Program-made: the position numbers and the translations under genes | The notes under the pieces: model-generated | Databases searched by the model: none | What the model saw: the letters and a program-made list of their open reading frames with translations, nothing else | What the model was told of the DNA's origin: nothing | DNA from: Actinomycetota bacterium | Lineage (GTDB): Bacteria; Actinomycetota; Acidimicrobiia; Acidimicrobiales; RAAP-2 | NCBI GenBank assembly: GCA_029850535.1 | Contig: JARCRU010000030.1 | Span: 25,658-89,657, forward strand | Direction: 5' to 3' | Length of the DNA stretch: 64,000 nt | Shown: positions 1-64,000 of the stretch, in pieces | Numbering within the stretch: position 1 is the stretch's first letter | How the letters are laid out: each line of letters starts with the position of its first letter

Positions 1-98
1 GTACCCCCCGACGCCACGAGTTCACAACCGAGTGACTCGAGGCCCCGCGCGAAATCCTCCAGGCCCGTCTTGTCCCACACACTCACCAGTGCACGCAT
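1..98 (-). CDS. purH: PurH (AICAR formyltransferase/IMP cyclohydrolase), N-terminal fragment cut by window edge
   Basis: - strand ATG at 98; translation [32 protein letters not shown] matches the PurH N-terminus; directly follows purN. Confidence 0.85.
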
Positions 99-716
99 TT
101 ACACATCCTCCATCTCTCGAATGACCGAGGAAATGTCGCGACCCTCGGAGAGTGCCGCCATCACCCTAGTGACCACCGCGGGGTAGAGCTCGCGCTCCAC
201 CGCCTTGATCCGCTCGTGCAGACTCGACTCGTCGTCGTCGTTCTTGACCACGACTCGTCGCTGCGCCAGTATGGGCCCGTCGTCGAGGGCCAGCGTCGCG
301 ACGTGCACGGTGCAGCCCGTCTCGCTCACGCCCGCGGCGAGGGCTTGGCCGACCGCGTGCCAACCCTTGAAATCCGGCAACAAGCTCGGGTGCGTATTGA
401 GGACGCGACCGGGAAAGGCGTCGTGGAAGGCGGCGGTGATGATCGTGCCGAATCCCGCCATGGCGACGACGTCGATATCGCGCGAGGTCAACTCCCCGGC
501 CAAGTCGCTCGAGTAGCGATCCCGATCGAACTGCGCACCGAACGCGCCGTAGTCGGCGCGGGCCACCAGTAGCGCTTCGATTCCTGCGGCTCGCGCGACC
601 TCGAGACCGCGACAGGGTCGGTCCGCCCCCACGAGGGCAATCGCCACGCCCTGGTCGACGAGAGCCTCGAGGATGGTGCCCGAACCCGAGACGAGGACGC
701 AGAGGCGGGCGGACAA
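99..716 (-). CDS. purN: Phosphoribosylglycinamide formyltransferase
   Basis: ORF 205 aa; LNTHPSLLPDFKGWHAVGQAL and VSETGCTVHVATLALDDGPILAQ motifs; TTG start. Confidence 0.93.
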   Translation of the reverse strand: MSARLCVLVSGSGTILEALVDQGVAIALVGADRPCRGLEVARAAGIEALLVARADYGAFGAQFDRDRYSSDLAGELTSRDIDVVAMAGFGTIITAAFHDAFPGRVLNTHPSLLPDFKGWHAVGQALAAGVSETGCTVHVATLALDDGPILAQRRVVVKNDDDESSLHERIKAVERELYPAVVTRVMAALSEGRDISSVIREMEDV

Positions 717-719
717 GGC

Positions 720-1604
720 CTAGAGCGCCTGGACGATTTCGACCATCTTCTCACCGGCCGCGGTCGGATTGAGGCACACGTGGACGCCGGCGGCTGCCAA
801 CGCGTCCATCTTGGCCTGGGCCGTCCCCTTGGAACCCGAGATGATCGCACCCGCGTGACCCATCTTGCGCCCGGGAGGCGCGGTGACGCCCGCGATGTAC
901 GAGACGACCGGCTTGGTCATGTTGTGTTTGATCCATTCGGCCGCGCGCTCCTCCTCGGAACCGCCGATCTCCCCGATCATCATGACCGCCTTGGTCTCGG
1001 GATCCGCCTCGAAGGCCGCCAGACAATCGATGAAATTGGTGCCCGGCACCGGGTCGCCCCCGATGCCCACGCAGGTGGTCTGGCCGATGCCGTGTTGGGT
1101 CAATTCGTAGAGCGCCTGGTAGGTCAGGGTGCCCGAACGCGAGACGATGCCCACTGGTCCTCCGGGCAACGCGATGTCGCCCGAGGTGATGCCAATGTTG
1201 CACTTACCGGGGCTAATGATGCCCGGACAGTTCGGTCCGAGCAGGCGAACGTCGGGAAAGTCCTCCACCAACCGGTTGTAGGTGACCGCTTCATCGTGAG
1301 CGGGGATTCCCTCGGTGATGCAGACGATGAAGGTGATCCCCCCCTCGGCCGCTTCCACGATCGCCGCCGAGGCGAACTTGGGCGGCACCACGACGAACGA
1401 CGCGGTCGCGCCGGTGGCCTCGACCGCCTCCTTGACCGTATTGAAGACCGGGATGCCGTCGACGTCGGTGCCCCCCTTGCCCGGCGTCACGCCGCCGACG
1501 ACCTTGGTGCCGTAGTCGCGGTTGCGCAGGCCGTGGAACTTACCTTGGCCCCCGGTCAGACCCTGGACAATGACTTTCGTGTTTTCGTCAACAAAGATGC
1601 TCAT
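720..1604 (-). CDS. sucD: Succinate-CoA ligase alpha subunit
   Basis: ORF 294 aa; [49 protein letters not shown]. Confidence 0.97.
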
Positions 1605-1612
1605 GGCGCTCC

Positions 1613-2755
1613 TTAGGCGTTCGCGAGGGACACGGCGCGACGAGCGGCGTCCAACATGGTGGGTTCGGTACTGAGACGGTCGTTGAGGTGCGGCGCGAGG
1701 ATGGCGCGGCCCTCCACGGCATTGGTTCCGTCGAGTCGCAACACGATCGGGGCCTTGATGGTGACCCGGGCGAGGGCTTCGAGGACCCCCTTGGCCACCT
1801 CGTCGACGCGGGTGATGCCGCCGAAGATATTGACGAAGATGGCGGTCACCTTGGGGTCGGCGTTGATGACCTCGAGGGCCGCGGCCATGACGTCAGCGTT
1901 GGCGCCACCGCCGATGTCGAGGAAGTTGGCCGCCGAGCCACCCACCTGGTTCACGACGTCCAGCGTCGACATGGCCAGTCCGGCACCGTTGGCGATGATG
2001 CCGATCGTGCCGTCGAGGCCGATGTAGTTCAGACCCTTCTCCTTGGCCATCTTCTCGCGCGGGTCCTCGGTCTCGGTGGCGCGGTACTCCTCCCACTCGG
2101 GGTGGCGGAACGACGCGTTCTCGTCCAGGGTCACCTTGGCGTCCAGGGCGTGCACCGTGCCGTCGGGAGTGAGGATCAGCGGGTTGATCTCGGCCAGGTC
2201 ACAGTCGCCGGTGGTGTAGCAGTCGTAGAGCTTGACCAGCAGTTGCGCGGCCTGTTCACGCGCCGCTTCGTCCAGCTCCGCCTCGTGCACCCAACGACGC
2301 GAAGTCTCGATGTCGAGTCCGCGAGTGGGATCGATGGACAAGAACGCGATGGCCTCGGGATTCTCCTCGGCGACGACCTCGATCTCCACTCCCCCCTGCG
2401 CGCTGAGCATGCCCAGGTGCGACTTGTTCGCACGGTCCAACGTGAAGGAGGCGTAGTACTCCTTGGCGATATCGCTCGATCGCTCGATCCACAGGCGTCG
2501 CACGACGTGACCCTTGATATCGAGTCCCAGGATGTTGCCCGCGTGCAGGCGCACCTCGTCGGCGTCGATCGCCAGTTTGACGCCGCCGGCCTTACCACGG
2601 CCCCCGACCTTGACCTGCGCCTTCACGACGACGGGATAGCCCACCCGGTCGGCGACGGCGACGGCCTCGTCGACGGTGTCGGCCACGTCACCGGGCGAGA
2701 CGGCGATACCGAATCGCGAGAAGTACTGCTTTCCCTGATACTCAAAGAGATCCAT
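1613..2755 (-). CDS. sucC: Succinate-CoA ligase beta subunit
   Basis: ORF 380 aa; [36 protein letters not shown]. Confidence 0.97.
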
Positions 2756-2797
2756 TCGTTTCTGCTTTCTGACTTAGGGGGAATACGACTACGGTGA

Positions 2798-3205
2798 CTA
2801 CGGCGCCGACGTGGCGTCGAGGGTGCTCTCGAGCCAGGTACCGATCTCGTGCAGGGAAGCACCCGGCGTGAAGACGCGTGCCACCCCGATCTCTTCGAGT
2901 CGCGACACGTCGGCGTCGGGAATAATCCCCCCCACCACCAACACGACGTCCTCGCGTCCCTGGGTGCGCAGCAACTCGGCGATTCTGGGCACGAGGACGA
3001 GATGCGCCCCCGACAACAAGGACAGTCCGAGCGCGTCGGCGTCCTCTTGTACGACGGCCTCGACGATCTGCTCCGGCGTCTGGTGCAAACCGGTGTAGAC
3101 GACCTCAAATCCCGCGTCACGCAGGGTGCGCGCAATCACTTTGGCGCCACGATCGTGACCGTCCAGACCGGGCTTGGCGACCACTACTCGGTAGGTACGC
3201 TTCAC
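2798..3205 (-). CDS. Stand-alone cobalamin (B12)-binding domain protein, methylmalonyl-CoA mutase small-domain type
   Basis: ORF 135 aa; [38 protein letters not shown] with DxHxxG B12 motif. Confidence 0.92.
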
Positions 3206-3281
3206 GACTACTCATCTTACGTGAGGTGAGAACCCCCGTCGTCTCGAGGCTCCTGAAGGACGACGAGTAGCCTTGAGGGTC

Positions 3282-4184
3282 GTGAGCACACCAGGAAACC
3301 CCCGGGGAGCAGTGCGCGCCCTCGCCTCGGCGATGCGCATCTCGCAGTGGGTGAAGAACGGCCTCCTCGTGGTCGCTCCCGGTGCGGCGGGTCTCCTCTT
3401 TCACCACACGGTGCTGATCAACACCCTCGTCGCCTTCGTCGCCTTCTCCTTCGTCGCCTCGAGCATGTACATCTTGAACGACCTGCGCGACGTCGAGTCC
3501 GATCGCCAACATCCGACCAAGCGCCACCGCGCGATCGCCTCGGGCGACCTCTCAACGACGGCGGCGTTGAGCGCCTCGGCGCTGCTGGGTGTCGTAGGAC
3601 TCACGCTGCCGGTGTTGATCCATCGCCCCACGGGCTTCTACCTGATTCTGATCATCTACGTCGTCGAGACCCTGAGCTACATCTTCTGGCTCAAGAACGC
3701 GGTGATCATCGAACTCGGACTGGTGGCGAGTGGCTTCTTCCTGCGCTCCTACGGCGGCGCCGTGGCCTCACACATTCCGGTCTCCACCTGGTTCTTGATC
3801 GTCGTGACCTTCGGTGCGCTCTTCCTCGTGGTCGGCAAGCGATCGGCGGAACTGCGCCACGTCGGATCGAGCAATCGCCCCGTCCTGGCCGAATACACCA
3901 CCGAGTTCCTGCACTCGGCGCTCACCCTCTCGGCCACCGTCGTCGTGACCGCCTACTGCCTCTGGGCCATCGACACCTCCTCCACGGGCCTCTCGTCGAT
4001 CAAGCACGACGTCATCCCCCTGCGCTTGACGGTGGTGCCGGTGGTGTTGGCCATCCTCTTCATCATTCGCGGCGCCGAGTCCCCCCAGGGTGAGTCACCC
4101 GAGGACCTGCTGTTGAAGAACCGTACGGTGCAGATCTTGGCGCTCATCTGGGTGGGGTTGATGCTGGGCGGTACCTACGTATGA
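3282..4184 (+). CDS. ubiA: UbiA-family decaprenyl-phosphate phosphoribosyltransferase
   Basis: Likely GTG start within ORF 3273..4184; SMYILNDLRDVESDRQHPTKRHRAIASGDLS (UbiA NDxxDxxxD motif); next to DprE1/DprE2. Confidence 0.88.
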   Translation: MSTPGNPRGAVRALASAMRISQWVKNGLLVVAPGAAGLLFHHTVLINTLVAFVAFSFVASSMYILNDLRDVESDRQHPTKRHRAIASGDLSTTAALSASALLGVVGLTLPVLIHRPTGFYLILIIYVVETLSYIFWLKNAVIIELGLVASGFFLRSYGGAVASHIPVSTWFLIVVTFGALFLVVGKRSAELRHVGSSNRPVLAEYTTEFLHSALTLSATVVVTAYCLWAIDTSSTGLSSIKHDVIPLRLTVVPVVLAILFIIRGAESPQGESPEDLLLKNRTVQILALIWVGLMLGGTYV

Positions 4185-5515
4185 GCCGCGAACGACTCTA
4201 CGGTTGGGGACGGACCACGCCGGCCATGTCCGAGGTGCTCACGCCCACGTCCGAGGACGAGGTGGCCCAGGAATTGTCCCTGAGCCAGGGAGCCATCGCT
4301 CGGGGACTGGGCCGCAGTTACGGTGACGCCGCACAAGTCAGTGGGGGCGTCGTGCTCAACAATCGCTCCCTCGGGGGAATCGGAGCCATCGCCGCCGACG
4401 GCGTGGTGCACGTGGGCGCGGGCGTCTCGATCGAGGAACTCCTCAGCGTCACCATTCCGCTGGGGTGGTTCATCGCCGTGACCCCGGGGACCCGGCAGGT
4501 CACCATCGGGGGCGCCGTCGCCGCCGACGTGCACGGCAAGAACCACCACCGCGATGGATCACTGGGCGACCACGTGCTCGAGATGCGTCTCGTGACGCCA
4601 CGGGGCACCTTCACGATCTCCCCCACCCTCGAACCCGAACTGTTCTGGGCGACCATCGGCGGTATGGGACTGACCGGCATCGTCACGACCGTGACCCTGC
4701 GACTGCACAAGATCGAGACCGACAAGGTCATCGTGGACACCACGCGATTCGCGAACCTCGATGACGTCATGGCCGCGATGGTGGCGCGCGACGACGACTA
4801 CCGCTACTCCGTGGCCTGGGTCGACTGCATGACCAAGGGCGCGTCCATGGGTCGCGCGATACTCACCCGCGGCGAGCACGCGACGCGACGCGACCTCGAG
4901 CACGCCTCCCTGGTGGCTCCCGCGCCGCCGCGGCTACGCGTGCCCCTCGACGCCCCCTCGGGGCTCCTTAACCCCTTGAGCATCCGCGCCTTCAACGAAC
5001 TCTGGTTCCGCAGTGCGCCCCAGCGCCGCGAGGGCGAGGAGCAGTCCCTCGGGACGTTCTTTCACCCCCTCGACGGCGTGAGCGATTGGAACCGCCTCTA
5101 CGGGCGACGAGGTTTCGTCCAGTACCAGTTCGCCGTCGCCGACAGCGAGTCCGACGTGGTCGTGCGCGCGATCGAGCGACTCTCCTCCTCGGGGGTCCCG
5201 AGCTTCCTCGCGGTCCTCAAACGCTTCGGACCGGCCAACCACGGACTCTTGTCCTTCCCCATCTCGGGCTGGACGCTCGCCCTGGACCTGCCGGTCGGCC
5301 CCGGCGCACTGCCCGGAGTGCTCGACGACCTCGACGAGTTGGTGATTGAAGCGGGCGGGCGGGTCTACCTGGCCAAGGACTCACGTCTCAGCCCCGAAGC
5401 GGTGCGGGTCATGTACCCGCGACTGCCCGAATTCCTCGAGATCAAGAACCGAGTCGACCCCCGACACCAGTTGGCGAGTGACCTCGCGCGTCGACTGCAC
5501 CTAGTAGGAAAGTAG
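4181..5515 (+). CDS. dprE1: DprE1-like FAD-dependent decaprenylphosphoryl-beta-D-ribose oxidase
   Basis: ORF 444 aa; GLGRSYGDAAQVSGG, GGAVAADVHGKNHHRDGSLGDHV, YLAKDSRLSPEAVRVMYP. Confidence 0.9.
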   Translation: MSRERLYGWGRTTPAMSEVLTPTSEDEVAQELSLSQGAIARGLGRSYGDAAQVSGGVVLNNRSLGGIGAIAADGVVHVGAGVSIEELLSVTIPLGWFIAVTPGTRQVTIGGAVAADVHGKNHHRDGSLGDHVLEMRLVTPRGTFTISPTLEPELFWATIGGMGLTGIVTTVTLRLHKIETDKVIVDTTRFANLDDVMAAMVARDDDYRYSVAWVDCMTKGASMGRAILTRGEHATRRDLEHASLVAPAPPRLRVPLDAPSGLLNPLSIRAFNELWFRSAPQRREGEEQSLGTFFHPLDGVSDWNRLYGRRGFVQYQFAVADSESDVVVRAIERLSSSGVPSFLAVLKRFGPANHGLLSFPISGWTLALDLPVGPGALPGVLDDLDELVIEAGGRVYLAKDSRLSPEAVRVMYPRLPEFLEIKNRVDPRHQLASDLARRLHLVGK

Positions 5516-5517
5516 CC

Positions 5518-6285
5518 ATGGAAAACGCCTTCGGCCAACCCCAGAACGTCGTCGTCCTCGGCGGCAGTTCCGATATCGCGCGCGCGATCACCAAGAAGTT
5601 GTGCGCCGCGCGCGCCCACACCGTGATCCTCGCTGGTCGCAACCAGACTCTGCTCGACGAGGCCGCGCGCGAGGCGCTCGACTACGGGGCCTCCAAGACC
5701 GACACGGTGCTCTTCGACGCCGAGGACGTCGCCAGTGCCCGCGACGCGGTCGCCAGCGCCTTCGCCAAGGCCGGCGACCAGGTGGACCTGGTCGTGATGG
5801 CCGTGGGACTGCTCGGGGACCAGGTACGCGATCAGAGCGACGTCGCGGCCGCGACGCGCATGATGAGCGTGAACCTGACCTGGCCCGTCGCCGCACTGAC
5901 CGAAGTGCGAAACCGGCTGGTGGCCCAGGGCAGCGGACGCATCCTGGTCATGTCCTCGGTGGGCGCGGTGAGGGTACGTTCGAGCGCCTACCTCTACGGC
6001 GGCGCCAAGGCCGGACTGGACCGACTCTGCCAGGGCCTGGCCGACTCACTCGAGGGCACCGGCGTCACGCTGCAACTGGTCCGGCCCGGGGCGGTTCGCA
6101 CCCGCATGACCGAAGGACTTCGCGAAGTGCCCTTCACCACCGGCGTCAACCAAGTCGCCGACACCGTGATCAAGGGGCTCTCGAAGGGCGAGGCGGTCAT
6201 CTGGAGTCCACCGATTCTCAAATACGTCTACGCCGTCCTGCGCCACCTCCCGCGCCCGGTCTGGCGCAAGGTGATGGACCGCTAG
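5518..6285 (+). CDS. dprE2: DprE2-like SDR decaprenylphosphoryl-2-keto-ribose reductase
   Basis: ORF 255 aa; VVLGGSSDIARAITKKL, YLYGGAKAGLDRLCQGL SDR motif; next to dprE1. Confidence 0.88.
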   Translation: MENAFGQPQNVVVLGGSSDIARAITKKLCAARAHTVILAGRNQTLLDEAAREALDYGASKTDTVLFDAEDVASARDAVASAFAKAGDQVDLVVMAVGLLGDQVRDQSDVAAATRMMSVNLTWPVAALTEVRNRLVAQGSGRILVMSSVGAVRVRSSAYLYGGAKAGLDRLCQGLADSLEGTGVTLQLVRPGAVRTRMTEGLREVPFTTGVNQVADTVIKGLSKGEAVIWSPPILKYVYAVLRHLPRPVWRKVMDR

Positions 6286-6325
6286 GACCTCATCGTCGCG
6301 TTGACGTCTCGGACTCCTCCGGGTG

Positions 6326-7576
6326 TTACTGGTACTGAGGTCGCAGGCTCATCACGAAGAAGTCGCGGACCCACCAATTCGCGAAGAACCGACCAGGGTT
6401 GCCGACCATGCTCGGCAGCAGGTTCGTCCCGTTGGCCCCATTGATGGGCGTGCCGATGGGTCCCGAGTACGTCGTGTACTGCACCCAGTCGGTGTTGATG
6501 TCGAGTTCCATTGCGCGCACCGCGCCCGCGCGCACGAGCGTATCGGCGAGGTCGCTGATCGAGAGCCCCGGACCGCCCACGTAGACCAGCGCCCCGTCCG
6601 CGGTGATGCCCAGTCCCGATCGGAACACGTTGAAGGTGCCGCCGAGCGTCTTGCCCCAGGCAATCGCGTTGGGGTTGGCGAGACCCGCCACCGGCTTGCC
6701 GGCGTCGACGATGAGGTTGAGGTTCTGACGCACCGAGGCGACGTTGGGGGTCATGTGAAAGTCACGCCCCCACTCGCCCACGTCCATCGTGCCGTCCTTG
6801 TAGACGATCACCGACGCGGCACCGGGGCGCAGGGGAATGATCATCTTGTTGTTCGTGAAGTAGCCGCCGTTGGCGTCGGACATGCGAAATCCCGCGTTGA
6901 ACGCCGCGACGAGGGTCTTGGAGGCGGGTGCCGAAATCGGAGCGGTGAAGGGGAAGGGGCCGCCTCCGGGGATCGTGGAACCCGAGTAGAGCTGACCCGA
7001 GAGGATCTTGGTGTCCATCCAGGCCACTCCCACCACGTAGCTGGTGTGGACGGCGTCGGGTCGGATGAAGGTCGTATAGACGGCGGCCTTGCCCGATGCC
7101 GTCAGGCGACCCGCCGGGTACCAGACGCCCTCGTGCGCGAGTGGCACGGCGGCGGGGGTCTTCAAATTCGCGGGAACGGGCAGTGGGCTCGAGCCCTTCG
7201 AGATCACGACCGACGGCACTGTCGGAATCGAATTCTTGCTCGGCGCGCCACCCACGGCGGCGGGGTGCAACCGGTTGTACTCGGTCTCGCCCCACGTGAC
7301 GAAACCCCCGAGTCCGTGTAGACGTCCCCACTCGGCCAAGCGCGCTTGTAGCGAGACGCCGTAGGAGGGGTTGCTGAGGGCGAAGCCCAGCGTCACCCCG
7401 TAGTACGAGACCAGCAGGAGCGTCAGGGCCGCGGCCACCGCGATGACGCGGCGGCGCCAGTACACGTAGGCGGGCAGTCGGCGCGAATGCCGCGGCGACG
7501 CGTTGCGATACGGCGCTCGAACCGTGGGACCCGGCTGAGGGCGCGACTGACTGCGCGGCGGCGCTTCGTTACTCAT
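6326..7576 (-). CDS. Phosphodiester glycosidase (NAGPA-like) family protein with N-terminal TM segment
   Basis: ORF 416 aa; AAFNAGFRMSDANGGYFTNNKMIIPL and AMELDINTDWVQYTTYS; hydrophobic segment VIAVAAALTLLLVSYYGVTLGFAL. Confidence 0.8.
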   Translation of the reverse strand: MSNEAPPRSQSRPQPGPTVRAPYRNASPRHSRRLPAYVYWRRRVIAVAAALTLLLVSYYGVTLGFALSNPSYGVSLQARLAEWGRLHGLGGFVTWGETEYNRLHPAAVGGAPSKNSIPTVPSVVISKGSSPLPVPANLKTPAAVPLAHEGVWYPAGRLTASGKAAVYTTFIRPDAVHTSYVVGVAWMDTKILSGQLYSGSTIPGGGPFPFTAPISAPASKTLVAAFNAGFRMSDANGGYFTNNKMIIPLRPGAASVIVYKDGTMDVGEWGRDFHMTPNVASVRQNLNLIVDAGKPVAGLANPNAIAWGKTLGGTFNVFRSGLGITADGALVYVGGPGLSISDLADTLVRAGAVRAMELDINTDWVQYTTYSGPIGTPINGANGTNLLPSMVGNPGRFFANWWVRDFFVMSLRPQYQ

Positions 7577-7644
7577 GAAGTTCCAATTTTACACAGGCTC
7601 TTCAAAGAAACACCGAAGGTGTCTCAATTCCCGCTAAGAAGTGA

Positions 7645-9936
7645 CTAAGAGCCTGACGCGCGCCGCAGCGGAGTCATCGCCAGCACCAGTTGCTTGGTGC
7701 CGTGGTCGTCGAAGTTCACGCTCGCTCGGGCGTGACTTCCCGACCCGTCGACCCTGGTGACGACCCCTCGCCCGTAGCGGTCGTGCACGACGCGTTCGCC
7801 CACCCGGAGACCCAAATTCTCTGCCCCCGTCGAACGAACCGGTGGCGCGGTCCCCGTGCCGAAGGCCTTGCCCGAAGTGAAGTCGCTCCCGCGCCCGACG
7901 AAACCATCCTCGTCGGAACTGAACGTCGCACGGCGCATCGGCAGTGACGACGAGAGGTCGTGCACCAATTCGGGGGGAATCTCTTGGAGGAAGCGACTCG
8001 GCAGAGCGTCCGTACGTTGGCCCCACATGGTCCGGCTCCAGGCGTGCGTCAAGATCAGGTGACGCATCGCGCGGGTCAGTCCCACGTAACACAAGCGTCG
8101 CTCCTCCTCGAGTTCGGCCTCGTCGGAGAGTGCGCGACGATGCGGGAAGATCGTCTCCTCGAGACCGGTGATCACCACGAGGGGGAACTCGAGTCCCTTC
8201 GCGACGTGCATCGTCATGAGCGAGATGGCGCCCGCGCCCCCGTCGAGCTGGTCGGAATCCGCCACCAGGGCCATGCGTTCGACGAAGTCCATCAAGGTGT
8301 CGTACTGCGCCGCGGCCGACGCGAGTTCACCCAGGTTCTCCAGACGCGAGATCGCCTCGTCGGAGTTCTCGGCGCGCAACGCGTCGCCCATTCCGGTCTC
8401 GCGCACGATGGCGTCGATCATCTCACGCGGGGTCAAGTCGTTGGCGAGGGCGCGTAGCTCGTCCATGGTGAAGGCGAAGCGCTCGGCTCCCGAGAGCGCC
8501 TTCGCACTCAGGCCCGCCGCGGCGCCGTAGTGAGCCGCCTCGGCGAAGGAGAGCGAATTCTCGGCCGCGTAGATGCCGAGTTTGGCCTGGGCCGCCTCGC
8601 CGATGCCTCGCTTGGGTTCGTTGATCACCCGGCGCGCCGACGCCTCGTCGCGGGGATTCACGACGAGTCGTGCGTAGGCGAGCGCCGTCTTGATCTCCTT
8701 GCGGTCGTAGAAGCGCATCCCGGAAATGACCCGATAGGGGATGCCGGCGCGCAACATCTCCTCCTCGAGCACACGGCTCTGCGCGTTCGTGCGATAGAAG
8801 ACCGCCATCTGATTCCACTCGACACCAGCCTCGGTGCGAGCGCGACGTAATTCGGTGGCAATCCAGCGGCCCTCGTCGTACTCGTCGCCGGCGCGATAGA
8901 GCCGTATCCGCTCGCCGGCCCCGTGGTCGGTGAAGAGGTTCTTGGCGTGGCGTGACGCGTTCTTGGCGATGACGGCGTTGGCGGCGTCGAGGATCGTCTG
9001 GGTCGAACGGAAGTTCTGCTCGAGCAAAATGACGTCGGCGTCGGGGAAACGCTGTTCGAACTGCAGAATGTTGCGCACGTCGGCAGCCCGGAATCGATAG
9101 ATCGACTGGTCCGAGTCACCCACCACGCACAGGTTGCGGTGCTGGGCGGCGAGCATCATCACCAATTCATTCTGCACACCGTTGGTGTCTTGGAACTCGT
9201 CGACCAGCAGGTAGCGAAAACGTTGCTGATACGACGCGAGCACCGCGGCGTCGGCGCGCAGCATGGCGACCGCGTTGAGCAGTAGGTCGTCGAAGTCCAT
9301 CGCGTTGGCCAACTTGAGTCGCGCCTCGTAGAGACGATAGATCTCGGCGATACGACGGTGGTGCGGATCCTCGGCGTGGCCGGCGTCGCCGTAGCGCTCG
9401 GCCGAGAGCATCTCGTTCTTGGCCGCCGAGATCGCCGCGGCGACACTGCGCGGACTGACGCGCTTGGTGTCGAGGTTCAGTTCCTTCATGATGCGTTCCA
9501 CCGCCGACTCGGCGTCACCCGCGTCGTAGATCGTGAAACCGCGCTGGTAGCCCAGCACCTCGGCGTGCGCTCGCAGCATGCGCAGACACGCCGAGTGAAA
9601 CGTCGACACCCACATGTTCTTGGCGTCCTCGCCCACCAGATCCACCACGCGTCGCCGCATCTCGTCGGCGGCCTTGTTGGTGAAGGTGATGGCCATGATC
9701 TCGTGGGATCGCGCGTCGCCACTGGCGAGCAAGTGCGCGATGCGTCGGGTGAGGACCCGGGTCTTACCCGACCCCGCCCCGGCCACGACCAGGAGGGGGC
9801 CCCCGCGCTGGATGACCGCCTGACGCTGGGGCTCGGTCAGCCCCTCGAGCAGGCTGTCGGGGTCGAGGCCCGCGGGATTCTCTGCGACGTTGCCCCACAA
9901 CGCGTCGTCAGAGAAGGATCGCCGGCTCACTCCCAC
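7645..9936 (-). CDS. pcrA: UvrD/PcrA-type ATP-dependent DNA helicase
   Basis: ORF 763 aa; Walker [57 protein letters not shown]. Confidence 0.95.
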
Positions 9937-11462
9937 TCAATGGTGCCGGGCGGCTTCGAGGTCACGTCCAGCGCCACTCGATTGACACCCGGCACTTCAC
10001 GAATCAATCGGTTGGCGATGGATTCAATGACCTCGTAGGGCAGGCGGGCCCAGTCCGCGGTCATGGCGTCGTCGGAGGTGACCGCTCGAATAACGATCGG
10101 GTACGCGTAGGTTCGTCCGTCTCCCATGACCCCCACGGTACGCACCGCCGGTAACACGGCAAAACTCTGCCAGAGTTCGCGGTACAGTCCGGCCCGCTTG
10201 ATCTCGTCGACCACCACGTGATCCGCGTTACGCAGGATCTCGGCGCGCTCGCGGGTGACTTCACCAATGATGCGCACGCCCAGTCCCGGACCGGGAAACG
10301 GCTGGCGCCAGACGATCTCGTCGGGCAGGCCGAGCTCCTCTCCCACGTGGCGCACCTCGTCCTTGAAGAGACTGCGCAACGGTTCGATCAAGTCGAACGA
10401 GAGGTCCTCGGGCAGACCCCCCACGTTGTGGTGGCTCTTGATGTTGGCGGCGTGACCCGAGCCCGACTCGATGACGTCGGGGTAGAGGGTGCCCTGGACC
10501 AAGAAGCGGGGGGCATCCTCGCCCTCGGTGAGTTCGCGCGCGACGGCCTCGAACTCTCGGATGAAGAGTTCGCCGATGATCTTGCGTTTGCGTTCGGGGT
10601 CGGTCACCCCGGCCAGCGCTTCGAAGAAGCGGTCCTGGGCCTTGACGTGAATGAGTCGCACTCCGAATTGACGGGTGAAGGTGGCTTCGATCTGCTCGCC
10701 CTCGTTCTGGCGCATGAGCCCGGTGTCGACGAAGACGCAGGTCAACTGGGTGCCGATGGCCTTGGTCACCAGCGCGGCCGCGACGGCGGAGTCCACGCCA
10801 CCCGAGAGGGCGCACAGCACTCGCTCGGTGCCGACGCGCGCGCGAATGGCCGCGACCTGGTCGTCGATGATGGAAGTATTGGTCCAGGTGGGAGGGATCT
10901 CGGCCACGTGGTGCAAGAAGTTCTCGAGCAGTTCTTGCCCACGTTCGGAATGCGCCACTTCCGGGTGGAATTGCACCGCGAAGAGTTGACGGCTCGTGTC
11001 CTCCATTACCGCGACCGGCGCCAACGGGGTGGACGCGGTGACCACGAAGCCCGCGGGCGCGGTGGCGATGGCGTCGCCGTGGCTCATCCAACACGACTGC
11101 GTGTCGGGCCACTCCGCCATGAGAGAACTCGGACCGTGACGGGTCAGCTCGGTGCGTCCGTATTCCCCGGCGCCGGTGTGCGCCACCTCGCCGCCCAGTT
11201 GTTGGGCCATGAGTTGGGCGCCGTAGCAAATACCCAACATCGGGATGCCGAGTTCGAAGATGGCCGGGTCCAGCGACGGCGCGGGAACCTCGTAGACCGA
11301 CTGGGGGCCACCCGAGAGAATGATGGCCGACGGTTGCTTCGCGCGCACCTCGTCGGCGCTGATGGTGCTCTGGACGATCTCGGAGTAGACGCGCGCTTCA
11401 CGCACGCGTCGCGCGATCAGCTGGGCGTACTGGGCCCCGAAGTCAACGACCAGGACCGTCAA
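9927..11462 (-). CDS. guaA: GMP synthase (glutamine-hydrolysing)
   Basis: ORF 511 aa; [42 protein letters not shown]-terminal KPPGTIEWE. Confidence 0.98.
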
Positions 11463-12622
11463 TGTCCCATGCCTACGCCCTGGGCGCGCTGCAATTGCTT
11501 GCCCTCGGTCTGCAACGACGGCGCCAGCATGATCTCGGCCTTCTGGAATTCCTTCAGCGTCTCGTAGCCGCAGGTCGCCATCGACGTGCGCAGGGCGCCG
11601 AAGAGGTTGAGACGACCGTCATTCTCGTGGGCCGGTCCGACCAAGACTTCCTTCAAGGTGCCACGCACCTTGGTGCGCACGCGCGTGCCGCGCGGCAACG
11701 TCGGGTGAAAGGTCGCCATACCCCAGTGGAAACCGTGCGCCGGCGCCTCGACGGCGCTAGTGAGGGGCGAACCAATCATGACTGCGTCCGCACCGCACGC
11801 AATCGCCTTGGCGATGTCGCCGCCCTTGGACATGCCACCGTCGGCGATGACGTGCACGTAAACACCCGTCTCGTCCAGGTGGCGCATGCGCGCGCCGGCG
11901 ACGTCAGCGATGGCCGTCGCCTGGGGGACGCCAATGCCGAGCACGGCGCGTGAGGTGCAGGCGTTACCCGGACCGACTCCCACCAGGACGCCCGCGGCGC
12001 CGGTGCGCATCAGGTGCAGGGCCGCCTGGTAGCTCGCGCATCCGCCCACGATGACGGGCAACTCGAATTCACGGATGAACTTCTTCAAATTCAGGGGCTC
12101 CACGGTCTTGGACACGTGTTCGGCCGACACGACGGTCCCCTGGATCACCAGGATGTCGAGTCCGGCGTCCAGGATGGTCTTGGCCATCCAGTCCGTCTTC
12201 TGGGGGGTCACCGAGGCGGATGTGGTGATGCCGGCGGCCTTCATCTGGCGAATACGCTCGGCGACCAGTTCGAGTTTGACGGGTTCGAGGTACATCTGCT
12301 GCATGCGCGCGGTGGCCTTGTCGTCGTCAAGCGTCTGAATCTCCTCGAACAACGCCGTCGGGTCCTCGTAGCGGGTCCACAGGCCCTCGAGGTTCAAGAC
12401 GCCCAGGCCCCCCAGGCGACCCATCTCGATAGCGGTCGTGGGCGAGATAGCGCCGTCCATCGCCGAACCCAGGACGGGCAGGTCGAACTTGTAGGCGTCG
12501 ATCTGCCACGAGATGTCCACGTCCTCGGGGTCTCGGGTGCGACGCGACGGCACGATGGCGATGTCGTCGAAGCCGTAGGCCTGACGAGCCGACTTATAGA
12601 TACCGATTTCTACTTCCGCCAT
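11459..12622 (-). CDS. guaB3: GuaB3-family IMP dehydrogenase family protein
   Basis: Within ORF 11459..12697; [37 protein letters not shown]-terminus. Confidence 0.9.
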
Positions 12623-12863
12623 GGCGACCTCCGGGGTGCAACCGCGCTCTGGGCTGAACGTGACTGCCTCCAATCTACTGGACGTCATTGGGCCCAACGC
12701 CGCCGCCGCGCACGCGACTCCGCGAGCACCGCGCTATCAACGCGCGCGCCGGGACTCGAGCGCGGCGGCCTTGCTTGATCGGCGCCATAAATTTGACACC
12801 TAAAATGATTCACGTCTTGGGCACGTGCCTAACTTTCGGACCCCACCTCAAGGAGCCCCCACC

Positions 12864-14987
12864 GTGAAGTCACTCGCCCGGTTCAGTGTGCGACGCCGCT
12901 GGCTCGTTCTCGTCATCTGGATCATCTTGATCATTGGGGTCAACGTGGCCGCCCAAGCGGCGGGCACGGCGTACTCGAACTCCTTCAGCCTGCCCGGCAC
13001 CGACTCGACGCACGCGCTGCAACTGCTCGAGAAAGGCTTCCCCCACGCCTCGGGTGACTCCGACCAAATCGTCTTTCACGCGACGTCCGGACAACTCTCG
13101 AGCGACGCCGCGACGATCGCCCCGGTGATGAATTCACTCACGACTCTCACCAACGTGGGGACCGTCTCGCCCCTCCAGTACTCCAAGATCGATCCCGCGA
13201 TCGGCTACGTGACGGTCACCTTCACCAAACAGGCCAACCTGCTCAGCACCCCACAAATTCAAGCCGTCGTCAGCGCCGCGTCGAAACTGCGCTCGTCCAC
13301 CTTGCAGGTGGAATTCGGGGGCAACGCCTTTGGCCAATTGACCTCGCCCAAGGGTTCACCGGGCGAGGGCGTCGGCCTCCTCTTGACCGCGGTGGTCCTG
13401 TTCCTCGCCTTCGGGTCCTTGTGGGCCATGCTGTTGCCCCTCGGCGTGGCGCTCTTCGCGATTGGCATCGCCTCGGGGGCCACCACCCTGCTCAGCCACG
13501 GACTCTCCATCGCCCAGTTCGCGCCGATCCTCGGATCGCTGATCGGACTAGGTGTCGGCATTGACTACGCCCTCTTCATCGTCACCCGGGCGCGCCAGAA
13601 TCTACGTCAGGGCATGAGTGTCGAGGACGCCATCGTCACCGCGGTGAACACCTCGGGGCGCGCGGTGCTCTTCGCCGGAGCCACCGTCTGCGTGGCGTTG
13701 CTGGGCATGTTGGTGCTGGGCTTCTCGTTCCTCGACGGCCTGGGCGTCGCCGCGTCGGTCACGGTGTTGATCACCATGTTCGCCTCGCTCACCCTGCTGC
13801 CCTCGCTGTTGGCGTTCCAGAAGCACCGCGTGCTGAGCCGACGCGAACGTCGCCGCTTGGCCAGTGACGGCCCCGAGCCCGCCCTGATCGAAGGGGGCTG
13901 GCAGCGCTGGGCGCTCTTCGTGAGCCGCCACCCCCGCTCGCTCTCCCTGGGGTCCTTGGTGCTCATCGTGCTGATCGCTCTGCCGATCTTCTCGCTCAAC
14001 CTCGGTATCTCCGACCAGGGTTCGGACCCCGCCGGCTCGACCACCCGCATGGCCTACGACTACCTGGGTCAGGGCTTCGGGCCGGGTTCTAACGGCCCCC
14101 TTCTCGTGGTCGGCGACGTGCACAACAGCGCCGACGTGGCGACGATGGCCTCACTGGCCTCCACCTTGCGCACCGCCCCCGACGTGGCCTTCGTCGGTCC
14201 GGTCAACGTCAACCCCACCAAGACCGTCGCGCTGATCACCGTCGTGCCCAAGTCCAGTCCCCAATCACGATCGACGACGACGCTCATCGACGCCATCCGT
14301 TCGCAGTACGTGCCGGCGGCGACGTCGACCACGCACACCGCGATCTACGTCGGCGGTGCGCGAGCGCTCTCCGACGACTTCGCCAACATCCTCGACTCGA
14401 AGATCCCCCTGTTCCTCGTGGTCATCGTGCTGCTCGGCTGTCTGCTGCTGATGGTCGCCTTCCGCTCCGTCGTCATCCCGCTCGTCGCGGCCCTGATGAA
14501 CCTCCTAGCGGTGGGGGCCTCGTTCGGTCTCGTCGTCGCGGTGTTCCAGTGGGGCTGGGGCAGCTCACTCATCGGATCGGGTTCGGGACCCATCGAGTCC
14601 TACCTGCCGATCATCATGATCGCCATCCTCTTCGGCCTCTCGATGGACTACCAGGTCTTCCTGGTCTCGCGCATGCACGAGGAGTGGGTCAACACTGGTG
14701 ACAACGAGATGTCCATCGTCCACGGTCAAGCCAACACCGGGCGAGTCATCACGGCGGCCGCACTCATCATGATCTCGGTCTTCTTCTCCTTCGCCTTCGG
14801 CGGACAACGCATCATCGCGGAGTTCGGCATTGGACTCGGAGGAGCAGTGTTGCTCGACGCGTTCATCCTGCGCACCATCCTCGTGCCGTCGATGATGCAC
14901 TACCTCGGCCGGGCCAACTGGTGGATGCCCAAGTGGCTCGACCGCATCGTGCCACACGTGGCGGTCGAAGCCGGCGAAGACAACTAG
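12864..14987 (+). CDS. MMPL/RND-family membrane transporter
   Basis: Within ORF 12825..14987; GTG at 12864 preceded by AAGGAG; many TM segments, GIDYALFIVTRAR and GLSMDYQVFLVSRMHEEW. Confidence 0.93.
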   Translation: MKSLARFSVRRRWLVLVIWIILIIGVNVAAQAAGTAYSNSFSLPGTDSTHALQLLEKGFPHASGDSDQIVFHATSGQLSSDAATIAPVMNSLTTLTNVGTVSPLQYSKIDPAIGYVTVTFTKQANLLSTPQIQAVVSAASKLRSSTLQVEFGGNAFGQLTSPKGSPGEGVGLLLTAVVLFLAFGSLWAMLLPLGVALFAIGIASGATTLLSHGLSIAQFAPILGSLIGLGVGIDYALFIVTRARQNLRQGMSVEDAIVTAVNTSGRAVLFAGATVCVALLGMLVLGFSFLDGLGVAASVTVLITMFASLTLLPSLLAFQKHRVLSRRERRRLASDGPEPALIEGGWQRWALFVSRHPRSLSLGSLVLIVLIALPIFSLNLGISDQGSDPAGSTTRMAYDYLGQGFGPGSNGPLLVVGDVHNSADVATMASLASTLRTAPDVAFVGPVNVNPTKTVALITVVPKSSPQSRSTTTLIDAIRSQYVPAATSTTHTAIYVGGARALSDDFANILDSKIPLFLVVIVLLGCLLLMVAFRSVVIPLVAALMNLLAVGASFGLVVAVFQWGWGSSLIGSGSGPIESYLPIIMIAILFGLSMDYQVFLVSRMHEEWVNTGDNEMSIVHGQANTGRVITAAALIMISVFFSFAFGGQRIIAEFGIGLGGAVLLDAFILRTILVPSMMHYLGRANWWMPKWLDRIVPHVAVEAGEDN

Positions 14988-15094
14988 CAGGTGGTGTCGG
15001 TGCCCACTGGTGACGCCATGTCAGCGGGTACGCTCGCAGCACAGAAACGATCGCGCTCGATGTGCGTCGCGACCTTGGAGGCAGCGTCGGGGAG

Positions 15095-15943
15095 TCACCC
15101 CGAGTGGTCTCGCCGCGCCGTGGCGAGCACCGAGACGTAGTGACGAGTCAACTCGCCCCCGTAGTCTCGATCAATTATTTCCTTAAGACGCTCAAAGAGC
15201 GCGGTACGCTTCAGGTCGTCCATGACGAGGAACCGCGAGTAGGTCCCGACGAGACCCAGCGCCTCGGGAGTCGAATAGGCACGCGTCCAGGGATAGAGAG
15301 CGACCTCGGGCGCGTCGAAGAGTTCTCCGGCAACCACCGTGGTCCCCTGGGGCGACATCGCCTCCCACAGCGCGCCAATGTCGTGGGCCGCGTCGCGGAT
15401 AATATAACGCAGGTCGGCGATGTCGGGAGAGTCACGCTCGTCGTCGACTCCGTGGACAATTCGCTCGTCGCGCGTGGCCACGCTGAAGTCGTGAAAACTC
15501 CCCTCGGCGAGTGCCTTGTTCCCCGCCAGCGCGATGAACCCACCGTCGGCCAGCACCGCCGCCGCCTTGGTCCAGCGAATCTCGGGCGCCACCCAGTGAA
15601 AGGCCGACGCGGAAAACACCACGTCGAAGCGGCGCCCGTGCGCGCGCCAGTCCTCAAAGGTCGACACCTCGACGGCGAAGCGCTCCTCGCCAAACTTCTC
15701 TCGCGCCACGCGGGCCAATTGCTCACCGGGATCGACCCCGAGCACCGACCACCCTCGCGAGATCATCTCCTCGGTGGCGACGCCGGGTCCGCAGCCAACT
15801 TCGAGAATGCGCGACGTGGCATTGATCGCGGCCCGACCCGCGAGATCATCGAATAGTTCTCGCGGGTAGCGCGGTCGAAACTGGTCGTAGACGAGGGCGG
15901 CGCCATCGAAGGTGAGGCCTCGGGTCAGGTCGCGCGCCGCCAT
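15095..15943 (-). CDS. SAM-dependent class I methyltransferase
   Basis: ORF 15095..16024; start placed at MAARDLTRG because the upstream part overlaps the groEL terminator; ILEVGCGPGVATEEMISRGWSVLGVDPG. Confidence 0.88.
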   Translation of the reverse strand: MAARDLTRGLTFDGAALVYDQFRPRYPRELFDDLAGRAAINATSRILEVGCGPGVATEEMISRGWSVLGVDPGEQLARVAREKFGEERFAVEVSTFEDWRAHGRRFDVVFSASAFHWVAPEIRWTKAAAVLADGGFIALAGNKALAEGSFHDFSVATRDERIVHGVDDERDSPDIADLRYIIRDAAHDIGALWEAMSPQGTTVVAGELFDAPEVALYPWTRAYSTPEALGLVGTYSRFLVMDDLKRTALFERLKEIIDRDYGGELTRHYVSVLATARRDHSG

Positions 15944-15991
15944 CTCCTCATTCTGACAGTCGCGCGCCACCACGACCAGAGTGGCCAGATG

Positions 15992-16020
15992 AAAAAACCG
16001 GGCCCGAAGGCCCGGTTCTT
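15992..16020 (-). terminator. Rho-independent terminator after groEL
   Basis: - strand AAGAACCGGGCC-TTCG-GGCCCGGTTTTTT: GC stem, TTCG loop, T-run. Confidence 0.92.
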
Positions 16021-16042
16021 CCAACGTCGCGTGAGCAACGTG

Positions 16043-17680
<1,638 letters not shown>

Positions 17681-17974
17681 CTACTTGGTAATCGTGGCGA
17701 GTACGTCACGGCTCGAGAGGATCAAGAGGTCCTCGCCGTCGACGGCGATCTCGGTGCCGCCGTACTTGGAGTAGACGACGGTGTCGCCGACGTTGACGCC
17801 GGTCGGGAAGATCTCGCCGGTGGCGTCAGCGCGACGACCGGGACCGGTGGCGAGCACTTCGCCCTGCTGAGGCTTCTCCTTGGCGGTGTCGGGAATGACC
17901 AGACCCGATGCCGTGGTCGCTTCCGCGGTGTTGGGACGGACCACGATACGGTCTTCTAGTGGGTGCAGTTTCAT
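17681..17974 (-). CDS. groES: 10 kDa chaperonin GroES
   Basis: ATG at 17974 with AGGAGG-like [43 protein letters not shown]. Confidence 0.98.
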
Positions 17975-17994
17975 TGGCATTGCCTCCTGTTTGG

Positions 17995-18021
17995 TTAGCA
18001 CTCAAACGTTGTGACTGCCAA
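17995..18021 (-). promoter_or_regulatory. CIRCE-like HrcA operator, groES-proximal
   Basis: - strand TTGGCAGTC-ACAACGTTT-GAGTGCTAA (9-9-9), compare TTAGCACTC-N9-GAGTGCTAA. Confidence 0.85.
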
Positions 18022-18022
18022 T

Positions 18023-18049
18023 TTAGCAGACTCATGCGCCGAGTGCCAA
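18023..18049 (-). promoter_or_regulatory. CIRCE-like HrcA operator, distal; overlaps a possible sigma-A promoter
   Basis: - strand TTGGCACTC-GGCGCATGA-GTCTGCTAA (9-9-9); TTGGCA-N18-TAAATT promoter-like pair overlaps. Confidence 0.72.
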
Positions 18050-18061
18050 CGGCGCCTCGCT

Positions 18062-18673
18062 TTAGGGGGCGAGGCGCTCGCGTCGCCACCCGTTCCGGGC
18101 GGGCTGATAGACCACCCGGTCGTGCAAGCGGTCACGGCGATGTTGCCAGAACTCGAAATAGGTCGGGGTCAGGAGAAATCCACCCCAATTCTCCGGCCGG
18201 GGTACCTCGAGCCCGGAAAACTCCTCGTCGAGTCGGGCCAAACGATTCTCTAGTTGGACCCTACTCGCCAACACCGAACTCTGCGCGCTCGCGTGAGCCC
18301 CGATCTGGTGTCCGCGGGGTCGCGAGGCGAAATAGGCGTCCGACGCCGTCGCGTCCATGTGGCGCACCGGGCCCTCGATACGGATCTGGCGGCCCAAGGG
18401 TTCGCAGTACCACAGCAGGGCCGCGTGCGAATTCTCCTCGAGTTCTCGGCCCTTGCGCGAGGAGTAGTTCGAGTACCAGCCAAAGCCGTCGTCGCCCACG
18501 TAGCGCAGCAGGACCATCCGCGCACTCGGACGCGCGTCACGCGAGGCGGTGACCAGCGCGATCGCCTCGCGTTCTCGCATCTCGACCGCGGCCTCGTCGA
18601 ACCAACGTCGGAACTGGACGAAGGGGCTGACGTCGGTGTCCTCGACGTCGAGGGGGACCCAGCGCTCACTCAC
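18062..18673 (-). CDS. pdxH: Pyridoxamine 5'-phosphate oxidase
   Basis: GTG at 18673 overlapping tsaD stop (GTGA); RMVLLRYVGDDGFGWYSNYSSRKGRELEENSHAALLWYCEPLGRQIRIEG. Confidence 0.9.
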   Translation of the reverse strand: MSERWVPLDVEDTDVSPFVQFRRWFDEAAVEMREREAIALVTASRDARPSARMVLLRYVGDDGFGWYSNYSSRKGRELEENSHAALLWYCEPLGRQIRIEGPVRHMDATASDAYFASRPRGHQIGAHASAQSSVLASRVQLENRLARLDEEFSGLEVPRPENWGGFLLTPTYFEFWQHRRDRLHDRVVYQPARNGWRRERLAP

Positions 18674-19680
18674 GAGATCTCCGCCAGCGCCCACGAGGGT
18701 CGCGCCGACAGCGCGAGATCGCTGGGCCCACCGTGGGCGAAGCGGTACCAGCCCGCCGCCGCGATCATCGCCGCGTTGTCGGTGCACATCGACAAACTCG
18801 GCAGCAGGGCCGCTACGGCGAATTCCTGCGCCACTCGCTCGACCCCGCGACGCAGCGCCGAATTGGCGGCGACGCCCCCCGCCAGCGCCACCGCGCGCAC
18901 GTCCGGATAGGCCACCAGGGTGCGACGCAGCTTGCGTAACAACTGTTCACTGACCGCGGCCTGGAAGGACGCCGCCACGTCGGCGAGGGCGACCTCGGGG
19001 TGCTTCTCGGTGGCGCGCACCACGGCGGTCTTGAGTCCCGAGAAGGAGAAATCGAAGTCCTCACCCGTCATCGAGACGGGCAATTTCAAGGTGCCGGGCG
19101 TGCCGCCGGCGGCCAGGCGGTCGATCTCGGGGCCGCCCGGATACGCCAGACCGAGCCAGCGCGCCACCTTGTCGTACGCCTCACCGGCGGCGTCGTCGAT
19201 CGTCTCGCCCAGGACCTCGTGCTCGCCGGGACCGTGTTGAAGGACGATCATGGAATGCCCCCCTGACACCAACAGCGTCACGATCGGCCACTGCAGATCC
19301 GGTCGCTCCAGGAGTGGCGCGAAGAGGTGGCCCTCGAGGTGGTTCACTCCCACGAAGGGCAGGTCCCACGCCAGCGCGTAGGCTTTGGCGGCCGAGAGCC
19401 CGATCAGCAACGAGCCGATCAACCCGGGGCCGCTGGTGACGGCGACCACGTCGATGGCCGGAGCGTGGGGGTCGAGTCCCGCCTCGACGAGAGCTCGTCG
19501 CACCACCGGTCCGATCGTGGTGAGATGCGCGCGCCCGGCGAGTTCAGGCACGACGCCGCCGAACGCCCGGTGTTGGTCAATCGAGGACTCGATGACCGAA
19601 GAATGTACGTGCAACTGCGCATCCACCACGGCGGCGGCGGTGTCGTCGCAACTCGTTTCGATCGCCAGGGCGAGAGCCAT
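18670..19680 (-). CDS. tsaD: tRNA t6A37 threonylcarbamoyltransferase TsaD
   Basis: ORF 336 aa; LAIETSCDDTAAAVV, VNHLEGHLFAPLL, VSGGHSMIVL, VALAGGVAANSALRR. Confidence 0.97.
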   Translation of the reverse strand: MALALAIETSCDDTAAAVVDAQLHVHSSVIESSIDQHRAFGGVVPELAGRAHLTTIGPVVRRALVEAGLDPHAPAIDVVAVTSGPGLIGSLLIGLSAAKAYALAWDLPFVGVNHLEGHLFAPLLERPDLQWPIVTLLVSGGHSMIVLQHGPGEHEVLGETIDDAAGEAYDKVARWLGLAYPGGPEIDRLAAGGTPGTLKLPVSMTGEDFDFSFSGLKTAVVRATEKHPEVALADVAASFQAAVSEQLLRKLRRTLVAYPDVRAVALAGGVAANSALRRGVERVAQEFAVAALLPSLSMCTDNAAMIAAAGWYRFAHGGPSDLALSARPSWALAEIS

Positions 19681-19689
19681 GACCCCAGC

Positions 19690-20184
19690 CTAGGGAGCGT
19701 CGAGCTCATCGGGCGAACTGGCCGCGTCGAGAGGAGCGATATCGGCCCAGAGGATCAGGGCGTCCTCGTGCGTCTGCTGGTAGTAGTTCTTGCGCACCCC
19801 GACCGGGGCGAAGCCGTAGCGGTAGTACAGCGCCAGGGCCCGGGTGTTCGAGACCGCGACTTCCAGGGTCGCGCGCGTCACCCCGCTGCGGCGCACCTGC
19901 GCCCACGCCTCGTCGAGCAACGACGTCGCGACGCCGCGGCCCTCGTGCCCCTGGCGCGTCCCGATGGAGTTGATGTGCAACTCATCTTTCATCACGAACA
20001 TCAGCCCGAGGTAGCCAATGATGATGCCGTTCTCCTCGGCGACGCTATAGCGGCGGTTCTCGACATTGGTGATCTCCTCGAGCATCATCGCGCGCGACCA
20101 GGGCTCGGGAAACTGTTGGTTCTCGATGACCAGGATGTCACCGAGGTCGCGGCGCTCGGCCCGGCGGATGCGCCAGGTGTTCAC
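19690..20184 (-). CDS. rimI: GNAT acetyltransferase RimI-like
   Basis: GTG at 20184 overlaps tsaB stop; HINSIGTRQGHEGRGVATSLLDEAW acetyl-CoA motif. Confidence 0.88.
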   Translation of the reverse strand: MNTWRIRRAERRDLGDILVIENQQFPEPWSRAMMLEEITNVENRRYSVAEENGIIIGYLGLMFVMKDELHINSIGTRQGHEGRGVATSLLDEAWAQVRRSGVTRATLEVAVSNTRALALYYRYGFAPVGVRKNYYQQTHEDALILWADIAPLDAASSPDELDAP

Positions 20185-20858
20185 GAGCGCTGGCGCGTCG
20201 TGAAGTTCGCGACGGCGTCGGCCTCTCGCAGGTACATCGGGTCCACCTGCGCCACCGTGTCGCGCGTGGCACCCAGGAGCAACGCCGCGGCCACCGACGG
20301 CACCACCTGATGTTCCACCGTGGCGTTGGGCACCGCCGCGAAGTCTCGCAGGTAGCGTTCGACGCCGTCGCCGGTGAAGATGACGGGGGCACCGTTGGTG
20401 GCCCACTCAATGACGACACTGCGCGGCGTCGCGACCGACGCCGCGGTGAGCGCCGTCACGTCGTCGTCCAAACGAAAATTCTGAAGAAAGACTTCGCCGC
20501 GACGACCGTCCACGCAGCAGACCAGGGTCCCGCGGGTGCCCCCCAGGTGCGCCCCGTGCGCCAGGAGCTCGAGCGACGACACCGCCACCAGAGAACAACC
20601 GGTGCCCTCGCTCAGTCCGAGCGCGGTGGCCAGACCGACGCGAAGACCAGTGAAGAGTCCCGGTCCGCGGTCCACCACCACGCGGTCCAGGTCGCGCGCG
20701 CGCAGGTTCGTCTCGGCGAGCACTCGCGCGATGCCGGCGCTGAGCACCTCGGTGTGGTGTCGGTCCTCGTCGAGCACCCAACCCAACTCGAACCCGTCGT
20801 TGGTGCGCAGTCCGATCGCGCACGCGGGCGTCGCGGTCTCGATGGCGAGAATATTCAC
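20181..20858 (-). CDS. tsaB: tRNA t6A biosynthesis protein TsaB
   Basis: GTG at 20858 overlaps tsaE stop; NILAIETATPACAIGL, GPGLFTGLRVGLATALGLS. Confidence 0.92.
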   Translation of the reverse strand: MNILAIETATPACAIGLRTNDGFELGWVLDEDRHHTEVLSAGIARVLAETNLRARDLDRVVVDRGPGLFTGLRVGLATALGLSEGTGCSLVAVSSLELLAHGAHLGGTRGTLVCCVDGRRGEVFLQNFRLDDDVTALTAASVATPRSVVIEWATNGAPVIFTGDGVERYLRDFAAVPNATVEHQVVPSVAAALLLGATRDTVAQVDPMYLREADAVANFTTRQRS

Positions 20859-21337
20859 GACGCCCCCCAGTTCGCCAGTTCGCGAGCTCGCGTCTCGTCG
20901 ATCGCGCCACTCGCGGTGATGACGCGGGTCTCCTCGTCGTCGGCGAACTCGAAGGAGAGGGTGAGCACCTCGCGGCCGAACACCGCGGCCGCGAGTTCGC
21001 CCCACTCGATGAGGACCACGCCGGCTTCTTCCACCAGCTCGCCCAAATCCAGGTCACGCACTTCGGCGACGCTCTCGACGCGATAGACGTCCGCGTGGTG
21101 CAGCGTGGCGATACCGCGATCGTTGTGAGCGACGTGTTGATGCACCATGGTGAAGGTCGGGCTGGTCACGCGCTCGACGACGCCGAGGCCGCGAGCGACC
21201 CCCTTGACGAACGTGGTCTTTCCCGCCCCCAGACCCCCGGTGAGCAACACCACGTCACCGGGACGCACGACCGTCGCGAAGGCCTCGCCCGCGCTGCGCG
21301 TCGCGACGTCGTCAGGACAGAGGCGCACGAAGTTCAC
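20855..21337 (-). CDS. tsaE: tRNA t6A biosynthesis ATPase TsaE
   Basis: ORF 160 aa; LTGGLGAGKTTFVKGVARGLGV, ITSPTF-like VTSPTFTMVHQH. Confidence 0.94.
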   Translation of the reverse strand: MNFVRLCPDDVATRSAGEAFATVVRPGDVVLLTGGLGAGKTTFVKGVARGLGVVERVTSPTFTMVHQHVAHNDRGIATLHHADVYRVESVAEVRDLDLGELVEEAGVVLIEWGELAAAVFGREVLTLSFEFADDEETRVITASGAIDETRARELANWGAS

Positions 21338-21880
21338 TCACACCCCCAGGTTCCTCAGCACGCGCAGATCAGCGCGCATCACGTCCACCACGTTAGGACC
21401 AGCGCGCAGGGCCGCGGCCGGGTGATAGGTCGCCACGCCCGGCACCTCGCCGTAGTGACCCAGACGCCCGTGCGCACGCGAGATGCCCTCGCTGAAACCG
21501 AAGACCGCCCGAGCGGCCACGTTGCCCACCGCGAGAATCCTGGTGGGGCGCAGGGTGTCGATTTGGGCCTCGAGCCAGGGCCGGCACGTCGCCACCTCGC
21601 TCGTGCGCGGCGTGCGATTCTGAGGGGGACGGCACTTGACGGCGTTGGTGACGAAGTAGTGCGCTCGCTCCAGTCCCAGTTCTTCGTGGATCAGGCGCAC
21701 CAGTAGTTGCCCGCTGCGACCGATGAAGGGTTCGCCACCCTCGTCCTCGTGGCGTCCCGGAGCTTCGCCCACGACCATGAGTCGTGGCGCCACGGGTCCC
21801 GAACCCACGACGACGCGTTGGCGCGTCGTGTGCAGGCCGCAGGCTTGACAAAAGGGCAGTTCCGTCAGGTCCATGCTCAC
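21338..21880 (-). CDS. Family 4-like uracil-DNA glycosylase
   Basis: ORF 180 aa; CQACGLHTTRQRVVVGSG, VVGEAPGRHEDEGGEPFIGRSGQLL, TNAVKCRPPQNRTP. Confidence 0.93.
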   Translation of the reverse strand: MSMDLTELPFCQACGLHTTRQRVVVGSGPVAPRLMVVGEAPGRHEDEGGEPFIGRSGQLLVRLIHEELGLERAHYFVTNAVKCRPPQNRTPRTSEVATCRPWLEAQIDTLRPTRILAVGNVAARAVFGFSEGISRAHGRLGHYGEVPGVATYHPAAALRAGPNVVDVMRADLRVLRNLGV

Positions 21881-23049
21881 TCGACGAGGACGCGCGGCAC
21901 CCGCGCACCGATGCCGCAGAGAATCTCCCAGGTCACGGTCGTTCCCCAGGCGGCCCAGTCCTCGGCGGTGATCGATTCGTCGCCGCTGGTGCCGAGCAAC
22001 ACGACGTCGTCACCCACGTGGACCTCGTCGTCGCCACAGTTGATGAGCAACTGATCCATGGTCACCATGCCGGCGAGGGGATAGCGCTTGGCGTTGATGA
22101 GGACCTGCGCACCCGCGTCGAAGAGCCGGCGCGGGTAGCCGTCGGCGTAACCGAAGGGGACCGTGGCAATGGTGGAGGGCGTCTCCACCTCTCGGCGGCG
22201 TCCGTAGCTGGGGCGGTCTCCCACCTCGGCGCGACGCGTGGCCACGACCTGGGCGCGCAACGAGAGCGCCGGGCGCAACGTCACCGCGTGATGCGCGAGG
22301 ACGTCGCCCAACCACGCTGACGGGAGGTACCCGTAGAGCACGAGTCCGGGTCGAGCGAGGGTCGCGTGCGAGGACGGGTGTCCAAAGACGCCCGCGCTGT
22401 TGGCCAGGTGCACCAGGGGTGGCTCGATGTGGTTCGTACGCAACTCGAGGCGCACTCGATTGAAGACTTCGATCTGGCGCGTCGTGAAGGCACGATCCTC
22501 GTCACTCTCGCCGTCGGCCACCGAGAAGTGGGTGAAGATCCCCTCGAGTTCCAGCGCGGCGCAATCGTTGAGGATCCGGGCGGCTCGCAACGCCTCTCGC
22601 GGCGCGACGCCCTGACGCAGCATGCCCGTATCGATCTTGAGGTGGACCTTGTGCTTGCCCCCGAGCTCCGAGGCCACGCTCGCCGCGGCTCGCGCGCCCT
22701 CGAGGGAACCAACCGTCAGCGTCAATTCCGCCTCGAGCGCGGCACGAATCGTCTCGGCGGGGATCTCCGAGAGCAACAAGATCGCCTCGTTGATACCCGC
22801 GTCGCGTAGTTCGATCCCCTCGTCGATGATGGCGACCGCGAGGGAGTCGGCGCCCCCTTCGATCATGGCGCGCGCGGCGAGCACCGCCCCGTGGCCGTAC
22901 CCGTTGGCCTTGACGACGGCGCACACCTGGGTGGGACCGAGCACTTCGCGCACGACCGCAATGTTGTGAGCCAGGGCGGAGCGAGAGATCTCGGCCCACG
23001 CGGGACGGTGCACGCCCTCAGCTGGCACGCGCGACATCCGAGGATCCAA
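21877..23049 (-). CDS. alr: Alanine racemase
   Basis: ORF 390 aa; CAVVKANGYGHGAVLAARAMIEGGADSLAVA (PLP Lys motif), VHLKIDTGMLRQG. Confidence 0.96.
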   Translation of the reverse strand: MDPRMSRVPAEGVHRPAWAEISRSALAHNIAVVREVLGPTQVCAVVKANGYGHGAVLAARAMIEGGADSLAVAIIDEGIELRDAGINEAILLLSEIPAETIRAALEAELTLTVGSLEGARAAASVASELGGKHKVHLKIDTGMLRQGVAPREALRAARILNDCAALELEGIFTHFSVADGESDEDRAFTTRQIEVFNRVRLELRTNHIEPPLVHLANSAGVFGHPSSHATLARPGLVLYGYLPSAWLGDVLAHHAVTLRPALSLRAQVVATRRAEVGDRPSYGRRREVETPSTIATVPFGYADGYPRRLFDAGAQVLINAKRYPLAGMVTMDQLLINCGDDEVHVGDDVVLLGTSGDESITAEDWAAWGTTVTWEILCGIGARVPRVLVE

Positions 23050-23404
23050 TCACGAACGCGGTCGCGGTCGTGGCGGTGTGCGACAGCGAGACGTGCAGTT
23101 GTGTGATGCCTCTCGCCCGCGCGAGGGCCAGGGCGTCGTCGTAGAGCACGATCATCGGAGCCCCGTTCGACTGGCGCTGGACCTCGATGCTGCGCAGGGC
23201 GGCGTCGCCGAGTCCCGAGCCCAAGGTCTTCAGGACCGCCTCCTTGGCCGCGAAGCGCGCGGCGAGGCGTTCGGGGCGTTCGCCGGTGTCGTCGCGTTCA
23301 CGCGGGGTGAAGAGACGCTCGATCATGCGGGGACGACGTTGCAGCGCCAGGGTGAAGCGCGCCACGTCCACGACGTCGACACCCACCGCCACCGTCGCCA
23401 TCAC
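23018..23404 (-). CDS. acpS: Holo-[acyl-carrier-protein] synthase
   Basis: ORF 128 aa; VGVDVVDVARFTLALQRRPRM, AARFAAKEAVLKTLGSGLGD, VSLSHTATTATAFVI. Confidence 0.95.
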   Translation of the reverse strand: MMATVAVGVDVVDVARFTLALQRRPRMIERLFTPRERDDTGERPERLAARFAAKEAVLKTLGSGLGDAALRSIEVQRQSNGAPMIVLYDDALALARARGITQLHVSLSHTATTATAFVIGSSDVARAS

Positions 23405-25242
23405 TCAACCGTGACGGTCTTGGCGAGATTGCGCGGTCGGTCCACGTTACGTCCAAGTCCCCGCGCCAGCGAATACGCCAGCAACTGCAGCGGCACGATA
23501 TCGATCATCGGTGAGAACATCGGATCGCAGGCGGGCACGCGCAAGACGAAGTCCGCCACCGCGTCGATCTGCTCGTCGTCGTCAGTGGCGACCGCAATAA
23601 CCGTCGCCCCTCGCGCCTTCACCTCGGCGACGTTGGAGAGAATCTTCTCGTGCATCTGGGGGTCGGTCGTGACCGCGACGACGATGACGCCCGGTTCGAT
23701 CAACGCCAGCGGCCCGTGCTTGAGTTCGCCCGCGGCGTAGCCCTCGGCGTGAAGGTAGGTGATCTCCTTGAGCTTGAGGGCCCCCTCGAGCGCGGTAGGG
23801 AATCCCACGTGGCGGCCGATGAAGAAATAGTCTCTCGCGTCGAGGAGTTGGCGCGCCACCGCGTCAACGTCGTCGTGACGCGACAAGGTGGTGGCGATGT
23901 GATCGCCCACCGTGTTGAGCCCCGCCCAGAAATGTTCGATCTCGTCGGGCGTCAGGGTCTTACGCAATTGAGCCAGTCGCAGCGCGAGCAACTCGAGCGC
24001 GGCCACCTGGGCGACGAACGCCTTGGTCGAAGCGACCGACACCTCGAGTCCGGCCCGCGTGTAGATCACGGCGTCGGACTCGCGTGCCAACGACGAGTCG
24101 ACGATATTGGAGATGGCCACCACGCGCGCGCCGCGGCGCTGCGCCTCGCGAATCGCCTGGATCGTGTCGATGGTCTCACCGCTCTGGGACACGCCAATGA
24201 CCAACGTACCAATCTCGACGATGGGGTCACGGTAGCGGTACTCACTCGCGATGTCCACTTCAACGCTCAGTCGCGACCATCGCTCGATGGCGTACTTGGC
24301 CACGTGGGCCGCGTGCAACGACGTGCCACAGGCCACTAGGACCACCCGCTGGACGTCGCGCAATTCCTCATCCGAGATGCGCAGTTCATCAAAGGCGATG
24401 GTCCCGTCACGGCGGCGTCGGTCGAGCAACGTCGAGCGCACCGCGACGGGTTGCTCGGCGATCTCCTTGCTCATGAAGTCCTCGTAGCCACCCTTTTCGG
24501 CGGTCTCGAGGTCCCAATCGATCTGCAACTGTCGTAGCCGCACCGGGGCGCCTTCGAGGTCCACCGCGCGGAATCCCTCGGGTCCGAGACGAACGATCTC
24601 GTCATCATTGACCGCGTAGAACGCGGTCGCACGGCCGAGGATCGCGGGCACGTCACTCGCGAGGTACGACACGCCCGGCGAGGTGCCCACGACGAGGGGT
24701 GAGATGCGCCGCGCCGCCACGATGACGTCGGGCTCAGTCGCGTCCATCACCGCGATGGCGAAGGCTCCACGCACTCGCGTCAGTGCCGCGCGTACCGCGT
24801 CCAGGAGTTCGAGTCCGGTGCCTCGCAACTCTTCGACCAAGTGCGCCACCACTTCGGTGTCGGTGACCGAGGTGAACACGTGACCGCGCTCGCGCAATTC
24901 CTCGCGCAATTCGGTGTGGTTCTCGATGATGCCGTTGTGAATGATCGCGATGTGTCCCGAGCAGTCCAGGTGAGGGTGTGCGTTCTCGGCTTCGGGGGCC
25001 CCGTGGGTCGCCCAGCGGGTGTGACCGATGCCCGATCGATATCCCTCGGGGGCGTCCGCGCACGCTTCGCGCAGGGCCGCCACCGACTCGGTACCCGCGG
25101 CGGTGCGCGCGCGCCACGTATGACCGGGACGGACCAGGGCGACGCCGGCCGAATCGTAGCCGCGATACTCCAATCGCTGCAGGCCCTGGAGCAGCGTCAC
25201 CAGGGTGTCGTTGGATCCTACGACCCCGATGATGCCACACAT
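23401..25242 (-). CDS. glmS: Glutamine-fructose-6-phosphate aminotransferase
   Basis: ORF 613 aa; MCGIIGVVGSN, RWATHGAPEAENAHPHLDCSG, SQSGETIDTIQAIREA, RPRNLAKTVTVE C-terminus. Confidence 0.98.
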   Translation of the reverse strand: MCGIIGVVGSNDTLVTLLQGLQRLEYRGYDSAGVALVRPGHTWRARTAAGTESVAALREACADAPEGYRSGIGHTRWATHGAPEAENAHPHLDCSGHIAIIHNGIIENHTELREELRERGHVFTSVTDTEVVAHLVEELRGTGLELLDAVRAALTRVRGAFAIAVMDATEPDVIVAARRISPLVVGTSPGVSYLASDVPAILGRATAFYAVNDDEIVRLGPEGFRAVDLEGAPVRLRQLQIDWDLETAEKGGYEDFMSKEIAEQPVAVRSTLLDRRRRDGTIAFDELRISDEELRDVQRVVLVACGTSLHAAHVAKYAIERWSRLSVEVDIASEYRYRDPIVEIGTLVIGVSQSGETIDTIQAIREAQRRGARVVAISNIVDSSLARESDAVIYTRAGLEVSVASTKAFVAQVAALELLALRLAQLRKTLTPDEIEHFWAGLNTVGDHIATTLSRHDDVDAVARQLLDARDYFFIGRHVGFPTALEGALKLKEITYLHAEGYAAGELKHGPLALIEPGVIVVAVTTDPQMHEKILSNVAEVKARGATVIAVATDDDEQIDAVADFVLRVPACDPMFSPMIDIVPLQLLAYSLARGLGRNVDRPRNLAKTVTVE

Positions 25243-25278
25243 GTAATCAGTCTAACCGCGGCGAATTTGCGCCCAACT

Positions 25279-26577
25279 TTATGAAGGACTCAAGAAGTGG
25301 GTGCGCACGCGCGCAGTGAAATTGGTCACGAACGACCCGTCGAGCGCCTCGACCATCACCCGAACGAGGGGTTCGGTCCCCGAGCGACGGATGAGCAGGC
25401 GCACGTCGCTGCTCGACACGTTCATGAGGCGACACTCGTCGTCGAACATCTCGCGTACCGCGAAGTCGTCGTACTTGTCCGACGCGATGTTGATCAGGTC
25501 TTGGGGCACGCGCTCCCAGGCGGCGTCGCACTGCTCGGCCAAGGGACCGAAACGCGCGACCATGTCCGCCACCAGCATGCCCGTCAGCAATCCATCTCCC
25601 GTGGGACTCATGTGACGAAAGATGAGGTGCCCCGACTGTTCGGCCCCGAAGTTCCAACTGCGTTCCTCGAGCGCGGCGAGGATGTTGCGGTCGCCCACGT
25701 CGGTCTCGACAATCTCGACGCCGCGTTCACTCAGCGCTCGCCGCAGCCCGAGGTTGCTCATGACCGTCACGACGACGCCCTCGAGATCACCGCGCGAGTG
25801 ACTCTCGAGCGAGAACAGCACCGCCAGGTCATCACCGTTACGCAGATTCCCCTGAGCGTCGACGGCGATCAGCCGATCCGCGTCACCGTCGAAGGCGAGG
25901 CCCAGGTCCGCGCCGAGGCGCACCACGGCGGCGCGCAGATCGTCGGGGTGCGTCGAGCCACAATTGAGGTTGATATTCGTGCCGTTAGGCGTGTCGTGCA
26001 GGGTGGTGACGCGCGCGCCGGTCCCCTCGAAGAGTTCGTGGGCCACGTGCGAGGCGGCCCCGTTGGCGCAATCGAGGACCAAGTGGAGTCTCGAGAGATC
26101 GCCGGGCACCAGTCGGCGCAAGTGCTCGGCGTATTCGTGCTGCGCCTGAGCGTCGATCTCCACCTCGTCGAAAGCGCTGCGCTCGGGCGCGGGGGCCGCG
26201 TTCAGCGCGTCCTCAACCGCCCGTTCGGTCGCGATATCGAGCTTGGCGCCACCGATGCCGAGGACCTTGAGACCATTGTCGTGAAAAGGATTGTGCGAGG
26301 CCGAGACCACGATGCCCGCGCCACCGCGCCGTTGCGCGATGACCGCCACTCCCGGGGTCGTGAAGACCCCGAGATTGTGCCCCTGCGCTCCGGCGTCGGC
26401 GAGACCCGCGAGAACGGCGAGGGCGAGGACGGGTGAACTCTCACGCGTGTCGTACCCCACGAAAACGGGTACCGAGAAGACGGTCCCCACCGCGCGACCC
26501 AGCCGGTACGCCAAGTCGAGGGAGATCTCCTCGTACGCGCGGCCACGAATGCCGTCCGTGCCGAAATGCACGGCCAT
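25279..26577 (-). CDS. glmM: Phosphoglucosamine mutase
   Basis: ORF 432 aa; FGTDGIRGRAYEEI, GIVVSASHNPFHDNGLK, DGDADRLIAVD. Confidence 0.97.
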   Translation of the reverse strand: MAVHFGTDGIRGRAYEEISLDLAYRLGRAVGTVFSVPVFVGYDTRESSPVLALAVLAGLADAGAQGHNLGVFTTPGVAVIAQRRGGAGIVVSASHNPFHDNGLKVLGIGGAKLDIATERAVEDALNAAPAPERSAFDEVEIDAQAQHEYAEHLRRLVPGDLSRLHLVLDCANGAASHVAHELFEGTGARVTTLHDTPNGTNINLNCGSTHPDDLRAAVVRLGADLGLAFDGDADRLIAVDAQGNLRNGDDLAVLFSLESHSRGDLEGVVVTVMSNLGLRRALSERGVEIVETDVGDRNILAALEERSWNFGAEQSGHLIFRHMSPTGDGLLTGMLVADMVARFGPLAEQCDAAWERVPQDLINIASDKYDDFAVREMFDDECRLMNVSSSDVRLLIRRSGTEPLVRVMVEALDGSFVTNFTARVRTHFLSPS

Positions 26578-26582
26578 GACGT

Positions 26583-26975
26583 TTAGCGCTTCGAGTACTG
26601 GGGAGCCTTACGGGCCTTCTTGAGACCGTACTTCTTGGTCTCCTTCTTACGCGCGTCACGCGTCAAGAGTCCAGCCTTCTTCAGAGTCGGACGCAACTCT
26701 TCGTTGAGCTCGAGCAGCGAACGCGCGATACCGAGGCGCAGAGCACCGGCCTGGCCGGCGACGCCGCCACCTTCGATGGTGGCGTCGACGTCATAGGTCT
26801 CGACGTTCTCAGTCAAGCGCATGGGCTCCATCACCATCTGGCGGTGCGTGGCCGACGTGAAGTAGTTGTCGAACGCGCGGCTGTTGATGGTGATCGTTCC
26901 GGTGCCGGGGCGCAAACGTACGCGCGCGACAGCCTCCTTGCGGCGGCCAGTGGACTGAGTCAGCGGGGTGGTCAC
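26583..26975 (-). CDS. rpsI: 30S ribosomal protein S9
   Basis: [42 protein letters not shown]-terminus. Confidence 0.98.
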
Positions 26976-26987
26976 GAGAGGATCTCC

Positions 26988-27434
26988 TTAGCCGCGGCGA
27001 ATCGCCGAGGTGTCGAACTGCGAGGGCTGCTGGGCGGTGTGCGGGTGCTCGGACCCGGCGTAGACAAAGAGTTTGCCCATCTGGGCGCGGCCGAGACGGT
27101 TCTTGGGCACCATGCCCTTGACGGCCTCGAAGACCAGCGCTTCGGGGTCGGTGTCCATCAGGGTCTGCCAGGAGGTGGAACGAAGGCCGCCGGGGTAGCC
27201 CGAGTGACGGTAGCGGAAGTTCTGCTGGGCCTTGTTGGCGGTCACGACAATCTTGTCGGCGTTGACAATGATGACGAAGTCACCGGTGTCGAGGTGCGGG
27301 GCGAAGTACGGGCGATGCTTACCGCGCAGTAGCGAGGCGGCCACGGTGGCGACGCGACCCAGGACGAGTCCCTCGGCGTCAATCACGCGCCACTCGCGCG
27401 TGATCTCTTTTTCCTTCGGTGAGTACGTACGCAC
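26988..27434 (-). CDS. rplM: 50S ribosomal protein L13
   Basis: GTG at 27434; [54 protein letters not shown]. Confidence 0.97.
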
Positions 27435-27463
27435 AGTTCTTCCTTCAGCGATCTCTTCGTGTT

Positions 27464-27481
27464 CCCTCGACACGCCGAGGG
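27464..27481 (-). promoter_or_regulatory. Hairpin in rplM 5' leader
   Basis: CCCTCG-ACACGC-CGAGGG inverted repeat between truA stop and rplM start. Confidence 0.45.
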
Positions 27482-27488
27482 GGACTTT

Positions 27489-28358
27489 TCATCTTACAAA
27501 ACCGGAGGGCCCTCCGGCAAATTGACCGTAGCCGACACCCACCAAGCTCAACCCGCCCGCGGGGGCCGGCGCGGGCAGGTGGTCGCGGTGATGGCTCTCG
27601 AGACGCTCGAGAATCGTCGATTCGGGCAATTTACCTTGACCAATCGCCACCAGAGTCGACGTGAGGCTACGCACCATGTTATGGCAAAAACTCTGTGCCC
27701 GTATGGTGAATCGCACCGCGGGCGCCCGTTCGGGACTCATTTGCCAATTGTCCTCGAGTCGTTCCCAGATCGCGCTGATCACACGACGATTGAGGGGTAC
27801 GTCGGGGTCAGATCCGTCGGGACGCCGACAAAAGGCCCGAAAGTCGTGGGTCCCGAGCAGACCCGCACTCGCCCGGTTCATGGCGTCCAGGTCCAGGGGG
27901 CCCGTCACCGCCCACGAGAAGGCCTCGTGCAACGACAACGCGGGCGGGGTGGTCTCGAGCACCAGATAGCGATACTCACGCCACGTGGCCGAGAAACGGG
28001 CGTGGAAGCTGTCCTCGACCACGTAGGCCGATAGCACCCGAATACGACCACGCAGCTGGCGATTGAGGGCCCGCACCAAACGCTGTGCGTCGGGTCCACC
28101 ACGCGAGGCGAAGAAATCGCTGGGTAGATCCACGTGGATCACCTGGGCGAACGCGTGAACGCCCGCGTCGGTGCGTCCTGCGCCCACGATCTGCGGTTCG
28201 ACGTCGAGGTGCAGAGTCGTGGCAATCGTCGAGCGCAAGAGACCGACGACGGTCGTGACTTCGGGTTGATAGGCGAAGCCGTTCAGGCCCTGGCCGTCGT
28301 AGGCGAGGTCCAGACGCCACCGTTGAGTGGCCGCCGAGATTGGCTCAGACGAACTCAA
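27489..28358 (-). CDS. truA: tRNA pseudouridine(38-40) synthase TruA
   Basis: ORF 289 aa; RLDLAYDGQGLNGFAYQP, VGAGRTDAGVHAFAQVIHVD, RFTIRAQSFCHNMVRSL. Confidence 0.96.
   Translation of the reverse strand: MSSSEPISAATQRWRLDLAYDGQGLNGFAYQPEVTTVVGLLRSTIATTLHLDVEPQIVGAGRTDAGVHAFAQVIHVDLPSDFFASRGGPDAQRLVRALNRQLRGRIRVLSAYVVEDSFHARFSATWREYRYLVLETTPPALSLHEAFSWAVTGPLDLDAMNRASAGLLGTHDFRAFCRRPDGSDPDVPLNRRVISAIWERLEDNWQMSPERAPAVRFTIRAQSFCHNMVRSLTSTLVAIGQGKLPESTILERLESHHRDHLPAPAPAGGLSLVGVGYGQFAGGPSGFVR
27496..27517 (-). terminator. Putative intrinsic terminator overlapping the truA 3' end
   Basis: - strand CCGGAG-GGCC-CTCCGG followed by TTTTGT; truA reads through it (GGPSGFVR). Confidence 0.6.
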
Positions 28359-28707
28359 TGCGCGCCATCGGAGCGTTGTCGCCCTGACGCGGTCCGAGCT
28401 TCAAGATGCGGGTGTAGCCACCCGGACGGTCGCTGTAGCGCGGCGCGATCTCCGCGAAGAGCTTGTGCGCCATGTCCTTGTCGCGAATGAAGGCCACCAC
28501 GCGGCGTTGCGCGTGCACCGAGCCCTCGGGCGAGTTCTTCGCGGCCGTCACGACCTTCTCCACGATCGGTCGCAGCGCCTTGGCCTTGGCCTCGGTCGTC
28601 ACGATTCCTTCCGCGGCGATCATCGAGGCGACGAGGTTACCCATCATCGCCTTCTGGTGGGCGCTGTCGCCCCCGAAACGCTTTCCCTTGGTTGGAGTTC
28701 CACGCAT
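28345..28707 (-). CDS. rplQ: 50S ribosomal protein L17
   Basis: MRGTPTKGKRFGGDSAHQKAMMGNLVASMIAAEGIVTTEAKAKALRP. Confidence 0.98.
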   Translation of the reverse strand: MRGTPTKGKRFGGDSAHQKAMMGNLVASMIAAEGIVTTEAKAKALRPIVEKVVTAAKNSPEGSVHAQRRVVAFIRDKDMAHKLFAEIAPRYSDRPGGYTRILKLGPRQGDNAPMARIEFV

Positions 28708-28709
28708 GC

Positions 28710-29651
28710 TTAGTCCTCTACTCGCAGTGACAGACCGCGCTCGTCGAGACGGTCGGTGACGTCCTTCAGGGACGTCTGACCGAAGTTGGTGATCGACGTG
28801 AGGTCACGCTCGGTGGCGTTGACCAACTGGGCGATCGTGTTGATGCCCGCGCGCTTGAGACAGTTGCGCGAACGTTCGGTCAGGCCCAATTCCTCGATGC
28901 GGATGTCGAGTTCGCTGGCGGCGGCCTGGGCCGTGCCCACGTCGCCGAGCTCCAGGGCCGGGGCCTCGGAATCGAAATTGGCGATCAACTCCAGTAGTGT
29001 GCCCAACGTCTTGCCCGACGACGCCAGGGCTTCGCGCGGGCTGATCGAACCGTCGGTCTCGATCTCGATGACCAGACGGTCGAAGTCCTTCGACTGCTCG
29101 ACGCGCACGGGCTCGATCTCGAAACTCACCCGACGAACCGGGGTGAAGATCGCGTCGAGCGGGATGACGCCGATGGTCGAGGAGCCCTTGTTGCCCTCAG
29201 CACCCACGTAACCCTTGCCGCGTTCCACGGTCAAGTCGAAGGTCAGGACGCTCTTCGGGCTCGTGAGGAAGGCCAGGTGCAGGTCGGGATTCAAGATCTC
29301 CACGTCCGCCGTGGTCGAAAGGTCCGACGCCAGAACCGGTCCCTCGGCGCGCTTGTCCAAACGCAACACGACGGGCTCATCGGAGTGCACGACGAGCAGC
29401 AGGTCCTTCAGGTTCAAGCAGATGTCTTGGACGTCTTCCTTCACGCCCTCGATGACACCGAACTCGTGCAGGACCGCGTCGAACTTGACGCGGGTCGCGG
29501 CGGCGCCGGGAATCGAGGACAGGAGGGTACGACGTAGGGAGTTGCCCAGGGTGTGACCGAAACCGGGGTCGAGCGGTCCGATGCCGAATGACTGGCGGTG
29601 GTTGACCTCGTCGCCGAGGGCTTCGATGGTGGGGCGTTGGATGATCAGCAT
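28710..29651 (-). CDS. rpoA: RNA polymerase alpha subunit
   Basis: ORF 313 aa; FGIGPLDPGFGHTLGNSLRRTLLSSIPGAAATRVKFD; C-terminal RSRNCLKRAGINTIAQLV. Confidence 0.99.
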   Translation of the reverse strand: MLIIQRPTIEALGDEVNHRQSFGIGPLDPGFGHTLGNSLRRTLLSSIPGAAATRVKFDAVLHEFGVIEGVKEDVQDICLNLKDLLLVVHSDEPVVLRLDKRAEGPVLASDLSTTADVEILNPDLHLAFLTSPKSVLTFDLTVERGKGYVGAEGNKGSSTIGVIPLDAIFTPVRRVSFEIEPVRVEQSKDFDRLVIEIETDGSISPREALASSGKTLGTLLELIANFDSEAPALELGDVGTAQAAASELDIRIEELGLTERSRNCLKRAGINTIAQLVNATERDLTSITNFGQTSLKDVTDRLDERGLSLRVED

Positions 29652-29680
29652 GGGGGCTCCTTAGAGGCTGTGAGGGACGA

Positions 29681-30325
29681 TTACTTCGAGTACAGCTCGA
29701 CGATGAGCTGCTCTTTGATCGACTCGTCGATCTGTTCACGCTGGGGCACCACGCGCACGGTGACGGTGAAGCCATTCTCGCCGGTCTCGAGCCAGCCCGG
29801 GACGTTGCGGTCGAGCACGTCGCGATTCCTCACGACGTTGAAGTTCTCGCGGGTGACGTTCTTGAGGCCGACGACTTCGCCCGGGCGCACGCGGTACGAC
29901 GGAATCGTCACGCGCTTGCCGTTGATGGTGACGTGGCCGTGGCGCACCAACTGGCGAGCCTGGGCGCGTGACGCGCCCCATCCCGCGCGGTAGGCGACGT
30001 TGTCGAGACGCAATTCGAGGAACTGCAGAAGATTCGTACCGGTCATGCCGGGTCGGCGACTGGCCTCTTCGTAGAGGTTGCGGAACTGCTTCTCCAGCAG
30101 ACCGTAGATGCGGCGAGCCTTCTGCTTCTCACGCAACTGACCCAAGTACTCCGAGCCCTGGCGCTGACGGGCGTTGCCGTGCATGCCCGGCGGGAACGCC
30201 CGCTTCTGGCGATCGGAGTTCTCGGCGACGGGGCACTTCATCGTGTGGCAGCGCTCGCCCTTGAGGTAGAGCTTCGTGCGCTCACGACGGCAGAGTCGAC
30301 AAACGGGTCCTGTGTAACGAGCCAT
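29681..30325 (-). CDS. rpsD: 30S ribosomal protein S4 (Cys-motif type)
   Basis: MARYTGPVCRLCRRERTKLYLKGERCHTMKCPV; LDNVAYRAGWGASRAQARQLV. Confidence 0.98.
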   Translation of the reverse strand: MARYTGPVCRLCRRERTKLYLKGERCHTMKCPVAENSDRQKRAFPPGMHGNARQRQGSEYLGQLREKQKARRIYGLLEKQFRNLYEEASRRPGMTGTNLLQFLELRLDNVAYRAGWGASRAQARQLVRHGHVTINGKRVTIPSYRVRPGEVVGLKNVTRENFNVVRNRDVLDRNVPGWLETGENGFTVTVRVVPQREQIDESIKEQLIVELYSK

Positions 30326-30333
30326 GATTTTCC

Positions 30334-30729
30334 TTAGCCTCGGCGACGCTTCTTGGGGCGACAGCCGTTATGGGGTAGCGGGGTGACATCCTTGATCGCC
30401 ACCACTTCGATGCCGGCAGCGGCAATCGAACGGATTGCGGTCTCGCGGCCCGAACCCGGACCGCGAACGAGGACGTCGACCTTCTTGACACCGTGCTCAA
30501 TCGCGGCGCGCGCGCACTTCTCGGCGGCGAGCTGAGCGGCGTAGGGGGTCGATTTGCGCGAACCCTTGAAGCCCACCTGGCCCGACGAGGCCCACGAGAG
30601 GACGTTGCCCTCGGGGTCGGTGATCGAGACGATGGTGTTGTTGAAGGAACTCTTGATGTGCGCGACCCCGAAGGCGACGTTCTTGCGCTCCTTCTTTCGG
30701 ACCTTGCGAGCGACGGTGGGCTTAGCCAT
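30334..30729 (-). CDS. rpsK: 30S ribosomal protein S11
   Basis: [42 protein letters not shown]. Confidence 0.99.
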
Positions 30730-31106
30730 TACTTCGTAACCTTCTTCTTACCGGCGACGGTGCGCTTGGGTCCCTTGCGGGTGCGGGCATTGGTGCGAGT
30801 GCGCTGACCGCGGACCGGCAGGCCCTTGCGGTGACGGATCCCCTGGAGGCAGTTGATCTCCATCTTGCGCTTGATGTCTTGGGCGACGTCGCGACGCAGG
30901 TCACCCTCGACGGTGACGTTCTGGTCGATGTAGGCACGCAACTTGTTGACGTCCGCGTCGGTCAGGTCCTTCACTCGGACGGACTCGTCCACGCCCGTCG
31001 CGGCACAAATCTGCTGCGCGGTGGTCGGTCCTACTCCAAAGATGTACGTCAGTGAAATCACCGTCCGCTTTTCGCGGGGGATGTCAACTCCGGCAATACG
31101 GGCCAT
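30729..31106 (-). CDS. rpsM: 30S ribosomal protein S13
   Basis: [61 protein letters not shown]. Confidence 0.99.
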
Positions 31107-31118
31107 AATCTTCCTCTC

Positions 31119-31232
31119 CTAGCCCTGGCGCTGCTTGTGACGCGGGTTCTCGCAGATCACGCGGACGTGACCAGCACGTCGAATGACTTTGCACTTCTCA
31201 CACATGGTCTTGACGCTGGCGCGAACCTTCAT
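31119..31232 (-). CDS. rpmJ: 50S ribosomal protein L36 (absent from the supplied ORF track)
   Basis: Manual - strand translation [37 protein letters not shown], 37 aa. Confidence 0.97.
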
Positions 31233-31265
31233 GTCGTTTCTTTCTCGAACTTTCTAGAACGTGAG

Positions 31266-31490
31266 TTATTTGTAGCGGTAGGTGATGCGTCCGCGGGTCA
31301 TGTCGTAGGGCGTGATCTCAACTTGCACCTTGTCACCCGGCAGAATACGAATGCGGTGCATGCGCATCTTGCCCGAGCTGTGAGCGAGAACGGTGTAACC
31401 GTTCTCCAACTCGACGCGGAACATGGCGTTGGGAAGTGGCTCGACGACGGTACCCTCTACGGTGAACGCGTCTTCCTTTGGCTTACTCAG
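31266..31490 (-). CDS. infA: Translation initiation factor IF-1, probable CTG start
   Basis: [79 protein letters not shown] 7-8 nt upstream of CTG 31490..31488. Confidence 0.93.
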
Positions 31491-31572
31491 GTTCTTTCTC
31501 CTTGTTGCGGCACTGCGACGCGAAGGAGCACGGAACTCCTCGACGGTTGACCCCACAAGAGGTCGGCTGACT

Positions 31573-31601
31573 ATTCTACCGAATTTTTCTGAGAATGCAA
31601 A
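31573..31601 (-). promoter_or_regulatory. Sigma-A-type promoter upstream of infA
   Basis: - strand TTTGCA-N17-TAGAAT (TTTGCATTCTCAGAAAAATTCGGTAGAAT). Confidence 0.7.
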
Positions 31602-31645
31602 AGCGGCGCGGTGACGCGGTCCGCGACCCCTCGCACGGCCCGCCA

Positions 31646-31670
31646 CCACGGGTCAAATTGTGACCCGTGG
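31646..31670. promoter_or_regulatory. Perfect inverted repeat, operator candidate in infA / PPOX-module divergent region
   Basis: CCACGGGTCA-AATTG-TGACCCGTGG, 10-bp perfect arms. Confidence 0.65.
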
Positions 31671-31709
31671 CCCTAGTTGTTTTCTCGCGACGCGGACCAT
31701 GCTAGACGG

Positions 31710-32093
31710 ATGGAGGACTTACCTGCCGTGTCAGTGCTGGACCGTGACGACTGCGTCGACCGGCTATCGGCGGCACCGCTCGCACGGATACTGGTGTCGG
31801 TACGATGTCTGCCCACTGCCCTGCCGGCCAGGATTCGCGTCGTGAACAGGAATAAGATCCTCATCGCCTCCTCGGACACCTCGATCTTGCTCGCCGCCCA
31901 GCGCCACGACGTCCTCACCGTGCAAGTCGACGGCGTCGATGAGCACAATCACACCTGGTCAGTGGTGGCGTCGGGCATCGCCGAGGTCTCCTCGGACACT
32001 GGCCCGATGGACGACGTGCTCGGGGACGCCTCGAGTTACGGGGGCCAGCTGGTCTCATTCCCGATGTCGGTCGTCGTCGGCCAACGACACTGA
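31710..32093 (+). CDS. PPOX-class (pyridoxamine 5'-phosphate oxidase-like split-barrel flavin) protein
   Basis: Within ORF 31677..32093 (alternative starts 31677 TTG, 31728 GTG after GGAGG); VSVLDRDDCVDRLSAAPLARILVS ... LPARIRVVNRNKILIAS. Confidence 0.7.
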   Translation: MEDLPAVSVLDRDDCVDRLSAAPLARILVSVRCLPTALPARIRVVNRNKILIASSDTSILLAAQRHDVLTVQVDGVDEHNHTWSVVASGIAEVSSDTGPMDDVLGDASSYGGQLVSFPMSVVVGQRH

Positions 32094-32121
32094 GCCAACG
32101 ACCGCGTGCAATGGTGGTGGA

Positions 32122-33273
32122 GTGAAGTTCCGTGAACTGCGTGATCCCGACCGACTGCACGCGCTGATCGACGCCATGTTGCTCATGGAGACCGACGCGG
32201 CGCTGGGTACGCTGCTGCAACAGATCGTCGACACCGCCAGCGAGTTGGTCGGGGCCCACTTCGGAGCTCTCGGGGTGCTGGCCCGTGACGGAGCGACCAT
32301 CTCGGAGTTGTACACCTGCGGCATCGACGAGGAGGAGAGGATGCGCATCGGCCAGCCCCCCAGCGGCCAAGGAGTGTTGGGCCAGACCATCAGGGGGGCC
32401 CAGCCCCTGCGCATCGACGACCTCGCGCACCACCCCGGCTCGTCGGGTTTCCCCGAGAACCATCCCCCCATGCTCCGTTTCCTCGGGGTGCCCGTGATCA
32501 CTCGCAACGGCCACGTCTGGGGCAACCTCTACGTCACCGAGCCACTCAGCGGCGCGCCCTTCAGTCACGACGACGAATTGCTACTCGAGACGTTCGGACG
32601 TGTGGCCGGCGCGGTCATCGACCAGTCCAACTTGCGAAGAGAGTTGCGCGAACTCACGGTGACCGAAGAACGCGAGCGAATGGCGCGCGACCTGCACGAC
32701 ACAGTCATCCAACGACTCTTCGGCGTAGGGCTGGGCCTTCAGATGGTCCTCCCTTTGATCGGTGACGACGCTCGCGCGCGCGTGGACCTGGCATTGGACG
32801 AGCTCAATGAGACCATCCACGACATCCGCACCACCATCTTCGAGATCGACCAGGACCGCGCCACTGACGATACGTTGCGTCAGCGCGCGATGGCCCTCAC
32901 GAGCGAGGTGGACAGCCGACTCGGCGTCGAGGCCCACCTCCAAATGCAGGCGGGGCTCTCACAACAAGTCAACGAGCACTGCGCGCACCACACGATTCAG
33001 GCGCTGCGCGAGATTCTTTCGAACATCGTGCGCCACTCCGAGGCCACCCGCGTCGAAGTGGAGCTCAGTGACGACGGGGATTTCCTAGTGCTCACGGTCC
33101 GCGACAACGGGGTGGGTTTCGACAGCGGGGTGGGCTTCGACAACGGTGCGGGCTTCGGTCGGGGTCTGCGAAACCTCGCGACACGGGCGCACGACCTTGG
33201 TGGCGAGTGCGTCGTTCAGTCGAGCCCCGGAAGTGGCACACTGGTGAAGTGGACCGCACTGAAGAAGGCGTGA
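32122..33273 (+). CDS. GAF-domain sensor histidine kinase (HisKA_3/HATPase), DevS/DosS-like
   Basis: GTG start within ORF 31939..33273; GAF FRELRDPDRLHALIDAMLLMETDAALGTLLQQIVDTASELVGAHFGALGVL; H-box ERERMARDLHDTVIQRLFGVGLGLQ; N-box EILSNIVRHSEATRVEVEL. Confidence 0.9.
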   Translation: MKFRELRDPDRLHALIDAMLLMETDAALGTLLQQIVDTASELVGAHFGALGVLARDGATISELYTCGIDEEERMRIGQPPSGQGVLGQTIRGAQPLRIDDLAHHPGSSGFPENHPPMLRFLGVPVITRNGHVWGNLYVTEPLSGAPFSHDDELLLETFGRVAGAVIDQSNLRRELRELTVTEERERMARDLHDTVIQRLFGVGLGLQMVLPLIGDDARARVDLALDELNETIHDIRTTIFEIDQDRATDDTLRQRAMALTSEVDSRLGVEAHLQMQAGLSQQVNEHCAHHTIQALREILSNIVRHSEATRVEVELSDDGDFLVLTVRDNGVGFDSGVGFDNGAGFGRGLRNLATRAHDLGGECVVQSSPGSGTLVKWTALKKA

Positions 33274-33274
33274 G

Positions 33275-33916
33275 ATGATTCGACTCCTGCTCGTGGACGA
33301 CCACGAGATCGTGCGTCGCGGGCTGCGCGAACTCCTCGAGGCGAACCCCGATCTCACCGTGACGCATCAAGCCGGCAACCTCGAATCGGCGCTCGCGCTC
33401 GACTGCAGCGATGTGGATGTCGCCGTGCTCGACGTGCGACTGCCCGACGGTAGCGGCGTCGACCTGTGTCGGAGTTTGCGCGAGACCTACCCGCACCTCA
33501 ATTGCCTGATGCTCACCTCCTTCGCCGACAACGAGGCCCTCAACGCCTCGGTGCTCGCCGGAGCGCAGGGCTACGTTTTGAAGAACGTCCGCGGCGATGA
33601 ATTGATCAATTCCATCCGACGCGTGGCCCAGGGTGAGATGCTGCTCAGCACCGAACAGATCGAGCGTGCTCGTGAGCGCCTACGACGTCAGATCACCGAA
33701 GATATGCGCCTGGAGTCCCTGAGTGTCCAAGAGCGTCGTATCCTCGAGTTGCTCTCCGAGGGACTCTCCAATCGAGAAATCGGCGAAGTCATGTTCCTCG
33801 CCGAGAAGACGGTCAAGAACTACGTGTCGAACCTGCTCGCCAAGTTGGGCTTCCAACGTCGAACCGAGGCCGCGCTCTTCGCGCAACGCCAGTTCGACCG
33901 CGACCGTCGCGACTAG
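33275..33916 (+). CDS. NarL/LuxR-family response regulator, DevR/DosR-like
   Basis: ORF 213 aa; LLLVDDHEIVRRGLRELLEANP, VAVLDVRLPDGSGVDLC, LSEGLSNREIGEVMFLAEKTVKNYVSNLLAKLGFQRRTEAALFA. Confidence 0.93.
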   Translation: MIRLLLVDDHEIVRRGLRELLEANPDLTVTHQAGNLESALALDCSDVDVAVLDVRLPDGSGVDLCRSLRETYPHLNCLMLTSFADNEALNASVLAGAQGYVLKNVRGDELINSIRRVAQGEMLLSTEQIERARERLRRQITEDMRLESLSVQERRILELLSEGLSNREIGEVMFLAEKTVKNYVSNLLAKLGFQRRTEAALFAQRQFDRDRRD

Positions 33917-34243
33917 TCGACGCGACCGTTCTCGACCCCCCCGCCGGCCCTGGGGGCGTGGCGCGCCCAGCGTGCGCGTCGCTGGCGTCGCGGACCTCGA
34001 TGACGATCGTCTCGGGGAAAGATGGAGTGAACGCCCGGCGTCGTGCCGATTGTCACTCGAAGGAATCGATCAGTCCCGCGAGAGTTGGCCTCGGCGAAGT
34101 TATCGTTTCTCGTCTCGAGGGTGTTCATCACAACTCCCGGGGTGACATAGTTCGAGAGTTGCCCCTCGTCGCGGGAGCGACGGGATCAATGACTCTCACG
34201 GCCGCGGGGGCCACCGCGAGAAGGGTTCCTCTCGAGGTGGGCG

Positions 34244-34546
34244 TCACGAGTAGAACGTCATCGCCCGCCGTTCGGCACTGACACGAAACTCCTCGTAGAC
34301 CGCGCGGTCCTGCAGCATGAAGACGTTCTTACCCGACGCGTTGTGGTGCGCCAGAGCAGTGAGGAAGCGCGCGATCCGGGTACTCCAGGTCTCACGAGCG
34401 TGGACGTCGCCCACGGTCGCAGCAATCTGGGTGGTCGCCGTGGCCCGGGAGGTCATGGCGCGCGGCGCGACGGGGGAGTCAAGGGATTCTTGGACGACGA
34501 AGTCGACGTGCGTAGCGTTGTTTCGTCGGGTATCGACAATGCTCAT
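34244..34546 (-). CDS. Small hypothetical protein (orphan)
   Basis: ATG at 34546 with GAAAGGAAGACC RBS; about 100 aa, MSIVDTRRNNATHVDFVVQESLDSPVAPRAMTSRATATTQIAATVGDVHARETWSTRIARFLTALAHHNASGKNVFMLQDRAVYEEFRVSAERRAMTFYS; no family recognised. Confidence 0.6.
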   Translation of the reverse strand: MSIVDTRRNNATHVDFVVQESLDSPVAPRAMTSRATATTQIAATVGDVHARETWSTRIARFLTALAHHNASGKNVFMLQDRAVYEEFRVSAERRAMTFYS

Positions 34547-34585
34547 GGTGGTCTTCCTTTCAAGAAGTGAGATCCAGGATCCCCC

Positions 34586-34676
34586 CGCTTTTCGAAAAGC
34601 GCCGCCTGAAGCCGAACAGTACTGAATCTCCACTGCCGTCCGCGGGCTTCACGCACGGCAGTAAAGAACGGCTTCA
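34586..34676 (-). promoter_or_regulatory. Nested inverted-repeat 5' leader of the orphan gene
   Basis: Outer TGAAGCCG 34607-34614/CGGCTTCA 34669-34676; inner ACTGCCGT 34632-34639/ACGGCAGT 34655-34662; palindrome CGCTTTTCGAAAAGCG 34586-34601. Confidence 0.5.
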
Positions 34677-34826
34677 CCTTATCGTCATTATCGATGAATG
34701 TGACATGAACATCTATTCTAAAGATGTATAGCAAGAATCGGACTCTGCGATCACGGATCGTTCGCAGCCACGATGGTGGCAGGTTCCGTACGATTCGGTG
34801 CCACGCGCGAGGCGGGCGCCGACGTC

Positions 34827-35567
34827 CTAGGCGACAGTGAAGACTTCGGGACCGTTACTGGTCACGGCGATAGTGTGCTCGAAGTGGGCCGAGAGTTGAC
34901 CGTCTTGGGTCATCACTCCCCACCCGTCGTCGAGCACGAAAGTGTCAACACTTCCCACGTTGACCATGGGCTCGACCGCGAACACCATGCCCTCTTTGAG
35001 CGTAGGACCAGGGCTGCCGGGCCAGTAGTTCGGGACCTGGGGGCTCTCGTGCATAGCGGTACCGATGGCGTGACCCACGTACTCGCGCACCACCGAGAAA
35101 CCCGCGGCTTCGGCGACGTTCTGCACCGCTCGGCCGACCTCGTGCAAGCGGTTGCCCTTGTAGAGCTGCTCGATACCGGCCCACATGGATCGTTCCGTCA
35201 CCTCGATGAGTCGGGCGGCGAGGTGGCTGATCTCCCCCACCCCGGCGGTATAGGCCGCGTCGCCGTGATAGCCCTCGACGATCGCCCCACAGTCCACTGA
35301 GATGATGTCGCCCTCGCGCAGAACGTAGTCACCCGGGATGCCGTGCACGATCATGTCATTGGGGCTGGTGCAGATCACCGCGGGAAAACCGTGGTAATTC
35401 AGGAAGTTCGAACGCGCCCCGCGCTTGGCGATGACCTCGGCGGCCACCTCGTTGAGCTGCATCGTGGTCACGCCCGGGCGGATCGCCGCGCGCGTGGCCT
35501 CGTGCATCTCGGCCACGACCTTGCCGGCCTTGCGCATCTTGTTCAATTCCTCCGCGGTGCGCCTCAC
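34827..35567 (-). CDS. map: Methionine aminopeptidase type I
   Basis: ORF 246 aa; FLNYHGFPAVICTSPNDMIVHGIPGDYVLREGDIISVDCGAIVEGYHGDAAYT. Confidence 0.98.
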   Translation of the reverse strand: MRRTAEELNKMRKAGKVVAEMHEATRAAIRPGVTTMQLNEVAAEVIAKRGARSNFLNYHGFPAVICTSPNDMIVHGIPGDYVLREGDIISVDCGAIVEGYHGDAAYTAGVGEISHLAARLIEVTERSMWAGIEQLYKGNRLHEVGRAVQNVAEAAGFSVVREYVGHAIGTAMHESPQVPNYWPGSPGPTLKEGMVFAVEPMVNVGSVDTFVLDDGWGVMTQDGQLSAHFEHTIAVTSNGPEVFTVA

Positions 35568-36223
35568 GCGACGCCCCGTTCAGCGAGGGCATCGAGGATC
35601 TCGGCGGTCACCGTCTGGGGGGCCTGGTCTCCGTCGATGCGCACCAGTAGGCCCCGAGCTTCGTAGAAGGCCAGCAACGGTGCGGTATCGCGTTCGTAGA
35701 CCTCGAGTCGCTGGTGGATCGCTTCGGGCATATCGTCAGCGCGTTGGACTACGTCTCCCCCACAGTTCGTGCAGGTTCCCGAAATCGCCTCAATGTCACT
35801 GTCGCGGTAAATCGCTCCACACTCTTGACAGACCCGGCGAGAGGAGAGCCGTTCGGCCACCAGCGCGTTGGGCACGTCAAGATTGATGCAGATCTTGACC
35901 CCGTCGTCGCCGAGAATCTGATCGAGCGCCTCGGCTTGGGCCTCGGTGCGCGGGAAACCGTCGAGCAACGCGCCCCCGGCGGTGTCGGCATCGTTGAATC
36001 GTTCCTCGACGAGTCGATTCACGAGGTCGTCATTCACCAACTGACCGGCTTCGAGGATGGAGGCCACCTCGAGACCGATCGTGGTCCGATCGCGCACCGC
36101 GGCGCGCAGAATGTCACCCGTCGATACGTGAGGCACCCCCAAGTGCTGGGCGAGTCGTTTGCACTGAGTACCCTTGCCCGCGCCCTGCTTGCCGAGAACG
36201 ACGACGATCACGCGTGCCGACAT
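35564..36223 (-). CDS. adk: Adenylate kinase (lid Cys motif)
   Basis: ORF 219 aa; LGKQGAGKGTQCKRLAQHLGVPHVSTGDILRAAV; CQECGAIY...CTNCGG lid. Confidence 0.97.
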   Translation of the reverse strand: MSARVIVVVLGKQGAGKGTQCKRLAQHLGVPHVSTGDILRAAVRDRTTIGLEVASILEAGQLVNDDLVNRLVEERFNDADTAGGALLDGFPRTEAQAEALDQILGDDGVKICINLDVPNALVAERLSSRRVCQECGAIYRDSDIEAISGTCTNCGGDVVQRADDMPEAIHQRLEVYERDTAPLLAFYEARGLLVRIDGDQAPQTVTAEILDALAERGVA

Positions 36224-36225
36224 CG

Positions 36226-37515
36226 CTACTTCTTCAGGAAGCCTTCGTAGTTGCGCATCATCAATTGTGAATCAATCTGCTGCATCGTCTGCAAGGCCAC
36301 CCCCACGGCGATCAAGAGTGTGGTGCCGTAATAGGGGAACCTATTGATGTTCCACATCGCCATCAGAATGCTCGGGATGACGGCCACCGAGGCGAGGAAC
36401 AACGCCCCCACCACGGTCAGGCGGCTCAACATGCGAGAGAAGTACCGCTCGGTCGGCTCGCCGGGGCGAATACCCGGGACGAAGCCACCCTGCTGGCGCA
36501 GCTGCTCGGCCTGCTGATGGGGTTCGAAGGCGATGTACACGTAGAAGAACGTGAAGGCCAGGATCAGCAAGAAGTCCGAACCGATGTAGAAGAAACTGGT
36601 GGGCCTGAGCGAGGAGTTCACAAAATTGGTGAAACTGGCCCAGGGCACGATGTTCGACAGGAGCACCGGGATGTAGAGGACCGACGAGGCGAAGATGATC
36701 GGAATAACGCCCGACTGGTTCACCTTCAGGGGGATGTACGTGGAGTTCCCACCCATCTCCTTGCGTCCGACCACTCGTCGTGCGAAGGTCACCGGGATGC
36801 GGCGCTGGCCCTGGTCCATGAAGACAATGAAGAACAGCAGGGCGATCGAGATCACCAGGATGATGAAGAACTTGACCGGTCCCCCCTCGCTCCAGACCGC
36901 GCGGCCACCCGAGGGCAGACCCGCCACGACGTTCGCGAAGATCAACAGACTCATGCCCTGGCCGATGCCCCGCTGCGTGATTAGTTCAGCGAGCCACATC
37001 ACGAAGCCGGTACCCGCGGTCATGATGATGACCATGAACAGGCCGAGCCAGAGGTTGAACTTGGGGATGAGGTCGATGTTGAAGCCCAACAACGCCTGGT
37101 CGTGACCGTGGAAGGCGTAGACCAGTCCCGTCGACTGCAACAGGGCCAGACCAATCGTCAAGTACCGCGTCGTCTGAGTGATGCGCTTTTGACCTTCGGG
37201 ACCCTGGTCACGCCATTCGGCGAGTTTGGGGATCACGGTGGTGAGCAACTGGATCACAATGGAGCTCGTGATGTAGGGCATCACACCGAGTCCGAAGACC
37301 GCCAGTCGCGTCAGAGCACCACCGGAGAAGAGATTCAAGAAGCCGAGAACACCGCTCGCCCCCGCCTTGGACTGCAGGAGGGTCACCTGGGACCAGCTCA
37401 CCCCGGGAATGGGCAAGTTGGCGCCTAGCTGGTAGAGGCAGATGATGGCGATGGTGAACAGGACCTTGTTACGAAGGTCCGGGACCCGGAAGATGTTCGA
37501 GAGACGCCGCAGCAC
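36226..37515 (-). CDS. secY: Preprotein translocase SecY
   Basis: ORF 429 aa; MLRRLSNIFRVPDLRNKVLFTIAIICLYQLGANLPIPGV; multi-TM. Confidence 0.99.
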   Translation of the reverse strand: MLRRLSNIFRVPDLRNKVLFTIAIICLYQLGANLPIPGVSWSQVTLLQSKAGASGVLGFLNLFSGGALTRLAVFGLGVMPYITSSIVIQLLTTVIPKLAEWRDQGPEGQKRITQTTRYLTIGLALLQSTGLVYAFHGHDQALLGFNIDLIPKFNLWLGLFMVIIMTAGTGFVMWLAELITQRGIGQGMSLLIFANVVAGLPSGGRAVWSEGGPVKFFIILVISIALLFFIVFMDQGQRRIPVTFARRVVGRKEMGGNSTYIPLKVNQSGVIPIIFASSVLYIPVLLSNIVPWASFTNFVNSSLRPTSFFYIGSDFLLILAFTFFYVYIAFEPHQQAEQLRQQGGFVPGIRPGEPTERYFSRMLSRLTVVGALFLASVAVIPSILMAMWNINRFPYYGTTLLIAVGVALQTMQQIDSQLMMRNYEGFLKK

Positions 37516-37524
37516 GGACGAACT

Positions 37525-38010
37525 CTACCGGTTCTGGTGCTGGTTGCCCGCCGCCGGCGGACGCACGCTGAAAGGCAGGTCGAGTTCGGTGACGGTGCCA
37601 CCGGCCGCTTCGATGGCGGCCTTGGCCGACGCCGAGAAGCGATGCGCCGAGACGTGCAATACGCTCGAGAGTTCACCACGGCCGAGGATCTTGACGAGAT
37701 CCTTCTTTCGAGCGAGCCCGCGCGAGACAAGCACGTCAGGGTTAATCTCGGTGACGCCGAGCATCACCAGGGCATCGAGATTGACCGGCGTGTACTCCAC
37801 GCGGAACGGGTTCGTGAATCCCTTGAGCTTGGGGATGCGTTGCAGGAGCGGCAACTGTCCACCCTCGAAGCCCGCGGGGATCTGGCGACGCGCCTTTTGT
37901 CCCTTCGTACCTCGTCCGGCGGTCTTGCCACCCTTACCACCAATACCGCGGCCGACGATCTTCTTACGGTGCGTCGAGCCCTCGGGCGATTTGAGATCGT
38001 GCAACTTCAT
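37525..38010 (-). CDS. rplO: 50S ribosomal protein L15
   Basis: MKLHDLKSPEGSTHRKKIVGRGIGGKGGKTAGRGTKGQKAR. Confidence 0.98.
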   Translation of the reverse strand: MKLHDLKSPEGSTHRKKIVGRGIGGKGGKTAGRGTKGQKARRQIPAGFEGGQLPLLQRIPKLKGFTNPFRVEYTPVNLDALVMLGVTEINPDVLVSRGLARKKDLVKILGRGELSSVLHVSAHRFSASAKAAIEAAGGTVTELDLPFSVRPPAAGNQHQNR

Positions 38011-38192
38011 CAGTTGACCTCTTCCACTGAAACTAGGTGCGGTACTCGAGCAATCATCCCGCGAATCTCGGGACGGTCGGGCAACACGTTGGACTGGCTA
38101 ATACCGCGCAGGCCGAGTGCCCGCAGCGTACCGCGGTGCTTGGGCTTGGTGGCGATCGCCGAACGAATCTGGGTTACTTTGAGTTGGGCCAT
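38010..38192 (-). CDS. rpmD: 50S ribosomal protein L30
   Basis: MAQLKVTQIRSAIATKPKHRGTLRALGLRGISQSNVLPDRPEIRGMIARVPHLVSVEEV. Confidence 0.98.
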   Translation of the reverse strand: MAQLKVTQIRSAIATKPKHRGTLRALGLRGISQSNVLPDRPEIRGMIARVPHLVSVEEVN

Positions 38193-38197
38193 TGGTC

Positions 38198-38749
38198 CTA
38201 CGCCTCCGTCTTGAAGAGGTCACCCTCGCGCTGACGCTCGCGATACGCGCGTAGCGTCCCCGACGGGATGACGTGGTCGGCCGGCTTGTCGCGCAGTGAC
38301 GCGAGCTCCTCGGGACGACGCAGTTGCTTGAGTCCTTCGATGGTGGCGTGGGCCACGTTGATGCCGTTGGACGAGCCCAGCGACTTCGCGATGATGTCCT
38401 TCACGCCGGCCATCTCGAGGATGGCGCGAGCGGCGCCACCGGCGATAACACCGGTACCGGGGGCGGCGGGCTTCATGAGAACCCGACCCGCGCCGGCCTG
38501 GCCGATGACCGGGTACACGATCGTGGTGCCGGCGAGGGGCACATCGAAGAGGTTCTTACGAGCCTCTTCGATGCCCTTCTGCACCGCGAGTCCGGCCTCC
38601 TTGGCCTTGCCGTATCCCAGGCCGACCTTGCCGTTGCCGTCACCGATCACCATGAGGGCGGTGAACGAGAAGCGGCGACCACCCTTGACGACCTTGGACA
38701 CGCGATTCACCTTGATGGTGCGCTCTTCAAACTGTTCGAGATCGCTCAT
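38198..38749 (-). CDS. rpsE: 30S ribosomal protein S5
   Basis: [36 protein letters not shown]. Confidence 0.99.
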
Positions 38750-39105
38750 TAGAACTCCAATCCGGCGGCGCGCAATTGCTCCGCGAAGGCGGCCACGCGA
38801 CCGTGGTAGTCAAAGCCACCACGGTCAAAGACCACGGTGGTGATGTTGGCGGCCTGGGCACGCTGCGCGAGCAGCGCCGCCACGGCCTTGGCGCCCTCGA
38901 TGTTGCCACCGCTGGTCGACTTGAGGCTGGCCTCGACCGAGGACGCAGCAGCCAGGGTGCGCCCGGCCACGTCGTCGATAATCTGAGCCGAGATGTGCCG
39001 ATTGCTACGGCTCACGGCGACGCGGGGTCGCTCCGCGGTGCCCGAGAGGCGACGGCGGATGCGCGCGTGTCGGCGCTCACGTAGTTCACGAGTAGTACGA
39101 GCCAT
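38749..39105 (-). CDS. rplR: 50S ribosomal protein L18
   Basis: [61 protein letters not shown]. Confidence 0.98.
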
Positions 39106-39644
39106 TACTTCGCAGCCTTTCCTGCCTTGCGCAGAACCTTCTCACCGAGGTAGCGCACACCCTTACCCTTGTAGGGCTCGGGCTTACGGATCTTGCGGAT
39201 GGTGGCGGCCACTTGGCCGACCACCTCCTTGTCGGCGCCCTTGACGATGACGCGCGTCGGGGTAGGAACCTCGAACGTGACACCCTCGGGGGCGTTGAAC
39301 TTGACCGGGTGCGAGAAACCCAGGGCCAGGTCGAGCACCGCTGGATTCGACGTCGCAGCACGGTAACCCACGCCGATGATCTCGAGCTCCTTGGTCCAGC
39401 CCGTGGTGACACCGGTCACCATGTTGGCGACCAGCGTACGCGTGAGACCGTGAAGGGACTTCTGACTCGTCTCCTCCGAGGCGCGATCCACCGTGAGTAC
39501 GTCGCCCTCTTGGCTGAGGGTGATGCCCTCGGGAAGGTTGCGGTGCATGGTCCCGTTGGGACCCTGGACCGTGACGACACCGTCGGCGACGTCAATGACG
39601 ACGCCCGCGGGGACCGTGATGGGATTACGACCGATGCGTGACAT
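39105..39644 (-). CDS. rplF: 50S ribosomal protein L6
   Basis: [31 protein letters not shown]. Confidence 0.98.
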
Positions 39645-39671
39645 CAGCACACCTCCGTGTTCGTGGGCGCG

Positions 39672-40076
39672 TTACCAGACATAACAGAGCACCTCGCCGC
39701 CCAGCTTGGCCTTACGGGCTTCCCGGTCAGTCATGAGACCGTGGCTGGTCGAAACGACTGCCACTCCCACGCCACCGAGCACCTTGGGCATCTGGTCGGA
39801 CTTCTTATAGATACGAAGACCCGGCGTCGACACGCGCTTGATACCCGCGATGGTCTTCTTGCGGTCTTCGGAGTACTTCAGGTTGATTTCCAGAGTGTCG
39901 CCCGGCTTGCCTTCGACCTTGGTCACGGTGAAGCCGGTGATGAAACCCTCTCGCTCCAGCACCTTCGCGAGGTTGACCTTGAGCTTGGAACTGGGCATCT
40001 TGACGCTGTCGAACATGGCGGCGTTCGCATTGCGAATGCGCGTGAGCATGTCGGCGATGGGGTCAGTCATTGTCAT
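39672..40076 (-). CDS. rpsH: 30S ribosomal protein S8
   Basis: [36 protein letters not shown]. Confidence 0.98.
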
Positions 40077-40086
40077 AGCTGTCCTC

Positions 40087-40272
40087 CTACCAACTTGCCT
40101 TCGTCACGCCGGGGACTTCTCCGGCGTGGACCATCTGGCGCAGGCAAATACGGCACAGGCCAAACTTGCGATACACCGAGCGCGGGCGTCCGCAGCGCTC
40201 GCAACGGGTGTAGGCCCGCGTCGAGAACTTCGGAGTCTTCTGCTGCTTGATTCGAAGAGCTTTCTTCGCCAT
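40087..40272 (-). CDS. rpsZ: 30S ribosomal protein S14 type Z (zinc)
   Basis: [61 protein letters not shown]. Confidence 0.98.
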
Positions 40273-40274
40273 GA

Positions 40275-40838
40275 CTATCGATTCTCCTGCTTGAAGGGGA
40301 AGCCGTACGCGCGCAAGAACGCGCGACCCTGCTCGTCGTTTTGCGCCGAGGTGACAATGGTGATGTCAAAACCACGCGGCGCGTCAATCTTGTCGTAGTC
40401 GATCTCGGGAAAGATCAACTGGTCGTTCACACCGAAGGTGTAGTTGCCGCGTCCGTCGAACGACTTCGGCGAGAGGCCACGGAAGTCACGGATACGCGGA
40501 ATTGCCAGGCTCAGCAGGCGGTCGAAGAACTCCCAGGCGCGGTCGCCGCGCAGGGTCACCTTCACGCCGATGGGCTGCTCCTCACGCAATTTGAAACTCG
40601 CGATGGACTTGCGCGCACGAGTGACGATCGGCTTTTGGCCGGTGATCAACTCGAGATCACGCTGCGCACCTTCGAGCAACGACGCCTGCTGCGTCGCGCG
40701 CCCGACACCGGAGTTCAGAACGATCTTCTCCAAGCGCGGTACCTGCATGATGTTGTCGAGCCCGAGTTCCTCTTTCAGGGCAGTGCGAATCTCTTCGTCG
40801 AAACGCACCTTGAGGCGGGGACGGGTCGTGGTGGTCAT
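40275..40838 (-). CDS. rplE: 50S ribosomal protein L5
   Basis: ATG at 40838 overlaps rplX stop; [38 protein letters not shown]. Confidence 0.98.
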
Positions 40839-41140
40839 AGCGTCTCTCCACACTTGCGGCAGACGCGCACCTTGGCACCGTCTGTGATCTTGTAGCCAGC
40901 TTTCGCCGGACCCTTGTGACCGGCGCACCAGAGTGCGACGTTGGACACGTGCAACGGCATCACCTTGTCGATAATGCCAGCCTGCATCATCTCCCCGGTC
41001 TGCTTGGTGTGACGCTTGGCGACATTCAGTCCCTCCAAGATCACCTTGCTCTGCGCGGGCAGAGCCTCTTCGACGCGAGCGCGCTCCCCGCGGTACTTGC
41101 CAGCGAGGACGAGCACGTCGTCTCCCTTACGAATCTTCAT
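40835..41140 (-). CDS. rplX: 50S ribosomal protein L24
   Basis: [46 protein letters not shown]. Confidence 0.98.
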
Positions 41141-41508
41141 TACAGCACCTCCGGCGCCAGAGAAATAATGCGCATGAACTTCTTGTCGCGCAGCTCACGA
41201 CCGACGGGCCCGAAGATTCGGGTGCCGCGCGGCTGCAACTGATCGTTGATCAGTACCGCCGCATTCTCGTCGAAGCGGATGTAGGAGCCGTCGGGACGAC
41301 GCTTCTCCTTCTTGGTACGAACGACGACGCAGCGAACCACGTCACCCTTCTTGACCGCGGCGCCCGGGATGGCGTCCTTCACCGAAGCGATGAAGACGTC
41401 ACCGATGGACGCGTAGCGACGACGCGAACCACCCAGGACGCGAATGCACAGCACTTCCTTCGCGCCGGAGTTATCGGCCACCTTGAGTCGAGATTCCTGC
41501 TGGATCAT
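41140..41508 (-). CDS. rplN: 50S ribosomal protein L14
   Basis: [37 protein letters not shown]. Confidence 0.99.
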
Positions 41509-42005
41509 CGCGCACGCTCCACTACTTCGGTCAGTCGCCAGCGCTTGAGCTTGGACAACGGACGGGTTTCCTGCACGCGCACACGGTCACCGATCTTCGC
41601 GTCGTTCTTCTCGTCGTGCACGTACAACTTCTTGGTGCGCTGCACGGTCTTGCCGTAGCGAGGGTGGCTCACGCGCTCATTGACCGCGACGACCAGAGTC
41701 ATGTCCATCTTGTTCGAGACCACGATGCCCTCGCGGATCTTGCGCGGGTTCGAACGCGAATCGTCCTCGTTCGCCACCGCCACCTTGACTTCGCGCGCGA
41801 TCGGGGCCTTGATGACCGGTCCCTTGCGCTCGGCCGCGACGACCGCTGGCGTCGCGGTCACGGGGGTGGGAGCGTCGTCGACCTCGGGTGCCGGCGTCTC
41901 GTCCGCGGCCACGGGGGCGACGGTCTCGACCTCGGGTGCCGGCGTCTCCGCTACGGCCTCGGCCGTCACCTCGACGGTCTCTTCGTTATTCGTGATGTCA
42001 CTCAT
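41505..42005 (-). CDS. rpsQ: 30S ribosomal protein S17 with ~80-aa acidic/Pro-Ala N-terminal extension
   Basis: C-terminal [68 protein letters not shown]; extension [29 protein letters not shown]. Confidence 0.96.
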
Positions 42006-42007
42006 GA

Positions 42008-42241
42008 CTACTCACCCTCTCCGGCGGCTTCAGCAGCCGCAATTTCGCGCTCGCGCAGGAAGGTGGCCAGGCGAGCAATGTCGCGGCGAACCTCACCTAG
42101 GCGGGCCGAGTTGTCGAGTTGTCCGGTCGCCAACTGAAAGCGCAGATTGAAGAGCTCTCGACGAGCTTCTCCCAGCCGCTCGAGCAACTCCGTGTCGCCC
42201 AGCGTGCGCATTTCGATGACACGTTCTTTTGTCTTCGCCAT
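42008..42241 (-). CDS. rpmC: 50S ribosomal protein L29
   Basis: [41 protein letters not shown]. Confidence 0.97.
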
Positions 42242-42678
42242 TAGATGGTTACCTCCGGGGTGCCGTGCGTTCCAGGTCGCACGACGAACTTGGCCTTGAT
42301 CGGCAGCTTCTGGATGGCGCGCTCCATGGCCGCACGGGCCAAGGTCTCGTCCACTCCACCGAGTTCAAACATGATGCGGCCGGGCTTGACGACGGCGACC
42401 CAAAACTCGGGGTTGCCCTTGCCCGATCCCATACGGGTCTCGGCAGGCTTCTGGGTCACGGGCTTGTCCGGGAAGACACGGATCCAGACCTTTCCACCAC
42501 GCTTGACGTGACGAGTCATGGCGATACGAGCGGCCTCAATCTGACGGGCGGTGATCCAACCGGCCTCGAGGGCCTGGATGCCGAAGTCGCCGAAGGAGAT
42601 ATCGACGCCACCCTTGGCCATGCCGGTCATACGACCGCGCTGCTGCTTACGGTGCTTCACCTTACGGGGCATCAACAT
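42241..42678 (-). CDS. rplP: 50S ribosomal protein L16
   Basis: [71 protein letters not shown]. Confidence 0.99.
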
Positions 42679-42680
42679 GA

Positions 42681-43616
42681 TTACTCAGCGTCCTTTCGGA
42701 AGTGGGGAGTGTCAGTGTGCTCTTGGGCGGTGCGGCGCTCGATGTCCTCTTCGACGCTCAAGCGGCGCTCCACCTCGTCAGTGGCGGCGAGCAGGTCGGC
42801 CGGGTTGACATCGGTCTCGGCGACGCCAACCACGACCTCTTCGACCACGACGTCAGTTTCAACGCGGCGGCGTCCTCCACCGGCACGGACGACACCCTTG
42901 GGTGCGGCCGACGCTGACGTGGGTACTTGGTCACCGGCGGCCATCGCGGCTTCGCGCACGATCTTCTCATCGTTCGTGAGCTGATAGGGCAGGATATCGC
43001 CCTTGTAGATCCAGACCTTGACACCAATTCGACCAGTCGACGTACGAGCCTCGCGGAATCCGTAGTCGATGTCCGCACGAAGTGTGTGCAGCGGCACACG
43101 ACCTTCGCGGTAGGACTCACGGCGCGACATTTCTGCGCCACCGAGGCGCCCCGACGCCTGAATCTTCACGCCCATGGCGCCCGCCTTCTGAACGGTCTGG
43201 ATACCACGCTTCATCGCCCGGCGAAACGCCACGCGACGTAGCAACTGGTCACAGATGCCCTGAGCGATCAATGCCGCGTCCAACTCCGGCTGCTTGATCT
43301 CTTGAATGTTCAAAGAGATCTTGTTCTTCTGGCCCGTGATCTTCTCGAGATCCTTCTTCAGGCGCTCGGCCTCGGCGCCGCGGCGACCGATCACGATACC
43401 CGGGCGAGCCGTGTGAATGTCCACGCGGATACGGTCCGAATTGCGCTCGATCTCGATGCGACTGACGGCGGCGCTCTCGAGCTGCTTGGTCAGGTAGTCG
43501 CGGATCTTCCAGTCCTCGATGACGAGGTCCTTGTAGCCGCGCTCCTTAAACCAGCGCGACTTCCAGTCCGTCGTGATACCCAGGCGGAAACCGTAGGGAT
43601 TTACCTTCTGGCCCAT
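42681..43616 (-). CDS. rpsC: 30S ribosomal protein S3 with ~90-aa C-terminal extension
   Basis: [27 protein letters not shown] region; tail after [12 protein letters not shown]. Confidence 0.98.
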
Positions 43617-44263
43617 TATTTGGTCTCCTCAGTGGTGTCGTCGGACACCGTCTCGTCCGCGTTGGCCTCGCCCGCTTCTTCTTCGTTCATGCTCTCGTCG
43701 ACCGCGACCTCGTCGGACTCCGTCGTCTCAACCTCAGCCTCCATCGCCGGATTGACGATCTCGTTCTCCTCGACCTGCACCGACGGCTCGTACTGAGGGG
43801 CCGGCACGGGCTCGTCGCGGCGCCGTGATGACGCCACGCGACGCGAACGTGACGCGGCGGCCTGGGCCGATCGCGCGACCCGCAACAACTCGAGACGATC
43901 CTCGTCGAGGCGCGACACGATGACCGTGATGTGGCAGGAACGCTTGCGGATCTTGGCCGCACGTCCACGCGCACGCGGCGTGAATCGCTTCATGGTGATG
44001 CCTTCGTCGGCGTAGGCGGCCGACACGTAGAGCTCTTCGGCGTTCATGCTGTCGTTATTGACCGCGTTGGCGACGGCGGAGGCGAGCACCTTGCCGATGA
44101 CGCCCGCGGCTTCACGGGTGGTACCCGCCAGGATTTCGGCGGCACTCTGCACGTCCTCGCCGCGAATCAGGTTGAGCACGACGCGGGCCTTGGAGGCCGA
44201 CATGTGGTACCCCTTCAATGTGGCGCGGGTGCCGAGTCGTTCGTTGGTCTTGGGTCCAGTCAT
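43616..44263 (-). CDS. rplV: 50S ribosomal protein L22 with ~95-aa C-terminal extension
   Basis: [53 protein letters not shown]; acidic tail. Confidence 0.97.
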
Positions 44264-44541
44264 TATCGACGTCCCGTCTTTTCCTGGCCCGCGTGGAACT
44301 TGAAGGTACGCGTGGGGGCGAATTCGCCGAGCTTGTGTCCCACCATCGACTCGTTGCAGAACACGGGCACGTGACGACGTCCGTCGTGCACCGCGAAGGT
44401 GTGACCGACCATGTCCGGGATCACCGTCGAGCGACGGCTCCAGGTCTTGATGACCTTCTTCTCGTTGGCCGCGTTCATCGCGTCCACCTTCTTCAGAAGG
44501 TGTCCGTCAATGAAGGGACCTTTTTTGAGGCTACGTGACAT
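44263..44541 (-). CDS. rpsS: 30S ribosomal protein S19
   Basis: [41 protein letters not shown]. Confidence 0.99.
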
Positions 44542-44548
44542 TTTCTAC

Positions 44549-45382
44549 CTACCTCCGCGAGCCGCGTCCACGGCGACGACGAATAATGAGAGCGTCCGAC
44601 GCCTTGGGCAGGCGGGTACGACCCTCGGGTTGACCCCACGGCGAGACCGGGTGACGTCCACCGGACGTCTTGCCTTCTCCACCACCGAGTGGGTGGTCCA
44701 CCGGGTTCATGGCGACACCACGCGTCTGGGGGCGGATGCCCTTCCAGCGGTTGCGTCCGGCCTTACCGATCTTGATCAGTTCATGCTCGGAGTTGCCGAC
44801 GGTGCCCAGCGTGGCGCGACAGTCGATCGGCACACGGCGCATCTCCGTCGAGGGCAGACGCAAGGTGGCGTAGCCACCGTCCTTGGCCACGAGTTGGACG
44901 CTCATACCAGCGGAGCGAGCCATCTTGCCGCCGCCGCCGGGACGCAACTCCACGTTGTGCACGGTCGAACCAGTCGGGATGAAGCGCATCGGCAGGCTAT
45001 TGCCGTTACGGATGTCGGCCTTGGGACCCGACTCGACCATGTCGCCCACCTTGAGGCCGTTGGGCGCGAGCATGTAGCGCTTCTCGCCGTCAACGTAGTG
45101 CAGTAGAGCGATGCGACAGGTGCGGTTGGGGTCGTACTCAATGGTCGCGACCTTGGCCGGGATGCCATCCTTGTTACGCTTGAAGTCGATGATCCGGTAC
45201 TGCTGCTTGTGCCCACCACCGCGGTGGCGTGAGGTCTTGCGTCCGTAGTTGTTACGGCCACCCGACTTGGGCTTGGGGTCGAGCAGCGACTTCTCGGGCG
45301 TCGAGGTCGTGATGTCGGCGAAGTCCGACACCGTCTGGAAACGGCGACCGGGGCTGGTTGGTTTGCGGTGACGCAGTGCCAT
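44549..45382 (-). CDS. rplB: 50S ribosomal protein L2
   Basis: ORF 277 aa; [59 protein letters not shown]. Confidence 0.99.
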
Positions 45383-45390
45383 GGCAGTCC

Positions 45391-45681
45391 TTAGTTCTCG
45401 AAGAGGTTGATCGAGTCACCCTCGGCGAGGGTGACGATGGCCCGCTTCGTGCCGGGGCGGGAGCCCACAACACCGGTGCGACTGTTGCGCGTCGACTTAC
45501 CCTTGCGGTTGAGTGTGTTGACGTTGGTGACCTTGACGTTGAAGGCTTGCTCGACGGCGTTACGCACGTCGATCTTGGTGGCCCGGGGGTCCACCACGAA
45601 GACGTAGGTACGGTTCTCCATCAGGTCGGTGGTCTTCTCCGAGACCACTGGACGGATCAGGACGCTCATGGCATCGCGCAT
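45391..45681 (-). CDS. rplW: 50S ribosomal protein L23
   Basis: [51 protein letters not shown]. Confidence 0.97.
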
Positions 45682-46361
45682 TAGTTGATCTCCTTCACGG
45701 TCGGCAGGGTCGCGTCGGTGAAGAGCACCCAATCCGAGTCCAGGACGTCGTAGGCATTGACCTCGCCGGCGTCGATGGTCTTGACGTTCTGCAGGTTGGC
45801 GAAGGAGTGGTACGCGACCGCGTCCTCACGACTCAACACGATCAGAACCTTGCCCGACAGACCCATGGCGCTGAGTGACGTCACCGCGTCCTTGGTCTTG
45901 GGTGCGCTCCACGCCTCGAAACTGTCGACGAGCGCGATCCGCGCTTCGGCGGCGCGGTCCGACAGGGCCGAGTACAGGGCCAGTCGGATCATCTTCTTGG
46001 GCGTCTTCTGGTCGTACTTGCGAGGCTTAGGCCCGAGCGCGACTCCACCACCCGGGTAGTGCGGCGCACGAATGGTTCCCTGGCGTGCCCCGCCGGTGCC
46101 CTTCTGGTTAAAAGGCTTCTTGCCACCACCGCGGACCTGCTTACGGGTCTTGGTGGACTGGGTGCCGGCGCGCTTCGCGGCCAACTGCGCCTTCACGACC
46201 TGGTGCATCACGGCCATGTTGGGTTCGAGACCAAAGATGGTGGGCTCGAGTGCCACGGAGCCCAGTTCCTGGCCCTCGAGGCTCTTGCGAGCCACGGAGC
46301 GCTTGGCGGGCTCGGGTCGGTCCTTCTTCACGGGACCGCGCAAGGTAAAGACGTCGCTCAT
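45681..46361 (-). CDS. rplD: 50S ribosomal protein L4
   Basis: [47 protein letters not shown]. Confidence 0.98.
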
Positions 46362-47017
46362 CGAGCACCTCCAGCCTTCATCGGATTCTTGACCGAGGTG
46401 CGCAAGACGACCACTCCGCCACGCGGACCGGGCACCGCGCCCTTGACCAGGACGAGGTTGCGCTCGGCGTCGACGCCGATGACTTCGAGATTCGTGGTGG
46501 TCACCTGACCGCCACCCATACGACCCGCCATCTTGGTGCCCTTGAAGACACGTCCCGGTGTCGAACAGGCCCCGATGGAGCCCGGCGCGCGGTGGTGCTT
46601 GTGGTTACCGTGAGCGGCCCCCTGACCAGAGAAGTTGTGGCGCTTCATGCCACCGGCGAAGCCCTTGCCCTTACTCACGGCCGTGGCGTCGATCATCTCG
46701 CCCTTTTCGAAGATGTCCGCCAGGATCTCCTGGCCCACCGAATAGGCCGAGACGTCGTCGAGGCGCAGCTCCACGAGCTTCTTGCCCGGGCTCACGCCGG
46801 CCTTGTCGAAATGACCGAGTTCGGGCTTGGACAGCGTGGAAGTGCGACGGGTGCCCCACGTCACTTGCACGGCCGAGTAACCCTCCTTCTCAGGGGTCTT
46901 AACCTGGACGACGCGAGCTGGGCTGACCTTGACCACAGTCACCGGGATGGCCCGATTCTGGGCGTCCCAGACTTGGGTCATGCCCACCTTCTCGCCGACG
47001 ATCGCTTTGGTCGCCAC
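46358..47017 (-). CDS. rplC: 50S ribosomal protein L3
   Basis: GTG at 47017; VATKAIVGEKVGMTQVWDAQNRAIPVTVVKVSP; GKGFAGGMKRHNFSGQGAAHGNHKHHRAPGSIGACSTPGRVFKGTKMAGRMG. Confidence 0.98.
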   Translation of the reverse strand: MATKAIVGEKVGMTQVWDAQNRAIPVTVVKVSPARVVQVKTPEKEGYSAVQVTWGTRRTSTLSKPELGHFDKAGVSPGKKLVELRLDDVSAYSVGQEILADIFEKGEMIDATAVSKGKGFAGGMKRHNFSGQGAAHGNHKHHRAPGSIGACSTPGRVFKGTKMAGRMGGGQVTTTNLEVIGVDAERNLVLVKGAVPGPRGGVVVLRTSVKNPMKAGGAR

Positions 47018-47192
47018 GTGTGCCTCTCTTCTTCCTAAACCTGCGTATCGGTGGTCCCGACACACAGACGCTCCGCCGGGCCATGAAAACCCGAACGGAG
47101 CGCTCGACTTGTTTGGTTCAGCGTCCCTCGAATGAGGCGACTGAACACTTCTGTTGTTGTCCTTCGTTCTGACAGGGGTACTAAACCTACAC

Positions 47193-47233
47193 CACGAGGC
47201 CCCGCGAACGCAAAACGTTCGCGGGGCCTCGTG
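47193..47233 (-). terminator. 18-bp perfect hairpin after rpsJ, putative U-less terminator
   Basis: CACGAGGCCCCGCGAACG-CAAAA-CGTTCGCGGGGCCTCGTG between rpsJ stop and rplC leader. Confidence 0.75.
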
Positions 47234-47238
47234 AGTAG

Positions 47239-47562
47239 TTAACTCTGACGAATCTTGATCTCGATGTCCACACCAGCGGGAAGGTCGAGTCGCTGGAGCG
47301 AATCGACGGTCTTGGCTGAATGGTCCACAATGTCCAAGAGACGCTTGTGAACGCGCATCTCGAAGTGCTCACGCGAGTCCTTGTGCTTGTGGGGACCACG
47401 AACCACCGTGTAACGGTGCTTCTCGGTCGGCAGCGGCACGGGACCCTGCACGCGGGCGTTGGTACGCTCCACGGTCTGCACAATCTTCGCGCAGGACTGG
47501 TCCAAGACCTGGTGGTCGAAGGCCTTCAGCCGGATTCGGATCATTTGTCGGTTGTCGGCCAT
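47239..47562 (-). CDS. rpsJ: 30S ribosomal protein S10
   Basis: [68 protein letters not shown]. Confidence 0.99.
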
Positions 47563-47570
47563 TGCGACTC

Positions 47571-48758
<1,188 letters not shown>

Positions 48759-48878
48759 TGTCGGGGACTTACTTTCTGTCTCGTGACGAACCCGCTATGA
48801 GTCCGTCGGTTTTGTTTCGGCCCTCCCCGACGACGGTTTGGACCTTGGTTTCACTGGTTACCCAGCGGTTACTGCTTC

Positions 48879-50969
48879 TTACGCGCCGGTGGCCTTGGCC
48901 ACGATCTCCTTAGCGATCGAGTCAGGTACTTCTGCGTACGAGTGGAACTGCATACTGTACGTCGCGCGCCCTTGGGTGCGAGAACGCAGGTCAGTAGCGT
49001 AGCCGAACATGTCCGCCAGGGGCACCAGAGCCTTGATGGTCTGGCCATTCCCCTGTTGTTCCATGCCTTCAATGCGACCGCGGCGTGAGGAGAGGTCACC
49101 AATGACGTCACCCATGTAGTCCTCGGGAGTGACGACTTCGACGGCCATCACCGGCTCGAGCAAGACGGGGTTCGCGAGGCGAGCGGCCTTCTTCACGGCA
49201 ATGGAGCCGGCGATCTTGAACGCCATTTCCGAGGAGTCGACGTCGTGGTAGGAACCAAAGGTCAGGCGCACACGCACGTCCACCATGGGATAACCCGCCA
49301 GAACGCCCGAAGTCAGGGCCTCGGTGATGCCCTGGTTGACCGGACCGATGTACTCCTTGGGAATCACACCGCCCGAGATCTCGTCCACGAACTCGTAGCC
49401 GCCGCCCGGTCCCGTGGGCTCCAGGGTGATAACGACGTGGCCGTACTGACCCTTACCACCGGTCTGGCGAACGTACTTCTCCTCGACCTTCTCGACCTTT
49501 TTGCGAACGGTCTCGCGGTAGGCCACCTGGGGCTTACCCACGTTGGCGTCCACCGCGAATTCACGCAGCATGCGGTCCACGAGGACCTCGAGGTGCAGCT
49601 CGCCCATTCCCGAAATGACCGTTTGGGCCGTTTCCTCATCAGTGCGCACGCGGAAGGTCGGGTCCTCCTCGGACAGCGCGTAGAGCGCCTTGGAGAGCTT
49701 GTCCTGGTCCGCCTTGGTCTTAGGTTCGACCGCGACGTGGATCACCGGCTCGGGGAACACGAGGTTCTCCAACTGGATGGGCTTGTCAATGGCCGAGAGC
49801 GTGTCGCCCGTGGTGACCTGCTTGAGTCCCACCGCGGCGACGATGTCACCGGTGCGGATGGTGTCGAGGTCCTCTCGATTGTTCGCGTGCATCAACAAGA
49901 GACGACTCAGGCGTTCCTTCTTCGAGCCCTTGGTGGTGTTGATGACGGTGTCACCCTTCTCCAGGGTGCCCGAGTACACGCGCAGGAAGGTCAACTTACC
50001 TACGAAGGGGTCGGTCATGATCTTGAACGCCAGCGCCGAGAAGGGTTCGGCGTCGTCGGCGTTGCGAAACTCCTCGTCCTCCTTGCCCGGCTTCGTGCCG
50101 TGCGTGGGCGGAAGGTCGAGCGGCGAGGGCAGGTAGTCCACGACCGCGTCGAGCATGGGCTGGACGCCCTTGTTCTTGAACGCCGAACCATTGAGAATCG
50201 GCACGCAGTGTCCACCGAGTGTCCCGCGACGCAACGCGGCGTGCAGGTCGTCACTGGAGGGCACCTCGTCGTTGAGGACCTTCTCCATGAGGTCGTCATC
50301 GAAGGTGGTCAAGATGTCAATCAGGTTCGCGTGGTAGTCCTCGGCCTGGGCCTGGTACTCCTCGGGAATCGGCACCACTTCGAGCTTCTCGCCCTTGTCG
50401 TCGTGATAAATGGTCGCGTTCATGGCCACGACGTCGATGATGCCCAAGTACGCGCCCTCCGCGCCGATCGGCAGTTGAATGACCGCGGGCACGCAATTCA
50501 GGCGATCGGCGATCATGTCGACGCAACGAAAGAAGTCCGCACCGGTGCGGTCCATCTTGTTCACGAAGCAGATGCGCGGCACGTTGTACTTGTTAGCCTG
50601 ACGCCACACCGTCTCGGTCTGGGGCTCCACGCCGGCGACGGCGTCGAAGACCGCCACGGCACCGTCGAGGACGCGCAGACTACGCTCGACCTCAACCGTA
50701 AAGTCAACGTGACCAGGTGTGTCGATGATATTGATCCGGTGACCCTTCCAGTAACAGGTGGTCGCGGCGGAGGTGATGGTGATGCCACGCTCCTGCTCTT
50801 GGACCATCCAGTCCATCACGGCAGCGCCCTCGTGAACCTCACCGATCTTGTAGCTCTTGCCGGTGTAGTAGAGAATGCGCTCAGTCGTCGTGGTCTTACC
50901 GGCATCGATGTGAGCCATAATGCCAATGTTGCGAACCTTGTCGAGGGAGATTTCGCGGGGGGTGCTCAT
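48879..50969 (-). CDS. fusA: Elongation factor G
   Basis: ORF 696 aa; [59 protein letters not shown]. Confidence 0.99.
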
Positions 50970-50986
50970 GTGAATACTTTCTTTAC

Positions 50987-51457
50987 TTACCAGCGGTAGT
51001 GCGCGAACGCCTTGTTGGATTCGGCCATCTTGGCCATGTCTTCCTTGCGCTTCACAGCGGCACCAACGCCGTTGGATGCGTCGATGATCTCGTTGGCCAG
51101 GCGCTCGGCCATCGTCTTCTCGCGGCGCTTCTTGGCGAAGTCGGTCAACCAGCGGATCGCCAACGTCGTGGCGCGCCGCGGGCGAACTTCCACCGGGACC
51201 TGATAGGTGGTACCACCGACGCGACGACTGCGAACTTCGAGCTCGGGGCGGACATTCTCCAACGCACGCTTCAACGCGGCGACGGGGTCAGCGCCGGTCT
51301 TCTCCTCCACCATTTCGAGGGCGGTGTAGACGATGCGCTCGGCGATGGTGCGCTTGCCGCGCTCCAGGATCTTGTTGGTGATCTGGGTCACCAACACCGA
51401 TTTGTAGATGGGATCCGCGGGTACTTCGCGGCGTACGGCGGGACCTTTACGAGGCAT
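50987..51457 (-). CDS. rpsG: 30S ribosomal protein S7
   Basis: [48 protein letters not shown]. Confidence 0.99.
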
Positions 51458-51828
51458 TACTTCTCCTTCTTGGCGCCGTAGCGGCTACGGGCCTGCTTGC
51501 GGTCACGAACACCCGAGGTGTCCAGTGCGCCGCGGATGATCTTGTAACGAACACCGGGGAGGTCCTTGACACGTCCACCGCGAACGAGGACAATCGAGTG
51601 CTCCTGGAGGTTGTGACCCACGCCCGGGATGTACGCCGTCACTTCGACACCCGAGGTCAGGCGCACGCGCGCGACCTTACGCAGGGCCGAGTTCGGCTTC
51701 TTGGGCGTGACCGTGTGAACACGGGTGCACACGCCGCGACGCTGCGGGGCCCCCTTCAGGGCCGGCGTCTTGGTCTTGGATACTTTGTCCTGTCGGCCCT
51801 TTCGGACCAACTGTGCAATTGTGGGCAC
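51457..51828 (-). CDS. rpsL: 30S ribosomal protein S12
   Basis: [60 protein letters not shown]. Confidence 0.99.
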
Positions 51829-51929
51829 GCAGAACCTCTTCTAGTTGTACATCGTTCTTTACACGCGCTAACGATGCCAGCGCGCGGACTTTCTATCTTA
51901 CGACACGGACTGGCACATCGGCAAACCCG

Positions 51930-51954
51930 CCGCCGCCGTGCGGGCCGGCGGCGG
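51930..51954 (-). terminator. Hairpin terminator candidate after rpoC
   Basis: CCGCCGCCG-TGCGGGC-CGGCGGCGG, 9-bp perfect stem directly downstream of rpoC stop. Confidence 0.7.
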
Positions 51955-51963
51955 ATTGCACGA

Positions 51964-54900
51964 TCACAGCGCCTGTTCGCCCAACCCGTCTTCGGGGTTG
52001 GTCGCGTCGTTTTCCGGCATCGCCGACTCGTCGTAATTCGCTCCAATATTCTGGAACGCCGTCAAATCAGCGGAGAATGTGTCGTCGGAGGACAATTCAC
52101 CCAACAAACTGGCCAGGTCCAAGTCGTCGTCGGACACCTGCGCCCATTCGGGCAGGAGTTCGGCGTCGGGCATGTCCAGACGAAGCTCGCGCTTGTTGTA
52201 GTAATCCAGACCCGAACCGGCCGGGATCAACTTACCGATGATGATGTTCTCCTTCAGGCCCACGAGGTGGTCACGCTTACCCTCGATGGCGGCCTCGGTC
52301 AGCACACGCGTCGTCTCCTGGAAGGAGGCGGCCGAGAGCCACGAGTCCGTCGCCAGCGACGCCTTGGTGATGCCCATCAACTGAGCGCGACCGTCGGCGG
52401 ACTCCTTGGAGTTCTCCTCTAGCGCGTTGTTGGTGTCGTTGAAGAGCTTGACGTCGATCATCGCGCCCGGCAGCCAGGGAGAGTCCCCCGCGTCCACGAT
52501 CTGGACTCGCCGCGTCATCTGGCGCACGATCAACTCGATGTGCTTGTCGTGAATCGACACACCCTGGTCGCGGTAGACGTTCTGGACCTCTTCGACCAGG
52601 TACTGCTGGGTCTCACGGGTCCCGCGGAACTTCATCATGAGCTTGGGATCGAGCGGGCCATCGTGCAGCGGCGTCCCGACCTCGACCTCTTGACCATCCT
52701 CGACGAGCAGGTGGCGCGCGATCGAAATCGACTCCTCCTGCACTTCCCCGTCGTTACCGACCACGGTCAACTTGCGCTCACGACCGATCAACTCGACGCG
52801 CACGACACCCGAGAACTCCGCCACCTTGGCGGCACCCTTGGGGGTGCGTGCTTCGAAGAGCTCCACCACGCGCGGCAAGCCGTGGGTGATGTCGCTCTCG
52901 GTCACACCACCGGAGTGGAAGGTACGCATCGTGAGCTGGGTTCCCGGTTCACCAATGGACTGCGCGGCGATGACGCCGACGGCCTCTCCGAGCTCCACGA
53001 GCTGGTGAGTCGCGAGCGAGAGCCCGTAACAGGCGGCGCACACTCCCTGGACGGCGTCACAGGTCAGCGTGGTGCGTACCCGCACCCGACTCACCGCGGC
53101 GTCGTCGCGCAGGCGTTCGACGTCATCCATCATGAGCATGGTTCCCGCCGCCACGGTGGTGCCGTCACTCAAGACGACGTCCTCGGCGACGACCCGGCCC
53201 CACAACTTGGTCTCGAGATGGGCGCGCTGACCGCGGGTGTCCGCGGCGACGTGCTCAATCCACATCCCGCGCTGGGTCCCGCAGTCGAACTCCTTGACGA
53301 TGAGTTCCTGGGCCACGTCGACGAGTCGACGGGTCAAGTAGCCCGAGTCCGCGGTACGCAGAGCGGTGTCGCCCAGACCCTTACGGGTACCGTGCGTGGA
53401 GATGAAGTACTCCAAGACCGAGAGACCCTCGCGGAACGAGGACTTGATCGGACGAGGAATCATCTCACCGCGCGGGTTGGACACGAGGCCCTTCATCGCG
53501 GCGATCTGACGGATCTGCGAGGAGTTACCACGCGCTCCGGAGTCGACCATCATACGGATCGGGTTCTCGAGCTGGGCGTTCATGGCGCGATCGGTAGCGT
53601 CACCGACCTCCTTGTTCGCGTTGGTCCAGATCTCAATCTCCTGCTGGCGACGCTCGTCGTCGACGATCACCCCTCGGCGGTAGTTGAGTTCGACCTTGGC
53701 GGCCTGTTCTTCGTACTTGTTGAGGATCTCGGCCTTCTCCGACGTCGTGACGACGTCGTCAATGGAGATGGTCAGCCCCGACATCGTCGCGTACTTAAAG
53801 CCCAGCGACTTGATGGCGTCGAGCGCGTTAGCGACCTCCTGACGGCCGAAGCTCGCCGAGATGTCCTCCACGATCGAACCAATCGGCGTGGCGTTCTTAC
53901 CAATGAGCTCGTTCACGAAGCGAAAGCCGAAGGGCAGCGCCTCGTTGAAGAACACGCGCCCCGGCGTCGTGAGCAGCGAACGGCTCGCGCCGAGCACCTC
54001 GATACCCGCGGCGTCGAGGCGTGCGTCGAGGGACGAACCCTCCAACGGACGGATCTCCACGGGGGTACGCAGGGTGATCACCTTGTCGGCGAGGGCATTC
54101 TCGATCTCGTAGACGTGACGGAACACTCGAGGGTTCTCGATTGTCTCGTTGGCCGGCAAGGTCAAGTAGTACGCGCCGAACACCATGTCCTGAGCCGGCT
54201 CCGTGATCGGACGACCCGTCGCGGGAGTGAAGATGTTGTTGGTCGAGAGCATCAAGATTCGTGCCTCGGCCTGCGCTTCGGCCGACAGCGGCACGTGAAC
54301 GGCCATCTGGTCACCGTCGAAGTCGGCGTTGAACGCCTTGCAGACGAGGGGGTGAATCTGGATGGCCTTACCGTCAACGAGGATCGGCTCGAAGGCCTGG
54401 ATCCCCAATCGGTGCAGGGTGGGCGCGCGGTTGAGCAGGACCGGGTGTTCGCGGATGACCTCTTCGAGGACGTCCCACACAACGGCCTTGCGCCGCTCGA
54501 CCATGCGCTTGGCGCTCTTGATGTTCTGAGCCATCTGGGTCTCGATCAAGCGCTTCATGACGAAGGGCTTGAAGAGTTCCAGCGCCATCATCTTGGGCAG
54601 GCCACACTGGTGCAGTTTGAGCTGGGGACCGACGACGATGACCGAACGGCCCGAGTAGTCCACTCGCTTGCCCAACAGGTTCTGACGGAAACGGCCCTGC
54701 TTACCCTTCAACATGTCCGACAGCGACTTGAGGGGGCGGCCGCTCTGGCCCGCCACCGGACGCCCGCGGCGGCCGTTGTCGAAGAGAGCGTCCACGGCTT
54801 CTTGGAGCATGCGCTTCTCGTTGTTGACAATGATGTCGGGTGCGCCCAAGTCGAGCAACCGCTTGAGGCGGTTGTTGCGGTTGATCACGCGACGGTAGAG

Positions 54901-55989
54901 GTCGTTGAGGTCCGACGTCGCGAAGCGACCACCGTCGAGCTGCACCATGGGGCGAAGGTCCGGCGGGATGACCGGGACCGCCTCGAGGATCATCGCTCGC
55001 GGGTCATTGAGCCGGTGCCCGTGGGCGTCGCGGCGGTTGAAGGACTGCACGATGGCCAGACGCTTCAAGAACTTGGCGTGACGCTGCGCCGAGAGTGGCT
55101 TGCGGCCATCCTTGGCGTCGATCATCTCGCGCATCATGCGCTCTTCCTCGTCGAGGTCCATGCGGTCAATCAGTTGCAAGATCGCGTCGGCCCCCATGCC
55201 GCCTTCGAAGTACTCGCCGTAGCGGAACTCCATCTCGCGGTAGAGGACCTCGTCTTCGATGATCTGGCGCGAGTGCATCCCCTCGAAAGTGTCGAAGGAC
55301 TGCTTGGCCAATTCACGCTCCTCGGCGAAGCGACTTCGCACGGCGTCGAGTTCCTTCTCCGTACCGCGCTGCAGTGCGCGCAGTTCCGACTCCTTGGCCC
55401 CGTCAGTCTCGAGTTTCGCGGCGCGTGCCTCGATGTCCTTCAACTTGGTGTCGAGGGCCTTGGCCTCACGCTCGGCGATCTCGAGGAGCTCCTCGCTCAG
55501 CGCCTGGCGCAGGTCGGCCAGGTCCTCGTGACGACGTTCGACTTCCACGTGGGTGACCATGTGGGCGGCGAAGTAGATGACCTTCTCGAGCTGCTTGGCC
55601 TTGAGCTCCTCCTTGGGAGCGGTGCCCATCAAGAGATAGGCGAGCCAGGAACGGGTGCCACGCAGGTACCAGATGTGCACGACCGGCGCCGACAGGGCGA
55701 TGTGGCCCATGCGGTCACGACGAACCTTGTCCGACGTGACTTCGACGCCACAACGCTCACAGACGATGCCCTTGAATCGCACCCGCTTGTACTTGCCACA
55801 GGCGCACTCCCAGGCCTTCTGCGGTCCGAAGATCTTCTCGCAGAACAGGCCGTCCTTCTCGGGACGCAGGGTGCGGTAGTTAATGGTCTCGGGCTTCTTG
55901 ACCTCTCCCGAAGACCAACTACGGATGTTTTGGGCGGTGGCCAGACCAATGCTCAGTTCATCGAACTGGTTGACGTCGAGCGGACTCAT
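51964..55989 (-). CDS. rpoC: RNA polymerase beta' subunit
   Basis: ORF 1341 aa; [40 protein letters not shown]. Confidence 0.99.
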
Positions 55990-58900
55990 GACAACTTCCT
56001 TTCTGCGGCGCGGCGAGCGTCCTCCTCGTCAGATCCCCGCTCGGGACGACTGATGTCGATACCGAGTTCGCGGGTGACCGAGAAGAAGTCCTCTTCCGTG
56101 TCGGCGAGGTCCACGTGAGCACCGACCTTGTCGCGCACTTCCACGTTGAGACACAATGACTGCATTTCCTTGATGAGAACCTTGAACGATTCGGGGATAC
56201 CCGGCTCGGGGAGGTTCTGTCCCTTGACGATTGACTCGTAGGCGCGTTCGCGACCCTTCATGTCGTCGGACTTGACCGTCAACAACTCCTGGAGCGCGTA
56301 CGCCGCACCGTAGGCCTCGAGGGCCCAGACTTCCATCTCACCGAAGCGCTGTCCACCGAACTGCGCCTTACCACCGAGGGGCTGAGCGGTAATCATCGAG
56401 TACGGTCCCGTGGAACGAGCGTGGATCTTGTCGTCGACCATGTGGGCGAGCTTCAAGATGTAGGCGTAGCCCACGGAGATGGGGTTGTCGTACGCTTCAC
56501 CCGTGCGACCGTTGAACAAGACGACCTTGCCGTCGTGGTTCTCCGACAACAAACGCTTACCGTTGGCGCCATCGACATTGAGTCGCTCGAAGGTCTGCTG
56601 AATGGTGGGCTTGTCCTTGGCCCGCTCCGTCTCGTCCCAGTGAGCGCCATCGAATGACGGGGTGGCCACGTAGACCGCCGGCTCGGTACGGGGACGGGTC
56701 TTGCGATACGGACGGTTCTGGGGGTCGCTCTGGTCGTTGTGACCCGAGGTGCCGACGGCCGGATTGACCGCGACACCCGACCAACCGTGACGCGCGGCGT
56801 AACCCAGATGACTCTCGAGGACCTGACCGACGTTCATACGGCTCGGCACACCCAGGGGACTCAAGATGATGTCGACGGGGGTACCGTCGGCCATGAAGGG
56901 CATGTCCTCCTCGGGCAGGATCTTGGAGATGACGCCCTTGTTGCCGTGGCGTCCGGCGAGCTTGTCACCCTCGGAGATCTTGCGCTTCTGGGCCACGTAG
57001 ACCTTGACCAGCTGGTTCACACCCGGCTGCATCTCATGGTCCTCGTCGCGGCTGTACACCTTGACGTCGATGACCTTGCCCGATTCACCGTGGGGAACCT
57101 TCAACGAGGTGTCACGCACTTCTCGAGCCTTCTCGCCGAAGATGGCGCGCAGCAGGCGCTCCTCGGGCGACTGCTCGGTCTCACCCTTGGGCGTGACCTT
57201 GCCGACGAGGATGTCGCCGGGCTGGACTTCGGCGCCGATGCGCACGATGCCCATGTCGTCGAGGTCCGCCAGGATGTCGTCGGGCAGGTTGGGGATGTCA
57301 CGAGTGATCTCCTCGGCGCCCAACTTGGTGTCGCGCGCGTCGATCTCGTACTCCTTGACGTGGATCGACGTCAAGACGTCGTCACGCACCAGGCGTTCGT
57401 TCAAGATGATGGCGTCCTCGTAGTTGTAGCCCTCCCAGGGCATGTAGGCCACGAGCAGGTTCTTGCCCAGGGCCAACTCGCCGTTGGACGTGCTCGTGCC
57501 ATCGGCCAGCAGGTCGCCGGTCTTCAAGATCTCGCCACCCACGACGAGGGGCTTCTGGTTGATTGAGGTGTCCTGGTTGGAACGGCGGAACTTGTTGAGG
57601 TTGTACTGCTTCCTTCCCAACGCTTTGCCGTAGCGGTCGGTCACGCCCTTGTCGTATTCGACGACGATGCGGTCGCCCGACACCGACGTCACGACGCCCT
57701 CGCCCTCGGCGAGGAGTACGTCACCGGAGTCCAGCGCGGCGCGGGCCTCCATGCCGGTACCCACGAATGGGGCCTCGGGCATGATCAGCGGCACGGCCTG
57801 CTTCTGCATGTTGGCACCCATCAGGGCGCGCTGGGCGTCGTCGTGCTCGACGAAGGGGATCAACGATGTCGCCACCGAGATGACCTGCTTGGTCGACACG
57901 TCCATCAGCTCGACCTCGTCGGGCTTGACGAAGTCGATCTCTGAGGTGGTGGACGACGACTTGTTCGACGCACCGACGCGAAGGCCGGTGCCGATCGGAC
58001 CGCGCCGCACCAACACGCGTTCGGCCGTGAGCTGTCCCGCCTCGTCGACCTCGGTGTTGGCCTGGGCGATGACGTATCGCTCTTCCTCGTCCGCCGTGAA
58101 GTAACGGATCTCGCCCGTCACACGCCCGCCCGTCACGACGCGATAGGGCGTCTCGATGAAGCCGTACTCGTTGATACGCGCGTAATTCGCGAGGTAGCCA
58201 ATCAGACCCACGTTGGGACCCTCAGGGGTCTCGATGGGACACATCCGGCCGTAGTGCGAGGAGTGAACGTCACGCACTTCGAGTCCGGCGCGCTCACGCG
58301 AGAGCCCACCTGGCCCCAGAGCCGACAAGCGTCGCTTGTGGGTCAGACCCGAGAGCGGGTTGTTCTGGTCCATGAACTGGCTCAACTGTGAGGTCGCGAA
58401 GAACTCCTTGATCGCCGACATCACGGGACGGATGTTGATCAGCGTCTGGGGAGCGATCGCCTCAACGTCTTGGGTGTTCATGCGCTCGCGCACGACCCGC
58501 TCCATACGTGAGAGACCCGTTCGCAAGGCGTTCTGGATCAGTTCTCCCACGCTGCGGATGCGTCGGTTGGCGAAGTGGTCCTGGTCGTCGATGTGGTACA
58601 CCGTCTCCTTGGCGGTGCGGTCACGAGCCAAGTTGAGCAGGTAGGTCGCCGTGGCGAGCACTTCGGCCTTGGAGAGCACGTGCAGGGATTCGTTCGGCAA
58701 CTCGAGCAGATCACCGAAGAGTTCGACGTTCTTCAGCACTTCGGCCCCGAGCTTACGGTCGAGCTTGTAGCGGCCGACGCGGCTCAGGTCGTAACGCTTC
58801 TCGGAGAAGAATGCCCCCTCGAAGTACTGACGGGCGGCCTCGATGGTCTGCACCTCGCCCGGGCGGGCGCGACGATAGATCTCGAGCCACGCGGTCTCTT

Positions 58901-59669
58901 GGGACGCGCGCGCAAAGTTCTCGGGGCTGTCCTCCAGGTTGTACTTGTCCATGTGCTTGGCGATCTCGAGGTGCGCCTTCTTCCAGTCCGCGTGGAACTG
59001 ATCCTCGAGGAAGTCGAAGTGTGCGACGAACTTCTCGAAGAAGCCCTCGTCCATTGAGGTGTCGAGCGCGCGCAACAGGGTGAAGATCGAGATGCGGCGC
59101 TTGCGGGCGATTCGCGCACCGGCGTTGGCGGCCTTGTTCTTCTTCTCTTCGAGGTCGACTTGGAGCCACTCACCACGGCTGGGGTGGATGGTGCCTTCGA
59201 AGGCCACCTTCTCGTCCTTGCCGGGCTGGAACAAGACGCCGGGGGAACGTACCAACTGGCTCACCACGACACGCTCGGTGCCATTGATGATGAAGGTCCC
59301 CTGCTCGGTCATGATCGGGAAGTCGCCCATGAAGACGGTCTGTTCCTTGATCTCACCGGTCTCGGAGTTCAAGAAACGCGCACGCACGAAGATCGGCTGG
59401 GAATAGGTGGTGGCACGCTGGCGACACTCCTCAACCGTGAACTTCGGCGGACTCTTCAGGTCCGGGTCGTCGGGGTCGAACTCGAGTTCCAGCGACAGGC
59501 GACCGGTAAAGTCCGAGATCGGCGACAGGGCCTCGAAGGCCTCGCGCAATCCCTGCTTCATGAACAGGTCGAAACTGTCGCGTTGAATCTCAAGGAGATT
59601 GGGCAGGGGGTGAGCCTCACCCAGGGCCGAGAAGTTAAAGCGTTCGGGGCTAGTGGACCGAGACGTCAA
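55986..59669 (-). CDS. rpoB: RNA polymerase beta subunit
   Basis: ORF 1227 aa; [44 protein letters not shown]. Confidence 0.99.
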
Positions 59670-59808
59670 CGGTCTATCCTCCGTGTAAGTGGGTGGCTAC
59701 TGCATTGATTACGTGTCCCCCATGCGAAAACCTCGTCAGGGGATGACAAAATAGAGTTCAGGGACACGGTCTTTCGACACTACTACTCTATGGTGATCAA
59801 ACGCAAGT

Positions 59809-59831
59809 GGCGCCCGTGTAACACGGGCGCC
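59809..59831 (-). repeat. 23-nt near-perfect palindrome/hairpin in rplL-rpoB intergenic region
   Basis: GGCGCCCGTGT-A-ACACGGGCGCC. Confidence 0.7.
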
Positions 59832-59895
59832 GCCACGGAGGCTGCGCTCACCCTAGGCAAATTCTGGACCCCCGTCAAGCATCGGGGGCCACAGC

Positions 59896-59934
59896 GTGCG
59901 AAGCCCCGACCGACGAGTGGTCGGGGCTTCGCAC
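59896..59934 (-). terminator. 16-bp perfect hairpin after rplL, putative U-less terminator
   Basis: GTGCGAAGCCCCGACC-GACGAGT-GGTCGGGGCTTCGCAC between rplL stop and rpoB. Confidence 0.75.
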
Positions 59935-59946
59935 TAACTGCAGTAA

Positions 59947-60339
59947 TTACTTGAGTTCGACAGTGGCGCCGGCGGCCTCGAGGGCAGCCTTGGCCTTGTC
60001 GGCGTCCGCCTTGGAGACCTCCTCCAGAACGGGCTTGGGGGCACCGTCCACGAGGTCCTTCGCTTCCTTGAGGCCGAGGTTGGTCAGCGCGCGGACTTCC
60101 TTGATGACGGCAATCTTCTTGTCGCCACCGCTCGTCAAAATGACGTCGAAGTCGCTCTTCTCTTCGGCAGCCTCGGCGTCAGCGCCACCGCCAGCCGCCA
60201 CGGGGGCAGCAACGGCCACCGGGGCCGCCGCGGTCACGCCAAACTTCTCTTCGAACTCCTTGAGGAGCTCGCTGAGCTCGATCACCGACAGGTCAGCAAT
60301 GCCGTCGAGAATCTGCTCCTTGGTCAATGTTCCAGCCAT
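59947..60339 (-). CDS. rplL: 50S ribosomal protein L7/L12
   Basis: [49 protein letters not shown]. Confidence 0.99.
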
Positions 60340-60382
60340 GGTGATTCCTTTCTTTTCTTCGTTTCGTTACTGCGATGGTGGG

Positions 60383-61102
60383 TTATTCGGCCGGTTCGCT
60401 CGCGACACCCTCGGGTGCCTCGGAGTCCGCCTCGGCGTCGGCCACGGGGGCCTCGGCGTCGGCCTCGACCTCCGCGACGGGTGTCGCGGCGTCGTCGCTC
60501 GCTGCCGCAGCAGCTTCCTCGACCCCGGCCGGAGTCTCGGCGGCCGGCTCGGTGGTCTCGACCTCAGGGGCGGCCACGGGGCCTCCCTTGGAGTCGAGCA
60601 GGGCCGAGAGGCCGTAGGCGAAGTTTTGGGGAACGGCCTTTAAGAGGCCGGCCATGGTGCGCAAGGGTGCCGCCAGGGCGCCGGCGAATTGCGCCAGCAG
60701 TACGTCGCGGCTCGGCAGGTCGGCCAGCGCACTGATGTCCTTGGGGCTCAACGCCTTGCCGTCAAGCACGCCGCCCTTCAAAATCAGCTTGGGCGAGCTC
60801 TTGGCGAGGTCGCGCAAGGCCTTGGCGACTGCCGAAATGTCGCCGTCCACGAAGGCAATCGCGGTAGGGCCCTCGAGGAACTGGGTCATGGGCTCCACGC
60901 TGGTACCCGCCACGGCGCGACGCACCAAGGTGTTCTTGAACACCTTGTAATCGGCGCCCAGGGTGCGCAACTGGCGACGGATCTTGGAAATCTCCGCGAC
61001 CGTGAGCCCCCGATATTCGGTGACGACCGCCGTCGAGGTCGAGTCGACCTTGGCCTTGAGCTCGTCGACGGTAGCGACCTTCGCGGGGGGGACCTTGCTC
61101 AT
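60383..61102 (-). CDS. rplJ: 50S ribosomal protein L10 with ~70-aa acidic C-terminal extension
   Basis: VTEYRGLTVAEISKIRRQLRTLGADYKVFKNTLVRRA; tail PEVETTEPAAETPAGVEEAAAAASDDAATPVAEVEADAEAPVADAEADSEAPEG. Confidence 0.97.
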   Translation of the reverse strand: MSKVPPAKVATVDELKAKVDSTSTAVVTEYRGLTVAEISKIRRQLRTLGADYKVFKNTLVRRAVAGTSVEPMTQFLEGPTAIAFVDGDISAVAKALRDLAKSSPKLILKGGVLDGKALSPKDISALADLPSRDVLLAQFAGALAAPLRTMAGLLKAVPQNFAYGLSALLDSKGGPVAAPEVETTEPAAETPAGVEEAAAAASDDAATPVAEVEADAEAPVADAEADSEAPEGVASEPAE

Positions 61103-61275
61103 GTGAACTCCTTCACCGGATGCCGCCCGGTACGGGCCTCGGACATCGCAGCAAACGAGTCACCCTGCGGTGGGCTCGAATTCCTCGTCAGGCTGGCTGT
61201 TGAGCCACTTAAGCGGGTCACCCCGCACCGGATGTCTTCGGCGTTCTTCAAACTATGGCACTTTCGTGCGTCGGT
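61103..61275 (-). ncRNA. Ribosomal protein L10-type leader RNA (candidate)
   Basis: Long leader before rplJ containing GCCGAAGACATCCGGTGCGGGGTGACCCGC and GCGGCATCCGGTGAAGGAG; position and motifs fit the L10_leader family by recall. Confidence 0.6.
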
Positions 61276-61277
61276 AC

Positions 61278-61307
61278 ATCGTAGTGACGCAGGCGCACCC
61301 GCGTCAA
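61278..61307 (-). promoter_or_regulatory. Sigma-A-type promoter of rplJL
   Basis: - strand TTGACG-N18-TACGAT just downstream of rplA stop. Confidence 0.72.
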
Positions 61308-61314
61308 AACCGGC

Positions 61315-62031
61315 TCAGGCCGAGGTCAAGACCTCATCAAGATCACGGGTGTGCGTCGGGTCGATCTTCACGCCGACGCCCATCGTCGACGAAACGGTGA
61401 CTGACAATAGGTAACGACCCTTGGCGCTCGCGGGCTTCACGCGCACCAGTTCATCGATCACCGCGTGCACGTTCTTGGCCAGGTCCTCACGCGAGAAGCT
61501 CACCTTGCCCACGCGCAACTGCACGTTGCCGATCTTGTCAGTGCGGTACTCGACGCGTCCGCCCTTGAACTCGGCCACGGCCTTGGCGACGTCCATCGTG
61601 ACGGTGCCGGTCTTGGGGTTCGGCATCAGTCCGCGCGGTCCGAGCACGCGGCCCAGTCCACCGACTTGTCCCATGAGGTCCGGCGTCGCGATGGCGATGT
61701 CGAAGTCGAGGAATCCACCGGCCACCTTGGCCACCAGGTCCTCCGCACCCACGAAATCCGCTCCGGCGTCGCGCGCGGCCTGTGCGTTCTCACCCGAGGC
61801 GAACACCGCGATGCGATTGGTCTTACCAGTCCCCGAGGGCAGCGAGATGGTGCCACGAACGATCTGCTCGGCCTTGCGCGGGTCGACACCCAGTCGGACC
61901 GCGAGTTCGACAGTCTCGTCGAACTTGGCGGTGGCGAGGGCCTTGACCTTGTCGAGGGCCTCGTTGACCGTGATCAGTTCCTCGCGGTTGACCTGGGCCA
62001 GTGAATTCTTGTAGTTCTTACCGTGCTTCAT
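61315..62031 (-). CDS. rplA: 50S ribosomal protein L1
   Basis: ORF 238 aa; [50 protein letters not shown]. Confidence 0.99.
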
Positions 62032-62040
62032 TGTTCTCTC

Positions 62041-62466
62041 CTAGCCCGCGACCGAGATGCCCATCGAGCGCGCCGTGCCGGCAATCTGCAGCTTGGCCTG
62101 CTCGAGGTCGTCGGTGTTGAGGTCCTTGATCTTGGTGTTGGCGATCTCTTCGATCTGCGCCATGCTCACGGTGGCCACGGTCTCGCGACCCGCCAGGTGC
62201 GCGCCCTTGTCGATGCCGGCGGCCTGACGCAGGAGAACGGGCGTCGGCGGGGTCTTCAACACGAAGGTGAAGGAGCGGTCGTCGTAGATTGAGATATCGA
62301 CCGGGATGACGGTGCCCTTCATCGCCTCGGTGGCGGCGTTGTACTGCTTGCAGAACTCCATGGTCTGGATGCCGTGGGGCCCGAGGGCGGTACCCACCGG
62401 CGGTGCGGGGGTAGCCCCGCCCGCCTGGAGCTGAATCTTGACGACGGCAATAATTTTCTTGGCCAT
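62041..62466 (-). CDS. rplK: 50S ribosomal protein L11
   Basis: [38 protein letters not shown]. Confidence 0.99.
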
Positions 62467-62482
62467 GGTGTCTCCTTAGGAC

Positions 62483-63154
62483 CTAGAGCTTCGTAATCTG
62501 CGTGAAATCGAGTTCGACGGGCGTCTCGCGACCAAAGATGTCCACCAAGACCTTGACCTTGAGTTGGTCCTCGTTGATCTCAGCCACGTGACCGGAGAAG
62601 GTCGCGAAGGGACCGCTCTTGATCTGGACGGTGTCATTGATCTCGAACTCGTGCGTGGGCAGGCGGCGCTTGGTGACCGGCACCTCGACACCCTCGACCT
62701 GGGGTCGAATGATGTTATCGACTTCGCGGCGCGTCAGCGCCGTGGGGCGGGTCTTCTCGGCACCGACGAAACCGGTGACGCCCGGCGTCGAACCAATGAC
62801 GTAGAAGATCTCGGGGTCCGGTTCGCAACGGATCAGCAAGTAACTGGGGAACATTCGCTTGGCGACGGTGACCTTCTTGCCCGACTTGAACTCGGTGACG
62901 TCCTCTTCGGGTAAGTAGATCTCGTAGATCTGATCGGTCAACTCGCGGCTCTTGATGATGTTGTTGAGAGCGCCGATGACCTTCTTCTCGTGACCCGCGA
63001 AGGTGTGCACGATGTACCAGCGACCAGGTCGATCGAAGGCGCTCTCGGCGATGGGCTCCTCTTCGAGCTCCTCGTCGATGATGGTGATGTCGAGAATCTC
63101 GTTCTCGACGAGTTCGTTCTCGTCGTGCTCGGTGGGGGTCTGCGTGTCGTTCAT
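62483..63154 (-). CDS. nusG: Transcription termination/antitermination protein NusG
   Basis: RWYIVHTFAGHEKKVIGALNNIIKSREL; GPFATFSGHVAEINEDQLKVKVLVDIFGRETPVELDF. Confidence 0.98.
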   Translation of the reverse strand: MNDTQTPTEHDENELVENEILDITIIDEELEEEPIAESAFDRPGRWYIVHTFAGHEKKVIGALNNIIKSRELTDQIYEIYLPEEDVTEFKSGKKVTVAKRMFPSYLLIRCEPDPEIFYVIGSTPGVTGFVGAEKTRPTALTRREVDNIIRPQVEGVEVPVTKRRLPTHEFEINDTVQIKSGPFATFSGHVAEINEDQLKVKVLVDIFGRETPVELDFTQITKL

Positions 63155-63163
63155 GATCTCGCC

Positions 63164-63427
63164 TTACTTCTGGAAGAGGAACGTGACGAACCTCGAGAAT
63201 CCCGCGCCCAGGCCGAAGATCAGAAGGGTCATGAAGACGAGGACAAAGGCCACGATGGAGGTGTAATTGATGGTCTCGGGTCGCGTGGGCCAGGCGACTT
63301 GGCGTAGTTCCTCGCGGACCTGGGTGAAGAACTCACTCGGCGTCGCTCGTTGTGCACGTCGACGATCAGAGGCGTTGGCACCCACCTGACCCTGTCGCTG
63401 CATAATTCGCTTCTGTTCGCGGTTCAT
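63164..63427 (-). CDS. secE: Preprotein translocase SecE
   Basis: ORF 87 aa; SEFFTQVREELRQVAWPTRPETINYTSIVAFVLVFMTLLIFGLGAGFS. Confidence 0.95.
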   Translation of the reverse strand: MNREQKRIMQRQGQVGANASDRRRAQRATPSEFFTQVREELRQVAWPTRPETINYTSIVAFVLVFMTLLIFGLGAGFSRFVTFLFQK

Positions 63428-63473
63428 CTCATGTCTTTCGTTACTTCGTCGGAACTACGTGAAAATCTTGGAG

Positions 63474-63546
63474 CAGGGCAGGAGGGACTCGAACCCCCAA
63501 CCCCCGGTTTTGGAGACCGGTGCTCTACCAATTGAGCCACTGCCCT
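63474..63546 (-). tRNA. tRNA-Trp (CCA)
   Basis: Cloverleaf AGGGCAG...CTCCAAA anticodon loop...GGTTCGAGTCC...CTGCCCT. Confidence 0.96.
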
Positions 63547-63621
63547 CTGCGTGCGTCACCGAGAAAACCAGTGAGTGCCCGTAGGGAAGGAACAGCCTAC
63601 CATCCCGCGCGGGGATGCCCC

Positions 63622-63786
63622 TTAGCGAGTCTCCTTGTGCGTGGTGTGCTTGCGCTCCCACTGGCAATACTTCTTCATTTCGATACGCTCACGATCGTTG
63701 ATCTTGTTCTTCATCGTGATGTAGTTACGACGCTTGCACTCCTCACAGGCCAGGGTGACCTGTACGCGCTTCTCGTTCTTAGCCAT
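63622..63786 (-). CDS. rpmG: 50S ribosomal protein L33
   Basis: [54 protein letters not shown]. Confidence 0.97.
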
Positions 63787-63808
63787 TTCGCTCTCTCCTC
63801 TTGGGCAC

Positions 63809-63844
63809 TGCGGTTTTGCGGTACTGCGGTACTGCGGTACTGCG
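63809..63844. repeat. 8-bp short tandem repeat
   Basis: TGCGGTTT then (TGCGGTAC)x3 then TGCG, between tRNA-Met and rpmG. Confidence 0.9.
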
Positions 63845-63849
63845 CCTGG

Positions 63850-63923
63850 TAGCGGCGGCGGGAGTCGAACCCGCGACACCACGATTATGAGCCGTGTGCT
63901 CTAACCACCTGAGCTACGCCGCC
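63850..63923 (-). tRNA. tRNA-Met (CAT), elongator-like
   Basis: Cloverleaf GGCGGCG...CTCATAA anticodon loop...GGTTCGACTCCCGC CGCCGCT A. Confidence 0.94.
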
Positions 63924-63928
63924 TGGCG

Positions 63929-64000
<72 letters not shown>

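What the first reader, a model, noticed from the sequence alone, without database searches (positions are those of the whole stretch)
32122..33273. Single-GAF DevS/DosS-like kinase retains the proposed haem-ligand His and pocket Tyr
The segment NHPPMLRFLGVPVITRNGHVWGNLYVTE closely parallels M. tuberculosis DevS [26 protein letters not shown] (recalled), where the HPPM His is haem ligand H149 and the YLT Tyr is Y171. Here His114 (codon 32461-32463) and Tyr137 (32530-32532) are conserved with one extra residue between them. DevS has two GAF domains; this protein appears to have one followed directly by HisKA_3/HATPase. It is a candidate minimal haem-based gas/redox sensor.
Basis: partly seen in the sequence, partly recalled or inferred. 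Interest (0 to 1): 0.7.

Follow-up and report, generated by a model that had tools for sequence, protein, structure and literature searches.

The report
Single-GAF Dos-type oxygen-sensing kinase
An uncultured Acidimicrobiaceae bacterium carries a shortened relative of the haem-based oxygen sensors DosS/DosT of the tuberculosis bacterium, next to a DosR-like regulator and under a conserved DosR-like DNA site; it looks like a widespread, simpler version of that low-oxygen switch.

Summary
ORF 32122-33273 is a 383-aa cytoplasmic kinase with one GAF, HisKA_3 and HATPase_c. The GAF's best solved relatives are the haem GAF-A domains of DosT (3.5e-38) and DosS; a structure model matches DosT GAF-A at 1.5 Å. 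His114 aligns with DosS H149 and Tyr137 with Y171. Both are present in all 118 GAF-A-type domains collected and absent from all 21 second-type (GAF-B) domains; more distant GAF kinases have both or, with one exception, neither. The entry-gate residue is Gly51, as in DosT, not Glu87 as in DosS. A tree puts this GAF with GAF-A (100% SH-aLRT).

It is not an isolated oddity: 380-aa single-GAF relatives occur across Acidimicrobiia. In this genus the gene sits in a conserved trio (FMN-type oxidase, kinase, regulator) between infA and map. The regulator's best solved match is DevR/DosR (1e-59), with an identical DNA-recognition helix. A Dos-box-like site, GTGAC-N6-CCCTA, is conserved before the trio in most genus loci and before pyruvate phosphate dikinase; both gene types are in the Streptomyces OsdR regulon.

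Best reading: a haem O2/NO/CO sensor working through a DosR-type regulator without GAF-B. Haem binding is inferred. New architectural variant of a known system.

The parts
31660..31675 (+). Dos-box-like element GTGACCCGTGGCCCTA (reverse strand TAGGGCCACGGGTCAC), upstream of the operon
   Evidence: Conserved block in the closest relatives and most genus loci, scores 12-37 against shuffled maxima mostly below 10; one of 5 exact matches to GTGACN6CCCTA in the genome
31698..31703 (+). CATGCT, candidate -10 element 22 nt after the box
   Evidence: Inference from conserved spacing; same spacing (21 nt) before the PPDK gene
31728..32093 (+). PNPOx/FMN-binding split-barrel protein, first gene of the operon (longest ORF 31677-32093; GTG 31728 after GGAGGA proposed as start)
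   Evidence: Pfam PF12900 E 1.7e-9; PDB 6eci 1.9e-4; conserved before the kinase across the genus
32122..33273 (+). Single-GAF histidine kinase, 383 aa
32203..32622 (+). GAF domain, residues 28-167, GAF-A type
   Evidence: Pfam PF13185/PF01590; 2vzw 3.5e-38; Foldseek 2vzw TM 0.91 by target, rmsd 1.5; tree
32272..32274 (+). Gly51, equivalent of DosS Glu87 / DosT Gly85 haem-access gate
   Evidence: Alignment; Gly in 113 of 118 family members
32461..32463 (+). His114, predicted proximal haem ligand (DosS H149)
32530..32532 (+). Tyr137, predicted distal pocket residue (DosS Y171)
32668..32847 (+). HisKA_3 dimerisation/phosphotransfer domain; His192 (32695-32697) in DLHD is the predicted phosphorylation site
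   Evidence: Pfam PF07730; H192 invariant
32995..33252 (+). HATPase_c catalytic domain
   Evidence: Pfam PF02518; DosT kinase domain 3zxq 3.3e-13
33275..33916 (+). NarL/DosR-family response regulator, 213 aa, starts one base after the kinase stop codon; phospho-Asp53; recognition helix AEKTVKNYVS (33800-33829)
   Evidence: DevR 3c3w E 9.8e-60 against 6.7e-35 for the next family, VraR

Best explanation
The protein is a soluble haem-b sensor kinase of the DosS/DosT kind that lacks GAF-B. Haem sits in the single GAF, held by His114. O2, NO or CO binds the other face next to Tyr137, through an open DosT-like channel (Gly51). As in DosS/DosT, O2 binding should hold the kinase off, while loss of O2 or binding of NO/CO should switch it on. 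The signal should pass straight along the helix that runs from the GAF into the HisKA_3 bundle. His192 is phosphorylated and passes the phosphate to Asp53 of the DosR-like regulator. The regulator then binds Dos-box-like sites, activating its own operon and at least the pyruvate phosphate dikinase gene. Shown here: domain content, residue identity, orthology to GAF-A, operon conservation and conserved DNA sites. Inferred: haem, ligand, sign of the response, phosphotransfer and DNA binding.
For: GAF best matches are DosT/DosS GAF-A by sequence and by structure model (ranks 1-17). His and Tyr are both present in 118 of 118 GAF-A-type domains and both absent in 21 of 21 GAF-B-type. In distant GAF kinases they are again both present or, with one exception, both absent. 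GAF tree. Continuous model helix 149-212 from GAF to DHp. Regulator closest to DevR, recognition helix identical. Operon PNPOx-kinase-regulator conserved in the genus. Conserved box upstream and before PPDK; both gene types are OsdR targets in Streptomyces (PMC5069765). Ferrochelatase present. DosS H149 and Y171 roles from PMC4082495.
Against: No experimental haem evidence for any single-GAF member was found in the papers held. The AlphaFold model has no ligand, pTM is only 0.53, and coordinates could not be inspected for pocket geometry. The second half of the DNA site (GTCAC) departs from the DosR/OsdR half-site (GTCCC/GGCCC). Few further exact sites exist in the genome. In DosS, GAF-B tunes ligand discrimination, so gas specificity may differ here.
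Confidence: 0.78

Rival explanations
1. The GAF binds haem, but mainly as a redox or haem-availability sensor (the Fe3+/Fe2+ state or haem occupancy sets kinase activity) rather than a gas sensor.
For: DosS has been argued to be a redox sensor, and reports on its autooxidation conflict (PMC4082495). The pocket residues alone do not settle this.
Against: The gate residue is Gly51, as in DosT, which forms a stable oxy complex; the Glu87 linked to DosS autooxidation is absent. Nearly all family members have Gly.
Confidence: 0.15
2. The GAF has kept the fold and the His/Tyr for structural reasons but binds another small ligand or acts as a haem-free dimerisation domain.
For: GAF domains bind many ligands, and HPPM lies in a conserved stretch (GFPxNHPPMxxFLGVP). 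No haem spectrum exists for these proteins.
Against: Loss of the His goes with loss of the Tyr in GAF-B and in most distant kinases, while the residue after His-Pro varies freely. A Cys-ligated Fe-S cluster is ruled out: only one Cys (C66) lies in the GAF.
Confidence: 0.07
3. The conserved GTGAC-N6-CCCTA element is a site for some other activator or sigma factor, so the link between this regulator and its targets is coincidental.
For: The second half-site is not a DosR half-site. The element is fused to a promoter at fixed spacing. Enrichment in the genome is weak (5 exact matches, 3 of them intergenic).
Against: The element sits on the regulator's own operon; its first half (AGGGCC/AGGGTC) matches the OsdR consensus AGGGCCGATCGGCCCT; some genus copies are closer to the Dos box, such as GGGACTCCAGTCAC in L022. 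PPDK and PNPOx genes are OsdR targets in Streptomyces. Single-GAF loci elsewhere in the class are enriched in canonical boxes, 14 against 2.9 in shuffles.
Confidence: 0.25

Closest known systems
DosT (Rv2027c) and DosS/DevS (Rv3132c) of Mycobacterium tuberculosis
   Same: Haem GAF-A domain with proximal His and distal Tyr, HisKA_3 + HATPase_c kinase, cytoplasmic, DosR-type partner; Gly gate and Asn135 as in DosT
   Different: GAF-B is missing; the gene order is kinase then regulator behind a PNPOx gene, inside the ribosomal-protein cluster; about 43-49% identity in the GAF
OsdK/OsdR (SCO0203/SCO0204) of Streptomyces coelicolor
   Same: DosT/DevR-orthologous pair; regulon includes its own gene, a PNPOx-family gene and pyruvate phosphate dikinase, as predicted here
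   Different: OsdK is reported as 41-42% identical to DevS/DosT (PMC5069765); the DNA site there is a full palindrome, here one half is degenerate
PolS/PolR of Microlunatus phosphovorus
   Same: DevS/DevR-like pair proposed to respond to oxygen (PMC6754071)
   Different: PolS has two GAF domains; haem binding is not reported in the passages read
DevR/DosR (PDB 3c3w)
   Same: Closest solved relative of the regulator; recognition-helix residues corresponding to K179, K182 and N183 identical
   Different: Phospho-Asp is residue 53 instead of 54 because of a one-residue deletion

Membership tests
DosS/DosT-type haem GAF sensor kinase | GAF-A-type sensor domain | tested here: met
   Best PDB matches all GAF-A; groups with GAF-A apart from GAF-B at 100% SH-aLRT
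DosS/DosT-type haem GAF sensor kinase | Proximal ligand His (H149 DosS) | tested here: met
   His114 aligned
DosS/DosT-type haem GAF sensor kinase | Distal Tyr (Y171 DosS / Y169 DosT) | tested here: met
   Tyr137 aligned
DosS/DosT-type haem GAF sensor kinase | Two tandem GAF domains (GAF-A + GAF-B) | tested here: not met
   One GAF; about 15 residues between GAF end and HisKA_3. So it works like a Dos sensor and is GAF-A-orthologous, but is not filed as a canonical DosS/DosT
DosS/DosT-type haem GAF sensor kinase | HisKA_3 + HATPase_c kinase core with intact H, N and G boxes | tested here: met
DosS/DosT-type haem GAF sensor kinase | Binds one haem b and discriminates O2 from NO/CO | not testable with these tools
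   Needs purified protein; only ferrochelatase presence was checked
DosR/DevR-type response regulator | Receiver + GerE with DosR recognition helix | tested here: met
   3c3w E 9.8e-60, AEKTVKNYVS identical
DosR/DevR-type response regulator | Binds Dos box GGGAC-N4-GTCCC-like palindromes at target promoters | tested here: inconclusive
   Conserved related element with one degenerate half-site; binding not testable here

The most novel reading that the evidence does not exclude
A GAF-B-less Dos system is the common form of haem gas sensing in Acidimicrobiia and occurs in other phyla; one haem GAF coupled straight to the kinase is enough for gas-gated signalling, and a core Dos regulon (auto-regulation, PNPOx, pyruvate phosphate dikinase) is shared between Acidimicrobiia and Streptomyces. 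GAF-B would then be a lineage-specific addition.
Probability: 0.4. Interest if true: 0.62.

Novelty: new variant of a known kind. Interest (0 to 1): 0.5.

Why it matters
How haem ligation in GAF-A is passed to the DosS/DosT kinase, and what GAF-B contributes, is unresolved (PMC4082495). A natural family with GAF-A joined directly to the kinase lets that be tested without truncating a two-GAF protein, in small soluble proteins from environmental bacteria. It also extends Dos-type oxygen sensing to uncultured Acidimicrobiia and points to a small conserved regulon. No paper found in the library describes this single-GAF form.

Tried and rejected
Perfect 10-bp inverted repeat at 31646-31670: not conserved in relatives, dropped as the operator in favour of the overlapping conserved element. 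Canonical GGG[AC]C-N4-G[GT]CCC boxes around genus loci: not enriched (10 against a shuffled mean of 5.3, maximum 11). ODP-family (di-iron, oxygen-binding) gene with a box-like site in this genome (L135): the site is not seen in its orthologues, so not claimed. Luciferase-like and other genes near loose motif matches: most matches lie inside coding regions. Fe-S GAF sensor (AirS/NreB-like): rejected, one Cys in the GAF. Absence of the HPPM string in many orthologues looked like loss of the His, but alignment shows HP is kept and only the next residue varies. The primary papers with the full haem-contact lists (PMC2676038, PMC2645934) were not held, so only the H149, Y171, E87 and T169 equivalents were checked.

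Full report
What is there. The ORF at 32122-33273 (+) encodes a 383-aa protein starting at GTG. Pfam finds one GAF domain (28-167), HisKA_3 (183-242) and HATPase_c (292-377), with no second sensory domain and only about 15 residues between GAF and HisKA_3. NCBIfam gives no hit above its cut-offs.

Is the haem pocket kept? Against all solved structures the GAF matches DosT GAF-A (2vzw, 3.5e-38) and then the DosS GAF-A sequences, all far ahead of any other GAF (about 1e-5). H114 aligns with DosS H149, the experimentally established haem ligand, and Y137 with Y171, which is needed for ligand discrimination (PMC4082495). Position 87 of DosS (Glu, blocking the channel) is Gly51 here, as in DosT (Gly85); position 169 (Thr in DosS, Asn in DosT) is Asn135. 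At both of these positions, which that review ties to the DosS/DosT difference, the protein is DosT-like. The extra residue between His and Tyr lies in the hairpin loop and is common: 53 of 121 aligned domains have spacing 23.

Controls on the residues. Relatives were collected in two ways: a peptide-pattern scan of genomes, which used FPENHPPM as one of six seeds and so favours the motif, and unseeded protein searches of 120 family and 198 class genomes. All 118 GAF-A-type domains keep both His and Tyr, including every locus from the unseeded searches; all 21 GAF-B-type domains keep neither. A deliberately more distant set of GAF kinases from the class separates cleanly: every domain scoring above 80 bits has both residues, those below have neither, with one exception that has His but Gly at the Tyr position. 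The pair therefore travels together, which fits a shared cofactor site rather than general GAF conservation.

Fold and tree. An AlphaFold2 model from an 18-sequence alignment has mean pLDDT 78 and pTM 0.53; the helix from the end of the GAF runs unbroken into the kinase bundle (149-212). Foldseek against the PDB returns DosT and DosS GAF-A as the first 17 matches, 2vzw with TM 0.91 by target and rmsd 1.5. In a 108-domain tree all GAF-B domains fall on one side of a branch and all single-GAF domains, this one included, on the other with GAF-A (SH-aLRT 100). Inner order is poorly resolved, so the tree does not decide whether one GAF is ancestral.

How common is it? In the class search most full-length matches are about 375-390 aa over the match with a single GAF; 73 of 86 good-quality family genomes and 85 of 141 class genomes have a match at 1e-25, though some weaker matches cover the kinase alone. 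One-GAF relatives also appear in bins labelled Chloroflexi, Acidobacteria and Deltaproteobacteria. Two-GAF forms also occur in the class.

Surroundings. The regulator gene starts one base after the kinase stop codon. Its best solved match is M. tuberculosis DevR/DosR (9.8e-60), well ahead of VraR (6.7e-35), and the recognition helix AEKTVKNYVS, which holds the equivalents of the DNA-contacting K179, K182 and N183, is identical (PMC4082495). Upstream lies a PNPOx-family (FMN split-barrel) gene. This trio sits between infA and map in nearly all genus loci with enough sequence, at 55-80% kinase identity.

A conserved DNA element. Aligned upstream regions of the closest relatives share one strongly conserved block, GTGACC..GGCCCTAG, in otherwise diverged sequence. 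A matrix from nine of them finds the same element before the PNPOx gene in most genus loci, with scores up to 37 where shuffled sequence mostly stays below 10. On the other strand it reads TAGGG(C/T)C-N4-GTCAC. Its first half equals the OsdR half-site (AGGGCCGATCGGCCCT) and its second half is degenerate. The exact form GTGACN6CCCTA occurs five times in this genome (reversed control 0 forward, 3 reverse); the three intergenic copies precede this operon, a pyruvate phosphate dikinase gene and a PAS-GGDEF gene, each with a -10-like sequence about 21-22 nt further on. The PPDK copy is found at the same place in 9 of 15 close orthologues by pattern (0.0045 expected in shuffles; the pattern was chosen after seeing the sites) and in more by eye. 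In S. coelicolor the OsdR regulon includes osdR itself, a PNPOx gene (SCO0214) and PPDK (SCO0208, bound in EMSA) (PMC5069765). Single-GAF loci elsewhere in the class are enriched in canonical boxes (14 against 2.9 shuffled).

Mechanism. From established DosS/DosT work: O2 on the haem holds the kinase off; deoxy, NO and CO forms are active; the kinase phosphorylates DosR. I carry this over by orthology. The step that must differ is transmission, since GAF-B is missing and the sensor helix enters the kinase directly. In DosS, GAF-B sharpens the CO/NO conformers (PMC4082495), so this protein may discriminate gases less sharply. Gly51 predicts DosT-like O2 binding.

Verdict. The finding is real and its interpretation is supported, though haem remains unproven. 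Against the defining features of DosS/DosT it meets all the tested ones except the tandem GAF pair. It is best called a single-GAF variant of the Dos sensor family. A specialist would expect a haem protein here; the surprising part is how widespread and how conserved the GAF-B-less system is, together with its regulatory site.

Noticed in passing
31646-31670: Perfect 10-bp inverted repeat CCACGGGTCAAATTGTGACCCGTGG overlapping the conserved element; not perfect in relatives.
   Followed up: yes
34244-34633 (-): 129-aa ORF in the gap between the regulator and map, conserved at 32-56% in four close relatives, no Pfam family.
   Followed up: partly
L199:1471-4317 (-) (G000:C132): 948-aa multi-PAS GGDEF protein whose promoter carries the same GTGAC-N6-CCCTA element with the same spacing to a -10-like sequence.
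   Followed up: partly
L135:1508-2869 (G000:C102): ODP-family (flavodiiron-like) gene with a box-like site TAGGGCCAAAAGTCGC just upstream; site not conserved in orthologues.
   Followed up: yes
L107:920, 1426, 3405: Three copies of GGGCCGAAGGTCCC around a single-GAF kinase/regulator pair in another family of the class: a clean Dos-box cluster.
   Followed up: no
L191 (G223:C120:2250-3480): GAF kinase that keeps the ligand-type His (GHPP) but has Gly at the Tyr position: possible haem GAF with altered distal pocket.
   Followed up: no
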